From the IMG/VR virus record IMGVR_UViG_3300021171_000016, positions 1 to 50,851 of that record: DNA of 50,851 nt, one strand, 5' to 3'. The notes beneath the pieces were generated by a model. The model was given only the letters and a program-made list of their open reading frames with translations, was not told where the DNA came from and made no database searches. Position numbers and translations under genes: made by a program. The first letter of the stretch is position 1, and each line of letters starts with the position of its first letter. Origin of the DNA: a virus. Shown in pieces: positions 1 to 50,851 of this stretch.

Positions 1-14
1 TTCCAAAAAATCTT
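1..14. repeat. Terminal overlap, left copy
   Basis: Bases 1-14 match bases 50838-50851 at 13 of 14 positions (mismatch at position 9). This is most simply the unmerged overlap of a circular assembly or a short terminal redundancy. Both copies lie in the 5' end of the major capsid gene and keep its reading frame when merged. Confidence 0.7.
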
Positions 15-21
15 TAACCAT
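1..21 (-). CDS. Major capsid protein, 5' end (continues at 50851)
   Basis: Seven codons, ATG at 21 down to position 1, preceded on the minus strand by GAAAGGA about 10 bases upstream of the ATG. They read M-V-K-D-F-L-E. The last two codons (TTG GAA) are the same as those at 50843-50838, and overlaying the 14-base repeat of the two window ends joins this start in frame to the capsid ORF at the right edge. The inference is that the molecule is circular or terminally redundant and that this is the true capsid start, giving a protein of about 394 residues. One base differs between the two copies (position 9 versus 50846), so residue 5 is F or V. Confidence 0.75.
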
Positions 22-92
22 AATGCTTTTTTCCTTTCGGCCATCCTAGGCCTCACAAGATTTGACACAACCAACCGCGAAACTAACCCCGA

Positions 93-542
93 TTAGGAGT
101 TAGCGTTCGCGATGTTGGCATCGCCAGGAGTCTGGCCGAATAGCTTGACGCCGACAACCGCCGTCGCGCCTTCTGCGACTGCAGTGAGAACGCAACCGAA
201 TGGCACCTGCGTGTAATCATCGGACACGAGCGCGCTCGTGGCGTTGATAAACACGGTTTCACCGACCACAAGAGAATGGTGCAGTGAAGTTACGGAGAGG
301 TTGTAAACTCCGCGAGTGTTGATGGCAATCTGGTCAGTCGTCTTGAAGGCGTCGTTATTCGCGACTCCGACAATGCGGCCCACGACAACCGGGTCACCCG
401 TCTCAACGAGATTGACCGGAGTCGTCACGCCCAACTGAGGCGCGAGCAAATTGGTGTAGGTATCGCCCGTCGAGTGCGCGGGTGCGACAATGGCGGAGGC
501 CGCGAAGCTCAAAGTGTCTCCGGGTTGTACAAAGTTCTTCAT
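93..542 (-). CDS. DUF2190-like capsid decoration protein
   Basis: A 149-residue protein in the usual place for a capsid decoration or stabilising protein, directly before the major capsid start. The small beta-rich chain with a conserved run of D-x-V-V-V-G-x-I-V-G-V (about residues 49-59) and a C-terminal G-x-x-x-V-V-G-V-K-L-F-G segment resembles the DUF2190 family found between protease and capsid genes of many siphophages. In those phages it sits on the outside of the shell. GAAAGGGAA lies upstream of the ATG. The family call rests on pattern and position; the structural role is inferred. Confidence 0.75.
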   Translation of the reverse strand: MKNFVQPGDTLSFAASAIVAPAHSTGDTYTNLLAPQLGVTTPVNLVETGDPVVVGRIVGVANNDAFKTTDQIAINTRGVYNLSVTSLHHSLVVGETVFINATSALVSDDYTQVPFGCVLTAVAEGATAVVGVKLFGQTPGDANIANANS

Positions 543-568
543 AATGTTTCCCTTTCACTACTGGATTG

Positions 569-583
569 CTGTCTCGGAGACAG
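569..583 (-). terminator. Short intergenic hairpin after the protease/scaffold gene
   Basis: CTGTCT and AGACAG form a 6-bp stem with a 3-base loop between the protease/scaffold stop (587) and the decoration gene start (542). No strong T-run follows. It could be a weak terminator or an RNA processing or stability hairpin. Confidence 0.35.
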
Positions 584-586
584 GGA

Positions 587-1045
587 TTAGCGTTGTGTGG
601 CAGACTCGGCGAGTTCCTTGCTCATGCCCAGGTTGATGTAGTGAGCGACTAGCGCTTCGTGAACTTCCTTGCTGGGCTTATCGCCCTCTTCAACCTGTGT
701 GTTGTCGGCTGCGCCGACGCCGCGAACCACTGAAGTTGTCTTGACGCCGAGTGTCTTAATGTATTCGACCTCGGCCACGATGGCCTCTTGCATACCTTCG
801 ACCTTAGCAGCGTCCTTGAAGTGCGAGCGAATGCGGACCTGAGCGGCCTCGGGAAGTTTGGACTCAGACAGAAGTTTCACGAGGGCTGATGCGGCCACGG
901 CTTTCGCTGCGGTCGTCTCGGCTTCCGTAATCTTCAGCTTCGCTGCGTCACGTTCCGCCGTGACTGCGGTTACCAAAGTGGTAGCCGTAGCGAGTCTGGT
1001 CTGAGCCTCAGTTAGTTCGGTTTGCAACTGTTCTGCTGTCTTCAT
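587..1045 (-). CDS. Nested scaffold protein from an internal start
   Basis: Inside the protease/scaffold ORF, codon 204 is an ATG preceded by AAAGGAGAAACA, one of the strongest ribosome binding sites in the window. It is in frame and would release the C-terminal 152 residues, which are the Ala/Glu-rich coiled-coil part. This matches lambda, where the scaffold Nu3 is translated from within protease gene C. The inference is that the phage makes both a full-length protease-scaffold and a shorter, more abundant scaffold. Confidence 0.65.
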   Translation of the reverse strand: MKTAEQLQTELTEAQTRLATATTLVTAVTAERDAAKLKITEAETTAAKAVAASALVKLLSESKLPEAAQVRIRSHFKDAAKVEGMQEAIVAEVEYIKTLGVKTTSVVRGVGAADNTQVEEGDKPSKEVHEALVAHYINLGMSKELAESATQR

Positions 1046-1654
1046 TGTTTCTCCTTTAAACTGAGCCTCGATCAGTTCGATAATGTCTGGACGACGGTCA
1101 CGCAACTGCGCCTCGGTCATCAAGTCCACATCGTTCTGATTGTTGCTGTCTGATTCCATCGCTTCCACCATGCCGCCAGCCCCTGCGTAGGTTACGAAAT
1201 CTACGCTACGAGCTTTCAGCAAGCTGTCCACGTTGGTATATGGCTTTCCCTCGCGGGTTGATTCGGTCGCCTCGCCAATTGCACGAATTGAAATCCCCAT
1301 CTCGTGCAGAAGCCCTTTGCTTGCGAGCATGTCGAGCTTCTCTTTGAAGGGTGGGTCAATGACTTGGGCCTTCGCCTTCACTGTGCCGTCTGACTCGGTA
1401 ACAACCTTGCCAAGCTGCGCAACCCAATTGTTAACCGAACCTTCCGGCTTGATCTTGAGTTCGGCTGCCGTCTGATGGTCGGCGAACATCTTCACGCCCT
1501 CAAAAATATGGGCGTCACGCCGTAGCATGTCGGGAGCGTAGTTACGATTATTCTTCGACAGCCCAGGCTTAATGACGGTAACCGAAAGCAATCCGGTCTT
1601 CGCATCGTAAGCCGCTTCTGTCAACTCGATAACAGAACTCGCGAGGATTCGCAT
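587..1654 (-). CDS. Prohead protease fused to scaffold
   Basis: A 355-residue protein. The N-terminal ~180 residues look like a prohead maturation protease: G-x-S-K-N-x-R-x-Y near residues 32-40, F-A-D-H-Q near 57-61 with a candidate catalytic histidine, and G-I-S-I-R-A near 120-125. After a linker comes an Ala/Glu/Thr-rich helical segment (about 204-290) typical of a scaffolding delta domain. It lies between gpF-like and decoration/capsid genes, the normal place for a protease-scaffold. The start ATG overlaps the stop of the 96-residue gene (TAATG). The catalytic serine cannot be fixed by eye. A second start lies inside the gene (see 587-1045). Confidence 0.75.
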   Translation of the reverse strand: MRILASSVIELTEAAYDAKTGLLSVTVIKPGLSKNNRNYAPDMLRRDAHIFEGVKMFADHQTAAELKIKPEGSVNNWVAQLGKVVTESDGTVKAKAQVIDPPFKEKLDMLASKGLLHEMGISIRAIGEATESTREGKPYTNVDSLLKARSVDFVTYAGAGGMVEAMESDSNNQNDVDLMTEAQLRDRRPDIIELIEAQFKGETMKTAEQLQTELTEAQTRLATATTLVTAVTAERDAAKLKITEAETTAAKAVAASALVKLLSESKLPEAAQVRIRSHFKDAAKVEGMQEAIVAEVEYIKTLGVKTTSVVRGVGAADNTQVEEGDKPSKEVHEALVAHYINLGMSKELAESATQR

Positions 1655-1944
1655 TAGTTACTCCCTGCGTTGCAATCCTTCGAGGCGCAACGCGCAGCCT
1701 TCGACTTGGCCTGGAACGTATCGCCTCCAGCCTTCGCGGCCTTCATGTGGGCCTCGGCAGCGGTGTTGTTCGCAGTGGCGACTGCTGTCTTGCCCTGGTT
1801 GGAAGCATCGCGAGCCGAGGACAAATGCGCCTGGGCCGCGTTCATGTGGTCATCGTGGGTCTGAGCTGTTTCGCCCTGGCCCGTCCACGCCTCACAGATG
1901 AACTCGCGGTTAAGTTGGTTTGCGGTGTAACGGTTCGCCAGCAT
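1654..1944 (-). CDS. Small Ala-rich head-region protein, unknown
   Basis: A 96-residue protein with no family I recognise. It is rich in Ala, Asn and Thr with a repeated A-x-A-H pattern (residues about 30-75), has four cysteines (one near residue 18, three near the C-terminus), and is predicted mostly helical. The ATG follows the TAA of the gpF-like gene directly and is preceded by GAGGGAA. Its stop overlaps the protease start. Placement suggests a minor virion or head assembly factor, but this is only positional. Confidence 0.6.
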   Translation of the reverse strand: MLANRYTANQLNREFICEAWTGQGETAQTHDDHMNAAQAHLSSARDASNQGKTAVATANNTAAEAHMKAAKAGGDTFQAKSKAARCASKDCNAGSN

Positions 1945-3258
1945 TTAGTTCCCTCGTTTCAGTTTCCATCCACCCAGAGACGTAAGGTCTTCTTTTGGAT
2001 ACAAGGAAACAATTGCTTTGAAGTCTGACTTCTCGCCGTGATGACTTGGATGGTCGAAGGTTGCGTAGCGTGCGCCTGCTTTCCGCGCCTCCTGCATAAC
2101 TTCCCTCTCTGTCTTGTCGCCTTCGAGCACTTCCATCATCTTGTCGGATACATCGAGCGTCTTCCCAGGCTTCGCCTGAAGTTTCATCACAACCGACTTC
2201 GCACTCAACGAACCCATGCGGTGAGCACCACGAGCGAATCCATGAGCCTCGTTGTAGTCCGTCGTTGTGTAAAGTTCCGATTGCTTGCTCGAAGCCTGCC
2301 AGCCGTTGTCCGCACCGTGGAACACCAGCCCGCCTTTATCGGAGTGGAAATGACCCTCGTCTCCGCTTGGCGACTTGGTATCATCTATGCCTTCGCCGTA
2401 TGTCCAGCGGCCTTCTTTGTCCCTCGGCTCGTCGTCGGAATATTCGAGCACCTCGTAATAAGACTCATCAATCTCTGGTGCTCTCGCACCTGTAACTGCA
2501 CATCGGCAGTTGGGATGGAATGGAGGGCTGTCGTCGCCGCTCGGGTAATCATCGTCAACTGGTATCGGGTCCTCGTCGTGGTTGTCCTCGCAGATTTCGC
2601 AAGCCCCCGGACTGAGGATTAGCTGCTTGTACTCGATGCCGATGCTCTGCATCTTCTCCAGAGCGGCGTCAGACATCGCTGTGTTCATTTCAGTGCTTGC
2701 AATCATCCTGGCCCGTGTGGTGGTCATACCGTCCACTACTGCCTTGATGGCTCGGGCCGTGCCATCTACACCTAACTGCTCTTCGATGCCTGACATAATC
2801 GCTTCAGAAATCTGGTCAATCGTTGTCTCGTCGATGCCCACAATCTGCTGAGCAGCTTGTTGTGCCGCGAGGTCCGCTGCGCGTTGCGCCGTAAGGCCGA
2901 GCTTGTCAATTGGATCAGCCTCCTTGAGCAGTTGCTTTCCGTAATCGTGCTCCCAGGCGACGGTAATCCCATCCATCAAGTTGCTCGCCAGCACCATGAG
3001 GAGGGTCGGGCGATGACGCCGGAGAATGTTTGACAAACTCATCTCTACGGCGTGTCGTACCATCGCCCGATCTTTAACATCCGTTTCCGCGATGTGTTCC
3101 AGGTTCAAGTTTTCGAGGTCTGCGGCGACTTGCCTAAAGTACGCCGCGACCTCTCGCTGACAGCGAAGCTCAATCTTGTGACCACGTACACCGAGAACCC
3201 CAGGATGGTTAAGCTTTTCCACCACGGCTTCGAGTTGGTCGAGCAGCCTTGCGTCCAT
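1945..3258 (-). CDS. Mu gpF-like head morphogenesis protein with C-terminal extension
   Basis: A 437-residue minor head protein. Residues about 60-255 are the phage Mu gpF-like domain, ending in the diagnostic C-E-I-C (220-223) ... H-P-N-C-R-C (248-253) cluster. It binds the portal and helps head assembly in related phages. Residues about 300-437 are an extra domain with L-V-F-H-G (311-315), a Y-T-T-T-D...A-x-x-F-A run (330-342) and a C-terminal beta-rich end. This pattern is reminiscent of ADP-ribosyltransferase-like domains that some phages carry behind gpF, but I cannot confirm a catalytic triad. The start has CTTGGAGGAGT upstream. Confidence 0.85.
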   Translation of the reverse strand: MDARLLDQLEAVVEKLNHPGVLGVRGHKIELRCQREVAAYFRQVAADLENLNLEHIAETDVKDRAMVRHAVEMSLSNILRRHRPTLLMVLASNLMDGITVAWEHDYGKQLLKEADPIDKLGLTAQRAADLAAQQAAQQIVGIDETTIDQISEAIMSGIEEQLGVDGTARAIKAVVDGMTTTRARMIASTEMNTAMSDAALEKMQSIGIEYKQLILSPGACEICEDNHDEDPIPVDDDYPSGDDSPPFHPNCRCAVTGARAPEIDESYYEVLEYSDDEPRDKEGRWTYGEGIDDTKSPSGDEGHFHSDKGGLVFHGADNGWQASSKQSELYTTTDYNEAHGFARGAHRMGSLSAKSVVMKLQAKPGKTLDVSDKMMEVLEGDKTEREVMQEARKAGARYATFDHPSHHGEKSDFKAIVSLYPKEDLTSLGGWKLKRGN

Positions 3259-3270
3259 ACTCCTCCAAGT

Positions 3271-3375
3271 TCACGCTGTCTGGAATCGAAGACGGTCGGC
3301 GACCGTGCCAAGCAAAACAAAGATCACGATCAATGTGATAGGTATCAAAGAGCGAATCCATGAAAGGCGCCTCAT
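3271..3375 (-). CDS. Tiny membrane protein between portal and gpF
   Basis: A 34-residue ORF whose ATG overlaps the portal stop (ATGA). It reads as a basic N-terminus (M-R-R-L-S-W-I-R), a clear membrane span of about 15 residues (I-P-I-T-L-I-V-I-F-V-L-L) and a short basic tail. It fills most of the otherwise unexplained gap between portal and gpF-like genes. The membrane pattern and the coupled start are directly seen; expression and role are unknown. It resembles a phage single-span micro-protein. Confidence 0.5.
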   Translation of the reverse strand: MRRLSWIRSLIPITLIVIFVLLGTVADRLRFQTA

Positions 3376-4967
3376 AGTTTAGCCGCCAACTTATTGAGCG
3401 CCTCGGTGAGTCTGGTAAGCCTCGCCGATTCTGTGCTGGACACGCCGCTCGGGTCTGGCGTGCCTTGAGGTGAACCACCCGGACTGGTGATTCCTAGCTT
3501 CGCGTTTTGTAACGCGGCCTTCGTGTTCGCTGCAGCCTGTGCGTCCACAACAATCTTGTTGGCTGCGATCTTCTTCATTACTTCGTCAATGTTGTTGATG
3601 CCGAGGGACACGAGCATCATTTGCAGGACTTCTGGAACTTTAACTTCAGGGAATACACCAGCAGCCGCCGTAATAAACGTCCCAAGTTCCTGTAGATCAT
3701 CACCAAGAATGGGAGGGCAATCCACGTCAATGTCTGCCGGGTCTTCATCTTCATCCTCCCCGAGCACAATTCCGAAGATGTCGCGATAAGCGTCCTGCCA
3801 TAGCTGCTGGTAGGAGGCGAACATCTTGAGCATGGGCAATTCCATCGCCGTAGCTGTTGCGAGGTTTCCGGTTGATGGATCGCCGAAGTAATGCAGGAAT
3901 ATACCAGTCGCTGCGCACACCATAAGCTTCAGTTGGTTGCCGTCCTGGGTCGCATCACCCGCGCCAGAGCTAACTTTCATTTGCTCAAGATTGCGGCCAT
4001 CGTTCTCCAGCCACGTCGAACCAGGGGCAGGAGGCGGATTGCGTTCTACCGTGTTCATGCCAGACGTAGCGTAGGTGGACGACATCTGCTGCTTAATCTG
4101 GTTGATGACCGCCTGCCCACCTTTAACTTTGTCTTTGAAGGTGAACTTCGCCAGGGCCTGGGTGATTGCAACACGGGCCTCCATGAAGCGGCGATGCTCT
4201 TTCGACCAGTCCAACCCCGACGCCAGCAAACTATTGCCGCGTTGGTGCAACGTGTCGAAGGCGACATGGTAGATGCAGACGTTATTTTCGGCCTTGCCGC
4301 CGACCATTGAATTAGTCGCCGGGTCTTTGCACTTACCAAGCATGGCGAGGTCGGCGTCATCATCGCGCCAGTCAGCATAATAGAGCTTCTTGTCGCCTGC
4401 CGTGAGCCGAGAGTAACCGAGGACATGCTCCTCGTCGTTCGGGTCGGTGAGAATGTCCATGATCTGCATAGGGTCGATGTGACGAATGATCTTGGTGTCG
4501 TCGCCTTCATCGAAGATTGCAAAGAACAGTTCGCCATCCACCAGCAACTTCTTGGATGACTTGCGCTGGCCTTCGGAACCCATCACGCATTTGTTGCGTC
4601 GTGACTTCGTAAAGGTGTCCAGCGTGGTCATCACGCTCTGGTCATCGCAGTTATAAGTTATACCCACCCCAAGAGCGTAATCGGTCCAAAGTCTAACGGC
4701 TTGCTTGGCCAGGGGATCACGATGCCAGTACAAACGGGCTTTCGCCACGATGGAGGTACGGGTCTGGGCGTCAAGGTCCGCTGCTGTCCATTGCCGTCCA
4801 GGTACGAGCCAGCCGCGATCATCGAGAGCAAGTTCGATGTCGGCTCGGGTGAAAGCTTCGCCAAGTTCTCTTGACTCATAAAGTATGTCCGCCATCTCCG
4901 GAATAGAGAGCGAGGTTCGTCCTGCACCCTTCGCGGATTGCTTCGACTTGCCTCGCTTCTGTCCCAT
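3372..4967 (-). CDS. Portal protein
   Basis: A 531-residue portal, the dodecameric DNA entry ring at the capsid vertex. It has the expected size and position between TerL and gpF. Typical features are an N-terminal region ending R-x-W-T-D-Y-A-L-G-V-G, a central S-R-R-N segment and D-P-M-Q-I region, and an acidic D-E-D-E-D-P-x-D-I-D-V stretch before the Ala-rich C-terminus. I chose the ATG at 4967 over the upstream in-frame start at 5048 because it has AAGGA at 7 bases' spacing and the earlier codons lie in a folded intergenic element. The stop overlaps a 34-residue ORF. Confidence 0.85.
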   Translation of the reverse strand: MGQKRGKSKQSAKGAGRTSLSIPEMADILYESRELGEAFTRADIELALDDRGWLVPGRQWTAADLDAQTRTSIVAKARLYWHRDPLAKQAVRLWTDYALGVGITYNCDDQSVMTTLDTFTKSRRNKCVMGSEGQRKSSKKLLVDGELFFAIFDEGDDTKIIRHIDPMQIMDILTDPNDEEHVLGYSRLTAGDKKLYYADWRDDDADLAMLGKCKDPATNSMVGGKAENNVCIYHVAFDTLHQRGNSLLASGLDWSKEHRRFMEARVAITQALAKFTFKDKVKGGQAVINQIKQQMSSTYATSGMNTVERNPPPAPGSTWLENDGRNLEQMKVSSGAGDATQDGNQLKLMVCAATGIFLHYFGDPSTGNLATATAMELPMLKMFASYQQLWQDAYRDIFGIVLGEDEDEDPADIDVDCPPILGDDLQELGTFITAAAGVFPEVKVPEVLQMMLVSLGINNIDEVMKKIAANKIVVDAQAAANTKAALQNAKLGITSPGGSPQGTPDPSGVSSTESARLTRLTEALNKLAAKL

Positions 4968-4989
4968 GATTTTTTCCTTAAGAATTACA

Positions 4990-5071
4990 GGAGTGAGACT
5001 CTCAACCATGTCGCTGTAGGCCGCTCTACTACAGTTCGGACTCAACACGGTTGAGGTTGCGCTCTCACTCC
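4990..5071 (-). promoter_or_regulatory. Nested three-stem intergenic fold upstream of portal
   Basis: Three perfect inverted repeats are nested: GGAGTGAGA (4990-4998) with TCTCACTCC (5063-5071), CTCAACC (5001-5007) with GGTTGAG (5049-5055), and CTGTAG (5014-5019) with CTACAG (5029-5034). A competing local hairpin CTCAAC/GTTGAG (5041-5046 / 5050-5055) would break the middle stem. It lies between the stop at 5080 and the portal start at 4967. It could be an attenuator, a processing site or a terminator; no long T-run follows. Confidence 0.5.
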
Positions 5072-5079
5072 AATCTCTG

Positions 5080-5745
5080 TTAGTTGCTGGTCAACGTGAC
5101 GTTGTTGTACTTCGCAACAATCACACCGTCTGTGGTGTTCTCGTCGAGTTGCAACTGAACCGTCGCGGCGTTCTTGCCCCAGGTGGACAGAGTTGCTGGA
5201 ACCTTTTGCAGGTTCGTCGGGATGAGATAAAGGTCATCGTCGATGGCGAAGGCTGCGGTGCCGCTGGTGTGGCCGACGAAGTCATAGTTGTTGAAGATCT
5301 GCACATGGTGCCAAAGGTTTTCGGTCTCAGCAGGAACAATGTTTCCCGTGCTCACCCAATTGCCTTTGACATCGGACACCTGCAAGGCTCCGGTTGCTTG
5401 AACGATCTGCAGGCTGGTGTTGTATTTGTAGCCGTCAGGTCCAACAATCTCAAGGTCGGTCTCGATTGCCTGCAGCGTGGCGTTCGAGCCAGTCGCGAAG
5501 AGGCGATCAAACGACTGACAGACCTTGGTGACGCCCGCGCAGTTGAAGGGAACTGTCTTATAGAAGTCAACGTCCTCGTAATTCTTCGCGCCAGCGAAAC
5601 CAATAACAGTCAGGATGGCGAGAGGAGCTTGACTCGTGTTGTCGAAGGTCGCCGTCTTGGCGGGCACGCCTCCCACACCATCGTTGCCGTTGTGAATCCC
5701 CCAACCGCTGAGAGCCTGAATGCTCGATATGATCTGCTTTGCCAT
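5080..5745 (-). CDS. Beta-rich structural-type protein, unknown
   Basis: A 221-residue protein, mostly predicted beta-strand, between terminase and portal. A W-H-H-V-Q-I-F-N-N-Y-D segment followed by G-T-A-A-F-A-I-D-D-D resembles the strand pattern of LamG/concanavalin-like jelly rolls, but this is weak. It may be a virion decoration or adsorption protein. I chose the ATG at 5745 because GGAGG lies 9 bases upstream; a TTG three codons earlier is less likely. The preceding membrane-protein gene ends 2 bases upstream. Confidence 0.65.
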   Translation of the reverse strand: MAKQIISSIQALSGWGIHNGNDGVGGVPAKTATFDNTSQAPLAILTVIGFAGAKNYEDVDFYKTVPFNCAGVTKVCQSFDRLFATGSNATLQAIETDLEIVGPDGYKYNTSLQIVQATGALQVSDVKGNWVSTGNIVPAETENLWHHVQIFNNYDFVGHTSGTAAFAIDDDLYLIPTNLQKVPATLSTWGKNAATVQLQLDENTTDGVIVAKYNNVTLTSN

Positions 5746-5746
5746 G

Positions 5747-5977
5747 TTAGCCAACCTCCGGAGTAATTAGGTATTGAAGCATGAAGTGGTAAGCCATCCA
5801 GCCCAGGAACGGTGCCAGGACCCACGGAGGCAAGGTGGAACGTGAAAGGTAAGTTAATGTCGCGAAGCGTGAACTACGAACGCCCATCGTTTCAAGGACG
5901 GCGAACGCTACGGCCCACAACACCCAAGCAATGAGGTTCCACGTTGGGAACATCGCGAAGCGAGCTGTGAAGTTCAC
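5747..5977 (-). CDS. Small two-span membrane protein
   Basis: A 76-residue protein with two hydrophobic segments (about 13-30 and 48-68) separated by a basic R-S-S-R linker. The start is GTG at 5977, overlapping the TGA of the upstream gene (GTGA). No family recognised. Small membrane proteins are common next to terminase genes in siphophages, sometimes as holin-like or superinfection factors; the role here is not determined. Confidence 0.55.
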   Translation of the reverse strand: MNFTARFAMFPTWNLIAWVLWAVAFAVLETMGVRSSRFATLTYLSRSTLPPWVLAPFLGWMAYHFMLQYLITPEVG

Positions 5978-6189
5978 CAATCACCAAACCCATCCGACAA
6001 CGTAGAGTTGTCAATTGGATTGTATGGATCGAAGCCTCGACCGGAACTGTAGTCTCCCATGTCGTCGGCAAGCATCGCTTCGGTTGCGCGAGCATATTTG
6101 TCACGCTCTTGTCGCTTTAGTTTCACGACGGCTCGCTGTCGTGGTGACAATGATTTGTCGAGGCCGAGTTTTGTAAGGTTGTCTACCAT
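5974..6189 (-). CDS. Small protein downstream of TerL, unknown
   Basis: A 71-residue hydrophilic protein with a basic helical first half (R-Q-R-A-V-V-K-L-K-R) and a disordered Gly/Asp/Asn-rich second half. The ATG lies inside the TerL stop region (overlap of 7 bases), which implies coupled translation. I do not recognise the family; it could be an accessory to packaging or head assembly. Confidence 0.6.
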   Translation of the reverse strand: MVDNLTKLGLDKSLSPRQRAVVKLKRQERDKYARATEAMLADDMGDYSSGRGFDPYNPIDNSTLSDGFGDW

Positions 6190-7826
6190 GTGGAAACGCC
6201 CGCCTCTCCGTCGTCAAGATAAGAATCAATCCCATGTGTCTCGTCAACCACCAATGCTTCGTGTGGAAGCTCCAACGGTCGAGCCAGGTACGTCATGCCG
6301 TGGACTGTGCAGTCTTCCCAATCGTCGTGAGGACCTTTTGGGAACAGCGCGTGTGAATCGATGAAATCAGGAACCCAGGGGGCATTACGCGGCAGCGAGA
6401 TGGTTCGCGCCTCGTGGTAGCCAATAATCCCTTGTGCGCGAACGACTTTGCTCTGAACTGCTGGCATAGCCATAAGCGGAATGACGGGCACACGATAGAG
6501 ACCATTCTCAACCTTTTGATTCGCCCAGGTCGGATGCGCAATAGCGTTGGTCTTCGAGTCGTAGGGAAACATCCACGCACCTGCGTGATTGTTCGTGTCT
6601 AGTTGCTGTAGGAGTTGTCGGCCAGCCGATTTGTCCTCCACCAATACACGGGTTGGGAACTTCCCAAAAAGCCGGGCCGACTCGTAAAACCGTTCGTAAA
6701 CAGTTCGTACAAGGAAAGGAAAACTGAGTTTATCTCTCCAGGCGTCAAATATCGGGTATCCGGTTGGGCCGCATCCAAGGGTAATGCAAGCGCTGTAATC
6801 GTTGGCATCGCCTTCCTCCGTCGCGCAATCGTATATCTGGATTAGCTGATCGACCTGCGGGACGCCATCGAAGTAGCTCCAGTTAATTCGTTTGAACAAT
6901 GAGCCTGCAGGAGCGGATGGCCGCTGCATGTACATCGCTTCCCAGAACACGCTGCCCAGGTTAGCCTTCTGCACATCGAGGAAGTCGCGTGACTTCGACT
7001 CGGGCCACAACGCTGCGTAGGCGTGCATGAACTTCTTCTCGCCCGTTCGCGAGTTGTATATGAAAGAATCTTTTGCCTCGTCGTTCGTGGCCGCGAGACT
7101 GATCACGATCCACTGATCTGACTTCTTATCTTCGCTGGCCCGTTTCAACAGGCGACCCGCGAGGTCGTCCTCGTGCCAGCGCGTCATCACCAAGCATTTG
7201 CGACCGTGCTCCGCCATACGAGTGCCAGCAGCAGTAAGGTAATTATCCCAGACCTTATCGCGGTAGACCTTACTGTAGGCTTCTTCCGCATTCTTGACGG
7301 GGTCGTCAACAAGTAGATCAGTGGCTCCAATCCCAGTAATAGCAGACATGATACCCGCAGCAACGAAGGATGGACGCTGGTCATCATTGTCTCGCTTCAA
7401 CTCCCAGGCTGTGTCGCCGCGTGATTTCAGCGATGACGGGAACAACCGCTGATAGCTTGGTGACTCAATGGTATTGCGAACTGCTTTCGAGAATTGCGTG
7501 GCAAGCTTGTCACCATATGCAGTCTCGATGAAATGGCGGTTCGGGAACAACCCCAAAGCCCACGCTGGACGCCGAACACACACTAACTCGGACTTACCAT
7601 GCTGTGGTGGAGCAAATATCATGAGGTTCTCGTTCAGCTTACCGAATGTAAGCTCTTCGAGAAACCCGGCGATTAGTTCGTGGAACCAGCTTGCACGATA
7701 CAGCGGATAGGTAAAGGTTGCGAATTCGGTAAGTGATTTGCGTGCGCCACGGCGTGACTGCAACTCGGTGAGGAGTTCAATCCGTTTCTCCGCTCGGGCC
7801 ATCGCTACGCTGTTCAACTTCCCCAT
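6183..7826 (-). CDS. terL: Terminase large subunit
   Basis: A 547-residue packaging motor and nuclease. The N-terminal ATPase has Walker A P-P-Q-H-G-K-S (73-79), Walker B D-L-L-V-D-D (170-175) and a downstream T-R-W-H-E-D-D coupling motif. The C-terminal RNase H-like nuclease starts near Q-I-Y-D-C-A-T with its first acidic residue, and a later V-E-D-K-S-A-G motif is also typical. It binds the portal and pumps DNA into the prohead. AAGGAG lies 4 bases before the ATG, inside the TerS gene. Confidence 0.95.
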   Translation of the reverse strand: MGKLNSVAMARAEKRIELLTELQSRRGARKSLTEFATFTYPLYRASWFHELIAGFLEELTFGKLNENLMIFAPPQHGKSELVCVRRPAWALGLFPNRHFIETAYGDKLATQFSKAVRNTIESPSYQRLFPSSLKSRGDTAWELKRDNDDQRPSFVAAGIMSAITGIGATDLLVDDPVKNAEEAYSKVYRDKVWDNYLTAAGTRMAEHGRKCLVMTRWHEDDLAGRLLKRASEDKKSDQWIVISLAATNDEAKDSFIYNSRTGEKKFMHAYAALWPESKSRDFLDVQKANLGSVFWEAMYMQRPSAPAGSLFKRINWSYFDGVPQVDQLIQIYDCATEEGDANDYSACITLGCGPTGYPIFDAWRDKLSFPFLVRTVYERFYESARLFGKFPTRVLVEDKSAGRQLLQQLDTNNHAGAWMFPYDSKTNAIAHPTWANQKVENGLYRVPVIPLMAMPAVQSKVVRAQGIIGYHEARTISLPRNAPWVPDFIDSHALFPKGPHDDWEDCTVHGMTYLARPLELPHEALVVDETHGIDSYLDDGEAGVSTW

Positions 7827-8292
7827 GCAACTCCTTCAACATTCGATCTATATCTTCGTCGGTGAGGTCGGAGGCGCGGGCGTCGAGAATGGCGACCTTC
7901 TTCGCTTTGTCCAGGCCGAGCAGGCAGCGTCGTGACTTAATCACCTTCAGTAATAGTTCGCCAGCGTCCTTGGTCTCGCCCTGATTGGTTAGCTCTTCGC
8001 ATATATCCTCCAGGCCATCGAGCTTTTGTAGTTCGCGTTGGATCGCTTGCTCCGTGGTGAATGAAGCAGTTGCTTTCCACTGTCGCTGTAAAGCTTCGAT
8101 GTCGTCTTTGATTGTTTCAAGACTGCAACCGAACTCCGGGTGCTCGTCGTTCCACACGGCAAGAATCTTCGCAAAGGTATAGCCTTTGAGCAGCCACGAC
8201 GAAACCATCTGACGCCGGAACAATCGCTTGTTGCGGATCAGTGCTCTGTGTCCTTGTGGCTTGGTTATAAACTCTACAACATCCTCGTCCAT
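7777..8292 (-). CDS. terS: Terminase small subunit
   Basis: A 171-residue protein directly upstream of and overlapping TerL by 50 bases. The N-terminal half has a helix-turn-helix-like segment (W-L-L-K-G-Y-T-F-A-K-I-L-A-V-W), expected of a packaging-site recogniser, followed by a long helical region. I place the start at ATG 8292 rather than the upstream TTG at 8337, because the TTG falls inside the likely -35 box. No good ribosome binding site precedes the ATG, and the predicted transcript leader is only about 9 bases. Confidence 0.8.
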   Translation of the reverse strand: MDEDVVEFITKPQGHRALIRNKRLFRRQMVSSWLLKGYTFAKILAVWNDEHPEFGCSLETIKDDIEALQRQWKATASFTTEQAIQRELQKLDGLEDICEELTNQGETKDAGELLLKVIKSRRCLLGLDKAKKVAILDARASDLTDEDIDRMLKELHGEVEQRSDGPSGETD

Positions 8293-8307
8293 AATGTGTA
8301 CTCTATG

Positions 8308-8337
8308 ATTATTACACAAATGGTTAACCCGTGCCAA
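8308..8337 (-). promoter_or_regulatory. Probable late (leftward) promoter
   Basis: On the minus strand, TTGGCA (8337-8332), an 18-base spacer and AATAAT (8313-8308) match sigma70-type boxes at 5/6 each. The predicted start of transcription is near 8301, about 9 bases before the TerS ATG. The spacer holds the 8-bp palindrome GGTTAACC (8322-8329), a plausible operator. This would drive the whole packaging/head/tail/lysis unit. Confidence 0.45.
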
Positions 8338-8426
8338 ACTCTGCGCAAATATCGTCAGTTGGTACTTAACTTTAAAAGTGGCAGAGTTTTAGGTTTTTCG
8401 CCATCGGCGCACAACCCCCTGGTCCA

Positions 8427-8542
8427 TTGGCAACTTGGCAACTTGGCTGATAGGGAGGAATGATTGTGGTATTGTTGGCTTTAGCTGATGTTGCCAAGTT
8501 GCCAGGTGTACATGGATCAGGGGCTGGCAACATATTGGCAAC
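8427..8542. repeat. Six-copy TGGCAAC array, candidate origin or operator
   Basis: TGGCAAC occurs at 8428-8434, 8436-8442, 8525-8531 and 8536-8542, and inverted at 8490-8496 and 8498-8504. The first and middle pairs form a perfect 15-bp inverted repeat (8428-8442 with 8490-8504), each arm being two octamers in tandem. The array sits in the only large divergent intergenic region, upstream of the primase/helicase gene. That arrangement fits initiator-binding iterons of an origin; a repressor operator is the alternative. Confidence 0.6.
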
Positions 8543-8680
8543 ATCATTTTTGACCCGGATCGCACATTCGTTGCAAACAAACGAGGGTTAACTAAAGGTT
8601 AAACACACATCCCAACTCTTTGCCACGACAAAACGATTTTTACCAAAGGGTCGATTTCGCTTGGCTCTGTTTTTGCCGAC
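8543..8680. other. Rest of divergent intergenic region, AT-richer
   Basis: No gene seen. It contains two GGTTAA elements (near 8586 and 8597) spaced about 11 bases apart and is richer in A and T than its surroundings, as expected for an unwinding element or rightward promoter. I could not pick a convincing -35/-10 pair; a weak TTGCAA...TAAAGG lies near 8570-8597. Confidence 0.3.
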
Positions 8681-8923
8681 GTGTACGGTCATTACATGGA
8701 CGGACGAAATTCCAAAATCGGACCACACGGCCTACCTGGAATTACTGCAGGCACGATGCCAACGGTCACACTCACACAGGAGTGGCCCGTCCAGATTGAT
8801 TACGTCGAACAATACTATCAGGTCCATGTTAGTAGTGTGGACGTGGCCGAATACTTCGCCGACGCCTACCGCGAATTGGAACAACACCTCATCGACCGCA
8901 TTCGTCGCGGTTACACCCTCTAA
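8681..8923 (+). CDS. Small early protein, unknown
   Basis: First gene of the rightward unit, up to 80 residues. The start is uncertain: GTG at 8681, ATG at 8696 or ATG at 8756, none with a clear ribosome binding site. The C-terminal half looks like a real helix (Y-F-A-D-A-Y-R-E-L-E-Q-H-L-I-D-R-I-R-R-G). No family recognised. It ends 18 bases before the primase/helicase gene. Confidence 0.5.
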   Translation: MYGHYMDGRNSKIGPHGLPGITAGTMPTVTLTQEWPVQIDYVEQYYQVHVSSVDVAEYFADAYRELEQHLIDRIRRGYTL

Positions 8924-8941
8924 AATTTCCCTCCTTCCTAT

Positions 8942-10984
8942 ATGGCCTCATTCCTACAAATCGCGTCGGAAGCGTGTGCCCGTGGCCTGAAGGTGATTCC
9001 ACTTTCGCCAGGGCAGAAAAAGCCATTCCTCCCTGATTGGACGAAGCTCTCAAGCAACGACCCAGCACAAATCAAGCAATGGTCCGAACTCTATCCTACA
9101 GCCAACGTGGGGGCAGTGTGCAGCTATGAAAACGGAAACTGGATTCTCGACGTTGACGACTTCAATTGGTTCTTTGAAGCGTGGCCCTTTGAAAAGCTTC
9201 CACAAACATTTACCGTCCGTACTGGTTCAGGCGGTTTGCAGTTTCATTTTAGACACGGCGACAGTTCACGCACTCTGCGAAATTGTTCACTTAAGAACCC
9301 ATCCTATGTGGAGGGCTCACCTGACAAGTCTATCAAAGCAAGCTTTCTGGACGTGCTCATACAGGATCGCCAGGGCGTATTACCTGGGTCGCTTCATCCT
9401 AACGGCAATCTATACAAATCTCTCAACGACCTCCCGCTCGCCGAAATAGACCCCAAGCACCTCGAATGGCTGAAGGGGTTATGGGTCGCGGGGAAGTCGG
9501 TCGCCTGGAAAGCGATGTTGAACCCGCTCAAGCCGGGTGTGGACATCGAAGAAAAACTGAGGCTGGCAGGGCTGAAGTTTACGACCGTCAAAATGGGCGA
9601 CAAGGTCTTCTTCAATTACCACGCCTTGATGGGAAAATGTTTAATCAGAGGAGCGTCACATGCGCAAGCCGGGGAGCGTCCCAACGACCGCCAGTCAGCT
9701 TTTGTTTATGACACCAAAACAAATGAAATCTATCATTACTGCTTCTCAGCGGGATGTTCTGAAGTCCCTGGAAAGACAAAGGTTGCTCTTGAAGCGATTG
9801 GGCTTAAGCTCGCAGACCTTGTGGTCGAGCGTCGAAATAATCCGAGCACGGAAGTAAGAGGGCTGATTGTGAAACGAGGTAGCGATGTCACACCTGCACA
9901 CTTGCGCTTTCTGTGGGAACCGTATCTCGCTCATGGAAAGCTTGTCCATTTCGGAGGCCATTCGGGCCAAGGAAAATCACCAGTTACGATTGACCTCATT
10001 GCTCGCGTTACCAGCGGCCTGTCCTGGCCCGATGGGCAGCCCAACATTATCGGACCACGAAATGTTGTCCTGCTTAACGTCGAAGACGCTTTGGAAGATA
10101 CCATCATTCCACGACTCACACTGTGTGGTGCTGATCTGTCGCGATTCTATTATGTCGAGGGCACGGAATGCAACAAGGGCGACAAGCACGAAGAGATGAT
10201 GTTCACCTTTCAGCAGGATTGGCTCCTGCTGGAGGTGTTGATCCGCGAGCTTAACCCGGCATTGGTCATCATCGACCCTATCACCAACTACCTGGGCCGC
10301 GTGGACATGAACAAGGAAGGCGAGGTTCGCGGCCTGCTCACGCCCATCGCCAAGCTGGCACGCGAGCTAGATTTCGTGCCCATCACGGTAGGCCACTTCA
10401 ACCGCCGTGAGAAAGGGACTAACCCGCTGCAGCGCATGATGGGAGCCGCAGCTTTCGCCGGGATTGCCCGAGGGGTGTACGTCTTTGGCCCTGACCCGGA
10501 CAGCGAGAGCGAGCACGCCCATGTGATGGCGACAGCACGCGGAGCAGTCGGCATGGGTGACGCCCTAAAATATCACACCGAACTCAAGGACTTTGTTTAC
10601 CAGGAGCAGACATCGAAGATTGTGGTGGTTGGCTGGGACGGCGTGAGCTATTCATCGGCAGAAGATACGGTAGACCCACAATCCAAGGGTGATAAGAGCG
10701 ACTTCCTTGCAGCCGCCGATGTGCTCAAGTCATTGCTCAATACAGGCCGTCAGTCGGCAGCCGAGTGCGGACGCTACCTGAAGGCGGCTGGCTATGAGAT
10801 TCAAACGGGCGAGGACAGCAAAGGCATCAACGCCGGACGCCTGCGCAAGAAGATAGGAGCGAAAACGAAGAAGGACGGCAAAGTACACTTCTGGTTCTTG
10901 CCTGATCACGATCACAACACCACGCCCGAACAACCGAACCTACAACCAGTCGTTGAAACGAAAGAAGAGGAGGCACCATTTTGA
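8942..10984 (+). CDS. Bifunctional primase-polymerase / AAA helicase
   Basis: A 680-residue replication protein. Residues about 1-190 are a Prim-Pol (archaeo-eukaryotic primase) domain with catalytic L-D-V-D-D (69-73) and T-G-S-G-G-L-Q-F-H-F (94-103). Residues about 310-560 are a RecA-like AAA domain with Walker A G-G-H-S-G-Q-G-K-S (near 338-346), an L-L-N-V-E-D box, Walker B-type V-I-I-D-P-I-T-N and a V-G-H-F-N-R sensor, as in RepA/AAA_25 helicases. Together they would prime and unwind at the origin. The repeat array upstream supports an initiator role. No clear ribosome binding site precedes the ATG. Its TGA overlaps the next start. Confidence 0.9.
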   Translation: MASFLQIASEACARGLKVIPLSPGQKKPFLPDWTKLSSNDPAQIKQWSELYPTANVGAVCSYENGNWILDVDDFNWFFEAWPFEKLPQTFTVRTGSGGLQFHFRHGDSSRTLRNCSLKNPSYVEGSPDKSIKASFLDVLIQDRQGVLPGSLHPNGNLYKSLNDLPLAEIDPKHLEWLKGLWVAGKSVAWKAMLNPLKPGVDIEEKLRLAGLKFTTVKMGDKVFFNYHALMGKCLIRGASHAQAGERPNDRQSAFVYDTKTNEIYHYCFSAGCSEVPGKTKVALEAIGLKLADLVVERRNNPSTEVRGLIVKRGSDVTPAHLRFLWEPYLAHGKLVHFGGHSGQGKSPVTIDLIARVTSGLSWPDGQPNIIGPRNVVLLNVEDALEDTIIPRLTLCGADLSRFYYVEGTECNKGDKHEEMMFTFQQDWLLLEVLIRELNPALVIIDPITNYLGRVDMNKEGEVRGLLTPIAKLARELDFVPITVGHFNRREKGTNPLQRMMGAAAFAGIARGVYVFGPDPDSESEHAHVMATARGAVGMGDALKYHTELKDFVYQEQTSKIVVVGWDGVSYSSAEDTVDPQSKGDKSDFLAAADVLKSLLNTGRQSAAECGRYLKAAGYEIQTGEDSKGINAGRLRKKIGAKTKKDGKVHFWFLPDHDHNTTPEQPNLQPVVETKEEEAPF

Positions 10985-11163
10985 GCATTCCCGAAAAAGT
11001 ACGCTGCTCGATTAACCGCAAGTGGTTTGTAGACACGTACTGCAACCCCGCCGACAAGGGCACCGAAGTCTATAGCTGGTGCGAGGACCCGATACACGGC
11101 AAGCCCGTTGCCTTGCTTTCGGCTAAACACGAAGCCGAGCATGACCGGAGGCATCATCAATGA
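10981..11163 (+). CDS. Small Cys-containing protein with TTG start
   Basis: A 60-residue protein. The start is TTG at 10981, overlapping the primase/helicase stop (TTTTGAG) and preceded by AAGAGGAGG. It has three cysteines and several His residues near the C-terminus, which could bind a metal, but no family is recognised. Its end overlaps the methylase start. The same TTTTGAG start layout recurs at 12121. Confidence 0.6.
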   Translation: MSIPEKVRCSINRKWFVDTYCNPADKGTEVYSWCEDPIHGKPVALLSAKHEAEHDRRHHQ

Positions 11164-11945
11164 AGTACCTGGGCAGCAAGGCAAAGATCGCCGACGAGAT
11201 TCTCCCTATCATCCTCGCCAATCGTAAGCCCTGGCAGTTGTATGTTGAGCCGTTCGTCGGCGGAGCGAATACGCTCATCCGCGTGACTGGCAACCGCTTG
11301 GCATCGGACAAGAACCCGTTCCTTATAGCGCTGTTGATTGCGTTGCGCGACGGCTGGGAACCGCCTGCCGTGGTCACCGAAGGAGAGTACAAGGCAGCTA
11401 TGGTGAAATCAAAAAGCTACGACCGCTTGCGCTGGACGCCGGAACAACTTAACACCGAGATTGCTCGTATTGGCTACATCGGCCTCGCGTGCAGCTTCGG
11501 CGCAAAGTTCTTCGGCGGTATTGCACGCAAGGCGAAACGGACAACACGCCGCGAGACAGATGTAATCGAGTTCGATTCGCGGCAGGCGTTCATGGATCAC
11601 GCGCCCGCGTTGCAAGGTGTGGAGTTCCGTTGTGGCAGCTTCATGTCGCTTGAGGTGCCGGGTAGTTCCATCGTCTATTGTGATCCACCTTACGAGGCGA
11701 CCACAGGCTATAACTATTCCATCGGCAACTTCAGCGAGTTCTGGGCGTGGTGCGATGGTCTTGTCGAACGTGGCTGCGAGGTGTTCGTCTCCGGGTATCA
11801 CCTCGAACGCCGCTGGCGTGCCGTATGGCAGCGTGTGGTGACAACCAACGTCGCCATCGCGGACGGCTTGAAGAAGCTGGCAACCGAACGCACCGAGCTG
11901 CTGATGCAGCGGGAGGATCAATGGCAAGCTGGCTTCGCGGGCTGA
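11160..11945 (+). CDS. DNA adenine methylase (D12 class)
   Basis: A 261-residue enzyme that methylates adenine N6 using SAM. Motif I is V-E-P-F-V-G-G-A-N (29-37), S-D-K-N-P sits at 49-53 as in Dam, and the catalytic D-P-P-Y is at 175-178. The order (FxG first, DPPY later) is the Dam/D12 class. No partner restriction gene lies nearby, so it is an orphan methylase, probably shielding phage DNA or marking replication. The target sequence is not predictable here. Confidence 0.9.
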   Translation: MKYLGSKAKIADEILPIILANRKPWQLYVEPFVGGANTLIRVTGNRLASDKNPFLIALLIALRDGWEPPAVVTEGEYKAAMVKSKSYDRLRWTPEQLNTEIARIGYIGLACSFGAKFFGGIARKAKRTTRRETDVIEFDSRQAFMDHAPALQGVEFRCGSFMSLEVPGSSIVYCDPPYEATTGYNYSIGNFSEFWAWCDGLVERGCEVFVSGYHLERRWRAVWQRVVTTNVAIADGLKKLATERTELLMQREDQWQAGFAG

Positions 11946-12124
11946 CACAAGCGCAGATTGACCGTGCCGTCGTCCTGCGATGGCGTGACCGGATACCAGC
12001 AGCCGAGGTGCTGCGCATCGTGCTCGACATTGAGACGCTCGTCGTCGAAGACATCGACCACGTAGAGTATGTGACGGATTGGCCAGGGTCGAAGATGCCA
12101 AACCTAGAGGAGTATGACTTTTGA
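11921..12124 (+). CDS. Small protein, unknown
   Basis: A 67-residue ORF starting at ATG 11921 within the methylase 3' end, with GGGAGG 4 bases upstream. The first half is basic and helical (L-T-Q-A-Q-I-D-R-A-V-V-L-R-W-R), the second acidic. The overlap by 25 bases suggests coupling to the methylase. Family not recognised. Confidence 0.6.
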   Translation: MASWLRGLTQAQIDRAVVLRWRDRIPAAEVLRIVLDIETLVVEDIDHVEYVTDWPGSKMPNLEEYDF

Positions 12125-12285
12125 GTGACACCTGTTATGAGACACGCGTAATGGACGCTTGGATACAGGACAACAAAAACAACCACAAAGTAATCGTGTG
12201 GTTGATGGCTCACGAACCGCCGAAGACCTGGATGGGCACGCGGTTAGAGTGGGCATTTTGTCAGATCGTTGCGCCACGCCTCTGA
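12121..12285 (+). CDS. Small Trp-rich protein with TTG start
   Basis: A 54-residue ORF that starts with TTG at 12121 overlapping the previous stop (TTTTGAG), with GAGGAG upstream. Five tryptophans lie in 54 residues (A-W-I, V-W-L, T-W-M, E-W-A and similar), unusual for a chance ORF of this size only in part. Function unknown. An inverted repeat (12256-12290) spans its stop. Confidence 0.45.
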   Translation: MSDTCYETRVMDAWIQDNKNNHKVIVWLMAHEPPKTWMGTRLEWAFCQIVAPRL

Positions 12286-12290
12286 CAAAA
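12256..12290. repeat. Perfect 10-bp inverted repeat at gene end
   Basis: TTTTGTCAGA (12256-12265) and TCTGACAAAA (12281-12290) are exact complements with a 15-base GC-rich loop. It covers the stop codon at 12283-12285. The flanking A and T runs would suit a bidirectional terminator; an operator is the alternative. The ~80 bases that follow up to 12373 hold nothing else I can support. Confidence 0.45.
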
Positions 12291-12373
12291 ATTCCTGAGC
12301 ACAACGTCCCTTCGGTGATACGGCGATTTTTTATTGCTAGTCGTGTATGGTGAAAGGGTGAGGGAAAAAATGA

Positions 12374-12565
12374 ATGCAATTATGGCAAGAAGTCCGCGAC
12401 GAGTTTCGCAAACAATGTGAAACCGACTTATTCTTACTGAGACGTTATCGTGAAAAGATGTCTAACAGCATTGTGCAAGCTTGGAAGGACGGCGTCTATT
12501 TTGATGTCAGCGAGTTTGACCGTGCAATGGCTCGCATGATCTTGGAGGTTAGTCCAATAGTATGA
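12374..12565 (+). CDS. Small helical protein, unknown
   Basis: A 63-residue charged, probably all-helical protein. ATG at 12374 with GAGGGA upstream. The stop overlaps the start of the next small gene (ATGA). Not recognised. Confidence 0.6.
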   Translation: MQLWQEVRDEFRKQCETDLFLLRRYREKMSNSIVQAWKDGVYFDVSEFDRAMARMILEVSPIV

Positions 12566-12726
12566 AAGTCACTATTACAACCCGCGACGATAGAGTATTT
12601 GACCTCAATGCTGCTTGTGACCGTGCGACCGTGCTCACTGAGATTCGTAAGGTTTGGGGATTTTGGACAGCCGACAAGAAGACGTTCTTTCCGTGGCACG
12701 CGATAAAGAGTATATCCTTTGATTGA
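12562..12726 (+). CDS. Small beta-type protein before helicase
   Basis: A 54-residue ORF, ATG overlapping the previous stop, ending inside the helicase start (TTTGATTGA). The pattern T-I-T-T-R-D-D-R-V-F-D and F-F-P-W-H-A-I-K-S-I reads as a compact beta-sheet protein; small proteins ending in an 'I-x-x-I-x-F' strand are frequent in phage replication blocks. The function is not known. Confidence 0.55.
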   Translation: MKVTITTRDDRVFDLNAACDRATVLTEIRKVWGFWTADKKTFFPWHAIKSISFD

Positions 12727-14257
12727 AGTCAATCCAACCCGATTCAAACTGGAGCCTTGGAACCATCAGCTTCAGGGCGTGCGCGACCTCGTCAACCATC
12801 CCATCTTCGCTTTGTGGTGGGAGATGCGCCTGGGCAAGACAGGCACCGTGATTAACGCGGCCTGCGTGTTGCACGAAGCCGAGTTGCTTGACACGCTCGT
12901 CATTGCTTGCCCTGCCCAAGTCAAAGATGTGTGGTTGGATCGCGAGTTGGGTGAGATAAATAAACATTGTTATGTTCCGTTTTCCGTCCTAAATTATGAC
13001 GTTGGTAAGGAAGAGTTCATCGAACTCTTCGTAGACAGTCTTGCTGGCTTGAAGTTCATTGTAACCAGCGTAGAGTTCCTGCGCCAGACCAACGCCCAGG
13101 AAAAATTCGAGAAGGCCGTTCGTTTACACAAGGCGGTCACGGGCCTCAAGTGGATGTTCGTACTCGACGAAGCCTCAGTGGTTGCCAACTACAAAGCCTT
13201 GCAGACGCGGGCCTGTGAGTTGCTGCGCGAGGATGCGCCTCGTGTGGTGCTGCTGGATGGCACGCCCGTGGGCAATTCCAACACCGACCTATACAGCAAG
13301 TTCCATATGTTGGCTCCGTGGATTCTCGGCTATGATAACTACTTTCACTTTCGCGCTGTGCATTGCAAACTGGAAAATCAGATTATATGGACGAAGGCTA
13401 AGGGCAAAGCTGCTGTCAAGAAGCTTGTGTCCAAGGTGTGCGGGTTTCAAAAACTAGACATCATCACCCGCAAAGGCGCTCCGTACTGCTCGCGGCTGGA
13501 GCAGAAGGATTGCCTGGACATGCCAGAAAAGATTCCCGAGTTTCTTACCGTCAACCTTTCCGCTAAAACATGGAAGGTCTACTGCCAGATGCGCGACACC
13601 ATGATTGCCGACCTTGACAGCGGTCGGCTCGCGGTGCAGCACGCGGCCAGCAAGTCACTACGCCTCGCGCAAATCTGCGCGGGGTTCCTGGGAGGGTTCA
13701 CCAATGATCTTACCGAAGAGACCGAGGTTCGTGAGTTGTCTGACGAAAGCACTAAAGCAATTGTGGAATGGATCGCCGCGAGACGCCTGGAACGACCTGA
13801 CTTCAAGGCTGTTATTTATTGCCGATGGCGACCCGAGATTACTCGGCTTATTGGATTGCTTGCAGGAGTGGTTCCCACAGCCTACAAGTATGGAGGGAAT
13901 GAGTTCGGTTTGGAATGGTTCCACCCAGATACACAGCATACGACCGGAGCATTACTGGTTGCTCAGCCTCAAGCAACTCGCTACGGATACAACTTCAGTC
14001 GAGCTGACACTGTCGTTTACTTGTCCTCGGACTACGACCGAGTCACCCGCAGTCAAAGCTTGGAGAGAGTTCAGGCCAGCAAGGAGCAGCTTGCAAGAAT
14101 TGGGATTCAGCGGCAACACATCCTCGTTTTAGAGGTCCTGGTGTGCGGCCCGAAGGGCGAGCACACCATCACCTGGGACATTAAGCGGTCCATCGACACC
14201 AAGGAGACGGTTGCTAACCGTACAGTGGCGCAGTGGAAGCGGGCATTGGAGGAATGA
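12719..14257 (+). CDS. SNF2-type DEAD/DEAH helicase
   Basis: A 512-residue superfamily 2 helicase. Motif I is M-R-L-G-K-T-G (37-43), motif II is L-D-E-A (148-151), motif III is L-L-D-G-T-P-V-G-N (177-185), and the C-terminal RecA lobe ends with an R-S-Q-S-L-E-R-V-Q motif VI. SNF2-like helicases are common in siphophage replication modules and act as DNA translocases in replication or recombination. The start must be TTG at 12719, because the first internal ATG lies within motif I. The stop is followed directly by another ATG. Confidence 0.85.
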   Translation: MIEVNPTRFKLEPWNHQLQGVRDLVNHPIFALWWEMRLGKTGTVINAACVLHEAELLDTLVIACPAQVKDVWLDRELGEINKHCYVPFSVLNYDVGKEEFIELFVDSLAGLKFIVTSVEFLRQTNAQEKFEKAVRLHKAVTGLKWMFVLDEASVVANYKALQTRACELLREDAPRVVLLDGTPVGNSNTDLYSKFHMLAPWILGYDNYFHFRAVHCKLENQIIWTKAKGKAAVKKLVSKVCGFQKLDIITRKGAPYCSRLEQKDCLDMPEKIPEFLTVNLSAKTWKVYCQMRDTMIADLDSGRLAVQHAASKSLRLAQICAGFLGGFTNDLTEETEVRELSDESTKAIVEWIAARRLERPDFKAVIYCRWRPEITRLIGLLAGVVPTAYKYGGNEFGLEWFHPDTQHTTGALLVAQPQATRYGYNFSRADTVVYLSSDYDRVTRSQSLERVQASKEQLARIGIQRQHILVLEVLVCGPKGEHTITWDIKRSIDTKETVANRTVAQWKRALEE

Positions 14258-14419
14258 ATGTTTGTAGACCAGCTTCGTAAGTACGAGATTGTGCAAGATA
14301 AAAAGTACTGGCTGTTTCGCAAGACGCGACCAACGTGCTTCGGCGACAACAGACACCGACCGCGTAATCTATCAACCAGTCGACTACTACCAACGAGAAA
14401 GACGGTGACGCTTGGCTAA
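14258..14419 (+). CDS. Small basic protein, unknown
   Basis: A 53-residue ORF beginning one base after the helicase stop with GGAGG 5 bases upstream. The first 25 residues look structured (Y-E-I-V-Q-D-K-K-Y-W-L-F-R-K); the rest is Arg/Thr-rich and may be disordered. Overlaps the next gene by 8 bases. The good binding site is the main support. Confidence 0.5.
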   Translation: MFVDQLRKYEIVQDKKYWLFRKTRPTCFGDNRHRPRNLSTSRLLPTRKTVTLG

Positions 14420-15005
14420 GGCGCAGAAGTGGTCGTTCTTAAAAGGCCTGTATCCGAAGCTGGGCATCGACCCCGACCAGCGGGCAATCTATCAGGCGTT
14501 CTGGGATTCGCCAGCCGACGCCCTGGTGACGTACTCGATTGAGAAAGTCGAGCACAGTGGCAAGGACGACGCCCTGCGCGTCAAGGACATGGACAACGAG
14601 AACCTATGCGAGCGCTATAACAAGGCCCGCATCCTGAAGGATAAGTTCGACGCCGTCTCCAGCATCTTGGATGGCGAAATCCAGGCGATGACCCGGCTCT
14701 TCGTGGAGCGCTTCGAAGACGACGGGGTCACGTCCTGTACGTTCGACAGTGGGATTTCCATCGGCACCAGCGAGGAGCCATACCCACAGGTCAAGGATAA
14801 AGTGAAGTTTCTTGCATGGATACACGAGAAAGGGTTGGCGGGTCTCCTCACGCTGAACCCGCAGACGATGGCCTCCCTGGTCAAAGATCGTCTGATAGGT
14901 AAGGTAAACGAACCACTGCCGCCAGGGGTGGAGGTATTTATGAAACCTAAACTAACCAGACGAGGCGGGGGGAAAGAGACCGCCGAAGGAGAAGATAATG
15001 GTTGA
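14412..15005 (+). CDS. Replication-block protein, unknown
   Basis: A 197-residue protein starting at TTG 14412. The middle is helical (E-R-Y-N-K-A-R-I-L-K-D-K-F-D-A-V) and the C-terminus has L-P-P-G-V-E-V-F followed by a basic tail. The layout resembles small phage proteins that accompany ssDNA-binding or recombination proteins, and it overlaps the next gene by 8 bases. No specific family can be claimed. Confidence 0.65.
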   Translation: MAKAQKWSFLKGLYPKLGIDPDQRAIYQAFWDSPADALVTYSIEKVEHSGKDDALRVKDMDNENLCERYNKARILKDKFDAVSSILDGEIQAMTRLFVERFEDDGVTSCTFDSGISIGTSEEPYPQVKDKVKFLAWIHEKGLAGLLTLNPQTMASLVKDRLIGKVNEPLPPGVEVFMKPKLTRRGGGKETAEGEDNG

Positions 15006-15774
15006 TTTCGCAGCACTGACGGTACGCCAAAACGAGCAGGCGTTGGCAAACATCCCCAAACACTTGCTGAAGTACGCAGGCCAGAAACTTGGTAGCGAGA
15101 ACGTCGAACGCGAGGACTTGCTCATCCCACGCCTGAGCATTGCGCAGAGCCTGTCGCCGGAACTGAAGAAGACGAACGAGGCCTACATTCCCGAACTGAA
15201 GCTGGGCGATGTCTTTAACACAGTAACCCACGAAATATACGGCGACGAAAGCATCGAGTTGACGGTCATCCCGCTGTCGTTCTACAAGAACTACATCACC
15301 TTTAAGAAAGGTGGAGGCGTGGAGAAGATGTACGATCACAAGAGCCAAGTGCCTCCGGCTGATCTTCAATTCACCGAGAACGCGGCTAAGGAATCGGTGA
15401 AGCCGCTCTGCACGGAGTTCAGAAACTTCCTGATATTAAAGCTGTCCGAGAACGCACGGCCCGCGATGATGTGCGTCAGCTTCAAGTCGTCGGGAACGAA
15501 ACAGGCAAAGCAGTGGAACTCCTACATCGACGCCACGAAGCTCCCGGCGTTCGCTCGCACCTATCGGCTTTCGGTCGTCGAGAAGGTGGACGGCCAGAAC
15601 AGTTGGTATCAGTTCGTGGTCACGCCAGACGTATTCGCTCCAGAAGAGTTCTTCAATGAAGCCAAAGCGTACTTCGACCAGATTACGAAGGAAGGCTTCA
15701 AGGTTGACACGAGCGGCCTGGACGAAGACGAGTCGAACGGTCAGACGATTGACCAAGAAGCTCCGGGGTTCTAA
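14998..15774 (+). CDS. Putative ssDNA-binding protein
   Basis: A 258-residue protein with a long N-terminal segment (I-P-R-L-S-I-A-Q-S-L-S-P-E) and G-D-V-F-N-T-V-T-x-E-I-Y-G followed by alternating strands (I-E-L-T-V-I-P-L-S-F-Y-K-N-Y), as in a group of phage proteins often thought to bind ssDNA through an OB-like fold. The C-terminus is acidic (D-E-D-E-S), as in many SSBs. GAAGGAG lies 5 bases before the ATG. The family is known to me only by pattern, so this role is an inference. Confidence 0.5.
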   Translation: MVDFAALTVRQNEQALANIPKHLLKYAGQKLGSENVEREDLLIPRLSIAQSLSPELKKTNEAYIPELKLGDVFNTVTHEIYGDESIELTVIPLSFYKNYITFKKGGGVEKMYDHKSQVPPADLQFTENAAKESVKPLCTEFRNFLILKLSENARPAMMCVSFKSSGTKQAKQWNSYIDATKLPAFARTYRLSVVEKVDGQNSWYQFVVTPDVFAPEEFFNEAKAYFDQITKEGFKVDTSGLDEDESNGQTIDQEAPGF

Positions 15775-15803
15775 CAGCATCTTGCGACACGTCGCGGGTA
15801 GGG

Positions 15804-15942
15804 TGTCGGTTGGGCGAGGAAGACTGGCCGCAACACGCCAGCAGGTTAAAGCCTGACGCAGATAAAGTCGGTGACCGCTATCAGCTTCTGCAAAGCAAAA
15901 GCATAGGTCACTGGCGCATCCGTTCGAATCGGATACTGACAT
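15804..15942 (+). ncRNA. tRNA-like folded intergenic RNA
   Basis: This gap holds stacked complementary segments. TGTCGGT (15804-15810) pairs with ACTGACA (15935-15941) with one G-U. CGCCAG (15836-15841) pairs with CTGGCG (15911-15916). CAGG/CCTG (15842-15855) and GTGACC...GGTCAC (15871-15876 / 15906-15911) make inner hairpins. ATCCG-TTCGAAT-CGGAT (15918-15934) is a perfect tRNA T-arm with the canonical loop. I could not fit a normal 75-90 nt cloverleaf or assign an anticodon. It could be a diverged tRNA, a tRNA-like regulator of the next gene, or an attachment-site relic. Confidence 0.4.
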
Positions 15943-15966
15943 CCGGTACTTTTATAAGGAGAATCA

Positions 15967-16599
15967 ATGCGATATATAGAAGCTGATCGTGACCACTTCG
16001 CAGCGGTCGTCCGCACATGGTGCGAGATGTTCAAAGAACGCCATGACTTTGTTCGCACCTTCACAGGCAAGAAGTGGTATCACAACGCACCGGAACCAGA
16101 CGACGTGGACTTCCGCGACATCGCGCACGCCCTCTCGAACATCACCCGCTACACTGGACATCTCAATGTGTTTTATTCGGTCGCCGAGCATTCGGTGCGA
16201 GTATCGCGGCTGGTGCCCAGGTGTGATGCGAAGGAAGCGCTGCTGCACGACGCTGCCGAGGCCTACCTTAACGACTTGTCGCGACCCTTCAAGCGGTCGC
16301 CAGGGATGGAGGTCTACAAATACTACGAGGCCATCACCGACGCGGCAATCGAGACGCATTTCGGTATTCGCTCGCGTCCCGACTCGGTGACCTACGCCGA
16401 CACCGTTTGTCTTTTCTGGGAGAAGCGCGACCTATTCTCCGTGCTCGAAGACAAGGACATCGACTGGCATACCTGGGCCGCAGCGAAGGGTCCATGCAAT
16501 CTTGAGGATGTTCCACCACAGCCGCTTATACCGTGGTCGGCGGCACGGGCTGAGGTTGCTTTCACGCAACGCTGGGAAGATCTAGGAGGAAAACTATGA
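15967..16599 (+). CDS. HD-domain phosphohydrolase (YfbR-like)
   Basis: A 210-residue HD hydrolase. Metal ligands are visible: H-75 in S-V-A-E-H-S (71-76), H-D at 94-95 in L-L-H-D-A-A-E-A-Y, and Y-A-D near 143-145. This is the pattern of YfbR-type nucleotidases that act on deoxynucleoside monophosphates, and of phage DatZ-like dATPases. It likely adjusts dNTP pools during replication. AAGGAG precedes the ATG and the stop overlaps the next gene. Substrate not predictable from sequence. Confidence 0.8.
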   Translation: MRYIEADRDHFAAVVRTWCEMFKERHDFVRTFTGKKWYHNAPEPDDVDFRDIAHALSNITRYTGHLNVFYSVAEHSVRVSRLVPRCDAKEALLHDAAEAYLNDLSRPFKRSPGMEVYKYYEAITDAAIETHFGIRSRPDSVTYADTVCLFWEKRDLFSVLEDKDIDWHTWAAAKGPCNLEDVPPQPLIPWSAARAEVAFTQRWEDLGGKL

Positions 16600-17156
16600 C
16601 GCACATTGCTCACTACGAACGGCCAATAGGCGCAGTCAAACACGACGCCGGGAAGTCGCCCGTCATGCGTGGCTGCTTCCAATATTTCCCGCGAGCACTG
16701 AAGGCAATCGCCGACATCTCAGCCTTCGGCTACGAAAAATATAAAGAGTGGGATGGCTGGCGTCGGGTCGCGGACGGCCTCGGGCGTTATTCGGACGCTG
16801 TCGGGCGTCATCTCTTGGCGGAAACCAGCGAGGGGTTGTATGACCCCGAATCGAACCTGCTTCATGCGGCCCACGCTGCCTGGGGTGCCTGCGCAAGGCT
16901 TGAGAAAATGTTGGAGGATGGCACGCCACTACGGAAGCTGCCTTGTCCCTGTGGAGGACGGTGCGCTGTTGAGTTATACGAGGTTGATCCTATAAGCAAC
17001 CTAATTGATGAAGGCGACCTGATCGCGGCTGCCGTCGCGCATGTTCCTTTTACCACACTGTACAATGACGAAGCAGAACTAATATTCGAGCGCGTCCGCG
17101 CCAACTATCATCCGAACGCAGTCGCGCTCGACCACCTACCTGAAGGGAGCCATTGA
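16596..17156 (+). CDS. DUF5664-like dATP/dGTP diphosphohydrolase
   Basis: A 186-residue protein. The N-terminal ~100 residues carry K-H-D-A-G-K, F-G-Y-E-K-Y and D-G-L-G-R-Y-x-D-A-V-G-R-H, then S-N-L-L-H-A-A-H-A-A-W-G-A, an acidic-His helical bundle as in MazG/DUF5664 nucleotide pyrophosphohydrolases. The C-terminal part adds a C-P-C-G-G-R-C cluster that may bind zinc. It overlaps the HD gene by ATGA with AGGAGG upstream, so the two nucleotide enzymes are probably co-translated. No PurZ-like gene is present, so there is no support for a Z-genome pathway. Confidence 0.75.
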   Translation: MTHIAHYERPIGAVKHDAGKSPVMRGCFQYFPRALKAIADISAFGYEKYKEWDGWRRVADGLGRYSDAVGRHLLAETSEGLYDPESNLLHAAHAAWGACARLEKMLEDGTPLRKLPCPCGGRCAVELYEVDPISNLIDEGDLIAAAVAHVPFTTLYNDEAELIFERVRANYHPNAVALDHLPEGSH

Positions 17157-18778
17157 TGACAAGAATCGAAACGACAGACGAACACGCGAGGCGGGTTGCC
17201 GATGCTTACAGTCGGTTTGCTGGCAACGTGTCAGCGATGGCCCGCGACACGGGCCTCTCGCGTGGTGCCATACGTGACCACATGGCGAAACTCGGCATCG
17301 GCAAGAAGCCACTGGTCGCCGGGAAGCTGAAGGGTGTGGTCATGGCGTCGGGCATCCTCCCGGCGAAGGGGCTGATCAAGCGCTACCTGCTCACGTCGGC
17401 GCAGAACAACACGGCCATTAACAAGAAGGTATGGGCGAACTTCCTGGCCCTGGCCGAGCATTACAATGCCGAGATTATGGTCGGTACATATTCCTATAAC
17501 CAGAACCACTTCGGCAGCCTCGCGGTGAAGCGAGGTAAGGACAAAGCTGTCGAGCATACTTTATGGTTCGCTCCTGAAATCGTGGATTACATCTGCGACA
17601 AGCGGGTCGAACTCGGAACTGGCCTCGTGTGGTGTGGTGAGATGAACATCCTGCCGACCGCCGTCGATCCGCTCTCCGGGTTGGAAACCTATTCACATCG
17701 CAAGTCGGCCATCTTCCCGCACGCCAAGCTGGCTATGCGATCCATCCCAACCATGCTGGGCGAGGGCACGAAGCTCAACTACACGACAGGCACCATCACA
17801 CTGAGGAATTACATTCAGAAAAAGGAGGGGCTGAAGGCCGAGCATCATCACCGTTATTCGTGCCTCATCGTCGAAGTCAATCACGACGGGTACTGGTGTG
17901 TCCGCCAGGTGGGAGCCAACTCCGCTGAAGGCGACATCCAAGACCTTCAAGTAATTGTGCGGGGAGGCGAGGTCACGTCCACAGATGCCTCAGTTGAGGC
18001 GATAACCTGGGGTGATTTGCACGCGGGCTGGGTGGAGCCGTGGGTGGTCAATCTGTCAATGGAGATGCTCGACACCCTACGGCCCAAGTACCAATTCCTG
18101 CACGACGTGCTGGAGGGTGCCAGCATCAACCGCCACGAGCGGAAGTCGCCACACCCGCACCATAAATTCAGCAACTGGCTTCGCGGCCTGCATCGTCTCG
18201 ATGCGGAACTGGCATTGAGCAAAGAGGTCATTGAGCGTTACCTGCGTCCCTGGTGTCAGACCATCGTGCCTGATTCTAATCACGATGGCTGGTGGTTGGC
18301 CAGTTGGCTCAATGAATTCGACTATCGCAAGGACCCAGGCAACGCCGAACTATTCCTCAAGATGCAACTTTATTCTTACGAGCGGATAAGGCTTGGCGTA
18401 ATGGTGCGCGACGTTAATCTCATCGGCTGGGCGTTTAACAGCGTCGGGTTGAGTGATGATCGTATTAAGTTCTTGCTCGCAGACGAATCCTTCAAAATCT
18501 GCGACCGGAAGATTGAGTGCGGGATGCACGGGCACCTTGGGCCGAACGGCTCACGCGGCACACCGAGCAACCTGCGGACGGTTGGCCGTCGCGCCAACAC
18601 GGCGCACACCCACTCGGCTGGCATCTACGATGGTCTCTACGTGGCGGGCACGTCGAGCAAGCTACGCTGGGATTACAATTATGGGCCGACTTCCTGGGGT
18701 CATGCCCACATCGTGACCTACCCAAACGGCCAACGCTCAATAATAACTATGTATGACGGAAAATGGAGGGCACAATGA
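17156..18778 (+). CDS. T5 A1-like metallophosphoesterase with N-terminal HTH
   Basis: A 540-residue protein. Residues about 10-50 form a helix-turn-helix (A-R-D-T-G-L-S-R-G-A-I-R-D-H). The middle and end carry calcineurin-type metal motifs: G-D-L-H (near 286-289), S-N-H-D (near 371-376), H-G-H-L-G-P-N-G (near 457-464) and H-T-H-S (near 484-487). T5 A1, needed for second-step DNA transfer and host DNA degradation, has a similar layout. The role may be a nuclease or phosphatase acting early. ATG 17156 overlaps the upstream TGA, with GGGAG upstream. Confidence 0.6.
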   Translation: MTRIETTDEHARRVADAYSRFAGNVSAMARDTGLSRGAIRDHMAKLGIGKKPLVAGKLKGVVMASGILPAKGLIKRYLLTSAQNNTAINKKVWANFLALAEHYNAEIMVGTYSYNQNHFGSLAVKRGKDKAVEHTLWFAPEIVDYICDKRVELGTGLVWCGEMNILPTAVDPLSGLETYSHRKSAIFPHAKLAMRSIPTMLGEGTKLNYTTGTITLRNYIQKKEGLKAEHHHRYSCLIVEVNHDGYWCVRQVGANSAEGDIQDLQVIVRGGEVTSTDASVEAITWGDLHAGWVEPWVVNLSMEMLDTLRPKYQFLHDVLEGASINRHERKSPHPHHKFSNWLRGLHRLDAELALSKEVIERYLRPWCQTIVPDSNHDGWWLASWLNEFDYRKDPGNAELFLKMQLYSYERIRLGVMVRDVNLIGWAFNSVGLSDDRIKFLLADESFKICDRKIECGMHGHLGPNGSRGTPSNLRTVGRRANTAHTHSAGIYDGLYVAGTSSKLRWDYNYGPTSWGHAHIVTYPNGQRSIITMYDGKWRAQ

Positions 18779-18933
18779 AACGACCGATTCCCGACCCCGA
18801 GCATTTGTCAATTCTTGCCGGGGTCGTCTACTCGTCCATCCGTGATGAGGGCACGGCGGTTAAGATCGCGGCTAAACTCATCAAGCTGTCTAATGAGCAC
18901 GTTACAAAACTGGAGGCAGACGAAGATGCTTAA
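18775..18933 (+). CDS. Small protein, unknown
   Basis: A 52-residue ORF with ATG overlapping the previous stop and GGAGGG upstream. It looks helical (A-A-K-L-I-K-L-S-N-E-H-V-T-K-L-E). It overlaps the next start by 8 bases. Unknown function. Confidence 0.6.
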   Translation: MKRPIPDPEHLSILAGVVYSSIRDEGTAVKIAAKLIKLSNEHVTKLEADEDA

Positions 18934-19225
18934 CCGAGTGCAAGTAATTCAACTGATCGACGCCGAGCGGCAGTATCAGGACCTTTCCTACAACCCCGAC
19001 GAGAAACTTTCGAGCGGCCTGACCCGCAGGCAGCGCGACCTCGATGTCACCTCGGGCCTCGTCATGCTCGACACGTATCTGCGTAAGGCGCAGGATGATT
19101 GGACAAACCAGAAGTGTTCCAGCCGCGACTCACTTCGACAGGTCGCGAAGCTCGCCGCGATTGCCGTGCGCATCTTGGAACGGGCTGGCGGAAGCGAGGT
19201 GTTGGTCACGCAGGGCCTGCGCTAG
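18926..19225 (+). CDS. Helical protein, unknown
   Basis: A 99-residue charged helical protein starting at ATG 18926 with GGAGG 9 bases upstream. It begins V-Q-V-I-Q-L-I-D-A-E-R-Q-Y-Q, a pattern I have seen in small phage proteins of unknown role, and continues with a long helix (R-Q-V-A-K-L-A-A-I-A-V-R-I-L-E-R-A). Not assigned. It closes a run of tightly coupled genes, followed by an 80-base gap. Confidence 0.6.
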   Translation: MLNRVQVIQLIDAERQYQDLSYNPDEKLSSGLTRRQRDLDVTSGLVMLDTYLRKAQDDWTNQKCSSRDSLRQVAKLAAIAVRILERAGGSEVLVTQGLR

Positions 19226-19227
19226 GG

Positions 19228-19250
19228 GGTTACCTTTAGAGTTAGTAACC
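19228..19250 (+). terminator. Weak hairpin
   Basis: GGTTAC (19228-19233) and GTAACC (19245-19250) form a 6-bp stem with an 11-base AT-rich loop just after the 99-residue gene. No T-run follows. A weak terminator or protein site; low support. Confidence 0.25.
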
Positions 19251-19305
19251 TTCGTACCGTTGCAGGCGTGCGGAGGTTACTGTACTTTCGTGACATGAGG
19301 AGCAC

Positions 19306-19584
19306 ATGGAACTCGAAGAAGAGATTGACTTTGTCGAGGTCGTTCAGGATTTCGGCGAGGTGGATGTCGTCGAAGCGATCTACGGCCCTGGGCACGACCG
19401 TTACTGCAACTATCGCCCGTACATTTCGGAGAGGGGAATCATATGCTGCATGACGTGCGATGCAACGGTGAACTCACTGAGCAAACAGAGCGACTACCTG
19501 TGTCCGTGTTGCGGGTGTCCGACGACTTGCCACGGCTACGACACGGGTCATTGCTACCAATGCGAAAGGAACTGCCCGACCTAA
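19306..19584 (+). CDS. Zinc-ribbon-like Cys-rich protein
   Basis: A 92-residue protein with an acidic N-terminus (E-L-E-E-E-I-D-F-V-E-V-V) and a C-terminal half holding at least ten cysteines, among them C-C-M-T-C and C-P-C-C-G-C and C-Y-Q-C-E-R-N-C. These pairs fit one or two zinc ribbons. It may bind nucleic acid or a host protein. GAGGAG precedes the ATG. Confidence 0.65.
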   Translation: MELEEEIDFVEVVQDFGEVDVVEAIYGPGHDRYCNYRPYISERGIICCMTCDATVNSLSKQSDYLCPCCGCPTTCHGYDTGHCYQCERNCPT

Positions 19585-19631
19585 CCTTCGACGAATGGCT
19601 GGCAGTGCTGTTCGGCGGGGTCATCGAATGA
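19443..19631 (+). CDS. Possible overlapping ORF
   Basis: A 62-residue ORF in another frame over the 3' end of the zinc-ribbon gene. It has GAGAGGGGA before its ATG, and its stop overlaps the next ATG. Its C-terminus (L-T-F-D-E-W-L-A-V-L-F-G-G-V-I-E) reads like a real helix outside the overlap. Translation of the N-terminal part is doubtful; a later start at 19560 is possible. Confidence 0.25.
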   Translation: MLHDVRCNGELTEQTERLPVSVLRVSDDLPRLRHGSLLPMRKELPDLTFDEWLAVLFGGVIE

Positions 19632-19861
19632 GCCAGACAGTTATTTTGCTCGACGCGGTTGTCATTAAAGATGTCAGCTACCCATCGGGGAACATCGCCC
19701 TGAACCTGGGCGACCACGTCCAGGTTGTTCGAAACGGGTCACTTTTCTTTGTTTACGACCCGAAGAGAAGGAGTTATACTGAGGCATGTCGGAACGATTT
19801 TGCTTACTCGACTGATTCGGAAGATTGGGTCAGAGAGCATTTAGTTTTGGAGGGGTTTTAA
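19628..19861 (+). CDS. Small beta-type protein, unknown
   Basis: A 77-residue protein starting at ATG 19628. Alternating strands (V-I-L-L-D-A-V-V-I-K, S-L-F-F-V-Y-D-P) suggest a small beta fold. The binding site is weak, so it may depend on upstream translation. Ends just before the next gene. Confidence 0.55.
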   Translation: MSQTVILLDAVVIKDVSYPSGNIALNLGDHVQVVRNGSLFFVYDPKRRSYTEACRNDFAYSTDSEDWVREHLVLEGF

Positions 19862-19863
19862 TT

Positions 19864-20133
19864 ATGGCGAAGGAAAAGAGAATCAGAAAAATGGTAACGG
19901 GCCACACCTACATTCTCACACCCGCAGGTGTCGGCGCATTGAAGGACGAACCGTCTGAGAAGGAAGTGGCGGTTCTCAGGCCGTTGCGCAAGGCACCACT
20001 CACCCAGGGGCAGTTGTATCCCCGCGTTGAGAAGATGAAGGCATTCAGGGAGCGCAAGTTCCTGGGGTCGTATCTCGTGGCCCTGCGCAAACGTGGGCTG
20101 ATCAAGTTCGGCCCCAAGCTGAAGGCCGCGTAA
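19864..20133 (+). CDS. Small basic protein, possible winged helix
   Basis: An 89-residue basic protein starting at ATG 19864 with GGAGGGG upstream. Residues 30-85 (E-V-A-V-L-R-P-L-R-K-A-P-L-T and Y-L-V-A-L-R-K-R-G-L-I-K) resemble the recognition helix and wing of a small winged-helix DNA-binder. This is pattern only. A terminator follows. Confidence 0.55.
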   Translation: MAKEKRIRKMVTGHTYILTPAGVGALKDEPSEKEVAVLRPLRKAPLTQGQLYPRVEKMKAFRERKFLGSYLVALRKRGLIKFGPKLKAA

Positions 20134-20146
20134 TGGTTGCACCCAG

Positions 20147-20178
20147 CCGGGTCGCCTGACGGCCACGTCGCGACCCGG
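20147..20178 (+). terminator. Rho-independent-type terminator
   Basis: CCGGGTCGC (20147-20155) pairs with GCGACCCGG (20170-20178), a 9-bp GC stem with a 14-base loop, followed by TTTCTCC. It lies 14 bases after the 89-residue gene. The T tract is short, so termination may be partial and allow reading into the next gene. Confidence 0.55.
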
Positions 20179-20270
20179 TTTCTCCCCCGGTTGAAAGCGT
20201 TCCGACACAACGCCTACCTACCGAGTAACCTCCCACAAATTCAAACGAGCAAACCTTTTCAGGGAGAACT

Positions 20271-21011
20271 ATGACCAAAGCAACCATCACCGATACAACC
20301 TTTACTCTCGGGGAGGTTTCCTTCCCGATTGACCGCAACAACATCGTCACATCCATTGACGCCCTCGACAAGCTGAATGCAGGCGCCTGGACGGCCCTGG
20401 CGGTCGCGTCCGACCTTCCGGTCAGCCCGTTCGAGAAGCGACTCATCAAGCCTGTATTGATGGGCGTCATCCAGGAGGCGTGGTATCTGAACATCAAGGG
20501 CAGCGTGTCCGAAAAATGCCTGCTCAACCAGAAGAATCGCGTCACCCGCTACAAGCAGCAGTTGGAGGAGTTGACCTCGGGCGACGGCGACGACAAGGTA
20601 TTCCGCATCGCCAAGTCGCGGCCCGAAACCAAGGAACGGGTTTCAATGTTCTACAAACTCCTGCCAGGATACGAGGCCAAAATCAAGGAGTTCAAGACGC
20701 AGAAGTATATGACGATGAAGGCCATCGTGGACGCGGGCGACAAGAATCTCACCGTGAATCAGATGGCAGCGGCCATCGAACAGATGCCCGAAGCGAAGTT
20801 CGCCGGAACGGTCTCGGCCAAGAACATCTCCGGACTGGTCTGCAACTTCATGGACCTTGGCATCATCCAGGCTGTGGACGCCGAAGGGCAGCCCGTCGAA
20901 CGCAAGGCCACACCCAAGAAGGACAAGCCCGTAGCTGATGTGAAGGCTTCCGCGTCGCCCACGCCTCCAGCCACGGGCAAGAAGCCCGCGACCACAAACA
21001 AAAAGAAGTGA
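20271..21011 (+). CDS. Unknown protein with basic tail, possible DNA-binder
   Basis: A 246-residue protein. Residues 1-180 look mixed alpha/beta, with M-T-M-K-A-I-V-D-A-G and I-S-G-L-V-C-N-F-M-D-L-G-I-I resembling a winged-helix or MarR-like region. The last 40 residues are Lys/Pro/Ala-rich and disordered (K-K-D-K-P, T-N-K-K-K). GGGAGAA precedes the ATG. It stands alone between two terminators and may be strongly expressed. A DNA-binding role is only inferred. Confidence 0.65.
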   Translation: MTKATITDTTFTLGEVSFPIDRNNIVTSIDALDKLNAGAWTALAVASDLPVSPFEKRLIKPVLMGVIQEAWYLNIKGSVSEKCLLNQKNRVTRYKQQLEELTSGDGDDKVFRIAKSRPETKERVSMFYKLLPGYEAKIKEFKTQKYMTMKAIVDAGDKNLTVNQMAAAIEQMPEAKFAGTVSAKNISGLVCNFMDLGIIQAVDAEGQPVERKATPKKDKPVADVKASASPTPPATGKKPATTNKKK

Positions 21012-21017
21012 CCCCGA

Positions 21018-21037
21018 CGAGGCCCGCAAGGGCCTCG
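21018..21037 (+). terminator. GCAA-loop terminator hairpin
   Basis: CGAGGCCC (21018-21025), loop GCAA and GGGCCTCG (21030-21037) form a perfect 8-bp hairpin with a GNRA tetraloop directly after the 246-residue gene. Only GTTTC follows, so termination is likely partial; RNA stabilisation is possible. Confidence 0.6.
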
Positions 21038-21062
21038 GTTTCACCCGTCCAAGAAAGGACGC

Positions 21063-21263
21063 ATGAAGTCTAAAAAGTTCGGCGAAGTAGAAGTTATCGA
21101 AACCCTCGGAACGCTATCACACATCCGCCTGCCTAATGGCGCTGAGTTCTGGGTGAAGAGCATCACCCTCATGCCGCTGCCAAAGAAGCGCACCATCGAA
21201 CCTAACTTTTATTATGCGGACGCATACCCGCGAGAAGGGTTGGTGTTCAAGTGTGTAATTTAA
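21063..21263 (+). CDS. Small basic protein, unknown
   Basis: A 66-residue protein with AAAGGA upstream of the ATG. The first 40 residues are strand-like (V-E-V-I-E-T-L-G-T-L-S-H-I-R-L) as in small SH3-like barrels. Unknown role; 17 bases before the next start. Confidence 0.6.
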   Translation: MKSKKFGEVEVIETLGTLSHIRLPNGAEFWVKSITLMPLPKKRTIEPNFYYADAYPREGLVFKCVI

Positions 21264-21280
21264 CTTCCCACGAAGGACAC

Positions 21281-21949
21281 ATGACCCACAACACTCCTGG
21301 AAAGCTACGGCAGGAGATGTTCGTGCAGCAGTTTTTAGCCTCCGTCCACGATCAACACGACGGCTTTGCGATATATCTAGTTGGGTCCAGTCGTGAATTT
21401 TACAGACATATCCAAGAGAAGATCATGCTTGGAATTGCCGAAGAGTTTCATATTGTCGTCGAGCGCGATTACAAGACCTATATGGCCCTAGTGGCCGAGG
21501 GGAGGCGTTTGGGGTTTCGGGGAATGATCTGGCACGGGGATTTTTTTAACGTGACAGAGTTGGTAGCCCGCAAGAATAAAATTGCCCACCTCGACTTTGA
21601 CGGCGTGAATAGCTTTAACTATGACGGCAACGCTGAACACTTTTTCTGGTTGGTGTTGCGGTTCGGTGTGTTGTCTTATATCTATGTCTATTGTCCACGC
21701 ATGCACCTTGACACCAATACAGATCGACTCGCCAAGCAACTGAAGATTGCGAAGACGGTGAGAAGTCACAGCAATGGGAAAGCCGACCGCCGAAACTTTC
21801 CACTCCACTATGCAAACAAAGACTTAGTCGAAAGTTTTGTATCCCAGATTTTACCTGCGCCGTGGATTCACAGCAAGGCTACGGGATATATGGGAAAGTG
21901 TCAGATGGGATTCATCACAGGACGAAGGGAGGCAGTATGTCAATCATGA
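21281..21949 (+). CDS. Alpha/beta protein, unknown
   Basis: A 222-residue protein. I chose ATG 21281, with AAGGA 4 bases upstream. It alternates strands and helices: I-Y-L-V-G-S-S (near 33-39), R-G-M-I-W-H-G-D, a conserved-looking H-L-D-F-D-G-V-N, then W-L-V-L-R-F-G-V-L-S-Y-I-Y-V-Y. This suggests a Rossmann-like or nuclease fold, but no motif is decisive. Confidence 0.6.
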   Translation: MTHNTPGKLRQEMFVQQFLASVHDQHDGFAIYLVGSSREFYRHIQEKIMLGIAEEFHIVVERDYKTYMALVAEGRRLGFRGMIWHGDFFNVTELVARKNKIAHLDFDGVNSFNYDGNAEHFFWLVLRFGVLSYIYVYCPRMHLDTNTDRLAKQLKIAKTVRSHSNGKADRRNFPLHYANKDLVESFVSQILPAPWIHSKATGYMGKCQMGFITGRREAVCQS

Positions 21950-22338
21950 GTTGCAAGTGTGGCTCCGTGTTGCAATCGAGGCCGCGTCGTGGACCGCAGA
22001 CGGGTTACTACTATGATTGGACCTGTCCGCACGAAGGCGACTCGGCCCAGGCAATGGGCCACACGCCTCCCTTCGCCGACAAGCGGGTCTCGGTGTATCA
22101 AGCTGGGACCGCAAAGCAGTTACTGGCTCAGGCTGTCGGGTGGAATATTAAAGCCTGTCGACGTGGCCGACCCGGCGAACCGTTCTCGCGTCGGCGCATT
22201 CGGACGCGCATTGTTCGCCGAGTGAAACGCAAGGGCTTCGCAGACGTGCAGGACAGGGACGCCACGCGACGGCTCGAAGGACTCTACCGCCAGCTTGCAC
22301 AGAAGAAGCCGAGGAGTCATGCCCAAAGTATCACGTAA
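21937..22338 (+). CDS. Small Cys/Arg-rich protein
   Basis: A 133-residue protein starting at ATG 21937 with GAAGGGAGG upstream and overlapping the previous gene. The N-terminus has S-C-K-C-G and W-T-C-P-H, a zinc-ribbon-like start. The second half is very basic (R-R-R-I-R-T-R-I-V-R-R-V-K-R-K), which would suit RNA or DNA binding. It overlaps the polymerase start. Confidence 0.6.
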   Translation: MSIMSCKCGSVLQSRPRRGPQTGYYYDWTCPHEGDSAQAMGHTPPFADKRVSVYQAGTAKQLLAQAVGWNIKACRRGRPGEPFSRRRIRTRIVRRVKRKGFADVQDRDATRRLEGLYRQLAQKKPRSHAQSIT

Positions 22339-24439
22339 AACAGCAGCCTGTTCTGGCGTGTTGTTCGAGATGGAGGAGCCCGTTGTGGCTCCTCCCACCA
22401 TCGCGCCTGAACTTCCGGCAGTCTATCGCGAGATTACGGGCGATCCGCCAGCCATAGAGGTATTCACCGCAGGAAAACAAGTCACCTTCTTCGACATAGC
22501 GAAGCGTGGCACATGGGAGAAACCGAATGAGCTTCCAATTATCCAGGGTCGTTTTAAGCGTATCGGGCTTGATGACGAAACGACAGGTAAGAACAAGTTT
22601 AAAGATACTCCGGTCGGCACAGCGATTGCTACGCCAGACGGAAAAAAATACTACATCCCGCACGCCCATGAAGGAGGCGGTAACTACGACCCTGACCTCG
22701 TACATCGCTGGAAGCGAGAACAACTCCGGGACATTACAATCGTTAATCTCAACACTGGCTACGACGCCGAAGTCGAACGCAACGACGGAATAGACCTCGA
22801 AGCGCAGGGCTGCCTCCTCCATGACGTGGCCCACTCAGCAGCGTTGCTCAACGAGAATCGGGTTATGGGGTTCAACCTCAACGACCTGGGATTGGAGTAC
22901 TGTGGCTATGGGAAGCTGGAACTTGAAGGCAGGCCCGACGACATCTACCGCGAGCATTCGTCTCGTATCGGACACTATGCAGAGAACGACGCGGCCTTGG
23001 CTCTCGCCATCGACACGGCGCAACGCCCACTCATCGAGGCTGAAGGCCTTCAGAGAGTGGAACAGTTGGAAGATCGACTCATCTGGGCGAATAACCATAT
23101 GGAAAGGTCCGCTCTTCGCATTGATGTTCCCAAGCTAGAAGCGTGGTCCGAGCAGTTGGGGATAGACATCGGAAGCGAGATAATGTCCATCTGGGATACC
23201 ACGGGCCTGAAGATCTACCCCAACAAAACGAAAGGCGCGAACTCGCTGCTGTCGTTGTGTGCCTGGGCCGATGAGGACCCGCCAACCCTTACCCAGGCCG
23301 ACCTCAACAACATGACCTCGACCGAGCGGCTGACTGCCGAACTTGGGAAGGTCTCGTTCAAGCGGTCGGTGATGCAGCGGCTGAAGAGTCCCGTGTTCGC
23401 GCACGCAATCCTGGCCCGCGACCTGTTGAGTCTGAAGTCGAAGTACATTTCAAAACTGATGCGGTTGCGGCAGGGCGACCTAGCAAGGTTCGTACTGCAT
23501 CAGTTGCGGTCGAGTGACGAGGACGCAACCGGACTCGACGGCACGGTAACCGGGCGTTATTCCTCCTCGGGTGGAAAGGACAAGAGCGGATTCAACGCTC
23601 AACAATGGTCGAAGGTCGAGAAGCAGTTGCAGGTCATGGGTGCGGACTTCCGCTACATCATCCGCGAGTTGTTCATCCCCGACGACGGCTTCGACTTCTT
23701 CGCCTCGGATGCTTCGCAGATCGAGTTCCGGTTGTTCGCCCACTACTCGAACGACGCCGACCTGATCCGGCGTTACGCCGAGGACCCAACCATCGACTTT
23801 CACTTCCTCGTTACATGCCTGATGAATCCAGGCAAGGACCCGGTCGCAGATTACAAATGGCTGAAGTCGGTTCGCTCCACGATTTTCAAGCATATTAACT
23901 TCGGCGTGCTGTACGGAATGGGTCGAGCGAAGCTGGCCGTGAAGCTCGGGCTCGCGTGCATCTGTGGTGACATTCCAGCGAACCTTTTCTGGGACAACGA
24001 AGAGCACTTCGACGGATGTCCTGCGCGGCAGGCTAACGACATAATGAACCAGTACCACAAGAGCTTCCCAGCGGCGAAGAGGCTCATGCGGGCCTGTGCG
24101 GACAAGGCCGAGGAGGTTGGATTCGTCCACACGTTGCTCGGTCGGCGTGGCCGCTTCGAGGAGGGTGATGATCGTTTCTACAAATCCCTGAACAAAGTTA
24201 TTCAGGGGGGTGCAGCCGACGCCTTCAAGACCAAGGTACTTTCAGTGTACGACAACCGCAACACGCTCGGGATTCATAAGCTGCGGGCACCCGTCCATGA
24301 TGAGCAGACGGGCGACATCAGCAAGGACCCGGCACACAAGAAACTTCTGCTCGAATGTTTGGCCGAGCAGGACTTCAAGCTTAAAGTAGATCTACGCTGG
24401 GATACAAAATTCGGAGCAAACTGGAGGGAATGTGCATAA
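22319..24439 (+). CDS. DNA polymerase family A
   Basis: A 706-residue replicative polymerase with proofreading. The 3'-5' exonuclease has motif I L-D-D-E-T-T (near 84-89), motif II N-L-N-T-G-Y-D (near 147) and motif III H-Y-A-E-N-D (near 220). The polymerase has motif A D-A-S-Q-I-E-F-R (near 464), motif B R-S-T-I-F-K-H-I-N-F-G-V-L-Y-G (near 519-533) and motif C V-H-D-E (near 658). Motif A has A instead of the common Y in D-Y-S-Q-I-E. I chose ATG 22319, with GAGGAG directly upstream. It extends primers made by the primase-polymerase. Confidence 0.95.
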   Translation: MPKVSRKTAACSGVLFEMEEPVVAPPTIAPELPAVYREITGDPPAIEVFTAGKQVTFFDIAKRGTWEKPNELPIIQGRFKRIGLDDETTGKNKFKDTPVGTAIATPDGKKYYIPHAHEGGGNYDPDLVHRWKREQLRDITIVNLNTGYDAEVERNDGIDLEAQGCLLHDVAHSAALLNENRVMGFNLNDLGLEYCGYGKLELEGRPDDIYREHSSRIGHYAENDAALALAIDTAQRPLIEAEGLQRVEQLEDRLIWANNHMERSALRIDVPKLEAWSEQLGIDIGSEIMSIWDTTGLKIYPNKTKGANSLLSLCAWADEDPPTLTQADLNNMTSTERLTAELGKVSFKRSVMQRLKSPVFAHAILARDLLSLKSKYISKLMRLRQGDLARFVLHQLRSSDEDATGLDGTVTGRYSSSGGKDKSGFNAQQWSKVEKQLQVMGADFRYIIRELFIPDDGFDFFASDASQIEFRLFAHYSNDADLIRRYAEDPTIDFHFLVTCLMNPGKDPVADYKWLKSVRSTIFKHINFGVLYGMGRAKLAVKLGLACICGDIPANLFWDNEEHFDGCPARQANDIMNQYHKSFPAAKRLMRACADKAEEVGFVHTLLGRRGRFEEGDDRFYKSLNKVIQGGAADAFKTKVLSVYDNRNTLGIHKLRAPVHDEQTGDISKDPAHKKLLLECLAEQDFKLKVDLRWDTKFGANWRECA

Positions 24440-24956
24440 GTCAATTCTTCACGATTGGGTAATGGATCTTCCGCTGCGCCATCAGGGCGTTCTACTGACT
24501 GGCATTCGTGGCTGTGATGGCGTGCCCAAGCACGACCTGTCAAAGCCAGTGATGCGGGCCATACGCTTCTTCGTCCTCATCAACTACGACATGCGCGAGA
24601 CGATCTGCGAAACGGGCTTCACTTATTGGGACCCGAAGGCGTTCCGCGAGGGCGTCGAGATACTGGCCAAGAACCTCGATGAGTATCCTGTTCACTTTGT
24701 CTTTCACATGCTGCACGCCCTGGAGGTCATCGGCTATCACTTTCCGGTTGGGGCTTTCATACACGAGCCAGAGTACGCCGAACGTCTTACGAAGGATGGT
24801 CATGGACTGGCGCAGGCCGAAGACTATTGCGGCACGCTTTTCCGCTGGGCCTATGAAAAGCTGGTTCGTAAGTTCCACCTCAACTCGGAAACCTACGATC
24901 AACTGCAGGCGCGGTTGCATGAGGACAGGGTCGCCGACAAGACGGTAGGCCTCTAG
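24432..24956 (+). CDS. Conserved phage protein, unknown
   Basis: A 174-residue helical protein. The start is GTG 24432, overlapping the polymerase stop, with GGAGGGAAT upstream. It contains L-L-T-G-I-R-G-C-D-G-V-P-K-H-D, D-P-K-A-F and a H-M-L-H-A-L-E-V-I-G-Y-H helix. I recognise this as a type of hypothetical protein seen next to phage polymerases and nucleases, without a known function. Confidence 0.65.
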   Translation: MHKSILHDWVMDLPLRHQGVLLTGIRGCDGVPKHDLSKPVMRAIRFFVLINYDMRETICETGFTYWDPKAFREGVEILAKNLDEYPVHFVFHMLHALEVIGYHFPVGAFIHEPEYAERLTKDGHGLAQAEDYCGTLFRWAYEKLVRKFHLNSETYDQLQARLHEDRVADKTVGL

Positions 24957-25400
24957 GTGCCACTCGAAGCAGGTGTGTCGTCGCCATTTATGAAACAACT
25001 TCGGCTGGCGTTGCCAGGATCGGAGGTCATCAAGCACAGGGACGCCAGCATGATTGGGCTGCCCGATTGCAGCGTCACCTATCACAAGCAGATTGCGTGG
25101 CTGGAGTTTAAGCGGTTCGTGCCCAACGTCGGTTGGAGTTCGCAATTCAAACAAGGGCTGCAGCCAGCTATTCCATTCTTCGACATCGCGGCTGAATCGC
25201 CGACGCAGTTTGAGATGATGAAGCGCATGTCCGAGCAGGCCACGTTCGCGGCTTACATTATCTGGGCCAATAAGACGAAGCGCATTGGCGTGTGGAACCT
25301 AACAAAATCACGGGCCAGTCCGGAGGAGACTGGCATTACGTACTTTGAACGCACGCCCGAGGTTGTGGCTCACGTCGCCGGGTGGTTGTTAACTCCCTAG
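24957..25400 (+). CDS. PD-(D/E)XK nuclease (VRR-NUC-like)
   Basis: A 147-residue nuclease. The core is G-L-P-D-C-S-V (35-41) followed by A-W-L-E-F-K-R (47-53), the PD...ExK metal-binding signature, with a later Q-x-G-L-Q-P-A helix. Small VRR-NUC domains in phages act as Holliday junction resolvases or flap nucleases during replication. The start is GTG directly after the upstream TAG. A terminator follows. Confidence 0.75.
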   Translation: MPLEAGVSSPFMKQLRLALPGSEVIKHRDASMIGLPDCSVTYHKQIAWLEFKRFVPNVGWSSQFKQGLQPAIPFFDIAAESPTQFEMMKRMSEQATFAAYIIWANKTKRIGVWNLTKSRASPEETGITYFERTPEVVAHVAGWLLTP

Positions 25401-25428
25401 TTATAGTACCGTTGCCATGTACCACGTA

Positions 25429-25462
25429 ACCCCCAACAGGTCAACAACCTGCTGGGGGTTTT
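25429..25462 (+). terminator. Rho-independent terminator
   Basis: ACCCCCAACAGG (25429-25440) pairs with CCTGCTGGGGGT (25448-25459) with a single A-C mismatch and a 7-base loop, then TTTT. It closes the replication block and separates it from the small-gene block, which has its own promoter. Confidence 0.8.
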
Positions 25463-25490
25463 GACTTTGGGGCCGTTGTCCTTTAGTATG

Positions 25491-25519
25491 TTGACCGCCT
25501 TCGTGGGCCACGGTAAGAT
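25491..25519 (+). promoter_or_regulatory. Strong sigma70-type promoter, leaderless start
   Basis: TTGACC (25491-25496), a 17-base spacer and TAAGAT (25514-25519). The expected transcription start is about 7 bases later, at 25526, which is the A of the next gene's ATG. That gene has no ribosome binding site, so the message appears leaderless. Confidence 0.65.
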
Positions 25520-25525
25520 AACCCC

Positions 25526-25795
25526 ATGATGACCACACAAAAAACGCCAACCCCCTGGACGACGGACAACTGCTTTCCTGTCCGTGGCCCGATCACCCAA
25601 CACGGCTTTTCATTCGCGCAGGCCGAGGACCTTGGCCGCAATATCGAAGCCGAAAAACACGAAATCAAGTGGCCCGACCTGCACATCGACGACCTCGCCT
25701 GGAAGATGGCGCAGGCGTTGTGCGGGGTGAACGCGACCCCATCCGAGGTTGCCATGCGTGCAGCAGTCATCAGCAAAAATCTCAAGGAGGGATAA
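25526..25795 (+). CDS. Small protein on a leaderless message
   Basis: An 89-residue protein. ATG-ATG at 25526 falls at the predicted transcription start and has no Shine-Dalgarno. Sequence is Thr/Pro-rich at the start and helical later (A-W-K-M-A-Q-A-L and A-M-R-A-A-V-I-S-K-N-L-K). No known domain. Its TAA overlaps the next ATG. Confidence 0.6.
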   Translation: MMTTQKTPTPWTTDNCFPVRGPITQHGFSFAQAEDLGRNIEAEKHEIKWPDLHIDDLAWKMAQALCGVNATPSEVAMRAAVISKNLKEG

Positions 25796-26004
25796 TGACA
25801 CAACGCGGAACCGTTAATCTTGACATGGTGTTGGTTAGGAAGCTGCAAGCAAAGGCTGCCGAAATCAATCGCGACCAGCCGAGAATGATAACCACACATC
25901 CAACCCTGGCTGGCGGAAAAGGCGGTGTCACCGCAAGCAGTCTGGCGACGTATCTCATCACGCTTGGGTTGTATGACATGGACGATGTCGAGGAGGGAAA
26001 ATGA
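25795..26004 (+). CDS. Small protein, possible ribbon-helix-helix
   Basis: A 69-residue ORF at ATG 25795 with AAGGAGG upstream. The start T-V-N-L-D-M-V-L-V-R-K-L-Q-A-K-A-A has a strand followed by a helix like small ribbon-helix-helix binders, and the end is acidic. A possible local regulator; unproven. Confidence 0.55.
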   Translation: MTQRGTVNLDMVLVRKLQAKAAEINRDQPRMITTHPTLAGGKGGVTASSLATYLITLGLYDMDDVEEGK

Positions 26005-26276
26005 ACAATGACACTCTCTGGCGTATGGCCAGCGTTCTTCATGATCAATGCGTCGTGAAGTTCCGGGGTCGCGCCGTAGTGTTCAGCCACGAAGTGATAC
26101 CATGGCGCGAACCTAATTCCTTGTGTGTGCTTCGTCTCAGCTTGGCGACCATAGAGATTGTAGACATCGTGCAATGTGCGAACGCCCGCACCCTTTACTC
26201 CACCATGCGTCACACCTTACGCAGGCGGATTAACTTTGAACTCACCAAGGAGGTGTTGAATGTACGAAGAGGATGA
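26001..26276 (+). CDS. Small protein, unknown
   Basis: A 91-residue protein with GAGGAGGG upstream of the ATG and 4-base overlap with the previous gene. Mixed strands (V-V-K-F-R-G-R-A-V-V-F-S) and a basic end (T-L-R-R-R-I-N). No family. Confidence 0.55.
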   Translation: MNNDTLWRMASVLHDQCVVKFRGRAVVFSHEVIPWREPNSLCVLRLSLATIEIVDIVQCANARTLYSTMRHTLRRRINFELTKEVLNVRRG

Positions 26277-26478
26277 CCGGGACTATGACGACCGTGACGA
26301 CCGCCTGGAGTTCGCAGACCCAGGCGGTCGTTCCGCTTTGCGGGCCGCTTCCAAGAAGAACCCGCGCAACCTTCCATGTCCGAACTGCGGCAAGAAGAAT
26401 CGTTTGACGCAGGCCGACCGCGCACGCGGTTATCAGTGCGACGAGTGCGCCGATAAACTAGAAAGGGGAGTTGACTAA
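26260..26478 (+). CDS. Zinc-ribbon protein
   Basis: A 72-residue protein with a highly charged D/R-rich N-terminus and a C-terminal C-P-N-C-G-K-K (near 40) ... C-D-E-C (near 60) zinc ribbon. AAGGAGG lies upstream. Likely binds a host or viral nucleic acid complex. It ends at the next ATG (TAATG). Confidence 0.7.
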   Translation: MYEEDDRDYDDRDDRLEFADPGGRSALRAASKKNPRNLPCPNCGKKNRLTQADRARGYQCDECADKLERGVD

Positions 26479-26708
26479 TGGCAACGGACGGCGAGCAGGT
26501 ATTGTGCTCGTGGTGTGGAGCACCAATCCGAACTGAGGATTGTTTACTCCTCGTCGCGACCCACGCACCCGTGGGCCGCAAAGGATGCACCCTTGCTTTC
26601 GCCTGGGTGACAACAATCAACGCAATCGACGGGCAAGACTATCTCGGCTCGTCGGTTTGCGCAGCAGCAGCTTTCGACCAATGGTTAAAAAATCACACAG
26701 GGAGGTAA
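26478..26708 (+). CDS. Small Cys-pair protein
   Basis: A 76-residue protein starting C-S-W-C-G-A-P-I-R-T-E-D-C, the beginning of a small zinc ribbon or knuckle, with further single cysteines at 37 and 61. Ribosome binding site GGGGAG. Unknown role. Confidence 0.6.
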   Translation: MATDGEQVLCSWCGAPIRTEDCLLLVATHAPVGRKGCTLAFAWVTTINAIDGQDYLGSSVCAAAAFDQWLKNHTGR

Positions 26709-26714
26709 GTCGAG

Positions 26715-26897
26715 TTGAACACACGCCGCGTGATCGTCAATTACTACGAGGGGCTGTATTACATGCTCCACTTTCAAACCTTGAACCCGAGCGGACATTG
26801 GGAGGATGTCCGCTCGCCTTTCGTTGCACACGAATGCCGACTCGAATTCACCATTGGCGACTATATGCAGGTGGGGAGGGTGCCCAAAAATGACTGA
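26715..26897 (+). CDS. Small protein with TTG start
   Basis: A 60-residue protein starting at TTG 26715 with GGGAGG about 10 bases upstream. Strand-rich (R-V-I-V-N-Y-Y-E-G-L-Y-Y-M-L). Overlaps the next gene. Unknown. Confidence 0.5.
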   Translation: MNTRRVIVNYYEGLYYMLHFQTLNPSGHWEDVRSPFVAHECRLEFTIGDYMQVGRVPKND

Positions 26898-27123
26898 CCT
26901 GCCTGTGGTGATCGCGGAACTCCGCACCCTGCGCCAGCATCTCAAGGCGCACCCTGGCGAACGCCTGCTTCGTGGAGCGCATCGCCGCTCGGCCCTTCTA
27001 TGTTGGCGGCAACAGCGATGCCTGACCTGCGGGCAGGACGTTCTATTCTCGGTCGAATGCCTGCTCATGGCGGATGGTATGACTGGCGGAAAGAAGCCCA
27101 ATGACAACGTACAAAATAGTTAG
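26890..27123 (+). CDS. Small helical Cys-pair protein
   Basis: A 77-residue protein starting at ATG 26890 with GGGAGGG upstream. The N-terminal helix is Leu-rich (L-P-V-V-I-A-E-L-R-T-L-R-Q-H-L), then Q-R-C-L-T-C-G-Q-D-V. Unknown; part of a run of proteins with single CxxC pairs. Confidence 0.55.
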   Translation: MTDLPVVIAELRTLRQHLKAHPGERLLRGAHRRSALLCWRQQRCLTCGQDVLFSVECLLMADGMTGGKKPNDNVQNS

Positions 27124-27304
27124 GCGGTGTGCGACCTGCGGCGAGCGCATCATCTGGTGTAAGGGCGTGAAGTGTTGGTGTCACGCCCGAGACCTCCGCG
27201 ACCGTTGCAACCCGGACCAACACTGGCGACCTGTAGCATCGCCAGTGGTTCGTCCGATTTTTACTCGGCCTAATCCAAGGCAGAAAAAGAGAGGTACAAA
27301 ATGA
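27101..27304 (+). CDS. Small Cys-rich basic protein
   Basis: A 67-residue protein with C-A-T-C-G-E and I-W-C-K-G-V-K-C-W-C-H, two metal-ligand clusters, then a basic Pro-rich tail. Overlaps both neighbours. It would fit a zinc-binding nucleic-acid or host-takeover factor. The ribosome binding site is weak. Confidence 0.6.
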   Translation: MTTYKIVRRCATCGERIIWCKGVKCWCHARDLRDRCNPDQHWRPVASPVVRPIFTRPNPRQKKRGTK

Positions 27305-28059
27305 AGTGGTTCATGGAACGACTCATTACCATGGTCGCGATCTGGAGCATTCTCGGAATGTCCCAGGCCGCGTTAGCCCAGGCCCCGAAGCTGCCAGCAT
27401 GTCCACCCAACTGCGGAAATGGAGGTGGTGGGAACTACACCCATATGCAAGTCTACAATGTGGGTTCCACAAACACCGTGCTGAAGTACACCAAACCCAC
27501 CCAGGCGCAGATGAAGTACGCCGCTGCGCAGATCGAACTCTACGTGAGCCAGCAGGTCGCGACGGGCAACATCGGCGCAATGCAGGCCGAGTTCCTAGCG
27601 CTGCTCAACAATAACACTTGGGGGTCGATGTATTTTGACGGCACGAAGGGGCAGCAACTCAGCGCATCCTTCGGCGGCATTATGACCCTGCAGCAGTTGC
27701 AGGCCGACCTAAACAACGTCAGCGCGTCGGATCGGCAAACGATTGCTTCCTACATTAAAACTTACGGCCTCGCCGATTTCATGGACAGTGGAGCACAACT
27801 GCTCAACGAAATGGGAGGCGAATACATTCGCGGGAAACAGCACAGCAAGCATTGGCTGTCCATCGTGGATCGTTACAGGCACGTCTACACGAAGCTCGGA
27901 TACGAGCCCCCGGTCGATGTGCCGCGTGCGTGGCTGGACGGATGCGCAGCAGTGGGCACGGCCCTGATGATCTTCGGCGGTCCCGTGGGTGGAGCCGTTG
28001 GTGGAGGGTTGCTCATCGGATCGGCCTTGGGGTTCCTCTATCTGGACATATTCCAATGA
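27301..28059 (+). CDS. Exported protein with C-terminal hydrophobic hairpin
   Basis: A 252-residue protein with a clear Sec signal: basic M-K-W-F-M-E-R, hydrophobic I-T-M-V-A-I-W-S-I-L-G-M, then A-A-L-A-Q-A as cleavage site (near 22-27). The mature part is Cys-Pro-rich at first (P-A-C-P-P-N-C-G), then helical, and ends with a Gly-rich hydrophobic hairpin (I-F-G-G-P-V-G-G-A-V-G-G-G). This suggests insertion into a membrane from the periplasm. Possible roles are superinfection exclusion or envelope disturbance. The next gene, coding a small membrane protein, overlaps it. Confidence 0.7.
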   Translation: MKWFMERLITMVAIWSILGMSQAALAQAPKLPACPPNCGNGGGGNYTHMQVYNVGSTNTVLKYTKPTQAQMKYAAAQIELYVSQQVATGNIGAMQAEFLALLNNNTWGSMYFDGTKGQQLSASFGGIMTLQQLQADLNNVSASDRQTIASYIKTYGLADFMDSGAQLLNEMGGEYIRGKQHSKHWLSIVDRYRHVYTKLGYEPPVDVPRAWLDGCAAVGTALMIFGGPVGGAVGGGLLIGSALGFLYLDIFQ

Positions 28060-28220
28060 AAACCCTTGGCATCCTCGCAGCAGCGTTGGTCGTGGTAAGC
28101 ACGCTGATGGTTGTTGAGATGGTGACACACAACCATGCGGCACCTTACACGGCGGTTGGAGCGGGCTGCTTGTTCATGGCCCTGGTGGTCGGCGTCGTTC
28201 GGGCAGCCTATAAGGAGTAG
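28056..28220 (+). CDS. Small two-span membrane protein
   Basis: A 54-residue protein with two membrane spans (about 4-22 and 33-49) split by a short N-H-N-H-A-A-P-Y loop and a basic end (R-A-A-Y-K-E). ATG overlaps the exported-protein stop, so it may be its partner. Holin-like in shape but outside the lysis block. No binding site of its own. Confidence 0.6.
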   Translation: MKTLGILAAALVVVSTLMVVEMVTHNHAAPYTAVGAGCLFMALVVGVVRAAYKE

Positions 28221-28242
28221 AAACCCCGAACGCTTGAACCGT

Positions 28243-28269
28243 GGCTCCCGATACGTCGGGGGCCATTTT
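28243..28269 (+). terminator. Terminator
   Basis: GGCTCCCGA (28243-28251), loop TACG and TCGGGGGCC (28256-28264) make a 9-bp stem (one T-G) followed by ATTTTA. It closes the small-gene block after the membrane protein. Confidence 0.75.
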
Positions 28270-28284
28270 AGCCTTAATAGACGT

Positions 28285-28292
28285 GGTTAACC
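28285..28292. promoter_or_regulatory. GGTTAACC palindrome, possible operator
   Basis: The 8-bp palindrome GGTTAACC also lies in the late-promoter spacer at 8322-8329. Here it sits between a poor -35 (TAGACG, 28278-28283) and -10 (TAATCT) with 17 bases between them. Both sites lie in major intergenic regions. An 8-mer of this kind is expected about once by chance in a window this long. Confidence 0.3.
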
Positions 28293-28360
28293 GTCTCAGT
28301 TAATCTGTTATGTCCTTTGGCACGAACCGTGTCTGTTATTAACTTGGAAGGGACCCCCGT

Positions 28361-28390
28361 TCGACATCCACAGGGCAGGGCGTGTACAAT
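28361..28390 (+). promoter_or_regulatory. Sigma70-type promoter
   Basis: TCGACA (28361-28366, 5/6 to TTGACA), 18-base spacer and TACAAT (28385-28390, 5/6). The start would be near 28397, giving a 23-base leader with GGAG before the ATG at 28420. It drives the last rightward genes. Confidence 0.6.
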
Positions 28391-28419
28391 TCGGCGTCCC
28401 AAGAAAGGAGCGCTTCCTT

Positions 28420-28659
28420 ATGCCAAGCTATCGGGTAGGTGTGAAGGTCAATGACCATTCCATCGGCGATTGCTGGCTGTTTAACAGTGTCCGGTTCGCA
28501 ACCTTGACTGATGCCTTTCGGTACGGCAGCACGTTGCTAGTTATCGAAGGCAGACTACTCAAAACCTATAAGGTCATCTATTCGGCTTTGCCGCCGAATC
28601 GTTTTCGCTTCGTGCCGTCGTCCTTTACCTATGGCTGCCAGGGACGGGTGCGCCGATGA
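28420..28659 (+). CDS. Small protein, unknown
   Basis: A 79-residue strand-rich protein (S-Y-R-V-G-V-K-V-N and T-L-L-V-I-E-G-R-L-L-K-T-Y-K) with AAAGGAG about 10 bases upstream of the ATG, just after a promoter. Overlaps the next start by ATGA. No family. Confidence 0.6.
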   Translation: MPSYRVGVKVNDHSIGDCWLFNSVRFATLTDAFRYGSTLLVIEGRLLKTYKVIYSALPPNRFRFVPSSFTYGCQGRVRR

Positions 28660-28877
28660 CAATCGAAACCTTCAACCGTCGTCTCACGCAGAATGTAATC
28701 ATCTGGGAACGACATAAACGACTATGCACGCCCTGCCTTCGCTTCGACGAGGACCGCGTGTCCGATGCACAACCCTGCTCAATTGGCTTGGTGATTTTTC
28801 GCACCTTGCTTAGAACTCTTCAGGAACGAGTCGTCAGAAACCCTGATACCTTGCTGAATGTTATCGACATGACTTAG
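28656..28877 (+). CDS. Small protein, unknown
   Basis: A 73-residue protein, helical with basic face (R-T-L-L-R-T-L-Q-E-R-V-V) and a C-x-x-C (C-T-P-C) near residue 24. ATG overlaps the previous stop. Unknown. Confidence 0.55.
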   Translation: MTIETFNRRLTQNVIIWERHKRLCTPCLRFDEDRVSDAQPCSIGLVIFRTLLRTLQERVVRNPDTLLNVIDMT

Positions 28878-28888
28878 AAAGGAAATCC

Positions 28889-29275
28889 GTGGACATTACA
28901 GCAGACAAGGCCCACACGGTACGGAACCTTCAAACGGTCGGAATCTTGGCGTGTCAACAGGCTATCGAAGCTATGAAGCGCGCCAACCAGACAATTGGTG
29001 TTCCCGCACAACCCTGGGTTGGTGAGAATAGAGAATGGTCTCTTGGACACGGCTTCAAACTGAAGCTGGAAGTTATGTCAAGAGGCATCACAACAATGAC
29101 CATCGTACATGAGAACGAACAAACGGTACAGATGACGCTACGCATCCCCAACGCGGTTAGTCAGGAAATTGCAGAAGTCATGCTTGTATATTGTTCTCAG
29201 ATCGCGCTACAACAGCACGAGCGCGAACACGAGCTTGCGCCTCCACCCGAAACCGTCCACCTAATTAACAGGTAA
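28889..29275 (+). CDS. Unknown protein with GTG start
   Basis: A 128-residue protein starting at GTG 28889 with AAGGAAA upstream. Central strands (L-K-L-E-V-M-S-R-G-I-T-T-M-T-I-V) and a C-terminal helix. No family recognised. Confidence 0.6.
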   Translation: MDITADKAHTVRNLQTVGILACQQAIEAMKRANQTIGVPAQPWVGENREWSLGHGFKLKLEVMSRGITTMTIVHENEQTVQMTLRIPNAVSQEIAEVMLVYCSQIALQQHEREHELAPPPETVHLINR

Positions 29276-29299
29276 CACAACCGACAAAGGAGACTCATC

Positions 29300-29602
29300 A
29301 TGGTAACAAGGCAGCAAGAGTTAATTAAGAACTACGAGCTTCGTTTTGTATTGCCTAACGACGAAGTCTGCGTCCACACGCACACCGACCCGAACGTCCT
29401 CAAGAATCGCGTGGTTGCGGACTTGAGTGCATTCGACAAAAACAAGCCGACCTTTGAGACGACTGCCAATGGCGTTATCCTCGGCTACCATCCGGCTTAC
29501 ATGAATGGGGAGACGCCTATTGCCTGGATCGGCGAACTACCGGACCTCCCGGTATTTATGACGACCACGCCCATCGTTGAGACGCTGCGCAAAGCAGCGT
29601 AA
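29300..29602 (+). CDS. Unknown protein
   Basis: A 100-residue protein with AAAGGAG upstream of the ATG. Alternating strands and loops (L-R-F-V-L-P-N-D-E-V-C and I-L-G-Y-H-P-A-Y). No family. Followed by a hairpin. Confidence 0.6.
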   Translation: MVTRQQELIKNYELRFVLPNDEVCVHTHTDPNVLKNRVVADLSAFDKNKPTFETTANGVILGYHPAYMNGETPIAWIGELPDLPVFMTTTPIVETLRKAA

Positions 29603-29615
29603 CCTCCAACCCAAG

Positions 29616-29641
29616 GCCCGAGGACCCGTTGGTTCTCGGGC
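29616..29641 (+). terminator. Intergenic hairpin
   Basis: GCCCGAGGACC (29616-29626), loop CGTT and GGTTCTCGGGC (29631-29641) give an 11-bp stem with one G-U. Only TT follows. It is upstream of the glycoside hydrolase gene, whose level it may set. Confidence 0.55.
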
Positions 29642-29667
29642 TTCACCACTTACACAAAGGAGAATGT

Positions 29668-30693
29668 ATGAAGAATAATTTTTTTGGGATGAACATCAAC
29701 CGGGCCGTAGACGCCCAGCCGTTACTGGTCAAGATCGACAGCAAGCGGTTCTGGGATGATGGCTGTTCGTGGGTCCACGTCAACCCGGCTCGTGGTGAAT
29801 TCGATCCAACCACAATTACTAAATGGATCACCGTACTGCAGGCGGCTGGCGTGAAGGACGTGCTCTTTGAGTTAGGTGGGACGCCATCCTGGGCAAGCAC
29901 GAACCAAGCGCAGGGATGCGATTACAACCGACTCGGCTACTGTTCCCCGCCTTCGGACCTCCACTCAGACGGCACAGGGCCGAACCTCATCTGGCGCGAA
30001 TGGTGCAAGTATATCGCGCAGTTGTTCACGACCTTTCCCGGCGTGCTCGTTTCCGGTTGGTGTCCGTGGAACGAGTTCACCAGGCAGGTTGGTTGGACAG
30101 GAACCCACTCCTGGCTCGGCACGTCGCAGCAGATGGTACGTCTCGCTGAGGACGCCCGCGCCATAATCCTTGGCCGTGGGCACGGCATCACGGCGACCCA
30201 CGAAACCATCACTGAGGCTCTTGCGACGGTTGGCTTAACCAGCGCGGCGTATAACCGGACCAACTCCAGTGTGCTGCTCTCCCCGAGCAGTGGCGCAGGC
30301 AAGTGGTTCTTTCCTAAACTCCTCGCCTACTACTCGACCCCAGGAGCGGTCGAAGCGGTTGAGGCGAGCGCTGTCCATCTCTACCCCGAACCCGATAACA
30401 CATCTAAGGGTGCCTTGGCCGTCTTCGACGCCTATGTAGCAGCGATGAGTGGCTACCCAATCAAGCCACTGTGGATTACTGAGGGGTCGTATCGTGGCGG
30501 GCCGTCTAGTGGGCAGTCGATAGCGGATTTCGTTCGGGGTTACTACACCGAGCTATACAATCTGGTAGATCGCATTTACTGGTATGCTTACGACGACCCG
30601 ACCTGTGGGCAACTTGCCAGCGGTAAGCTGTTGCTGCCCTCGGGTGTGGCGTACAACGAGGTATATAAAAAGCTCATTGTACCTTCTACTTAG
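29668..30693 (+). CDS. GH-A clan glycoside hydrolase
   Basis: A 341-residue (beta/alpha)8-type enzyme without a signal peptide. The acid/base glutamate is in C-P-W-N-E-F (132-137) and the nucleophile in L-W-I-T-E-G-S-Y (268-275), the paired strand-4/strand-7 NE and xTE motifs of clan GH-A (as in GH5/GH39-like families). A Trp/Asn-rich cleft is seen near 30-80. It may cut host capsule or exopolysaccharide, or a murein-linked glycan, at the end of infection. It is the last rightward gene, with AAAGGAG upstream and a strong terminator after it. The exact GH family is not fixed. Confidence 0.75.
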   Translation: MKNNFFGMNINRAVDAQPLLVKIDSKRFWDDGCSWVHVNPARGEFDPTTITKWITVLQAAGVKDVLFELGGTPSWASTNQAQGCDYNRLGYCSPPSDLHSDGTGPNLIWREWCKYIAQLFTTFPGVLVSGWCPWNEFTRQVGWTGTHSWLGTSQQMVRLAEDARAIILGRGHGITATHETITEALATVGLTSAAYNRTNSSVLLSPSSGAGKWFFPKLLAYYSTPGAVEAVEASAVHLYPEPDNTSKGALAVFDAYVAAMSGYPIKPLWITEGSYRGGPSSGQSIADFVRGYYTELYNLVDRIYWYAYDDPTCGQLASGKLLLPSGVAYNEVYKKLIVPST

Positions 30694-30740
30694 ATTACAT
30701 GATTTTCCTCCTGCCCTGCCAGAGGGTTAAGGGAGGGAAA

Positions 30741-30786
30741 CCCCAACGCGGTTGCTCTTTTTCCTCCTACCGCGTTGGGGATTTTT
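30741..30786. terminator. Bidirectional terminator between converging units
   Basis: CCCCAACGCGGT (30741-30752) and ACCGCGTTGGGG (30769-30780) form a perfect 12-bp stem; ATTTTTATTT follows on the plus strand, and the minus side has TTTCCC after the stem. It sits exactly between the end of the rightward unit and the last gene of the leftward unit. Confidence 0.9.
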
Positions 30787-31090
30787 ATTTGTCCTGATGG
30801 TCATCATCCTCAGTTGCTGGCTTGTTTCCCATTGGTGCGTAGAAGGCTTTGGTGGTCACGTAGAAGGCCGTGACGAATCCGGTCTGCGCCACGATCACGG
30901 CTGCCGTAGGTGTGAATGGCAGCGGAGCGAATCCGGGAGGCAGGTGATGATTGAACTGCCACGCGAACACGCCCTGCGCTGAATCCCATCCGAGCACGAA
31001 GGCCACGAGCACCAGACTCAACACACGCCCGAATGACACCGAGCCCTCGGCTGACAGGAGCGAGGTCAGCCAGCGGGCAATGGTCTTCAC
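30785..31090 (-). CDS. Holin-like membrane protein
   Basis: A 101-residue protein starting at GTG 31090, which overlaps the stop of the spanin-like gene (GTGA). Membrane spans lie at about 22-40 and 60-82, with R-W-L-T-S-L-L-S-A-E-G before the first and an acidic/basic tail. Size, topology and neighbours fit a small DUF2644-like holin or pinholin, though the family is not certain. Confidence 0.6.
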   Translation of the reverse strand: MKTIARWLTSLLSAEGSVSFGRVLSLVLVAFVLGWDSAQGVFAWQFNHHLPPGFAPLPFTPTAAVIVAQTGFVTAFYVTTKAFYAPMGNKPATEDDDHQDK

Positions 31091-31623
31091 AGCACACCGT
31101 GCGCGAGAACAAACCCGATAGCAATCCCGATGCCGACAGCCTTCGCTACGTTCTTGATTCGTTTGAGGAGTGCAGGCTTCTTCTTCAGCACCACAACCTC
31201 GGCCCGTGTGTTCACGATAATTGCATCCTTGGCCGTGGCCTCTGTTCGGCACGCGGCAAGTTGGACGGCATCTTCCTTGCATTGTGCTAACTCTTGGAAG
31301 AGCGGCACGGCGTCAACCGTGACCCGGTTGTCTGGTGCGGGGGTCGCGTTGAGTGGGATGGCTGACATCTCGGGAATCGCCGCGACGGCCTGCGTGGGAG
31401 TCTTAACGAAGACGACCCGCGCCCGGATGGCCGCGACGGTCCTGTCGGCCTGCGCCTGGGTATCCACGACCTGGGCCTGCAGGGCCTTGACGTTGACCTC
31501 GTGGGCCTTGATCTGCTGCTCCGCGATGACACGGGCGTCGTGTTCCTGCATCCAGAAGTGTGCGAACAGAATAGCTATGGCCAGAAGAATCGTATAACAG
31601 ATGTGCGTTGCTTTGGTTGTCAT
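31087..31623 (-). CDS. Spanin-like (Rz-like) membrane protein
   Basis: A 178-residue protein with an N-terminal span (about 9-24), a long helical periplasmic part rich in A, V, Q and E (E-Q-Q-I-K-A-H-E-V, V-D-T-Q-A-Q-A-D), a Cys pair (Q-C, A-C-R), and a second hydrophobic segment at the C-terminus (V-G-I-G-I-A-I-G-F-V-L). The first part is typical of an Rz inner-membrane spanin; the terminal hydrophobic segment is not. No embedded Rz1 lipoprotein was found in the other frames. Confidence 0.5.
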   Translation of the reverse strand: MTTKATHICYTILLAIAILFAHFWMQEHDARVIAEQQIKAHEVNVKALQAQVVDTQAQADRTVAAIRARVVFVKTPTQAVAAIPEMSAIPLNATPAPDNRVTVDAVPLFQELAQCKEDAVQLAACRTEATAKDAIIVNTRAEVVVLKKKPALLKRIKNVAKAVGIGIAIGFVLAHGVL

Positions 31624-31644
31624 AGGTCGCCTCCGTGAATTAAA

Positions 31645-31699
31645 TTGCAGGCCGTGGTCCGGTTCGTGGCGACCAAGCCAACCTCGCCACAGCCTGCAA
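31645..31699 (-). promoter_or_regulatory. Paired inverted repeats between endolysin and spanin genes
   Basis: TTGCAGGC-C-GTGG (31645-31657) pairs with CCAC-A-GCCTGCAA (31687-31699). A competing 7-bp helix GTGGCGA (31666-31672) with TCGCCAC (31684-31690) uses part of the same arm. It occupies most of the gap between two lysis genes. May act as a partial terminator setting lysis timing. Confidence 0.45.
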
Positions 31700-31705
31700 A
31701 CTTGA

Positions 31706-32098
31706 TTACATAACTTGTAGATAGTGGTCGCCCTCGGTCCACATCGCTACGCGAGTGCCGTGGAGTTGTACGATGCAACCCTCCGAGCTTGTTGCGGGGT
31801 GATCGGCGTTCGCTCCGTGGCAACGAAACAGGCTACGGCCCTTCATGTCGTTCGAGGGGTCGGGGAGAAGGTTCATCGTATACTTGCCCGTGCGTGGCGA
31901 ATCGTGCGGTTCCTGCAGCGTGTAGAATCCAGCGGGCAACGGCCCAACTTTGTCTACGTCGTCCATCGCCGGGTTGTTGTATCCCTTGCCCTGGCCAGCC
32001 CAGCCAATGCCGAGGAGCGATCCGCCACTGCGGGTTAGGTATCCGGTTCGGCGATCATACTTGAGCATGTGAAGCCTCCCATGATTTGTGGCAGTCAT
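31706..32098 (-). CDS. L,D-transpeptidase-like (Tlde1/DUF2778-like) candidate endolysin
   Basis: A 130-residue protein with Y-N-N-P-A-M-D (40-46), G-P-L-P-A-G-F-Y-T-L (52-61) and R-C-H-G-A-N (92-97) ... S-S-E-G-C-I-V (104-110). The His plus S-x-G-C-x signature is that of YkuD-fold peptidases, closest in pattern to Tlde1/DUF2778 amidase-like effectors. Lying in the lysis block, it is the only peptidoglycan-enzyme candidate. Two starts are credible: ATG 32098 (AAGGAG) and ATG 32068 (GGGAGG, 6 bases); the shorter form begins at the conserved region. The gene overlaps the upstream glycosyltransferase. Confidence 0.7.
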   Translation of the reverse strand: MTATNHGRLHMLKYDRRTGYLTRSGGSLLGIGWAGQGKGYNNPAMDDVDKVGPLPAGFYTLQEPHDSPRTGKYTMNLLPDPSNDMKGRSLFRCHGANADHPATSSEGCIVQLHGTRVAMWTEGDHYLQVM

Positions 32099-32855
32099 AC
32101 ATCATCTCCTTACGGTACTTCTCATGAGGCGAGCCCGCCGAGAGATGACTGGTTACAACTTGGTTGTTTTTGTTCGGCCAATACGACTGGCCCTTGTTCA
32201 GGAAGCGTGTCGTGTCGTCGAAGTACTTCAGCTTCTTGGCTGGCCAATCAAACCCGAGACGATTCCCGACCCAGAGGTCTTCGGCGTAGGGCGTGATGTC
32301 ATCGCGCCACACTCCAGTAATCGGCGCATCGAGTAGGTGGGTGTACGCCTTCCGGCTCAGAACATAACCTGCGCCTCCGCTGGCATAGTTCTGCTTGCCC
32401 AGGAACTCATTGCGGAAGTCGCCGTAATAATCGAACTCCGTGAACGGGCGTGTCAGCAAGCGCTCGATGCGGACGTAGGTATCGGGGAAGCAACGGAAGA
32501 CGAAGTCGTAGTCGTGGGCCTGTGCCCAACGCAACGAGACCTGGGTCTTCGAGGTCAGGTGTCCGTAATCGTCGCGGCAATCTATAAGGACGATCCGCGA
32601 ACATGACCCTGGGTCACCTTTGGCGATCCCAGGGCCGTCCTGGGCCGCGATTCGGGCCGCGATGGCGTCGGTCGGAAGGTTGCCGCATACGTCGCCAGAG
32701 GGGCCAGGATCGCCGAGGAATTGGCTCCCAATGAAGAAGCGGACATCCACGTCGGGGTGATGGATCGCCTCCGCGATCCACGTCTCCCGGCAGGCGTCAT
32801 TCGATCCGTTCCGCTCGAAAAGTTCGCAGGAAGATATAGCAATTAAGAGCTTCAT
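32055..32855 (-). CDS. GT31-like glycosyltransferase
   Basis: A 266-residue protein. It has the GT31 (beta-1,3-galactosyltransferase-like) layout: C-R-E-T-W (near 22-26), V-R-F-F-I-G, D-Y-G-H-L-T-S-K-T-Q, then F-P-D-T-Y-V in place of the D-x-D, G-G-A-G-Y-V-L-S and E-D-L-W-V-G. It would transfer a sugar to a glycan or protein acceptor in the cytoplasm. The first acidic triad is P-D-T, not D-D-D. ATG overlaps the upstream methyltransferase stop (ATGA). Part of a four-gene block. Confidence 0.7.
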   Translation of the reverse strand: MKLLIAISSCELFERNGSNDACRETWIAEAIHHPDVDVRFFIGSQFLGDPGPSGDVCGNLPTDAIAARIAAQDGPGIAKGDPGSCSRIVLIDCRDDYGHLTSKTQVSLRWAQAHDYDFVFRCFPDTYVRIERLLTRPFTEFDYYGDFRNEFLGKQNYASGGAGYVLSRKAYTHLLDAPITGVWRDDITPYAEDLWVGNRLGFDWPAKKLKYFDDTTRFLNKGQSYWPNKNNQVVTSHLSAGSPHEKYRKEMMYDCHKSWEASHAQV

Positions 32856-33451
32856 AACTCTACGATTCCAATCCCTCCGAAGTGAATGTCGGAACAAAAC
32901 TCGATCTTTTTCCCTGGGAGTTCCTTCCAGAAGTCGGCCACGAAGCAACCCGCTCGGCGATGGTGCGGCGTATCCTTGATGTCGTGAAAGATGATGAGCC
33001 CGCCACGCCGAACGAAGCCGCCATACATCTCGTAGTCTTGTTTCACCCCCGCGTAGGAGTGGTCGCCGTCGATGAACAATAGATCAAGGAACTGTCCCGC
33101 CAACAGGCTCATCACAATCGCCCGCGAGTAGCCGTGATGTGAATCACCATTGATGCAGGCGACCTCGCCCTGGTTGGACCATGACCTCATGCGCTCGTTG
33201 CGCCACGCTCGACGATGCTCGTCTTTATAGAGGCCCGATCCGCTCGCGCCAGCGGGAAGGTCCAGGCTGATCTTCAAGTCGTACACGAGCTTGCACCACA
33301 GGAAAAAGGTTCCACCCGACTCGCTGCCAATCTCCAAGCAGTTATGAAGTTCCTTTGGTCGGAGGAAGTCAATTAACTGCCCGAGTTCAATCGGGCATTG
33401 TATTGCACCGTAATCTAAGGCTTGCTTCACTAGCTCTTTGGTTGTCACCAC
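32852..33451 (-). CDS. Class I SAM methyltransferase
   Basis: A 199-residue protein with motif I C-L-E-I-G-S-E-S-G-G-T (39-49), D-L-P near 64-66, and L-L-F-I-D-G-D-H-S-Y-A-G-V (about 124-136) followed by G-G-L-I-I-F-H-D-I, typical of Methyltransf_24 / small O-methyltransferases. Between glycosyltransferases it probably methylates a sugar or peptide. The start is GTG (33451 or 33448), overlapping the neighbour's stop. A cephalosporin-hydroxylase-like relative is possible but the SAM loop favours a methyltransferase. Confidence 0.75.
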   Translation of the reverse strand: MVTTKELVKQALDYGAIQCPIELGQLIDFLRPKELHNCLEIGSESGGTFFLWCKLVYDLKISLDLPAGASGSGLYKDEHRRAWRNERMRSWSNQGEVACINGDSHHGYSRAIVMSLLAGQFLDLLFIDGDHSYAGVKQDYEMYGGFVRRGGLIIFHDIKDTPHHRRAGCFVADFWKELPGKKIEFCSDIHFGGIGIVEL

Positions 33452-34125
33452 GGTAACGCACCACCTCTCTCTTCGTTGTGGTTCGGGTCAGGGTTCCAGC
33501 CGTGCCAGCTTATGAGCTTTGATTTGTCGGCAGGGCCGAGGTCGAAGTTCCAAAGCAGGTCGGAGTTAACAGGCTTCATCCCGGCGTAGCCGAGAGTCAG
33601 GGAGATTGCCCAATCATCGTAGTAGTGGAACTTGCCGCACGGCATCTGCGGATACTTATCGAGGTAGAGGCGGATGGCCTTCTCGCTGAGCCAGATACCA
33701 ACACCTCCGCTAGTGCAGTGACCAATCCCACCACTGAGGCCTTTATCTCCCATCAGCCCAACCCAATCATGCTGCTCGAAGCCAGCGGTCTTGAGCTTTT
33801 CGACATTGACCCAGGTGTCGGCGTCGATCTTGAAGACGTGGGTGTAACCGTTTGCCAAGGCCCAGGTCAGCATCGCGTAGACCTTGCGCACGAGGCAGGC
33901 GTAGGCGTCGTCCACAGGTAGCTCTATCTCGTCCGTGGTCACGTTGCGGGCGAGCGTGTCCTTTATTTCCTGCTCGGTTGGTTCCCAGGTTCGGCCTCGC
34001 CACTGGTTATCTTGGATACCGTAGAAGAAGCGAACGTCCACTCCATGACCGGACAGCATCTCACGGTGAGCCGGGATACGCCAGCGGTCGCGGGCGCATT
34101 GCACAACAGCTATTAAGAGTTTCAT
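33445..34125 (-). CDS. GT31-like glycosyltransferase
   Basis: A 226-residue protein with V-R-F-F-Y-G, H-V-F-K-I-D-A-D-T-W-V (near 93-103, the D-x-D metal site), G-G-I-G-H-C-T-S-G-G-V-G-I-W-L-S, and Y-Y-D-D-W. It is related in pattern to the first transferase and to the N-terminal half of the next gene, which suggests local duplication. ATG 34125 overlaps the upstream stop. Confidence 0.7.
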   Translation of the reverse strand: MKLLIAVVQCARDRWRIPAHREMLSGHGVDVRFFYGIQDNQWRGRTWEPTEQEIKDTLARNVTTDEIELPVDDAYACLVRKVYAMLTWALANGYTHVFKIDADTWVNVEKLKTAGFEQHDWVGLMGDKGLSGGIGHCTSGGVGIWLSEKAIRLYLDKYPQMPCGKFHYYDDWAISLTLGYAGMKPVNSDLLWNFDLGPADKSKLISWHGWNPDPNHNEERGGALPW

Positions 34126-35789
34126 ATTTTGCACCTACTGCAGTGTGTGATCAGGTCTTCGGGTTGGAAGCTAATTTTTTTCGTGACCAGCCCGCGTGCG
34201 TTCTGAATCCTCAGTGTGTTCGTGTTGAAGTCAACCATGTCTCGGTTGCCTGCGAAGCCGACATACTGCTCAATGCCCTGCTGCTTGAACATCGACGGCA
34301 GAGCGTTGATGGCGCGACCCCGCAGCGTCATGTACTGTGGTAGACGCCACTGGAACACGTCGGGAAGCGTCGGCACGTTCACGCCCGACACCCAGGCGAC
34401 CTTGACGCCCATGTCCTTCAGCATTTTGAACCAGACATAATGGTCGCCTCCGATCTTCCACTCGGGACACCAATGCAACCCGGCATCAAACAGCGACCGT
34501 CGTACCATGCAATAGTTAACGGTGAGGTCCACGATGTCAAAGTCGTTACCCGACGGGATGAGCTTCGTCTCGGTGATTGTGGTTCCATCCTGTCGGAAGA
34601 AGCCTTCATAGGCCTGCTTGTTCACACGACCGGAGGCGACCCCAATCTCGGGGTGTGTGTCCAGCGTGTTCATAAGCTTAACAATGCCGTTGCGGGTTTC
34701 AACTCCCTCGAAGTTGAAATCGTCGCAGGCAATGAGGACGTAGTCACGGTCGAAGCTGGCTATCGCTTTGTTGCCCTTCGCACCGAAGCCCGAATCGAAC
34801 GGCAACCACAAGCAGGTATGGCCCTGGTTGCGTAGTCGCGAGTACCACGCAATCTTCCCGTGCTGCTCGAAACCATCATCTACAATAACGATTTTCGCTT
34901 CCGGCATTTGCTTCTGTATGCCATTCACACAGGCGTTAAGGTAGCCATCGCGCAGGAACGTCTTCAGTAGGATTGAAACCCGGTCGAGCGGTCCTGCTGG
35001 CAATCCTGGCTTCATCACTGCCCCGTGCCATAGCCAAGCCTCGTGAATGGCGAGCATCTGCGCGGGCTCGAACTCACATGCTGCGATGATGTCATTCCCC
35101 TGGCGTGGTCCTTCGGGATACGAGAGAGCATTCCTTTTGCTGGCAACCACGGCGTAGCGGTAGTCGGGCGTCGGCGTGATGCCAGCCTTCAGCATGACGT
35201 TGCCCGTAATGCGATCCTCGCACACGTCGCCCTTGTTCCCAGCAATCAAGGCCTCGTCACACTTGGTCACACAATAACGGGTATCGAGTTCGCCTTTGAT
35301 TCCGGCTTGTGCGAGGACTTGTCCGACGAAGCGGTCATCTGCGTTATCGGAGGTTCGCCCGCCATTGATGACAGCGTGTAGGGCTGTAGCAGAAAGCCAG
35401 TATGCAAACCCTGAGCAGTAAGGAGCCGGGTAACCTCCAGATGGACCACGGAGCCTGCCGATGTAATCATGTTTCTCAAATCCCGAAGCAAGCAGGCGGT
35501 CGCATTGGACATAGGTATCATCGTCGCACATGAAGGCGTGGGTGTAGTTGTTTTGCAAGGCCCAGCGACAAATGGCGCGGACCTTCGCGGGGAGTGAAAG
35601 GTAGTCATCGGGACATCCAAGGAACACCTCATCTGGATTACGTTTGAAGGTTGCTGTGTTCGAGTTACCGCCATAGAAGAAGCGAACGTCGGCACCACGC
35701 ACGCCAGCAGCCCAGGTTGTTCTCTGGGCTGCTGCGCGATGTCTATACTTCTCACACGTCTTGACTGCAATCAATACTTTGGTCGCCAC
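34122..35789 (-). CDS. Two-domain glycosyltransferase (GT31-like + GT2-like)
   Basis: A 555-residue protein. Residues about 1-225 are GT31-like: V-L-I-A-V-K-T-C, R-T-T-W, V-R-F-F-Y-G, then F-M-C-D-D-D-T-Y (D-x-D) and Y-C-S-G-F-A-Y-W-L-S. Residues about 270-540 are a GT-A (GT2-like) domain with V-S-I-L-L-K-T-F-L-R, I-V-I-V-D-D-G and V-L-I-A-C-D-D-F-N-F, and a later G-G-D-H-Y. Two catalytic domains could add successive sugars. I chose GTG 35789 with AAGGAG 6 bases upstream over in-frame ATGs further upstream. Confidence 0.75.
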   Translation of the reverse strand: MATKVLIAVKTCEKYRHRAAAQRTTWAAGVRGADVRFFYGGNSNTATFKRNPDEVFLGCPDDYLSLPAKVRAICRWALQNNYTHAFMCDDDTYVQCDRLLASGFEKHDYIGRLRGPSGGYPAPYCSGFAYWLSATALHAVINGGRTSDNADDRFVGQVLAQAGIKGELDTRYCVTKCDEALIAGNKGDVCEDRITGNVMLKAGITPTPDYRYAVVASKRNALSYPEGPRQGNDIIAACEFEPAQMLAIHEAWLWHGAVMKPGLPAGPLDRVSILLKTFLRDGYLNACVNGIQKQMPEAKIVIVDDGFEQHGKIAWYSRLRNQGHTCLWLPFDSGFGAKGNKAIASFDRDYVLIACDDFNFEGVETRNGIVKLMNTLDTHPEIGVASGRVNKQAYEGFFRQDGTTITETKLIPSGNDFDIVDLTVNYCMVRRSLFDAGLHWCPEWKIGGDHYVWFKMLKDMGVKVAWVSGVNVPTLPDVFQWRLPQYMTLRGRAINALPSMFKQQGIEQYVGFAGNRDMVDFNTNTLRIQNARGLVTKKISFQPEDLITHCSRCKI

Positions 35790-35799
35790 TGGTTTCTCC

Positions 35800-36429
35800 T
35801 TATGGTGTGACTTCATCCCAGGTGAGTGTGGGCTGGATGGTGAGGTCGGCAGGCGTACCTCCCAGACCAAAGAACGCAATGCCGTAGCCTGGGGCAATAA
35901 TGATAGCACCCGCTACGTCGTCGTGAACAACGCCAACCACATCTGCTCCTGGAGTAGCCGTGCCGAGCGTCCAGCCAGCGATCTGCCGAATGAATGCGGG
36001 CGCAACCAGGATCGTCGCAGTTGGTGCAGCGATGGCTACGGACTTTCCGCCATTGCCAACGAAGCATTGAGTTGGGACAATCAGCGTTCCGATTGTTCCG
36101 GGTGTGACGGCACAGGCGAACCAACCTAGCTCAACGCCGCTTCCGATTAAGGTCTGCGCGGTGTAGCCTGTCAACACCACAGTCGAGTCAAGGATGACAA
36201 GATTCTTTCCTGACCCTGACGGGTTAATCAAAACATCTAGCGCTGAAGTTGATGCCGCGCCTGTCACTGCGGCTGCGAACAATACCGAGAATTTTTGGCC
36301 TCGATAAGTGTTCTCGTAATATCGGGGCATGAGTTCCGTTACGGTCGCTTCGGAAAATTCACCGAAGCCGAGCGTCAGACCCTGTCCGGTTTGCTTTCCT
36401 GTTTGCCCTTGGTTGCCTTGAGATAACAT
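35800..36429 (-). CDS. Virion surface or fibre-type protein
   Basis: A 209-residue beta-rich protein with a Gly/Gln-rich start (N-Q-G-Q-T-G-K-Q-T-G-Q-G) then many strands (L-I-V-P-T-Q-C-F-V-G, G-I-A-F-F-G-L-G-G). The alternating small-hydrophobic pattern fits a trimeric fibre or baseplate protein. AAAGGAG precedes the ATG. No family certain. Confidence 0.6.
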   Translation of the reverse strand: MLSQGNQGQTGKQTGQGLTLGFGEFSEATVTELMPRYYENTYRGQKFSVLFAAAVTGAASTSALDVLINPSGSGKNLVILDSTVVLTGYTAQTLIGSGVELGWFACAVTPGTIGTLIVPTQCFVGNGGKSVAIAAPTATILVAPAFIRQIAGWTLGTATPGADVVGVVHDDVAGAIIIAPGYGIAFFGLGGTPADLTIQPTLTWDEVTP

Positions 36430-36443
36430 TTTTCATTTCTCCT

Positions 36444-36986
36444 TTAAGTCACTTGCCGAATGATGGAAGAGTCGTTAGACAGAATATCGTCCGGGTCGAA
36501 ATCCTCGACTGTGCAGCGTTTGCCCTCCGCTGCGAGGGTTACGCTCGCAAGCCTGATCGACTTCAACTCCATGAGAATCTGCAGTAGTAATTCGTTCACG
36601 CCAGCCGTACCTCCAATCTGTAAGTAGCCAGGACCGTAGCCAGGGTTGCCGAACAGAAGCGCTCCGCTGTCCGTGGCGAAATAGATCGCACCAAGGGCGA
36701 GCGGCGATGGGACGGATGCAATCGGGCCATAAGTAATGGCGAAGTTCTGGCCCGCTGGTCCGGTCGCACCCGTTGCTCCTGTGTTTCCCTGAATCCCCTG
36801 AGTGCCTGGGTTGCCTTGGATGCCCTGCGAGCCTGTCGCACCCGTTGGACCTTGAGCACCCGTCGCGCCTGTTGGACCTTGAGCACCTGTTGGACCTGTT
36901 GGACCTGTCGCGCCAGCGGGACCAGCGGGTCCTGCTGGCCCTGGGCCTCCACGATTGGTGACGAAGCCTGAGTCGTTTCTATTCAT
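36444..36986 (-). CDS. Collagen-like protein with GXT triplets
   Basis: A 180-residue protein. Residues about 14-78 are an unbroken run of about 22 Gly-X-Y triplets ([15 protein letters not shown]), many with Thr in third place. The C-terminal ~100 residues are a compact globular domain. Such phage proteins form trimeric, triple-helical fibres on the tail or capsid. G-X-T triplets are known glycosylation sites in the Bacillus BclA exosporium collagen, and glycosyltransferase genes lie just downstream here; that link is inference. Confidence 0.85.
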
Positions 36987-39425
36987 TTAGCTCCCCGAGT
37001 CGTTGCCTTCATAACCTTGGTTGATGGTTGTTGTCGTCGCGCCTGTTGTGCGACCCGTACCGCTGCGGATGCCGACCGTCGTAACGCTTAATATGCCGTC
37101 CGGTTCGGACACGCCACTCCCACCCGACGCCATCTCAAACAGTGTGCAAGTAACGAGGCCGCTGGATAGGTTAACGAAACCCTCACCCACGATGATACGA
37201 ACCTCGGTAGTCGCGGCGAACGCAGCCCAGGTCGCGATGTAGAACAACTCGGATCGCTGATATACATAGCCATCAACTAACGAGGTTGGTATGGCAACGG
37301 TCTGCCCGTTCGTGTAGTTGGTCGGGCCGAAGACCTCGACCGCGACCACACTCTCGCGGATGTTGTCGTTGATCTGCTTCATCGTTGTGAAGGGAAGCGT
37401 TGACCCAGGTAGCAAGTTCGTAGGGTTAACTTCCTTGAACTGATTAGCGAGTGATGTGTAAGCTAACGGGCTTGGCTTGAAAAGCGTTAGCACGCCGTTG
37501 GTCATCGTTCCGGTTACGGAGGTAAAGTTGAAACCTCCCCAGCCCGTTGGCGGCACGACGGGAGCTGATACACCTGCGACAATAGGAATCACTTGCGGCG
37601 AACCGAGAGCGACCGTGTACGGCGTTCCAGCGTACCATTGAATCGTGATGCTTGTTGCGTTATCTCCTGAACCATTGGCGAATGTAACCTGATCCACGCC
37701 AGCCAACAGGACAGAACTATATTCGTACCAGCTTGGTGTGCTGGTCCAATAGTTGCCTCCGTTGGGCTTTGCGTTGACGTTCTCGGTTGTGTAAAGCGTC
37801 GGCATAACCTGGCGGCTGCAAAGCGCGAACACAGCGACACGGCCCGCACCCGACACGGTAAGCACGCCGTTGCCAGGGTCCCAGGTTTGCACGGTGACCG
37901 AGACCGCGCCTCCGGTTACTGACGAGCTAAAATTGTTTAAGAAAGAGTTGTTACCAGGCTGTGTGTACGAACCGCCAGCCGTGTTCCATCTCATGCAAGT
38001 CATCATCGCGCATTGGCTGTAAGGGTAGACAAAGCCATCTACGGGCGAGACCGGGTTGCCAGTCGATTGCCCGTTGACAAACTCTCCCAGGTAGATACAT
38101 TCCACCTTCACCGCCGCGAGCTTCGAGTTCTGCTCCATCGCTGACAGGAAATCCGTTCGATATGCACTGCCAACCTGAAACGAACTATCTACAACGTCGG
38201 TATAGGTTGGTGATGGCACGGCCAAAGTAATGTTAGTCTTCTGCCGTTGAGCAATTGTGTACACGCCCAGAATCCCATCCGAGCTTTGAATCGGCGGGTG
38301 ATCGGCATGGACCCACGAATACCATTCCTCGCAGAATACAAGACCTGTCTGCTGCACAACCCGCCAGTTAGCGATCCACAAAGCTTCCTCGCCCGAGGCC
38401 CAGCCCGACGACGGGTTGACTGACGACCTCACCATCCAGATAAAGGAGCACTCATCGTACTGGTACTCATAGCCATCAGTTGGCGAAACGGGAAGATTCA
38501 CGAACTGGCCATTGGAATATTCGCCATAAAAGAACTCAATCCCAACCATCCCAAAGGCTGCATTCTCAGAAAGCTTCATCAGGTCGAACCCTCGCGCAGG
38601 ACCATTGGCCGCGAAATTCGCAAGGGACACATCTGAGAACCCAGGCTCGTGCGTCAGGACAAGCGAATCCGTGAGCACGACGTAGAGCCCTTGCAGGGTA
38701 GAGGCCGCGAAATAGTTGTAATCGTTTGGGTCGCCTCCCTCGATATACTGGTTCTGGTTGACGCCAATAGAAAGGTTGCCATCTACGCCAGCCGTAGGAT
38801 TGTCGAGCAAAGCGAGATTCGGATACGGGGAAGACTCGTTCAAGTCAACCTGTTTCGTGCCCGAGGTCGCGATGCCAAAGGCCTGTGTGTCGCTCGGCAA
38901 AGCCGACAGCACCATACTGAAGAAGCCAACAATGACTGAGGTCGCGGTCGTCGGCGGCTGCTCAATCGTCACATTAATTTGCGTGTGTTGATTCTCGTAC
39001 TTCTGGCTGTGCCCTGTGTTGTAGGTTGTCGGCGTGTTCTGATTCGCGTTGACTTGCAACCCGCCATAAGTGGAGATGCCAGTCACGTTGGTGTACTCTG
39101 CGAGCATCCCCGTGACGAACTGCGTCTCATCCCCTCCGCTCGTCATCTGAATAGTAATGTGGGAGATTGCCAGCGCTCGCAGGCAGGCCCACAACTCAAT
39201 CCGGTCGCCGCCAAGCGTCCCGGTTGCCAAGCATTCCCATTGGTTGATCTGACTTCCAAAGGCATTATTTCCGAGGTTATCGGTGACACTTGCAACCGAG
39301 TCCGTGCCATCAGCTAGAGCGATACCAACCAGCAGACAATTTCCCAGGGCCGTGGTCCTGGTAATCGTCAGAGTGGTTGCGTTTGCGGTCGCCGAGGTTG
39401 TGCCTACTAAAACTGGTTGAGCCAT
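36987..39425 (-). CDS. Large tail or fibre protein with internal repeats
   Basis: An 812-residue protein between the distal tail genes and the collagen-like gene. Three related segments carry the pattern N-G-Q-x-x-x-x-P-x-S-x-x-D-G-[YF]-x-Y at about residues 298, 443 and 700, each after an E-x-[FI]-Y/F-x-G-x-Y-like strand. The N-terminus is Thr/Ala-rich (A-T-T-L-T-I-T-R). Repeated beta modules of this sort suit receptor-binding or tail-tip fibres. Not assigned to a known family. Confidence 0.65.
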   Translation of the reverse strand: MAQPVLVGTTSATANATTLTITRTTALGNCLLVGIALADGTDSVASVTDNLGNNAFGSQINQWECLATGTLGGDRIELWACLRALAISHITIQMTSGGDETQFVTGMLAEYTNVTGISTYGGLQVNANQNTPTTYNTGHSQKYENQHTQINVTIEQPPTTATSVIVGFFSMVLSALPSDTQAFGIATSGTKQVDLNESSPYPNLALLDNPTAGVDGNLSIGVNQNQYIEGGDPNDYNYFAASTLQGLYVVLTDSLVLTHEPGFSDVSLANFAANGPARGFDLMKLSENAAFGMVGIEFFYGEYSNGQFVNLPVSPTDGYEYQYDECSFIWMVRSSVNPSSGWASGEEALWIANWRVVQQTGLVFCEEWYSWVHADHPPIQSSDGILGVYTIAQRQKTNITLAVPSPTYTDVVDSSFQVGSAYRTDFLSAMEQNSKLAAVKVECIYLGEFVNGQSTGNPVSPVDGFVYPYSQCAMMTCMRWNTAGGSYTQPGNNSFLNNFSSSVTGGAVSVTVQTWDPGNGVLTVSGAGRVAVFALCSRQVMPTLYTTENVNAKPNGGNYWTSTPSWYEYSSVLLAGVDQVTFANGSGDNATSITIQWYAGTPYTVALGSPQVIPIVAGVSAPVVPPTGWGGFNFTSVTGTMTNGVLTLFKPSPLAYTSLANQFKEVNPTNLLPGSTLPFTTMKQINDNIRESVVAVEVFGPTNYTNGQTVAIPTSLVDGYVYQRSELFYIATWAAFAATTEVRIIVGEGFVNLSSGLVTCTLFEMASGGSGVSEPDGILSVTTVGIRSGTGRTTGATTTTINQGYEGNDSGS

Positions 39426-39427
39426 AG

Positions 39428-40855
39428 TTATCCTAGAGTGTTCGCGGCCACGCCCGAAGCCATCACGCCAGCCGTGGAGGACTGAAACATATACGTTGCC
39501 TTGTCGGCAGTCGAATCGCTTGCGTAGTTGCCTTCCGACGAAGGCGCAATCTCGAAGCTACCGAACGTGGACAGGTAACTTGCGTCAATCAGGGTGAAGG
39601 TAAGAATGCCCGTCTTGAAGGCCCACTTCTTGTTGGTAATCTCAAAGAGCTTGTTCGTGATTCCCATTGTCCCGGTCGTGCGGTTCGGCACCTGGGCGTG
39701 TGTCACGCTGACCAAGTCGCCAGATTCGTAGAGACAAGTATCGAGGTGCGTGTCCGCTGAACCGGAGTCGAACATCAAAGACTTGTTGCCGTACCGCAGG
39801 AATATCAACCGCGCCACGAGCAAGGAAATAATGTAGCCCTGGAAGCCTGACCGCAGGCCGTCCGCTGCGACAACCATCTCACCGATGATGCCGAACCGGG
39901 TCAGCGATGGACCATACTCGTTAATCGTCTGCGAGAGATAGTTCGTCGTGCCGTTTGGTAGATCATCGTCGCGATCAAACTGTGTCTCGATGAGGTTAAT
40001 CATCTCCGACTGCTCCGCTGTCGGAACCGATGTAAAGGTGTGGATGTTGAAATTCCCCAACGCGACCGGACCCGCCAACGGATAAAAGAAACGCACCGTA
40101 AGCATCCCAGCGGCGTTCATGTGGAGATAACCGCCAAGTGGCTTGAGCAACTGCTGCTTGATGAAGTCCAGCGCCATAGGCGCCTGCGTTAAATGGAAGA
40201 CAAAGTTAACGCCGTTGAATGGTCCTGCGATGTAGGCATTAATCGTAGTGAAGTCAATCATGGTCAGCGGGAAGGTTTTCGTTCCCAACTGAAGCCCTGT
40301 CTGCGTCTGCAGGATACTGAGCAGAATCGAGAGCGGGTTGCCGTTCAACGTCTTGATGTTGGCCGAACTAGTCACGCCTCCATTATCGGCGGTCGTGTAG
40401 ATGACCTGATTAAGATAGCCAGAGAAGTCGAGGCAACTGAAAGCGTATTCCAGGTTAGCATTCACGCTTCCGACCGCGTCGATGTAACCAACAAAGACGG
40501 TGACGAAGTCCGCATAGGCGAGTCCGAGGAAGCCGTGTTGCACGGTGACCGTGCTGCCCTCGAACACGAAGCCTGGGAAATCTCCAGTTATGGCTGCTTT
40601 CTGATCCTGTACCGTGAAGGTTAGGTTGCCGACATTCGCGCCTCCGTCCAGGTCGTTAACGGAATAGGTGTAATCGTCTGGCCCGCCATCCATCAGCCAC
40701 GGGTAGAGGGTCGGACCTGTGTAACCGGACGGCGTCACGTTCAGCAGGTTCGTGAAGGCACGAGAGTACCCAGCAATCGTGATGATAAATTGCTGGGTGA
40801 CACTCGTCACAGGCTGCGCGATCTTTGCTAAGTAGTTTGCCGTCGCTGTAATCAT
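39428..40855 (-). CDS. Distal tail or baseplate protein
   Basis: A 475-residue protein directly after the 137-residue tail gene. Features include G-G-P-D-D-Y-T-Y-S-V and H-G-F-L-G-L-A-Y-A-D-F-V-T-V-F-V-G-Y-I-D, with repeated beta segments, consistent with a hub or distal tail protein. Start and the previous stop overlap (ATGA). Exact family not fixed. Confidence 0.7.
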   Translation of the reverse strand: MITATANYLAKIAQPVTSVTQQFIITIAGYSRAFTNLLNVTPSGYTGPTLYPWLMDGGPDDYTYSVNDLDGGANVGNLTFTVQDQKAAITGDFPGFVFEGSTVTVQHGFLGLAYADFVTVFVGYIDAVGSVNANLEYAFSCLDFSGYLNQVIYTTADNGGVTSSANIKTLNGNPLSILLSILQTQTGLQLGTKTFPLTMIDFTTINAYIAGPFNGVNFVFHLTQAPMALDFIKQQLLKPLGGYLHMNAAGMLTVRFFYPLAGPVALGNFNIHTFTSVPTAEQSEMINLIETQFDRDDDLPNGTTNYLSQTINEYGPSLTRFGIIGEMVVAADGLRSGFQGYIISLLVARLIFLRYGNKSLMFDSGSADTHLDTCLYESGDLVSVTHAQVPNRTTGTMGITNKLFEITNKKWAFKTGILTFTLIDASYLSTFGSFEIAPSSEGNYASDSTADKATYMFQSSTAGVMASGVAANTLG

Positions 40856-41265
40856 GAGCTATACACCGCTCCTGGGCCAACGTAGAGAAGCATGTTGATC
40901 TTCAAGGAATACCAGCCGGGTGCAATCCACGCCGGAACGACCTTCTCATCTTCAAGTGTGTACTCGAAGAACGTCGTCTCAATAGTATTGTCGGGAAAAT
41001 AAGTGAAGTTGGCACCTGACAACGCGAACATTAAGAAAGCATTCCACGCCGTCAGGTCGCTCGAAGGTATGCTGGTAAAGTTAAGAGCCAGCCGCTGGTC
41101 GATGCGCTCGAAGACGCTCTGCTTCTCGCCCGCCGACGTTATCGAGTCGTGTCGCGTAGCATCGAGCGAATCGAACCCTGGCTTCTTTGTTGGAGGCCAT
41201 GTCGGGCTGAAGTCAACAATGCCCGACCCGGCGTTGTATGCGAACTTTGGAAACGGAATGCTCAT
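40852..41265 (-). CDS. Distal tail protein, small
   Basis: A 137-residue beta-rich protein that overlaps both the tape measure (by 4 bases) and the next gene. F-P-K-F-A-Y-N-A-G and P-G-W-Y-S-L-K-I-N-M-L-L are visible. Position after the tape measure suggests a Dit-like or tail-tip component. Confidence 0.65.
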   Translation of the reverse strand: MSIPFPKFAYNAGSGIVDFSPTWPPTKKPGFDSLDATRHDSITSAGEKQSVFERIDQRLALNFTSIPSSDLTAWNAFLMFALSGANFTYFPDNTIETTFFEYTLEDEKVVPAWIAPGWYSLKINMLLYVGPGAVYSS

Positions 41266-43277
41266 GCTGACCTCTTCGTGACGCGAAGTGAGTTACTCGA
41301 ATGCAGCGCTCCCACGCCCGTGCGAACCTGCCGACTCATCTGCTTCATCACCTTCGTTAGGTTGTCGGGCGAAATCATGCCTTGCACATTCCAGTGATGG
41401 TGCGTGTCACCACCTCCACCCTGGGGCATCATCTCGGCAATCTTAGAAGCGATGTGCTCCATTGCCTTCGGATCGCTCAATGGTAAAACACCCTCAGTGG
41501 TTCCTGGCACCTCGCCAAGCATCGCGAGGGTCGGGCCAGTAACAAGTCCACCCACCGCGAACCGCTGCACGTTCGTTGACTGTGATGGCCCCGTGGCCGC
41601 TCCGCTGCCAGTGGTCTGAATGCTTCCACCCTGCGGCCCGGTTGACCCACCCTTCGCGCCTGACCCGGAACCACCACTCGCTGAAGCGCTAATCTCAGCA
41701 CCAGCCACACCACAGGCTAACGCAGCCGCTTCCCACATTGCCGCCGAGGCAAAGTCGTGGGCAGCGGCATCCCCGTTCCACCATTCGCCGATGGCTTTCG
41801 CGAGCGAGGCCATCGCTTGAACTTGGCAGTATTGGCCCAGGGCCGAGACGGCCTGACCCGCTGCGCCTTCCATTGCCGAGGCCCAGGACTTCGCGCCAGA
41901 TGCGGCCTCGATGAATCCCGCAGCCATCTTGGAACCGAACGACCCCGCGAGTTCCTGAATCACACCCAACTCGAAGCCTGTCGTCTTTGCCGTCGTGCCA
42001 TAACCCTTCAGGGCCTTGTCGGCTTCCTCCACGCGCTTCTTAAACTCGGCGAGAGCTATGTCGTCTTTAATGCCCGACGCGGTAAAGGCATCGAGTTCTT
42101 TCTTAGCGAATGTGAGGTTAGCCGCGAGGTCCGTCTTGAGGGTTATCCCCATGTTGCTCGCAGCCTTTGCGCCGTCCTTCAACGCCCGGTTGACGTTATC
42201 AAGGCTCGGCATAAAGCTGGTAATGACCTCGGGAACGGACAGCAAGTCCGAAGCCATCGCAGCAGCCAAGGCTTTTGCATCAGCCTCTTGCTTGATGAAT
42301 TCTTTGCGTTCGCGATCCGTTTTATCCTGCGTCAGCTTGAGCCATTTTTCATAGCCAGCCAACTGATATTTATATACCGCGTCGGCGTCCTCTTGGGCGT
42401 TCTTTTCGTCCTGCAGTTTCACATCGTCGGAGGCCGCTTTCTTTGCGAGGTTCCTGGCCCGCTCGGCGTCAGCAGCATTGTTCTTGCGGGTTTCCTCCCG
42501 CGTGTCGGCTTTCTGTTTTTCAAAGTCAATCGTTTCGGTTGACCCCATTGTCCAGTCAGCAAACCTCATCGCGGCTGTGAGTGTCTTCTCCCACCACTTG
42601 GGCTGCTCTTCCAGCTTCTTGTTTTCCGCACCCAGCCAGGTATCAATGTCTTTGAGGTCACCTATTAGCTTGTCGCCAATTTCTAGTCGCTTTAATTCGC
42701 GTGCCGAATCCCCGAAGCGCTGCAGGGCCTTCGCCGACTTCTCCGCTTCAGCTGTGTACTTGGCAATCTCAGCGTTGGAGTCCTTGATGGCCTGATCCGA
42801 GGCTCGCATGGCGTCGGTAAAAATATAGGTGTTGCTAATCCAGTCTGTTAGTTTCTCGGTTCCTTTGACCAAGGCCTCGACCAAGAACAGGACGGCGGTC
42901 GCCGAGAAGGCTGCCGACAGAATGCCTTGCATTGGGCCGAGTGAAGCCAAGAATGAGGTGACATGGCGCGGGAGACGGATGCCAGTAGCTTCGGCCAACA
43001 GCATAGCTTCGCCGCGAGCCTCTTTGAACGATCCGGCGACACGCTTATTAGTGTCAACGATTGTCTCGCCCGCGTTCTCGACGTTCTCTCCGGTTGCATC
43101 AAATTCTACGCCGAGATTGTTGACATCAACGCCCAGGCCTTGCACGGCTGTGCGAACACCTGCAAGGCGACCGGGAATAGCCTCAACCCGAGTCATGCCT
43201 CCGTCGAGTTGTGTCGTGTTGGCGAGGAAGGTAAAGACTGCATCGCCTACGTTTATTCCCGTTCCGCCGTCAGGCAT
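41262..43277 (-). CDS. Tape measure protein
   Basis: A 671-residue mostly helical protein. It starts with a hydrophobic phage-tail region (D-A-V-F-T-F-L-A-N-T-T-Q-L), has a predicted membrane-like segment (I-L-S-A-A-F-S-A-T-A-V-L-F-L), long Ala/Lys coiled coils in the middle and a Gly/Ser-rich C-terminal part with a G-D-T-H-H-H-W tail-tip end. It sets tail length, which at the usual 0.15 nm per residue is about 100 nm. The ATG overlaps the frameshifted chaperone stop (TAATG). Confidence 0.85.
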   Translation of the reverse strand: MPDGGTGINVGDAVFTFLANTTQLDGGMTRVEAIPGRLAGVRTAVQGLGVDVNNLGVEFDATGENVENAGETIVDTNKRVAGSFKEARGEAMLLAEATGIRLPRHVTSFLASLGPMQGILSAAFSATAVLFLVEALVKGTEKLTDWISNTYIFTDAMRASDQAIKDSNAEIAKYTAEAEKSAKALQRFGDSARELKRLEIGDKLIGDLKDIDTWLGAENKKLEEQPKWWEKTLTAAMRFADWTMGSTETIDFEKQKADTREETRKNNAADAERARNLAKKAASDDVKLQDEKNAQEDADAVYKYQLAGYEKWLKLTQDKTDRERKEFIKQEADAKALAAAMASDLLSVPEVITSFMPSLDNVNRALKDGAKAASNMGITLKTDLAANLTFAKKELDAFTASGIKDDIALAEFKKRVEEADKALKGYGTTAKTTGFELGVIQELAGSFGSKMAAGFIEAASGAKSWASAMEGAAGQAVSALGQYCQVQAMASLAKAIGEWWNGDAAAHDFASAAMWEAAALACGVAGAEISASASGGSGSGAKGGSTGPQGGSIQTTGSGAATGPSQSTNVQRFAVGGLVTGPTLAMLGEVPGTTEGVLPLSDPKAMEHIASKIAEMMPQGGGGDTHHHWNVQGMISPDNLTKVMKQMSRQVRTGVGALHSSNSLRVTKRSA

Positions 43278-43884
43278 TATCTAACCTCCGTTACCGTGAT
43301 GTTGTGCATCTTGAAGAAGTCCGCGTTTGACACAACCCGCGCATGGAGAGGCAAGTGCCGCTCGGTTCGCTCTCGTGGCAAGAGGCGAATGTTGCGCTTG
43401 ATAAACATCAAGGCAAGAAGTTCTTCTGTCCAATGTGCATTTATGTAAGCTGGTGTGAGGTGCCAGTCCGCCAGCGCAATCTCGTAAAGCGCTCCTACTG
43501 ACGCGCTCTCACTACCTTGGTCACTGCTTCGAGTTGCGCCAAAAAAGGGAACGCGACGGACATAATCGACGAGAACGCCAGAGCAAGTTGCTCTTCGGTT
43601 GCCTCCAACATGATCTTATCTTTGGGAAGGTCGGGGGCATAGCTGAATACCATCTCACAAAGCTTCTCGGGAAACTTTGTTAGCGTGGCGATGAGGCCTG
43701 CGGAGATGCGCTTGTCAGTGGGTGTGTCTTGATAACCGGAAAGAATGGCGGAGAACTCAGCGCTCATCGTCTCGCGCCATGCCATCTGCGGCGTAATGGC
43801 GAGCGGCGTGATGGAATACTTCTCCGAGCCGAGCGTGACTTCAAAGGGTGCCTTAGAAAGGATTTGTTCTTCGGTGCGGTTCAT
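43277..43884 (-). CDS. Tail assembly chaperone, frameshift product (G-T)
   Basis: The first 115 codons are those of the 129-residue gene at 43495-43884. At TTTTTTG (43546-43540) a -1 shift continues for 87 codons to a TAA at 43277, giving 202 residues. The -1 frame reads G-A-T-R-S-S-D and then a well-folded helical tail (Y-E-I-A-L-A-D-W-H-L-T-P-A-Y, E-E-L-L-A-L-M-F-I-K-R). It lacks its own start and overlaps the tape measure ATG, exactly as expected for lambda G-GT-type chaperones. Confidence 0.8.
43495..43884 (-). CDS. Tail assembly chaperone, unshifted product (G)
   Basis: A 129-residue protein between tail tube and tape measure. E-V-T-L-G-S-E-K-Y-S-I-T-P-L-A-I-T and a helical C-terminus, ending V-V-R-A-R-Q. 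In this position lambda-type chaperone pairs hold the tape measure before the tail tube assembles. Most ribosomes end here; a fraction shift at the slippery site. Confidence 0.8.
   Translation of the reverse strand: MNRTEEQILSKAPFEVTLGSEKYSITPLAITPQMAWRETMSAEFSAILSGYQDTPTDKRISAGLIATLTKFPEKLCEMVFSYAPDLPKDKIMLEATEEQLALAFSSIMSVAFPFLAQLEAVTKVVRARQ
43540..43546 (-). other. Programmed -1 frameshift slippery site TTTTTTG
   Basis: On the minus strand T-TTT-TTG follows the 0-frame codons CCT-TTT-TTG, so both tRNAs can re-pair after a -1 step. CCCTTTT overlaps it and is a second possible heptamer. The -1 frame is open for 87 codons and stops at the tape measure start. Confidence 0.8.
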
Positions 43885-43909
43885 TGGTCGCCTCGTGGTG
43901 AAATGTTGT

Positions 43910-43935
43910 GAGGCGACTGCTGCTACAGTCGCCTC
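43910..43935 (-). terminator. Hairpin after the small membrane gene
   Basis: GAGGCGACT (43910-43918) and AGTCGCCTC (43927-43935), a perfect 9-bp stem with an 8-base loop, just past the 62-residue gene. No T-run on the minus strand. Probably sets the ratio between tail tube and chaperone messages. Confidence 0.55.
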
Positions 43936-43946
43936 GGGTTCAAAAT

Positions 43947-44135
43947 TTACAGCGTTGCAACAGCCGTGTTAATGGCCGTGTGCGCCTTGGCTGTCAGCGC
44001 GGCAATCGCGGCCTTCGATTCGGTATCGAGGACAGTCGCCTCTTTGACAAACCAAGACTTAATCTCCCGACAAATCGCGGGACAGAACACACCGACCGCA
44101 ACGCCTGCGGCCATGAAGACTACGGGTTCGAGCAT
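43947..44135 (-). CDS. Small protein with N-terminal membrane span
   Basis: A 62-residue protein with one hydrophobic segment at its start (P-V-V-F-M-A-A-G-V-A-V-G-V-F) and a helical tail. GGAGAA lies just upstream. Not expected between tail tube and chaperones; role unknown. Confidence 0.6.
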   Translation of the reverse strand: MLEPVVFMAAGVAVGVFCPAICREIKSWFVKEATVLDTESKAAIAALTAKAHTAINTAVATL

Positions 44136-44157
44136 GAGGTTTCTCCTTAAATGTTAG

Positions 44158-44184
44158 GGAGTGCGAGGCTTTGCCTCACACTCC
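44158..44184 (-). terminator. Hairpin after the tail tube gene
   Basis: GGAGTG-C-GAGGC (44158-44169), loop TTT, GCCTC-A-CACTCC (44173-44184): 11 pairs with one mismatch. It directly follows the tail tube stop and likely stabilises or trims this abundant message. Confidence 0.65.
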
Positions 44185-44191
44185 GGGTTGA

Positions 44192-44767
44192 TTAGCTGCC
44201 CGACTGGAATACATCGTAGATCTTGAACAGGACCGTCCCGCTGATCTTGCGAGCGTCGAAGGTTACGGGGATGATGACCTTGTCCTTGCGGGTCATCTTC
44301 AGCGTAACTGCGGCCATCGCGATAGCCTTCTGCATGATGACGACGCGGACGAGGTTCGTCCCTGGCGCAGGGCCTTGCACGCCGACCATCGTATACTGCA
44401 ACGGCAACGAACCCACGGTCACGGCTTCGTACTCGTTAGCAATCAAGTCATTGAACAATGACGAGGCCGAGATAGCCGCGTTAAGGTTGGCCAGAGTGGC
44501 CTCGGCCAAGTGTGCCGAGACTACGAACTTTTCTTTCTCCAGGATGTCGAGAACAGGGGCCGCTTCCTCGTCAACCGTAATCTCCTTGATGGTCGGCGTG
44601 TAGGTCAGGTCGATGCCCGAGTCCGTGTATCCAACAGCGACCCAGGGGGCAAGCCAAACAACCGGGTTCTCTCCGTGTTGATCGAAGACAGGTTGAGCCG
44701 TGCCCAGAGGTGCGATGTATATCAACCCAGGCCCGGCGACTACGTTTGTTGCATTCGGTTCACTCAT
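44192..44767 (-). CDS. Major tail (tube) protein
   Basis: A 191-residue protein with T-N-V-V-A-G-P-G-L-I-Y-I-A-P and V-G-Y-T-D-S-G-I-D-L-T-Y-T, typical of a siphophage tail tube N-terminus, and a C-terminal strand region (V-F-K-I-Y-D-V-F-Q). It assembles into hexameric rings around the tape measure. Followed by a hairpin. Confidence 0.8.
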   Translation of the reverse strand: MSEPNATNVVAGPGLIYIAPLGTAQPVFDQHGENPVVWLAPWVAVGYTDSGIDLTYTPTIKEITVDEEAAPVLDILEKEKFVVSAHLAEATLANLNAAISASSLFNDLIANEYEAVTVGSLPLQYTMVGVQGPAPGTNLVRVVIMQKAIAMAAVTLKMTRKDKVIIPVTFDARKISGTVLFKIYDVFQSGS

Positions 44768-44812
44768 TTAATTCTCCTTTGTTCGGGTCGCCGCTGGGCT
44801 AACCGGATTTTG

Positions 44813-47290
44813 TTATACCGCTGTCATGTTAAGTTTGTTCCAAGTTGCGGAGCCCGCTGCCCCTGTCACGCTGCAGAAGTACACGAGGCCGCTGAAATAG
44901 ATGAGCTGACCAGCCGTGCCCGCCGTTCCCGCTGAAGTCGGAGCACCCGCCGAAGCTGCAAGTAGAAGAGTCTTGAGGTTCAACTCCCCGCTGTTGTCAC
45001 CTTGTGTTCCATTGCCTACGGCAAGTACGGCTGCCGCTGTACGACTCAAACCCGTGTCAATTGATCCGGAGAAGATGCTTGTTGCACTTTGCCAATGTAT
45101 CGGCATTCCCGAACCAAGCAGCAGACCAGCTATGTTGATCTGAGCGACAGTACCAACATCCATAAAGGAGCCAGCGGTTATTGCTGCTGTCGTGGTGACC
45201 GAGGCCGCGCTGATTGCTCCTGTCGTGTTCGCGGTTGGCAACGCTCCAGACGGAGTGACCGATCCATTGTCAATCCAGCTAGTGGCTGTCTGGCCAACAA
45301 CGGTAGCCATCAATAACTCAGCACCCGTGCTGCGTCCGTATACTTTGTAGCCAGTCGCACCTAACACTCCACCCCAATTGACAGTCGTAATGTTGGTGGA
45401 TGTGCCAGCCGGGACGACAATGCTTGTCTCGGCGTTGGCAAGAGAGTTGCCAACCGAATCATACGCAGCAACTCTATAATAATAAGTCGCTGGTGTAAGC
45501 GTGCCGCCTGTCGTTGCCGTGGTGTTGACGCTCGTCGCAGGCGTCCCTAACTGACTGACTATAAGATCAAATGCTGAAACCGGAGCAAACAACGCAGCAG
45601 CCGCCGGGTTAAGTGTCAAGATAGCCGGAACCGAGGCCGCAGCAACCCCATCACTCAAAGCAAAGTTAAGCTGGCCAATCAAGAAACCATTTGTACTCAG
45701 ACTATTAACCGTGACGTTGAAAAACGCAGCCAAGGCTTGTGTTGAATTCGCCGAGCGTGCATAAAAATTATTAGAACCAACAAAATCTCCGGCTTGCACA
45801 GCGAGTGGGGAGCCCACAGTTCCACGCTGACGGTAATACTCTATGTATGGATAGAGAAAGCTTGTGTTGCTGTACCAGTTGAGTAGAAGTCCATTGGCTA
45901 CTGATCCGTCAGTCTGAAATTCGGGGGCAGTAGCAATCCCTGAAAACGTCGGTGAGGCCTTCGGAGCCAACAACGCTTCTGCTGTCTGCGCTCTGGTTTT
46001 CTCTACCCCGACTGCAGAGTCAGCATAGGCTGTGCTCGCTGCCACGACGGAACTGGTTAAAGCCGTAGCTGTCGGAACCTTCACGACTACTGCCGTCCCA
46101 CCAAGGCCAGCCGAATTGGATAGATCAAAAGTCGCCTGACCCGACCCTCCCAAGTGAAACAATGACCAGACGCTTGCCGGATTTGCTCCAGCAGCGAGTT
46201 GATTGAGAAAACCCCATGCCTCCTCTACTGAGGTGCTGCCGTTCCAATAGTTTCCCTCGGTGACAATGGCGGGGCAGATGACGTTAAGTCCTGCCGTCGC
46301 AAGAATCTTGTTAACAATCGCAAAGGTCGGACCAACTGAGCCTGGATGACCTGCGAAGCATAGTGATAAATTTGTCGAGTTAATAGTGCCTGTGCCATCC
46401 GAACTAACATGAGTGCCAAGAATAACCGACAACATTGCACTTGCTAGGCCCGTCCAGTAGGTGCCATCAAACTCAAGCGCTGGCGGATCTTGCTGCTGAG
46501 TATTAGTTGATGGAGTATTGTTTTCGACGAGCACGCCGCTGGTAAAGACATTGTTCGGAACACTGCCAATCGCATTATCGACGATGACAACCGGAGCCGT
46601 AAAGTTTGGACTAACCCGAGGCGCAAGCAATGCTTCCGCTGCTTCTGCTCTAGAGGTCTCGGTTCCCTCTGCGGTTTCGGCTCTGGTAGTCTCGGTAGCA
46701 ACTGCGGCTGTCGAGAAAGTTTCCGCCGTCGTGATTGCCTCGACAATGTCGGTATCGAGTTCAGCTTCCGCTGCTTCGGCCCGTGCGACTTCGGCGGCGA
46801 CTAATCCTGCAACGTACTGCGCGACGGTCTGACCGTCCTGCGTCTGCACATCCTCAGTCAGGGTGTTGTTCGCACTCGCGAGAATCTGATAACGTCCATG
46901 ACAGCACGCCCAGCCCGTGTCCGGGTCGGAGCTATCTTGCGGAGCGGTGACCTCCATACAGCGGGTGACAAGGCCAAGCATCCCGAAGCTTTGATTGGTT
47001 GCGCCGTTGAGCAGGTCTTGGATGGCGCAATACACGGCCCGCGCCTCGATGTAGTTCTCAACATCGGCCCACACCTTAACCGTCTTGATGTCGTCAACGA
47101 AGCTCTGAAAGTCGGTTTGTGGGATTCCACCCGAGCCGACGATCTGGATTGCAGGGCCAAGCGACGGGTCGAAATGTTCTGGCAGATCTGGGCCGCAGTA
47201 GACGCTGCTGTTCGCATTCGTTCCGAGCAGCGAGGTAATCGCTGTTGAAGCGAGCAGCCAATTGCGAATGAGGATGTTAGTGTCAACCAT
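44813..47290 (-). CDS. Tail terminator-like N-terminus fused to long fibre-like region
   Basis: An 825-residue protein. Residues about 1-135 look like a tail completion/terminator protein (DUF3168-like): N-I-L-I-R-N-W-L-L-A-S-T-A-I-T, V-Y-C-G-P-D-L-P-E, I-K-T-V-K-V-W-A-D. Residues about 160-225 are Ala/Glu coiled coil (A-R-A-E-A-A-E-A). The remaining ~600 residues are Ser/Thr/Ala-rich with a fibronectin-type-III-like domain (T-Y-Y-Y-R-V-A-A-Y-D-S-V-G) and a fibre-type end. Position (between HK97 gp10-like and tail tube) is that of the terminator. A single continuous frame is seen, with no internal stop or strong internal start. Confidence 0.7.
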   Translation of the reverse strand: MVDTNILIRNWLLASTAITSLLGTNANSSVYCGPDLPEHFDPSLGPAIQIVGSGGIPQTDFQSFVDDIKTVKVWADVENYIEARAVYCAIQDLLNGATNQSFGMLGLVTRCMEVTAPQDSSDPDTGWACCHGRYQILASANNTLTEDVQTQDGQTVAQYVAGLVAAEVARAEAAEAELDTDIVEAITTAETFSTAAVATETTRAETAEGTETSRAEAAEALLAPRVSPNFTAPVVIVDNAIGSVPNNVFTSGVLVENNTPSTNTQQQDPPALEFDGTYWTGLASAMLSVILGTHVSSDGTGTINSTNLSLCFAGHPGSVGPTFAIVNKILATAGLNVICPAIVTEGNYWNGSTSVEEAWGFLNQLAAGANPASVWSLFHLGGSGQATFDLSNSAGLGGTAVVVKVPTATALTSSVVAASTAYADSAVGVEKTRAQTAEALLAPKASPTFSGIATAPEFQTDGSVANGLLLNWYSNTSFLYPYIEYYRQRGTVGSPLAVQAGDFVGSNNFYARSANSTQALAAFFNVTVNSLSTNGFLIGQLNFALSDGVAAASVPAILTLNPAAAALFAPVSAFDLIVSQLGTPATSVNTTATTGGTLTPATYYYRVAAYDSVGNSLANAETSIVVPAGTSTNITTVNWGGVLGATGYKVYGRSTGAELLMATVVGQTATSWIDNGSVTPSGALPTANTTGAISAASVTTTAAITAGSFMDVGTVAQINIAGLLLGSGMPIHWQSATSIFSGSIDTGLSRTAAAVLAVGNGTQGDNSGELNLKTLLLAASAGAPTSAGTAGTAGQLIYFSGLVYFCSVTGAAGSATWNKLNMTAV

Positions 47291-47669
47291 TGCGCTTCTT
47301 CACTTCCGCTGCGAGATTAACTATTGTTTCTTGGAATGCCGGGAAGATGTAAGGTCGTGCCGCCATCTTCGCCGTACCATTTTCGAGATAGCCGCCATAC
47401 CCAGACTGCGTGAATATCTCCGCATGAACACCTTCGGCGACTCGTGTCACCTCGGTGTCGATGGAATTCCTGTTGAGGCCCGTGTGGTGATACTTCTGCG
47501 AATCCGGTAACGTGTCCTGCCGTGGCGTGGTTGGAGGTGGAGGCGCGAGTTCTTTCGCCCGCGCCTTCATGTCGATTTCAAAGATTGTTAGGGTCGCGCT
47601 GAAGACCGCTTCCTGCATCTTCGCTCTCGCTTCAGCGGTGCGCAACGTGACTTGTACAACCTCATCCAT
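47283..47669 (-). CDS. HK97 gp10-like head-tail protein
   Basis: A 128-residue protein starting at ATG 47669 with GGAGAATTGAG upstream. N-terminal helix (V-T-L-R-T-A-E-A-R-A-K-M-Q), then P-P-P-P-T-T-P, then H-T-G-L-N-R-N-S-I and G-Y-G-G-Y-L-E-N-G-T-A-K-M-A-A-R-P-Y-I, the gp10/neck type I signature. It connects head to tail. It overlaps the next gene by 8 bases. Confidence 0.8.
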   Translation of the reverse strand: MDEVVQVTLRTAEARAKMQEAVFSATLTIFEIDMKARAKELAPPPPTTPRQDTLPDSQKYHHTGLNRNSIDTEVTRVAEGVHAEIFTQSGYGGYLENGTAKMAARPYIFPAFQETIVNLAAEVKKRNG

Positions 47670-47670
47670 C

Positions 47671-48051
47671 TCAATTCTCCAGGTATAATTCACACCACAC
47701 TTCAAGGTGATGACCCGTTAAGCCTGGGTCGTCGATCTGAAATATCTGATACTTCTGCGGAGCCGGATAATCTTTACTCGTGACGAGAAGCCAGTGGTGC
47801 GGTCCGAGCGGCGTGTTGTCGGCTGGGTTATACCAGGGCCGCATGAACACACACTTGTAATTAACCGCGATCTTTTTCCCTGTCTTCCACTCTCGGGCAC
47901 GTCCCTTGCCGAGAGAGATGCGGCAAGGGACGCCTGTCGCGAGCGTCTGGAAAGTTGGATCGCTGACGCCATAAGCGTCTGCGTTGTTTCCCGCGTCACG
48001 CGACAAGACCGAAGCGAGGCCAGTCAACTGAGCATCGAAAGGATCAAGCAT
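47671..48051 (-). CDS. Head closure protein
   Basis: A 126-residue beta-rich protein at ATG 48051 with AAGGAG upstream. L-A-T-G-V-P-C-R-I and W-L-L-V-T-S-K-D-Y-P with H-H-L-E-V-W-C match small neck/head-closure (SPP1 gp16-like) proteins. Ends one base before the gp10-like start. Confidence 0.65.
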   Translation of the reverse strand: MLDPFDAQLTGLASVLSRDAGNNADAYGVSDPTFQTLATGVPCRISLGKGRAREWKTGKKIAVNYKCVFMRPWYNPADNTPLGPHHWLLVTSKDYPAPQKYQIFQIDDPGLTGHHLEVWCELYLEN

Positions 48052-48298
48052 CTTGCTTCTCCTTTGTTGCCTTCGCAATACCTGCGGCTAGTCCATTGGC
48101 GAAGGCCAAGGCCCGCGTAATTCGTAACAGCTCTTCGAGCCGTCCGTTGACACTCACTTTAACTTCGGCAATCGCCTTGCCGTGTTCTGTGAGGGTCTGT
48201 TGGTTCTTGCGAGCAAGGAAGAAGGAAATAATTGACCACGCCGTAGGTACACTCGCGGTCACACAGGCCGCTGCAATAATCCCTACTTCATGTTGCAT
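48044..48298 (-). CDS. Single-span protein with coiled coil
   Basis: An 84-residue protein starting at ATG 48298, overlapping the upstream stop (TAATG). One span at about 6-28 (I-I-A-A-A-C-V-T-A-S-V-P-T-A-W) and then a helix with a regular hydrophobic pattern (V-S-V-N-G-R-L-E-E-L-L-R-I-T-R-A-L). XhlA- or holin-like in shape but located among neck genes. Role unknown. Confidence 0.65.
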   Translation of the reverse strand: MQHEVGIIAAACVTASVPTAWSIISFFLARKNQQTLTEHGKAIAEVKVSVNGRLEELLRITRALAFANGLAAGIAKATKEKQDA

Positions 48299-48750
48299 TA
48301 GAGTTCCGTTCTGAGCACCCAATTGCGGATGATCGTTAGCTCGTTAAAGCCAGAGGAATTGTCTTCGATGTAACCCCAGGCTGGCATCTCATTAATAGCT
48401 GTGCGGAATCCGTCGGCCAGCGCTTTAATCTGCGTGACCTGATCTTTGCCCGTCAGCTTGTAATCGCCGATGGAAATCGTCTGACCTGCCGTGCCGCTTG
48501 CGACCCGCGCAGCGAGCGAATCCAGGGCTGTGCCACACGCCATGAATAAAACTTCGTTCTGCATGAGCGATGGCCCGTAATAGCCGACTTGGTTCGGTGC
48601 GCCGATAGGTCCAGACATCTGGGCAATCGTAAGGTTGAGGACCATGTTTAGCTCCTCGTCCTGAAAGTTCGCGCCTGCCAAGGTAATATCCCCGAGCAAG
48701 AATCGCATCTTGCCCAGGGTTGTCAGACCAAGGTCGTAGGTGAACGTCAT
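48298..48750 (-). CDS. Head-tail connector (adaptor)
   Basis: A 150-residue protein. R-F-L-L-G-D near residues 16-21 and L-M-Q-N-E-V-L-F-M-A-C-G-T-A-L-D-S-L-A helix, then I-S-I-G-D-Y-K-L-T-G, as in HK97 gp6 / SPP1 gp15-type adaptors that bind under the portal. Overlaps neighbours by 1 and 4 bases. Confidence 0.75.
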   Translation of the reverse strand: MTFTYDLGLTTLGKMRFLLGDITLAGANFQDEELNMVLNLTIAQMSGPIGAPNQVGYYGPSLMQNEVLFMACGTALDSLAARVASGTAGQTISIGDYKLTGKDQVTQIKALADGFRTAINEMPAWGYIEDNSSGFNELTIIRNWVLRTEL

Positions 48751-49595
48751 GCTGGACCTTGACCTTCCAAGGTCGTAGAGGTCGTCACGTTGCCAACAGC
48801 GAGAGTTGCTGGCAGGCCCGAGTTGGTGTTAGGTGAGCTTCCGTCGAGTGGTTCGACAATGCCAGCGAGGTTCGTATCCGTCAGACCTGCGCCGATGCCG
48901 CTCCCAACTCTCGCTTGGCCTGCGGTTGCTGCGGGAAGCCCTGCGTTGGTGTTCGGTGAGCTTCCGTCAATCGCGAGCAAATCCGAAGCAACGACAACAG
49001 GATTCGTCACAACAGGTGTAGTCGTCGCGTTCTGTTGCAATTGATCGAGTCCGGTTCCTTCCGTCGCCACGCCGAAGAGTGTCGCGGTAGGGATGCCAGC
49101 GGGTACGGCAATGTTGCTATGAATGCCTGCGACCTCCTGATCCAACTGCGGCACGGTTGTGGTAGCGGGGGTCGTGGTGACCGTCGCATCTGCATAGGTC
49201 GAAGCAGCAATCCCAGCCAGGGCAAGGCCAGCGCCCGTGCCGGATTCGTCGGAAGTCAAGCCGTCATCGGTGAAAGGTCCAGTCCCAGGCGAATTCGCAT
49301 AGAGCAGACCGGAGTTCACGTTCGGGCTCGGGCCGTCAATCGCCATGAGGATATGAGTCTTCAAAGGCGCGGCGACGGTGTTGTCAGTCATCGTGCTTCC
49401 AACCACGCCTCCGTAGGTGGATTGATTGTTTGAGATACCCGGCGAGCCTCCGTCAACAGCATCGACAGGAACGGTCGTCGGATTCTCGGCGCAGCCGGAA
49501 TCGTGGAAAGTCGCGCCTGCGCAAGTGAACACGCCACTTGAGACTTGCGTCCCAGAATAATTCGGATTGCCAAGATTAGGTGAGCCTTGTGGCAT
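48747..49595 (-). CDS. Repeat-rich virion protein
   Basis: A 282-residue low-complexity protein, rich in Gly, Thr, Ala, Asn, Ser. A motif [VIL]-D-G-x-S-P recurs at about residues 48, 87, 210 and 251, three times continuing with N-x-N-[SA]-G-L. It also starts with one C-A-G and one C-A-E cysteine. Lying right after the capsid gene, it may be a decoration or fibre protein with surface loops. No known family. Confidence 0.65.
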   Translation of the reverse strand: MPQGSPNLGNPNYSGTQVSSGVFTCAGATFHDSGCAENPTTVPVDAVDGGSPGISNNQSTYGGVVGSTMTDNTVAAPLKTHILMAIDGPSPNVNSGLLYANSPGTGPFTDDGLTSDESGTGAGLALAGIAASTYADATVTTTPATTTVPQLDQEVAGIHSNIAVPAGIPTATLFGVATEGTGLDQLQQNATTTPVVTNPVVVASDLLAIDGSSPNTNAGLPAATAGQARVGSGIGAGLTDTNLAGIVEPLDGSSPNTNSGLPATLAVGNVTTSTTLEGQGPA

Positions 49596-49626
49596 ACGTT
49601 TCTCCTTTGGTTTGTAAGTTTGAAGC

Positions 49627-49654
49627 AGGGGTCAAGCAGGTTCTCCTGACCCCT
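49627..49654 (-). terminator. Hairpin after the major capsid gene
   Basis: AGGGGTCA (49627-49634) and TGACCCCT (49647-49654), a perfect 8-bp stem with a 12-base loop, 20 bases past the capsid stop. It probably limits transcription or protects the capsid message; no T-run follows. Confidence 0.6.
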
Positions 49655-49673
49655 CGATCCAACTTGCAACCGA

Positions 49674-50851
49674 TTAAGCTCCCGCGTTGAATACTGCGTA
49701 GCGCGGATCGACAACGGTTCCGCCGAAGACGTGACGAAGTCTCCAGTTGATGCTGTCCGACTCAAAGTCACCTTCGAGGGGCGACATGGAAGCTCCACCA
49801 AGCGTGAGCTTGTTGGGGTTTCTCATGCACAGTTCCGGCGTCTCGTGACCACGCAGGAAGTTGATTCGCGCAGCGTAGCCGCCGTTGGTGCCAGCCAGAC
49901 TCGCGAACAGGTACCAGCCCGTGTTGCCGTTCGTGGTATCCACGATAGGCAGGTAAGGGTTGACGTGTCCCGTGATGTTGAGCATCGGGATGGTGTTGCT
50001 GGACGAACGAATCTGCGCCTTGACGCCCGCAGTCGAATCGCCTCCGCTCTGGATGATGTTCGCAGGATTCAAAGCCTGCAGCATCGGGATTTCCAGGGCA
50101 GGTGGAACCACCAACTCGAAGCCGTCGAACATGACGGGCTCGCCATCCGGGTCAGTGAAGCGTCTCATCTGACTCGCAACCGACCCGAGGGTCGTGATGG
50201 AGAACGCCGAGCCTGCGCCCGTGTTCTTGTTGTTGATGAGTGCGCCGTCAATCGGATGGGCCAGGGCCGTTCCGAAGAGTGACGTGTTCCCACCACCAGC
50301 AGCCGCTGCGTAAAGCTGGGTCGCGTACTTGTACTCGGTACGAACTGCAGCCTTGCTCAGACGTTCGGAGATGTCCGAGAACGCTCCGAGGTCGTCGTTG
50401 ATGACAGCTTCCCACGCCAGACCAAACTGTCGCCCGTACTTGGCGAGGATGATCTGGACCTTGCCATCTGCGAGGTTGCCGTCCTGGGGATACTCGGCAC
50501 GCAGCGACACTTGCTGCAATTGACCCTGCAAACCGTACACACCCAAGACCCACTGAGGACGGAAGTCGTTCTGAGTTCCGGTCTTGATGTAATCACGCCA
50601 GTCAGGCGTAATTGCTTTGTATTGAGCGTAGAGCGAACGCTCAAGAACCGTGCCAAACAGGTACGGGAAGTCGGCGGTTGACTCGGCTTCATGCATAAGG
50701 TATGCCCGCGTATTGCTGGACATCCCTTTCTTGTTGGTGATCAGATCGAGAAAGCCGACGAGCTTCTCGTCGAAGTGCGCGATCTTTTTCCCAGCCCCAG
50801 CCGCTGTGATGCCTAGCTTGGCACCTTCAGCCATTACTTCCAAAACATCTT
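49674..50851 (-). CDS. Major capsid protein
   Basis: About 390 residues in the window, running off the right edge; its start is at position 21 after circular joining. It has L-F-G-T-V-L-E-R-S-L-Y and P-D-W-R-D-Y, then V-N-D-D-L-like I-N-D-D-L-G-A-F, and a long C-terminal region with F-D-G-F-E-L-V-V-P-P and G-H-E-T-P-E-L. The pattern resembles the Mu gpT-like / HK97-fold major capsid group. No N-terminal delta domain is visible, fitting the separate scaffold. A hairpin follows its stop. Confidence 0.8.
   Translation of the reverse strand, partial: DVLEVMAEGAKLGITAAGAGKKIAHFDEKLVGFLDLITNKKGMSSNTRAYLMHEAESTADFPYLFGTVLERSLYAQYKAITPDWRDYIKTGTQNDFRPQWVLGVYGLQGQLQQVSLRAEYPQDGNLADGKVQIILAKYGRQFGLAWEAVINDDLGAFSDISERLSKAAVRTEYKYATQLYAAAAGGGNTSLFGTALAHPIDGALINNKNTGAGSAFSITTLGSVASQMRRFTDPDGEPVMFDGFELVVPPALEIPMLQALNPANIIQSGGDSTAGVKAQIRSSSNTIPMLNITGHVNPYLPIVDTTNGNTGWYLFASLAGTNGGYAARINFLRGHETPELCMRNPNKLTLGGASMSPLEGDFESDSINWRLRHVFGGTVVDPRYAVFNAGA
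50838..50851. repeat. Terminal overlap, right copy
   Basis: Matches bases 1-14 at 13 of 14 positions. It is the right-hand copy of the window-end overlap and lies in the 5' end of the capsid gene. Confidence 0.7.

Follow-up and report, generated by a model that had tools for sequence, protein, structure and literature searches.

The window, a 50,851-nt soil-phage entry of IMG/VR (IMGVR_UViG_3300021171_000016) taken from end to end, carries a gene that is probably (about 0.68) a true fusion of a tail terminator with a neck fibre, standing at the head-tail junction and serving most likely in host-surface contact. Terminators are commonly viewed as minimal, conserved ring proteins. The gene lies in a minus-strand, siphophage-like tail module consisting of capsid, adaptor-like, stopper-like, gp10-like, fused, tube, chaperone-like and tape-measure-like genes. 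The initial annotation had drawn a single open reading frame here; its coordinates are exact, and the frame check gave an ATG start and 825 codons free of internal stops (Table 1). At its start the fused gene shares 8 nt with the gp10-like gene, and 45 nt separate its stop from the tube gene. Elsewhere in the window, a 282-aa protein with AIDGSSPNTNSGLP-type repeats and no family match is encoded between the capsid and adaptor genes (48747-49595), and a cluster with weak glycosyltransferase matches lies downstream of the tail-tip genes (32055-35909).

Table 1. Features of the fused gene and its two neighbours (window positions; L numbers denote loci compared with the window).
Feature	Position	Strand	Basis
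Fused gene, terminator plus fibre, 825 aa	44813-47290	-	single ORF
HK97 gp10-like / Neck1 protein, upstream neighbour	47283-47705	-	phrog_5, E 2.6e-11; sequence
Major tail (tube) protein, downstream neighbour	44192-44767	-	PF25681, E 5.4e-10; phrog_2175, 7.9e-17
Tail terminator domain, DUF3168/gp17 fold, residues 1-139	46874-47290	-	phrog_123; PF11367 of relatives; AlphaFold2 and Foldseek
Predicted long helix or coiled coil opening the fibre, residues 153-222	46625-46834	-	AlphaFold2, low confidence; ETTRAETAEG repeat common to other fibres
Putative fibre shaft, residues 164-422	46025-46801	-	homology to the separate L012 fibre gene; also the L042 fibre
Second coiled-coil motif, TAYADSAVGVEKTRAQTAEALLAPKASPTFSG	45917-46033	-	common to the fibres of L012, L003, L063 and L013
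Possible Ig/FN3-like domain, residues 603-688	45227-45484	-	similarity to Arthrobacter phages; weak FN3 match
Fibre tip, residues 735-825, ending ...ATWNKLNMTAV	44816-45088	-	identity to other fibre C-termini

Profile, fold and gene position all identify residues 1-139 as a tail terminator. PHROG 123 ('tail terminator') matches residues 19-136 in a profile search (E 3.6e-4). The terminators of relatives are 45-50% identical to the fusion over the same domain, and two of them exceed the PF11367 (Tail_completion_gp17) cut-off of 24.5 bits (L004, 26.2 bits; L006, 25.1 bits); the fusion's own copy falls below it in the Pfam search, and a Pfam match obtained with the full 825-aa protein was dismissed as chance. 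AlphaFold2 modelled residues 1-150 from an alignment of 14 sequences with a pLDDT of 86.9 and a pTM of 0.81. The terminator sequence profile found no match in the PDB, so a fold search was needed; the best PDB matches of the model in Foldseek are terminators or connector chains, including the Bxb1 connector chain (3.3e-7), phiXa, Douge, lambda gpU (2.7e-6), GTA and T5 p142. When the terminator profile was run against the other ORFs of the window's structural (minus) strand, none matched, leaving the fusion as the sole candidate, and it occupies the terminator slot, with the gp10-like neck gene on one side and the tube gene on the other. Both the DUF3168-like N-terminus and the gene position proposed in the initial annotation are thus borne out. 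In fold, size and gp10-like-to-tube position, the N-terminal domain resembles SPP1 gp17 and lambda gpU (PF11367, phrog_123); proteins of that kind, however, are single-domain and 114-160 aa long, whereas the fusion adds a 685-residue fibre.

Homology to the fibres of L012, L042, L063, L065, L002 and L003 identifies the residues beyond the terminator as a fibre. Residues 164-422 align with a 669-aa fibre of L012 (37% identity, 270 columns, E 8e-34), which itself matches tail-fibre PHROGs. The C-terminal residues 735-825 share 54-73% identity with the fibre C-termini of L002, L003, L042, L063 and L065. The AlphaFold2 monomer of the fibre part (pLDDT 35) contained only a 70-residue helix (fragment residues 13-82) and was excluded from the fold search; this predicted helix, together with an ETxRAExAEALL repeat, makes a coiled coil plausible. 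Furthermore, Arthrobacter phages contain a region, annotated as major tail protein, to which residues ~603-688 are similar (best E 1e-5). The fibre part gave no Pfam FN3 match, and one designed FN3 matched it weakly (E 0.004). Among the elements named initially, the fibre-type end is therefore firm, the coiled coil plausible and the FN3-like domain weakly indicated. As to the fibres sharing this tip, that of L002, probably a podophage (L002:4486-6276), shares 65-71% identity over ~330 residues with those of L063 (4183-6303) and L065 (4093-6360), a likeness that points to module exchange between podophage and siphophage tails.

Relatives were gathered by tube, capsid and terminator searches, which yielded about 14 distinct related loci. 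Used by itself as a query against viral contigs and isolates, the window's terminator domain gave no matches, and the relatives were reached through the tube and capsid proteins. In relatives, which the initial annotation had proposed to check for separate genes, the two parts do occur as such: L012, L013, L042, L063 and L065 encode a normal short terminator directly followed by a fibre gene, with overlaps of 4 nt in L012 and L013, -22 nt in L042 and 1 nt in L063 and L065. L063 and L065 have other gene content and a different terminator, with strong PF11367 matches (E 7.6e-11 and 4e-13); a glycosyltransferase-like gene, judged by eye, also lies between their gp10-like and tube genes (L063:6856-7650, L065:6964-7728). 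In five further loci (L004, L036, L045, L046, L050), a terminator of 138-147 aa is followed by the tube gene and the slot is empty.

Compared with the separate fibre of L012, the fusion is without the first ~73 residues, and in the AlphaFold2 models its helix begins ~14 residues past the terminator's last strand. Because this stretch is absent and the remainder continues from the terminator, the sequences argue for an in-frame deletion-fusion of the two genes and not for a lost or missed stop codon. The same absence speaks against a simple read-through and against the sequencing-error fusion that the initial annotation had raised, since an indel would have kept these residues. A chimeric join of adjacent terminator and fibre genes in a metagenome contig would in addition have had to retain the frame and both correct neighbours, the gp10-like gene upstream and the tube gene downstream. 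Such an artefact finds some encouragement in the two-gene arrangement of relatives at the same place, in the single metagenome contig from which the fusion is known (our scans found no second copy) and in a shift of GC3 near the junction, from about 0.69 to about 0.5 past the terminator. The drop may mean that fibre and terminator differ in history; lower GC3 is, however, also a property of the unfused L012 and L042 fibres. We regard an assembly or sequencing artefact as quite improbable.

Genes that are separate in relatives and fused elsewhere are classic evidence that their products interact. As the pair is separate in relatives and fused in the window, we infer that terminator and fibre products interact, and the fusion together with the gene neighbourhood suggests a neck location for the fibre. 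The neck fibre or collar whisker proposed in the initial annotation gains backing, by inference, from the fibre gene placed right after the terminator in five related or distant phages. We postulate that six copies of residues 1-139 would form a ring capping the head-proximal end of the tube, by analogy with known terminators, which form hexamers atop the tube (PMC11784142). Each chain would run from just past the terminator's last strand into the helix, and three chains could coil together, giving two trimeric fibres per hexameric ring with the conserved tip at the end. The fibre would project outward at the head-tail junction and would most likely contribute to host-surface contact. An outward C-terminus is plausible because the C-terminal arms of the terminators of the myophages Milano (PMC10491603) and 812 (PMC12886913) reach the outer sheath. 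For T5, a tag placed at the terminator's C-terminus has been proposed to lie folded inside the lumen (PMC11784142), an arrangement ill suited to a long outward fibre and a reason for caution.

The chain might instead be cut or separately initiated, so that the virion holds a free terminator and a free fibre and joining the two genes mainly serves to fix their expression and stoichiometry. In favour of this are the ~14-residue linker from last strand to helix, predicted with low confidence and probably flexible, and the two separate, closely coupled products of relatives. Nevertheless, we identified no protease site, and a fibre without its N-terminus would have no anchor of its own. Separate initiation fares no better, as there is no good internal start: the one nearby candidate, GTG148, has a GAGG just 2 nt upstream and is implausible. 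Release of a free fibre is accordingly an unlikely outcome, and we retain the fibre covalently borne by the terminator ring as the preferred reading.

A general adhesin, its gene beside the terminator by chance and its true place at the tail tip or side, was also considered. Fibres with the same tip are found in L003, whose fibre gene comes after a tail-tip gene, and on the apparent podophage tail of L002, and fibres with the coiled-coil motif lie mostly elsewhere: only 1 of 17 viral motif loci adjoins a terminator, and this is the L013 contig again. In the window, however, the fibre belongs to the terminator chain itself, and five other phages of at least two groups keep the fibre right after the terminator. 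All ten isolate phages inspected have a terminator of 114-138 aa; the gene that follows is usually the tube gene and in no case an annotated fibre gene. A general adhesin placed by chance is thus very unlikely. PF11367 matches in Acidobacteriota genomes lie in open frames of 135-283 aa; from these, the isolates and the motif loci, neither the coiled-coil motif nor the PF11367 family predicts the arrangement. The Tunturi_3 fibre has no annotated terminator in its neighbourhood.

Fibres at the neck have been described for T4 (wac), A-1(L) and lactococcal phages (PMC10966104, PMC6669499). The neck passage structure of lactococcal 936 phages and TP901-1 (PMC6669499, PMC4493119) is, like the fibre proposed here, borne on a siphophage neck and combines a coiled coil with a distal module. 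In contrast to the fusion, it is encoded by a gene of its own (which in TP901-1 closes the tail module), has a BppU-like anchor, forms its own collar and is proposed to sit on the portal or connector, unjoined to the terminator; a BppU-like N-terminal anchor is absent from the fusion, whose N-terminus is the terminator by profile and fold search. Anabaena phage A-1(L) (PMC10966104) also offers a parallel to the proposed fibres, namely trimeric fibres standing at the neck, gp82/gp81/gp80; these, however, are individual gene products latched onto the pentadecameric neck protein gp5, and the phage has a contractile tail. A neck carbohydrate-binding module of one lactococcal phage bound host cells, whereas that of A-1(L) failed to bind the phage's host; because of this difference, a host-contact role is put forward here as probable.

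The larger terminators of the myophage type, PVC16 and phage 812 (PMC11784142, PMC12886913), share with the proposed architecture an added domain and an outward C-terminal arm, but their extra domains bind sheath or tube and carry no fibres. Added domains may already be present in some of the terminators on record: the 394-position profile of phrog_347 exceeds a terminator domain, and in its later portion it matches FN3/LamG-like segments of cellular proteins. This hint tempers the novelty of the fusion, although a search through the LamG part found no long phrog_347 member. The join of terminator and fibre was not found in the literature covered or in the ten isolates. Neck fibres have precedents, and so do larger terminators; their joining appears to be a new variant.

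A second, different extension, of ~165 aa, is found at the C-terminus of the 308-aa terminators of L005 and L006. The L005 group comprises several near-identical contigs and one contig binned as Bryobacterales (Acidobacteriota), and a search of Acidobacteriota genomes returned as its sole match this contig, which had supplied the query. Since the extension domain is a separate gene adjoining the terminator in L038, the terminator C-terminus appears to be a repeated fusion point. The terminator tree does not group the window with L005 and L006, with support too weak to count or date events. Several genes in the terminator-to-tube slot (L005:4450-5670, L006:4091-5038, L007:2164-3171, L038:2605-3408, L044:9449-10258) bear Sec-type signal peptides by eye, an unusual trait in virion proteins, and the domain fused to the L005/L006 terminator recurs in some of them. 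The same slot in L007 (5617-7860) encodes a 747-aa protein with the look of a beta-propeller glycosidase, by eye, and no Pfam match.

As a whole, in a group of soil siphophages, probably of Acidobacteriota, the terminator-tube interval could be a dedicated neck-appendage slot for which the terminator ring serves as anchor, covalently extended at least twice; we hold this wider proposal to be evenly poised. If the terminator carries fibres, its ring would double as an adhesin platform. The fusion would then indicate to what the otherwise unplaced fibres encoded beside terminators in other phages are anchored and, as a naturally occurring covalent attachment site on the neck, would make the role of neck fibres directly testable.
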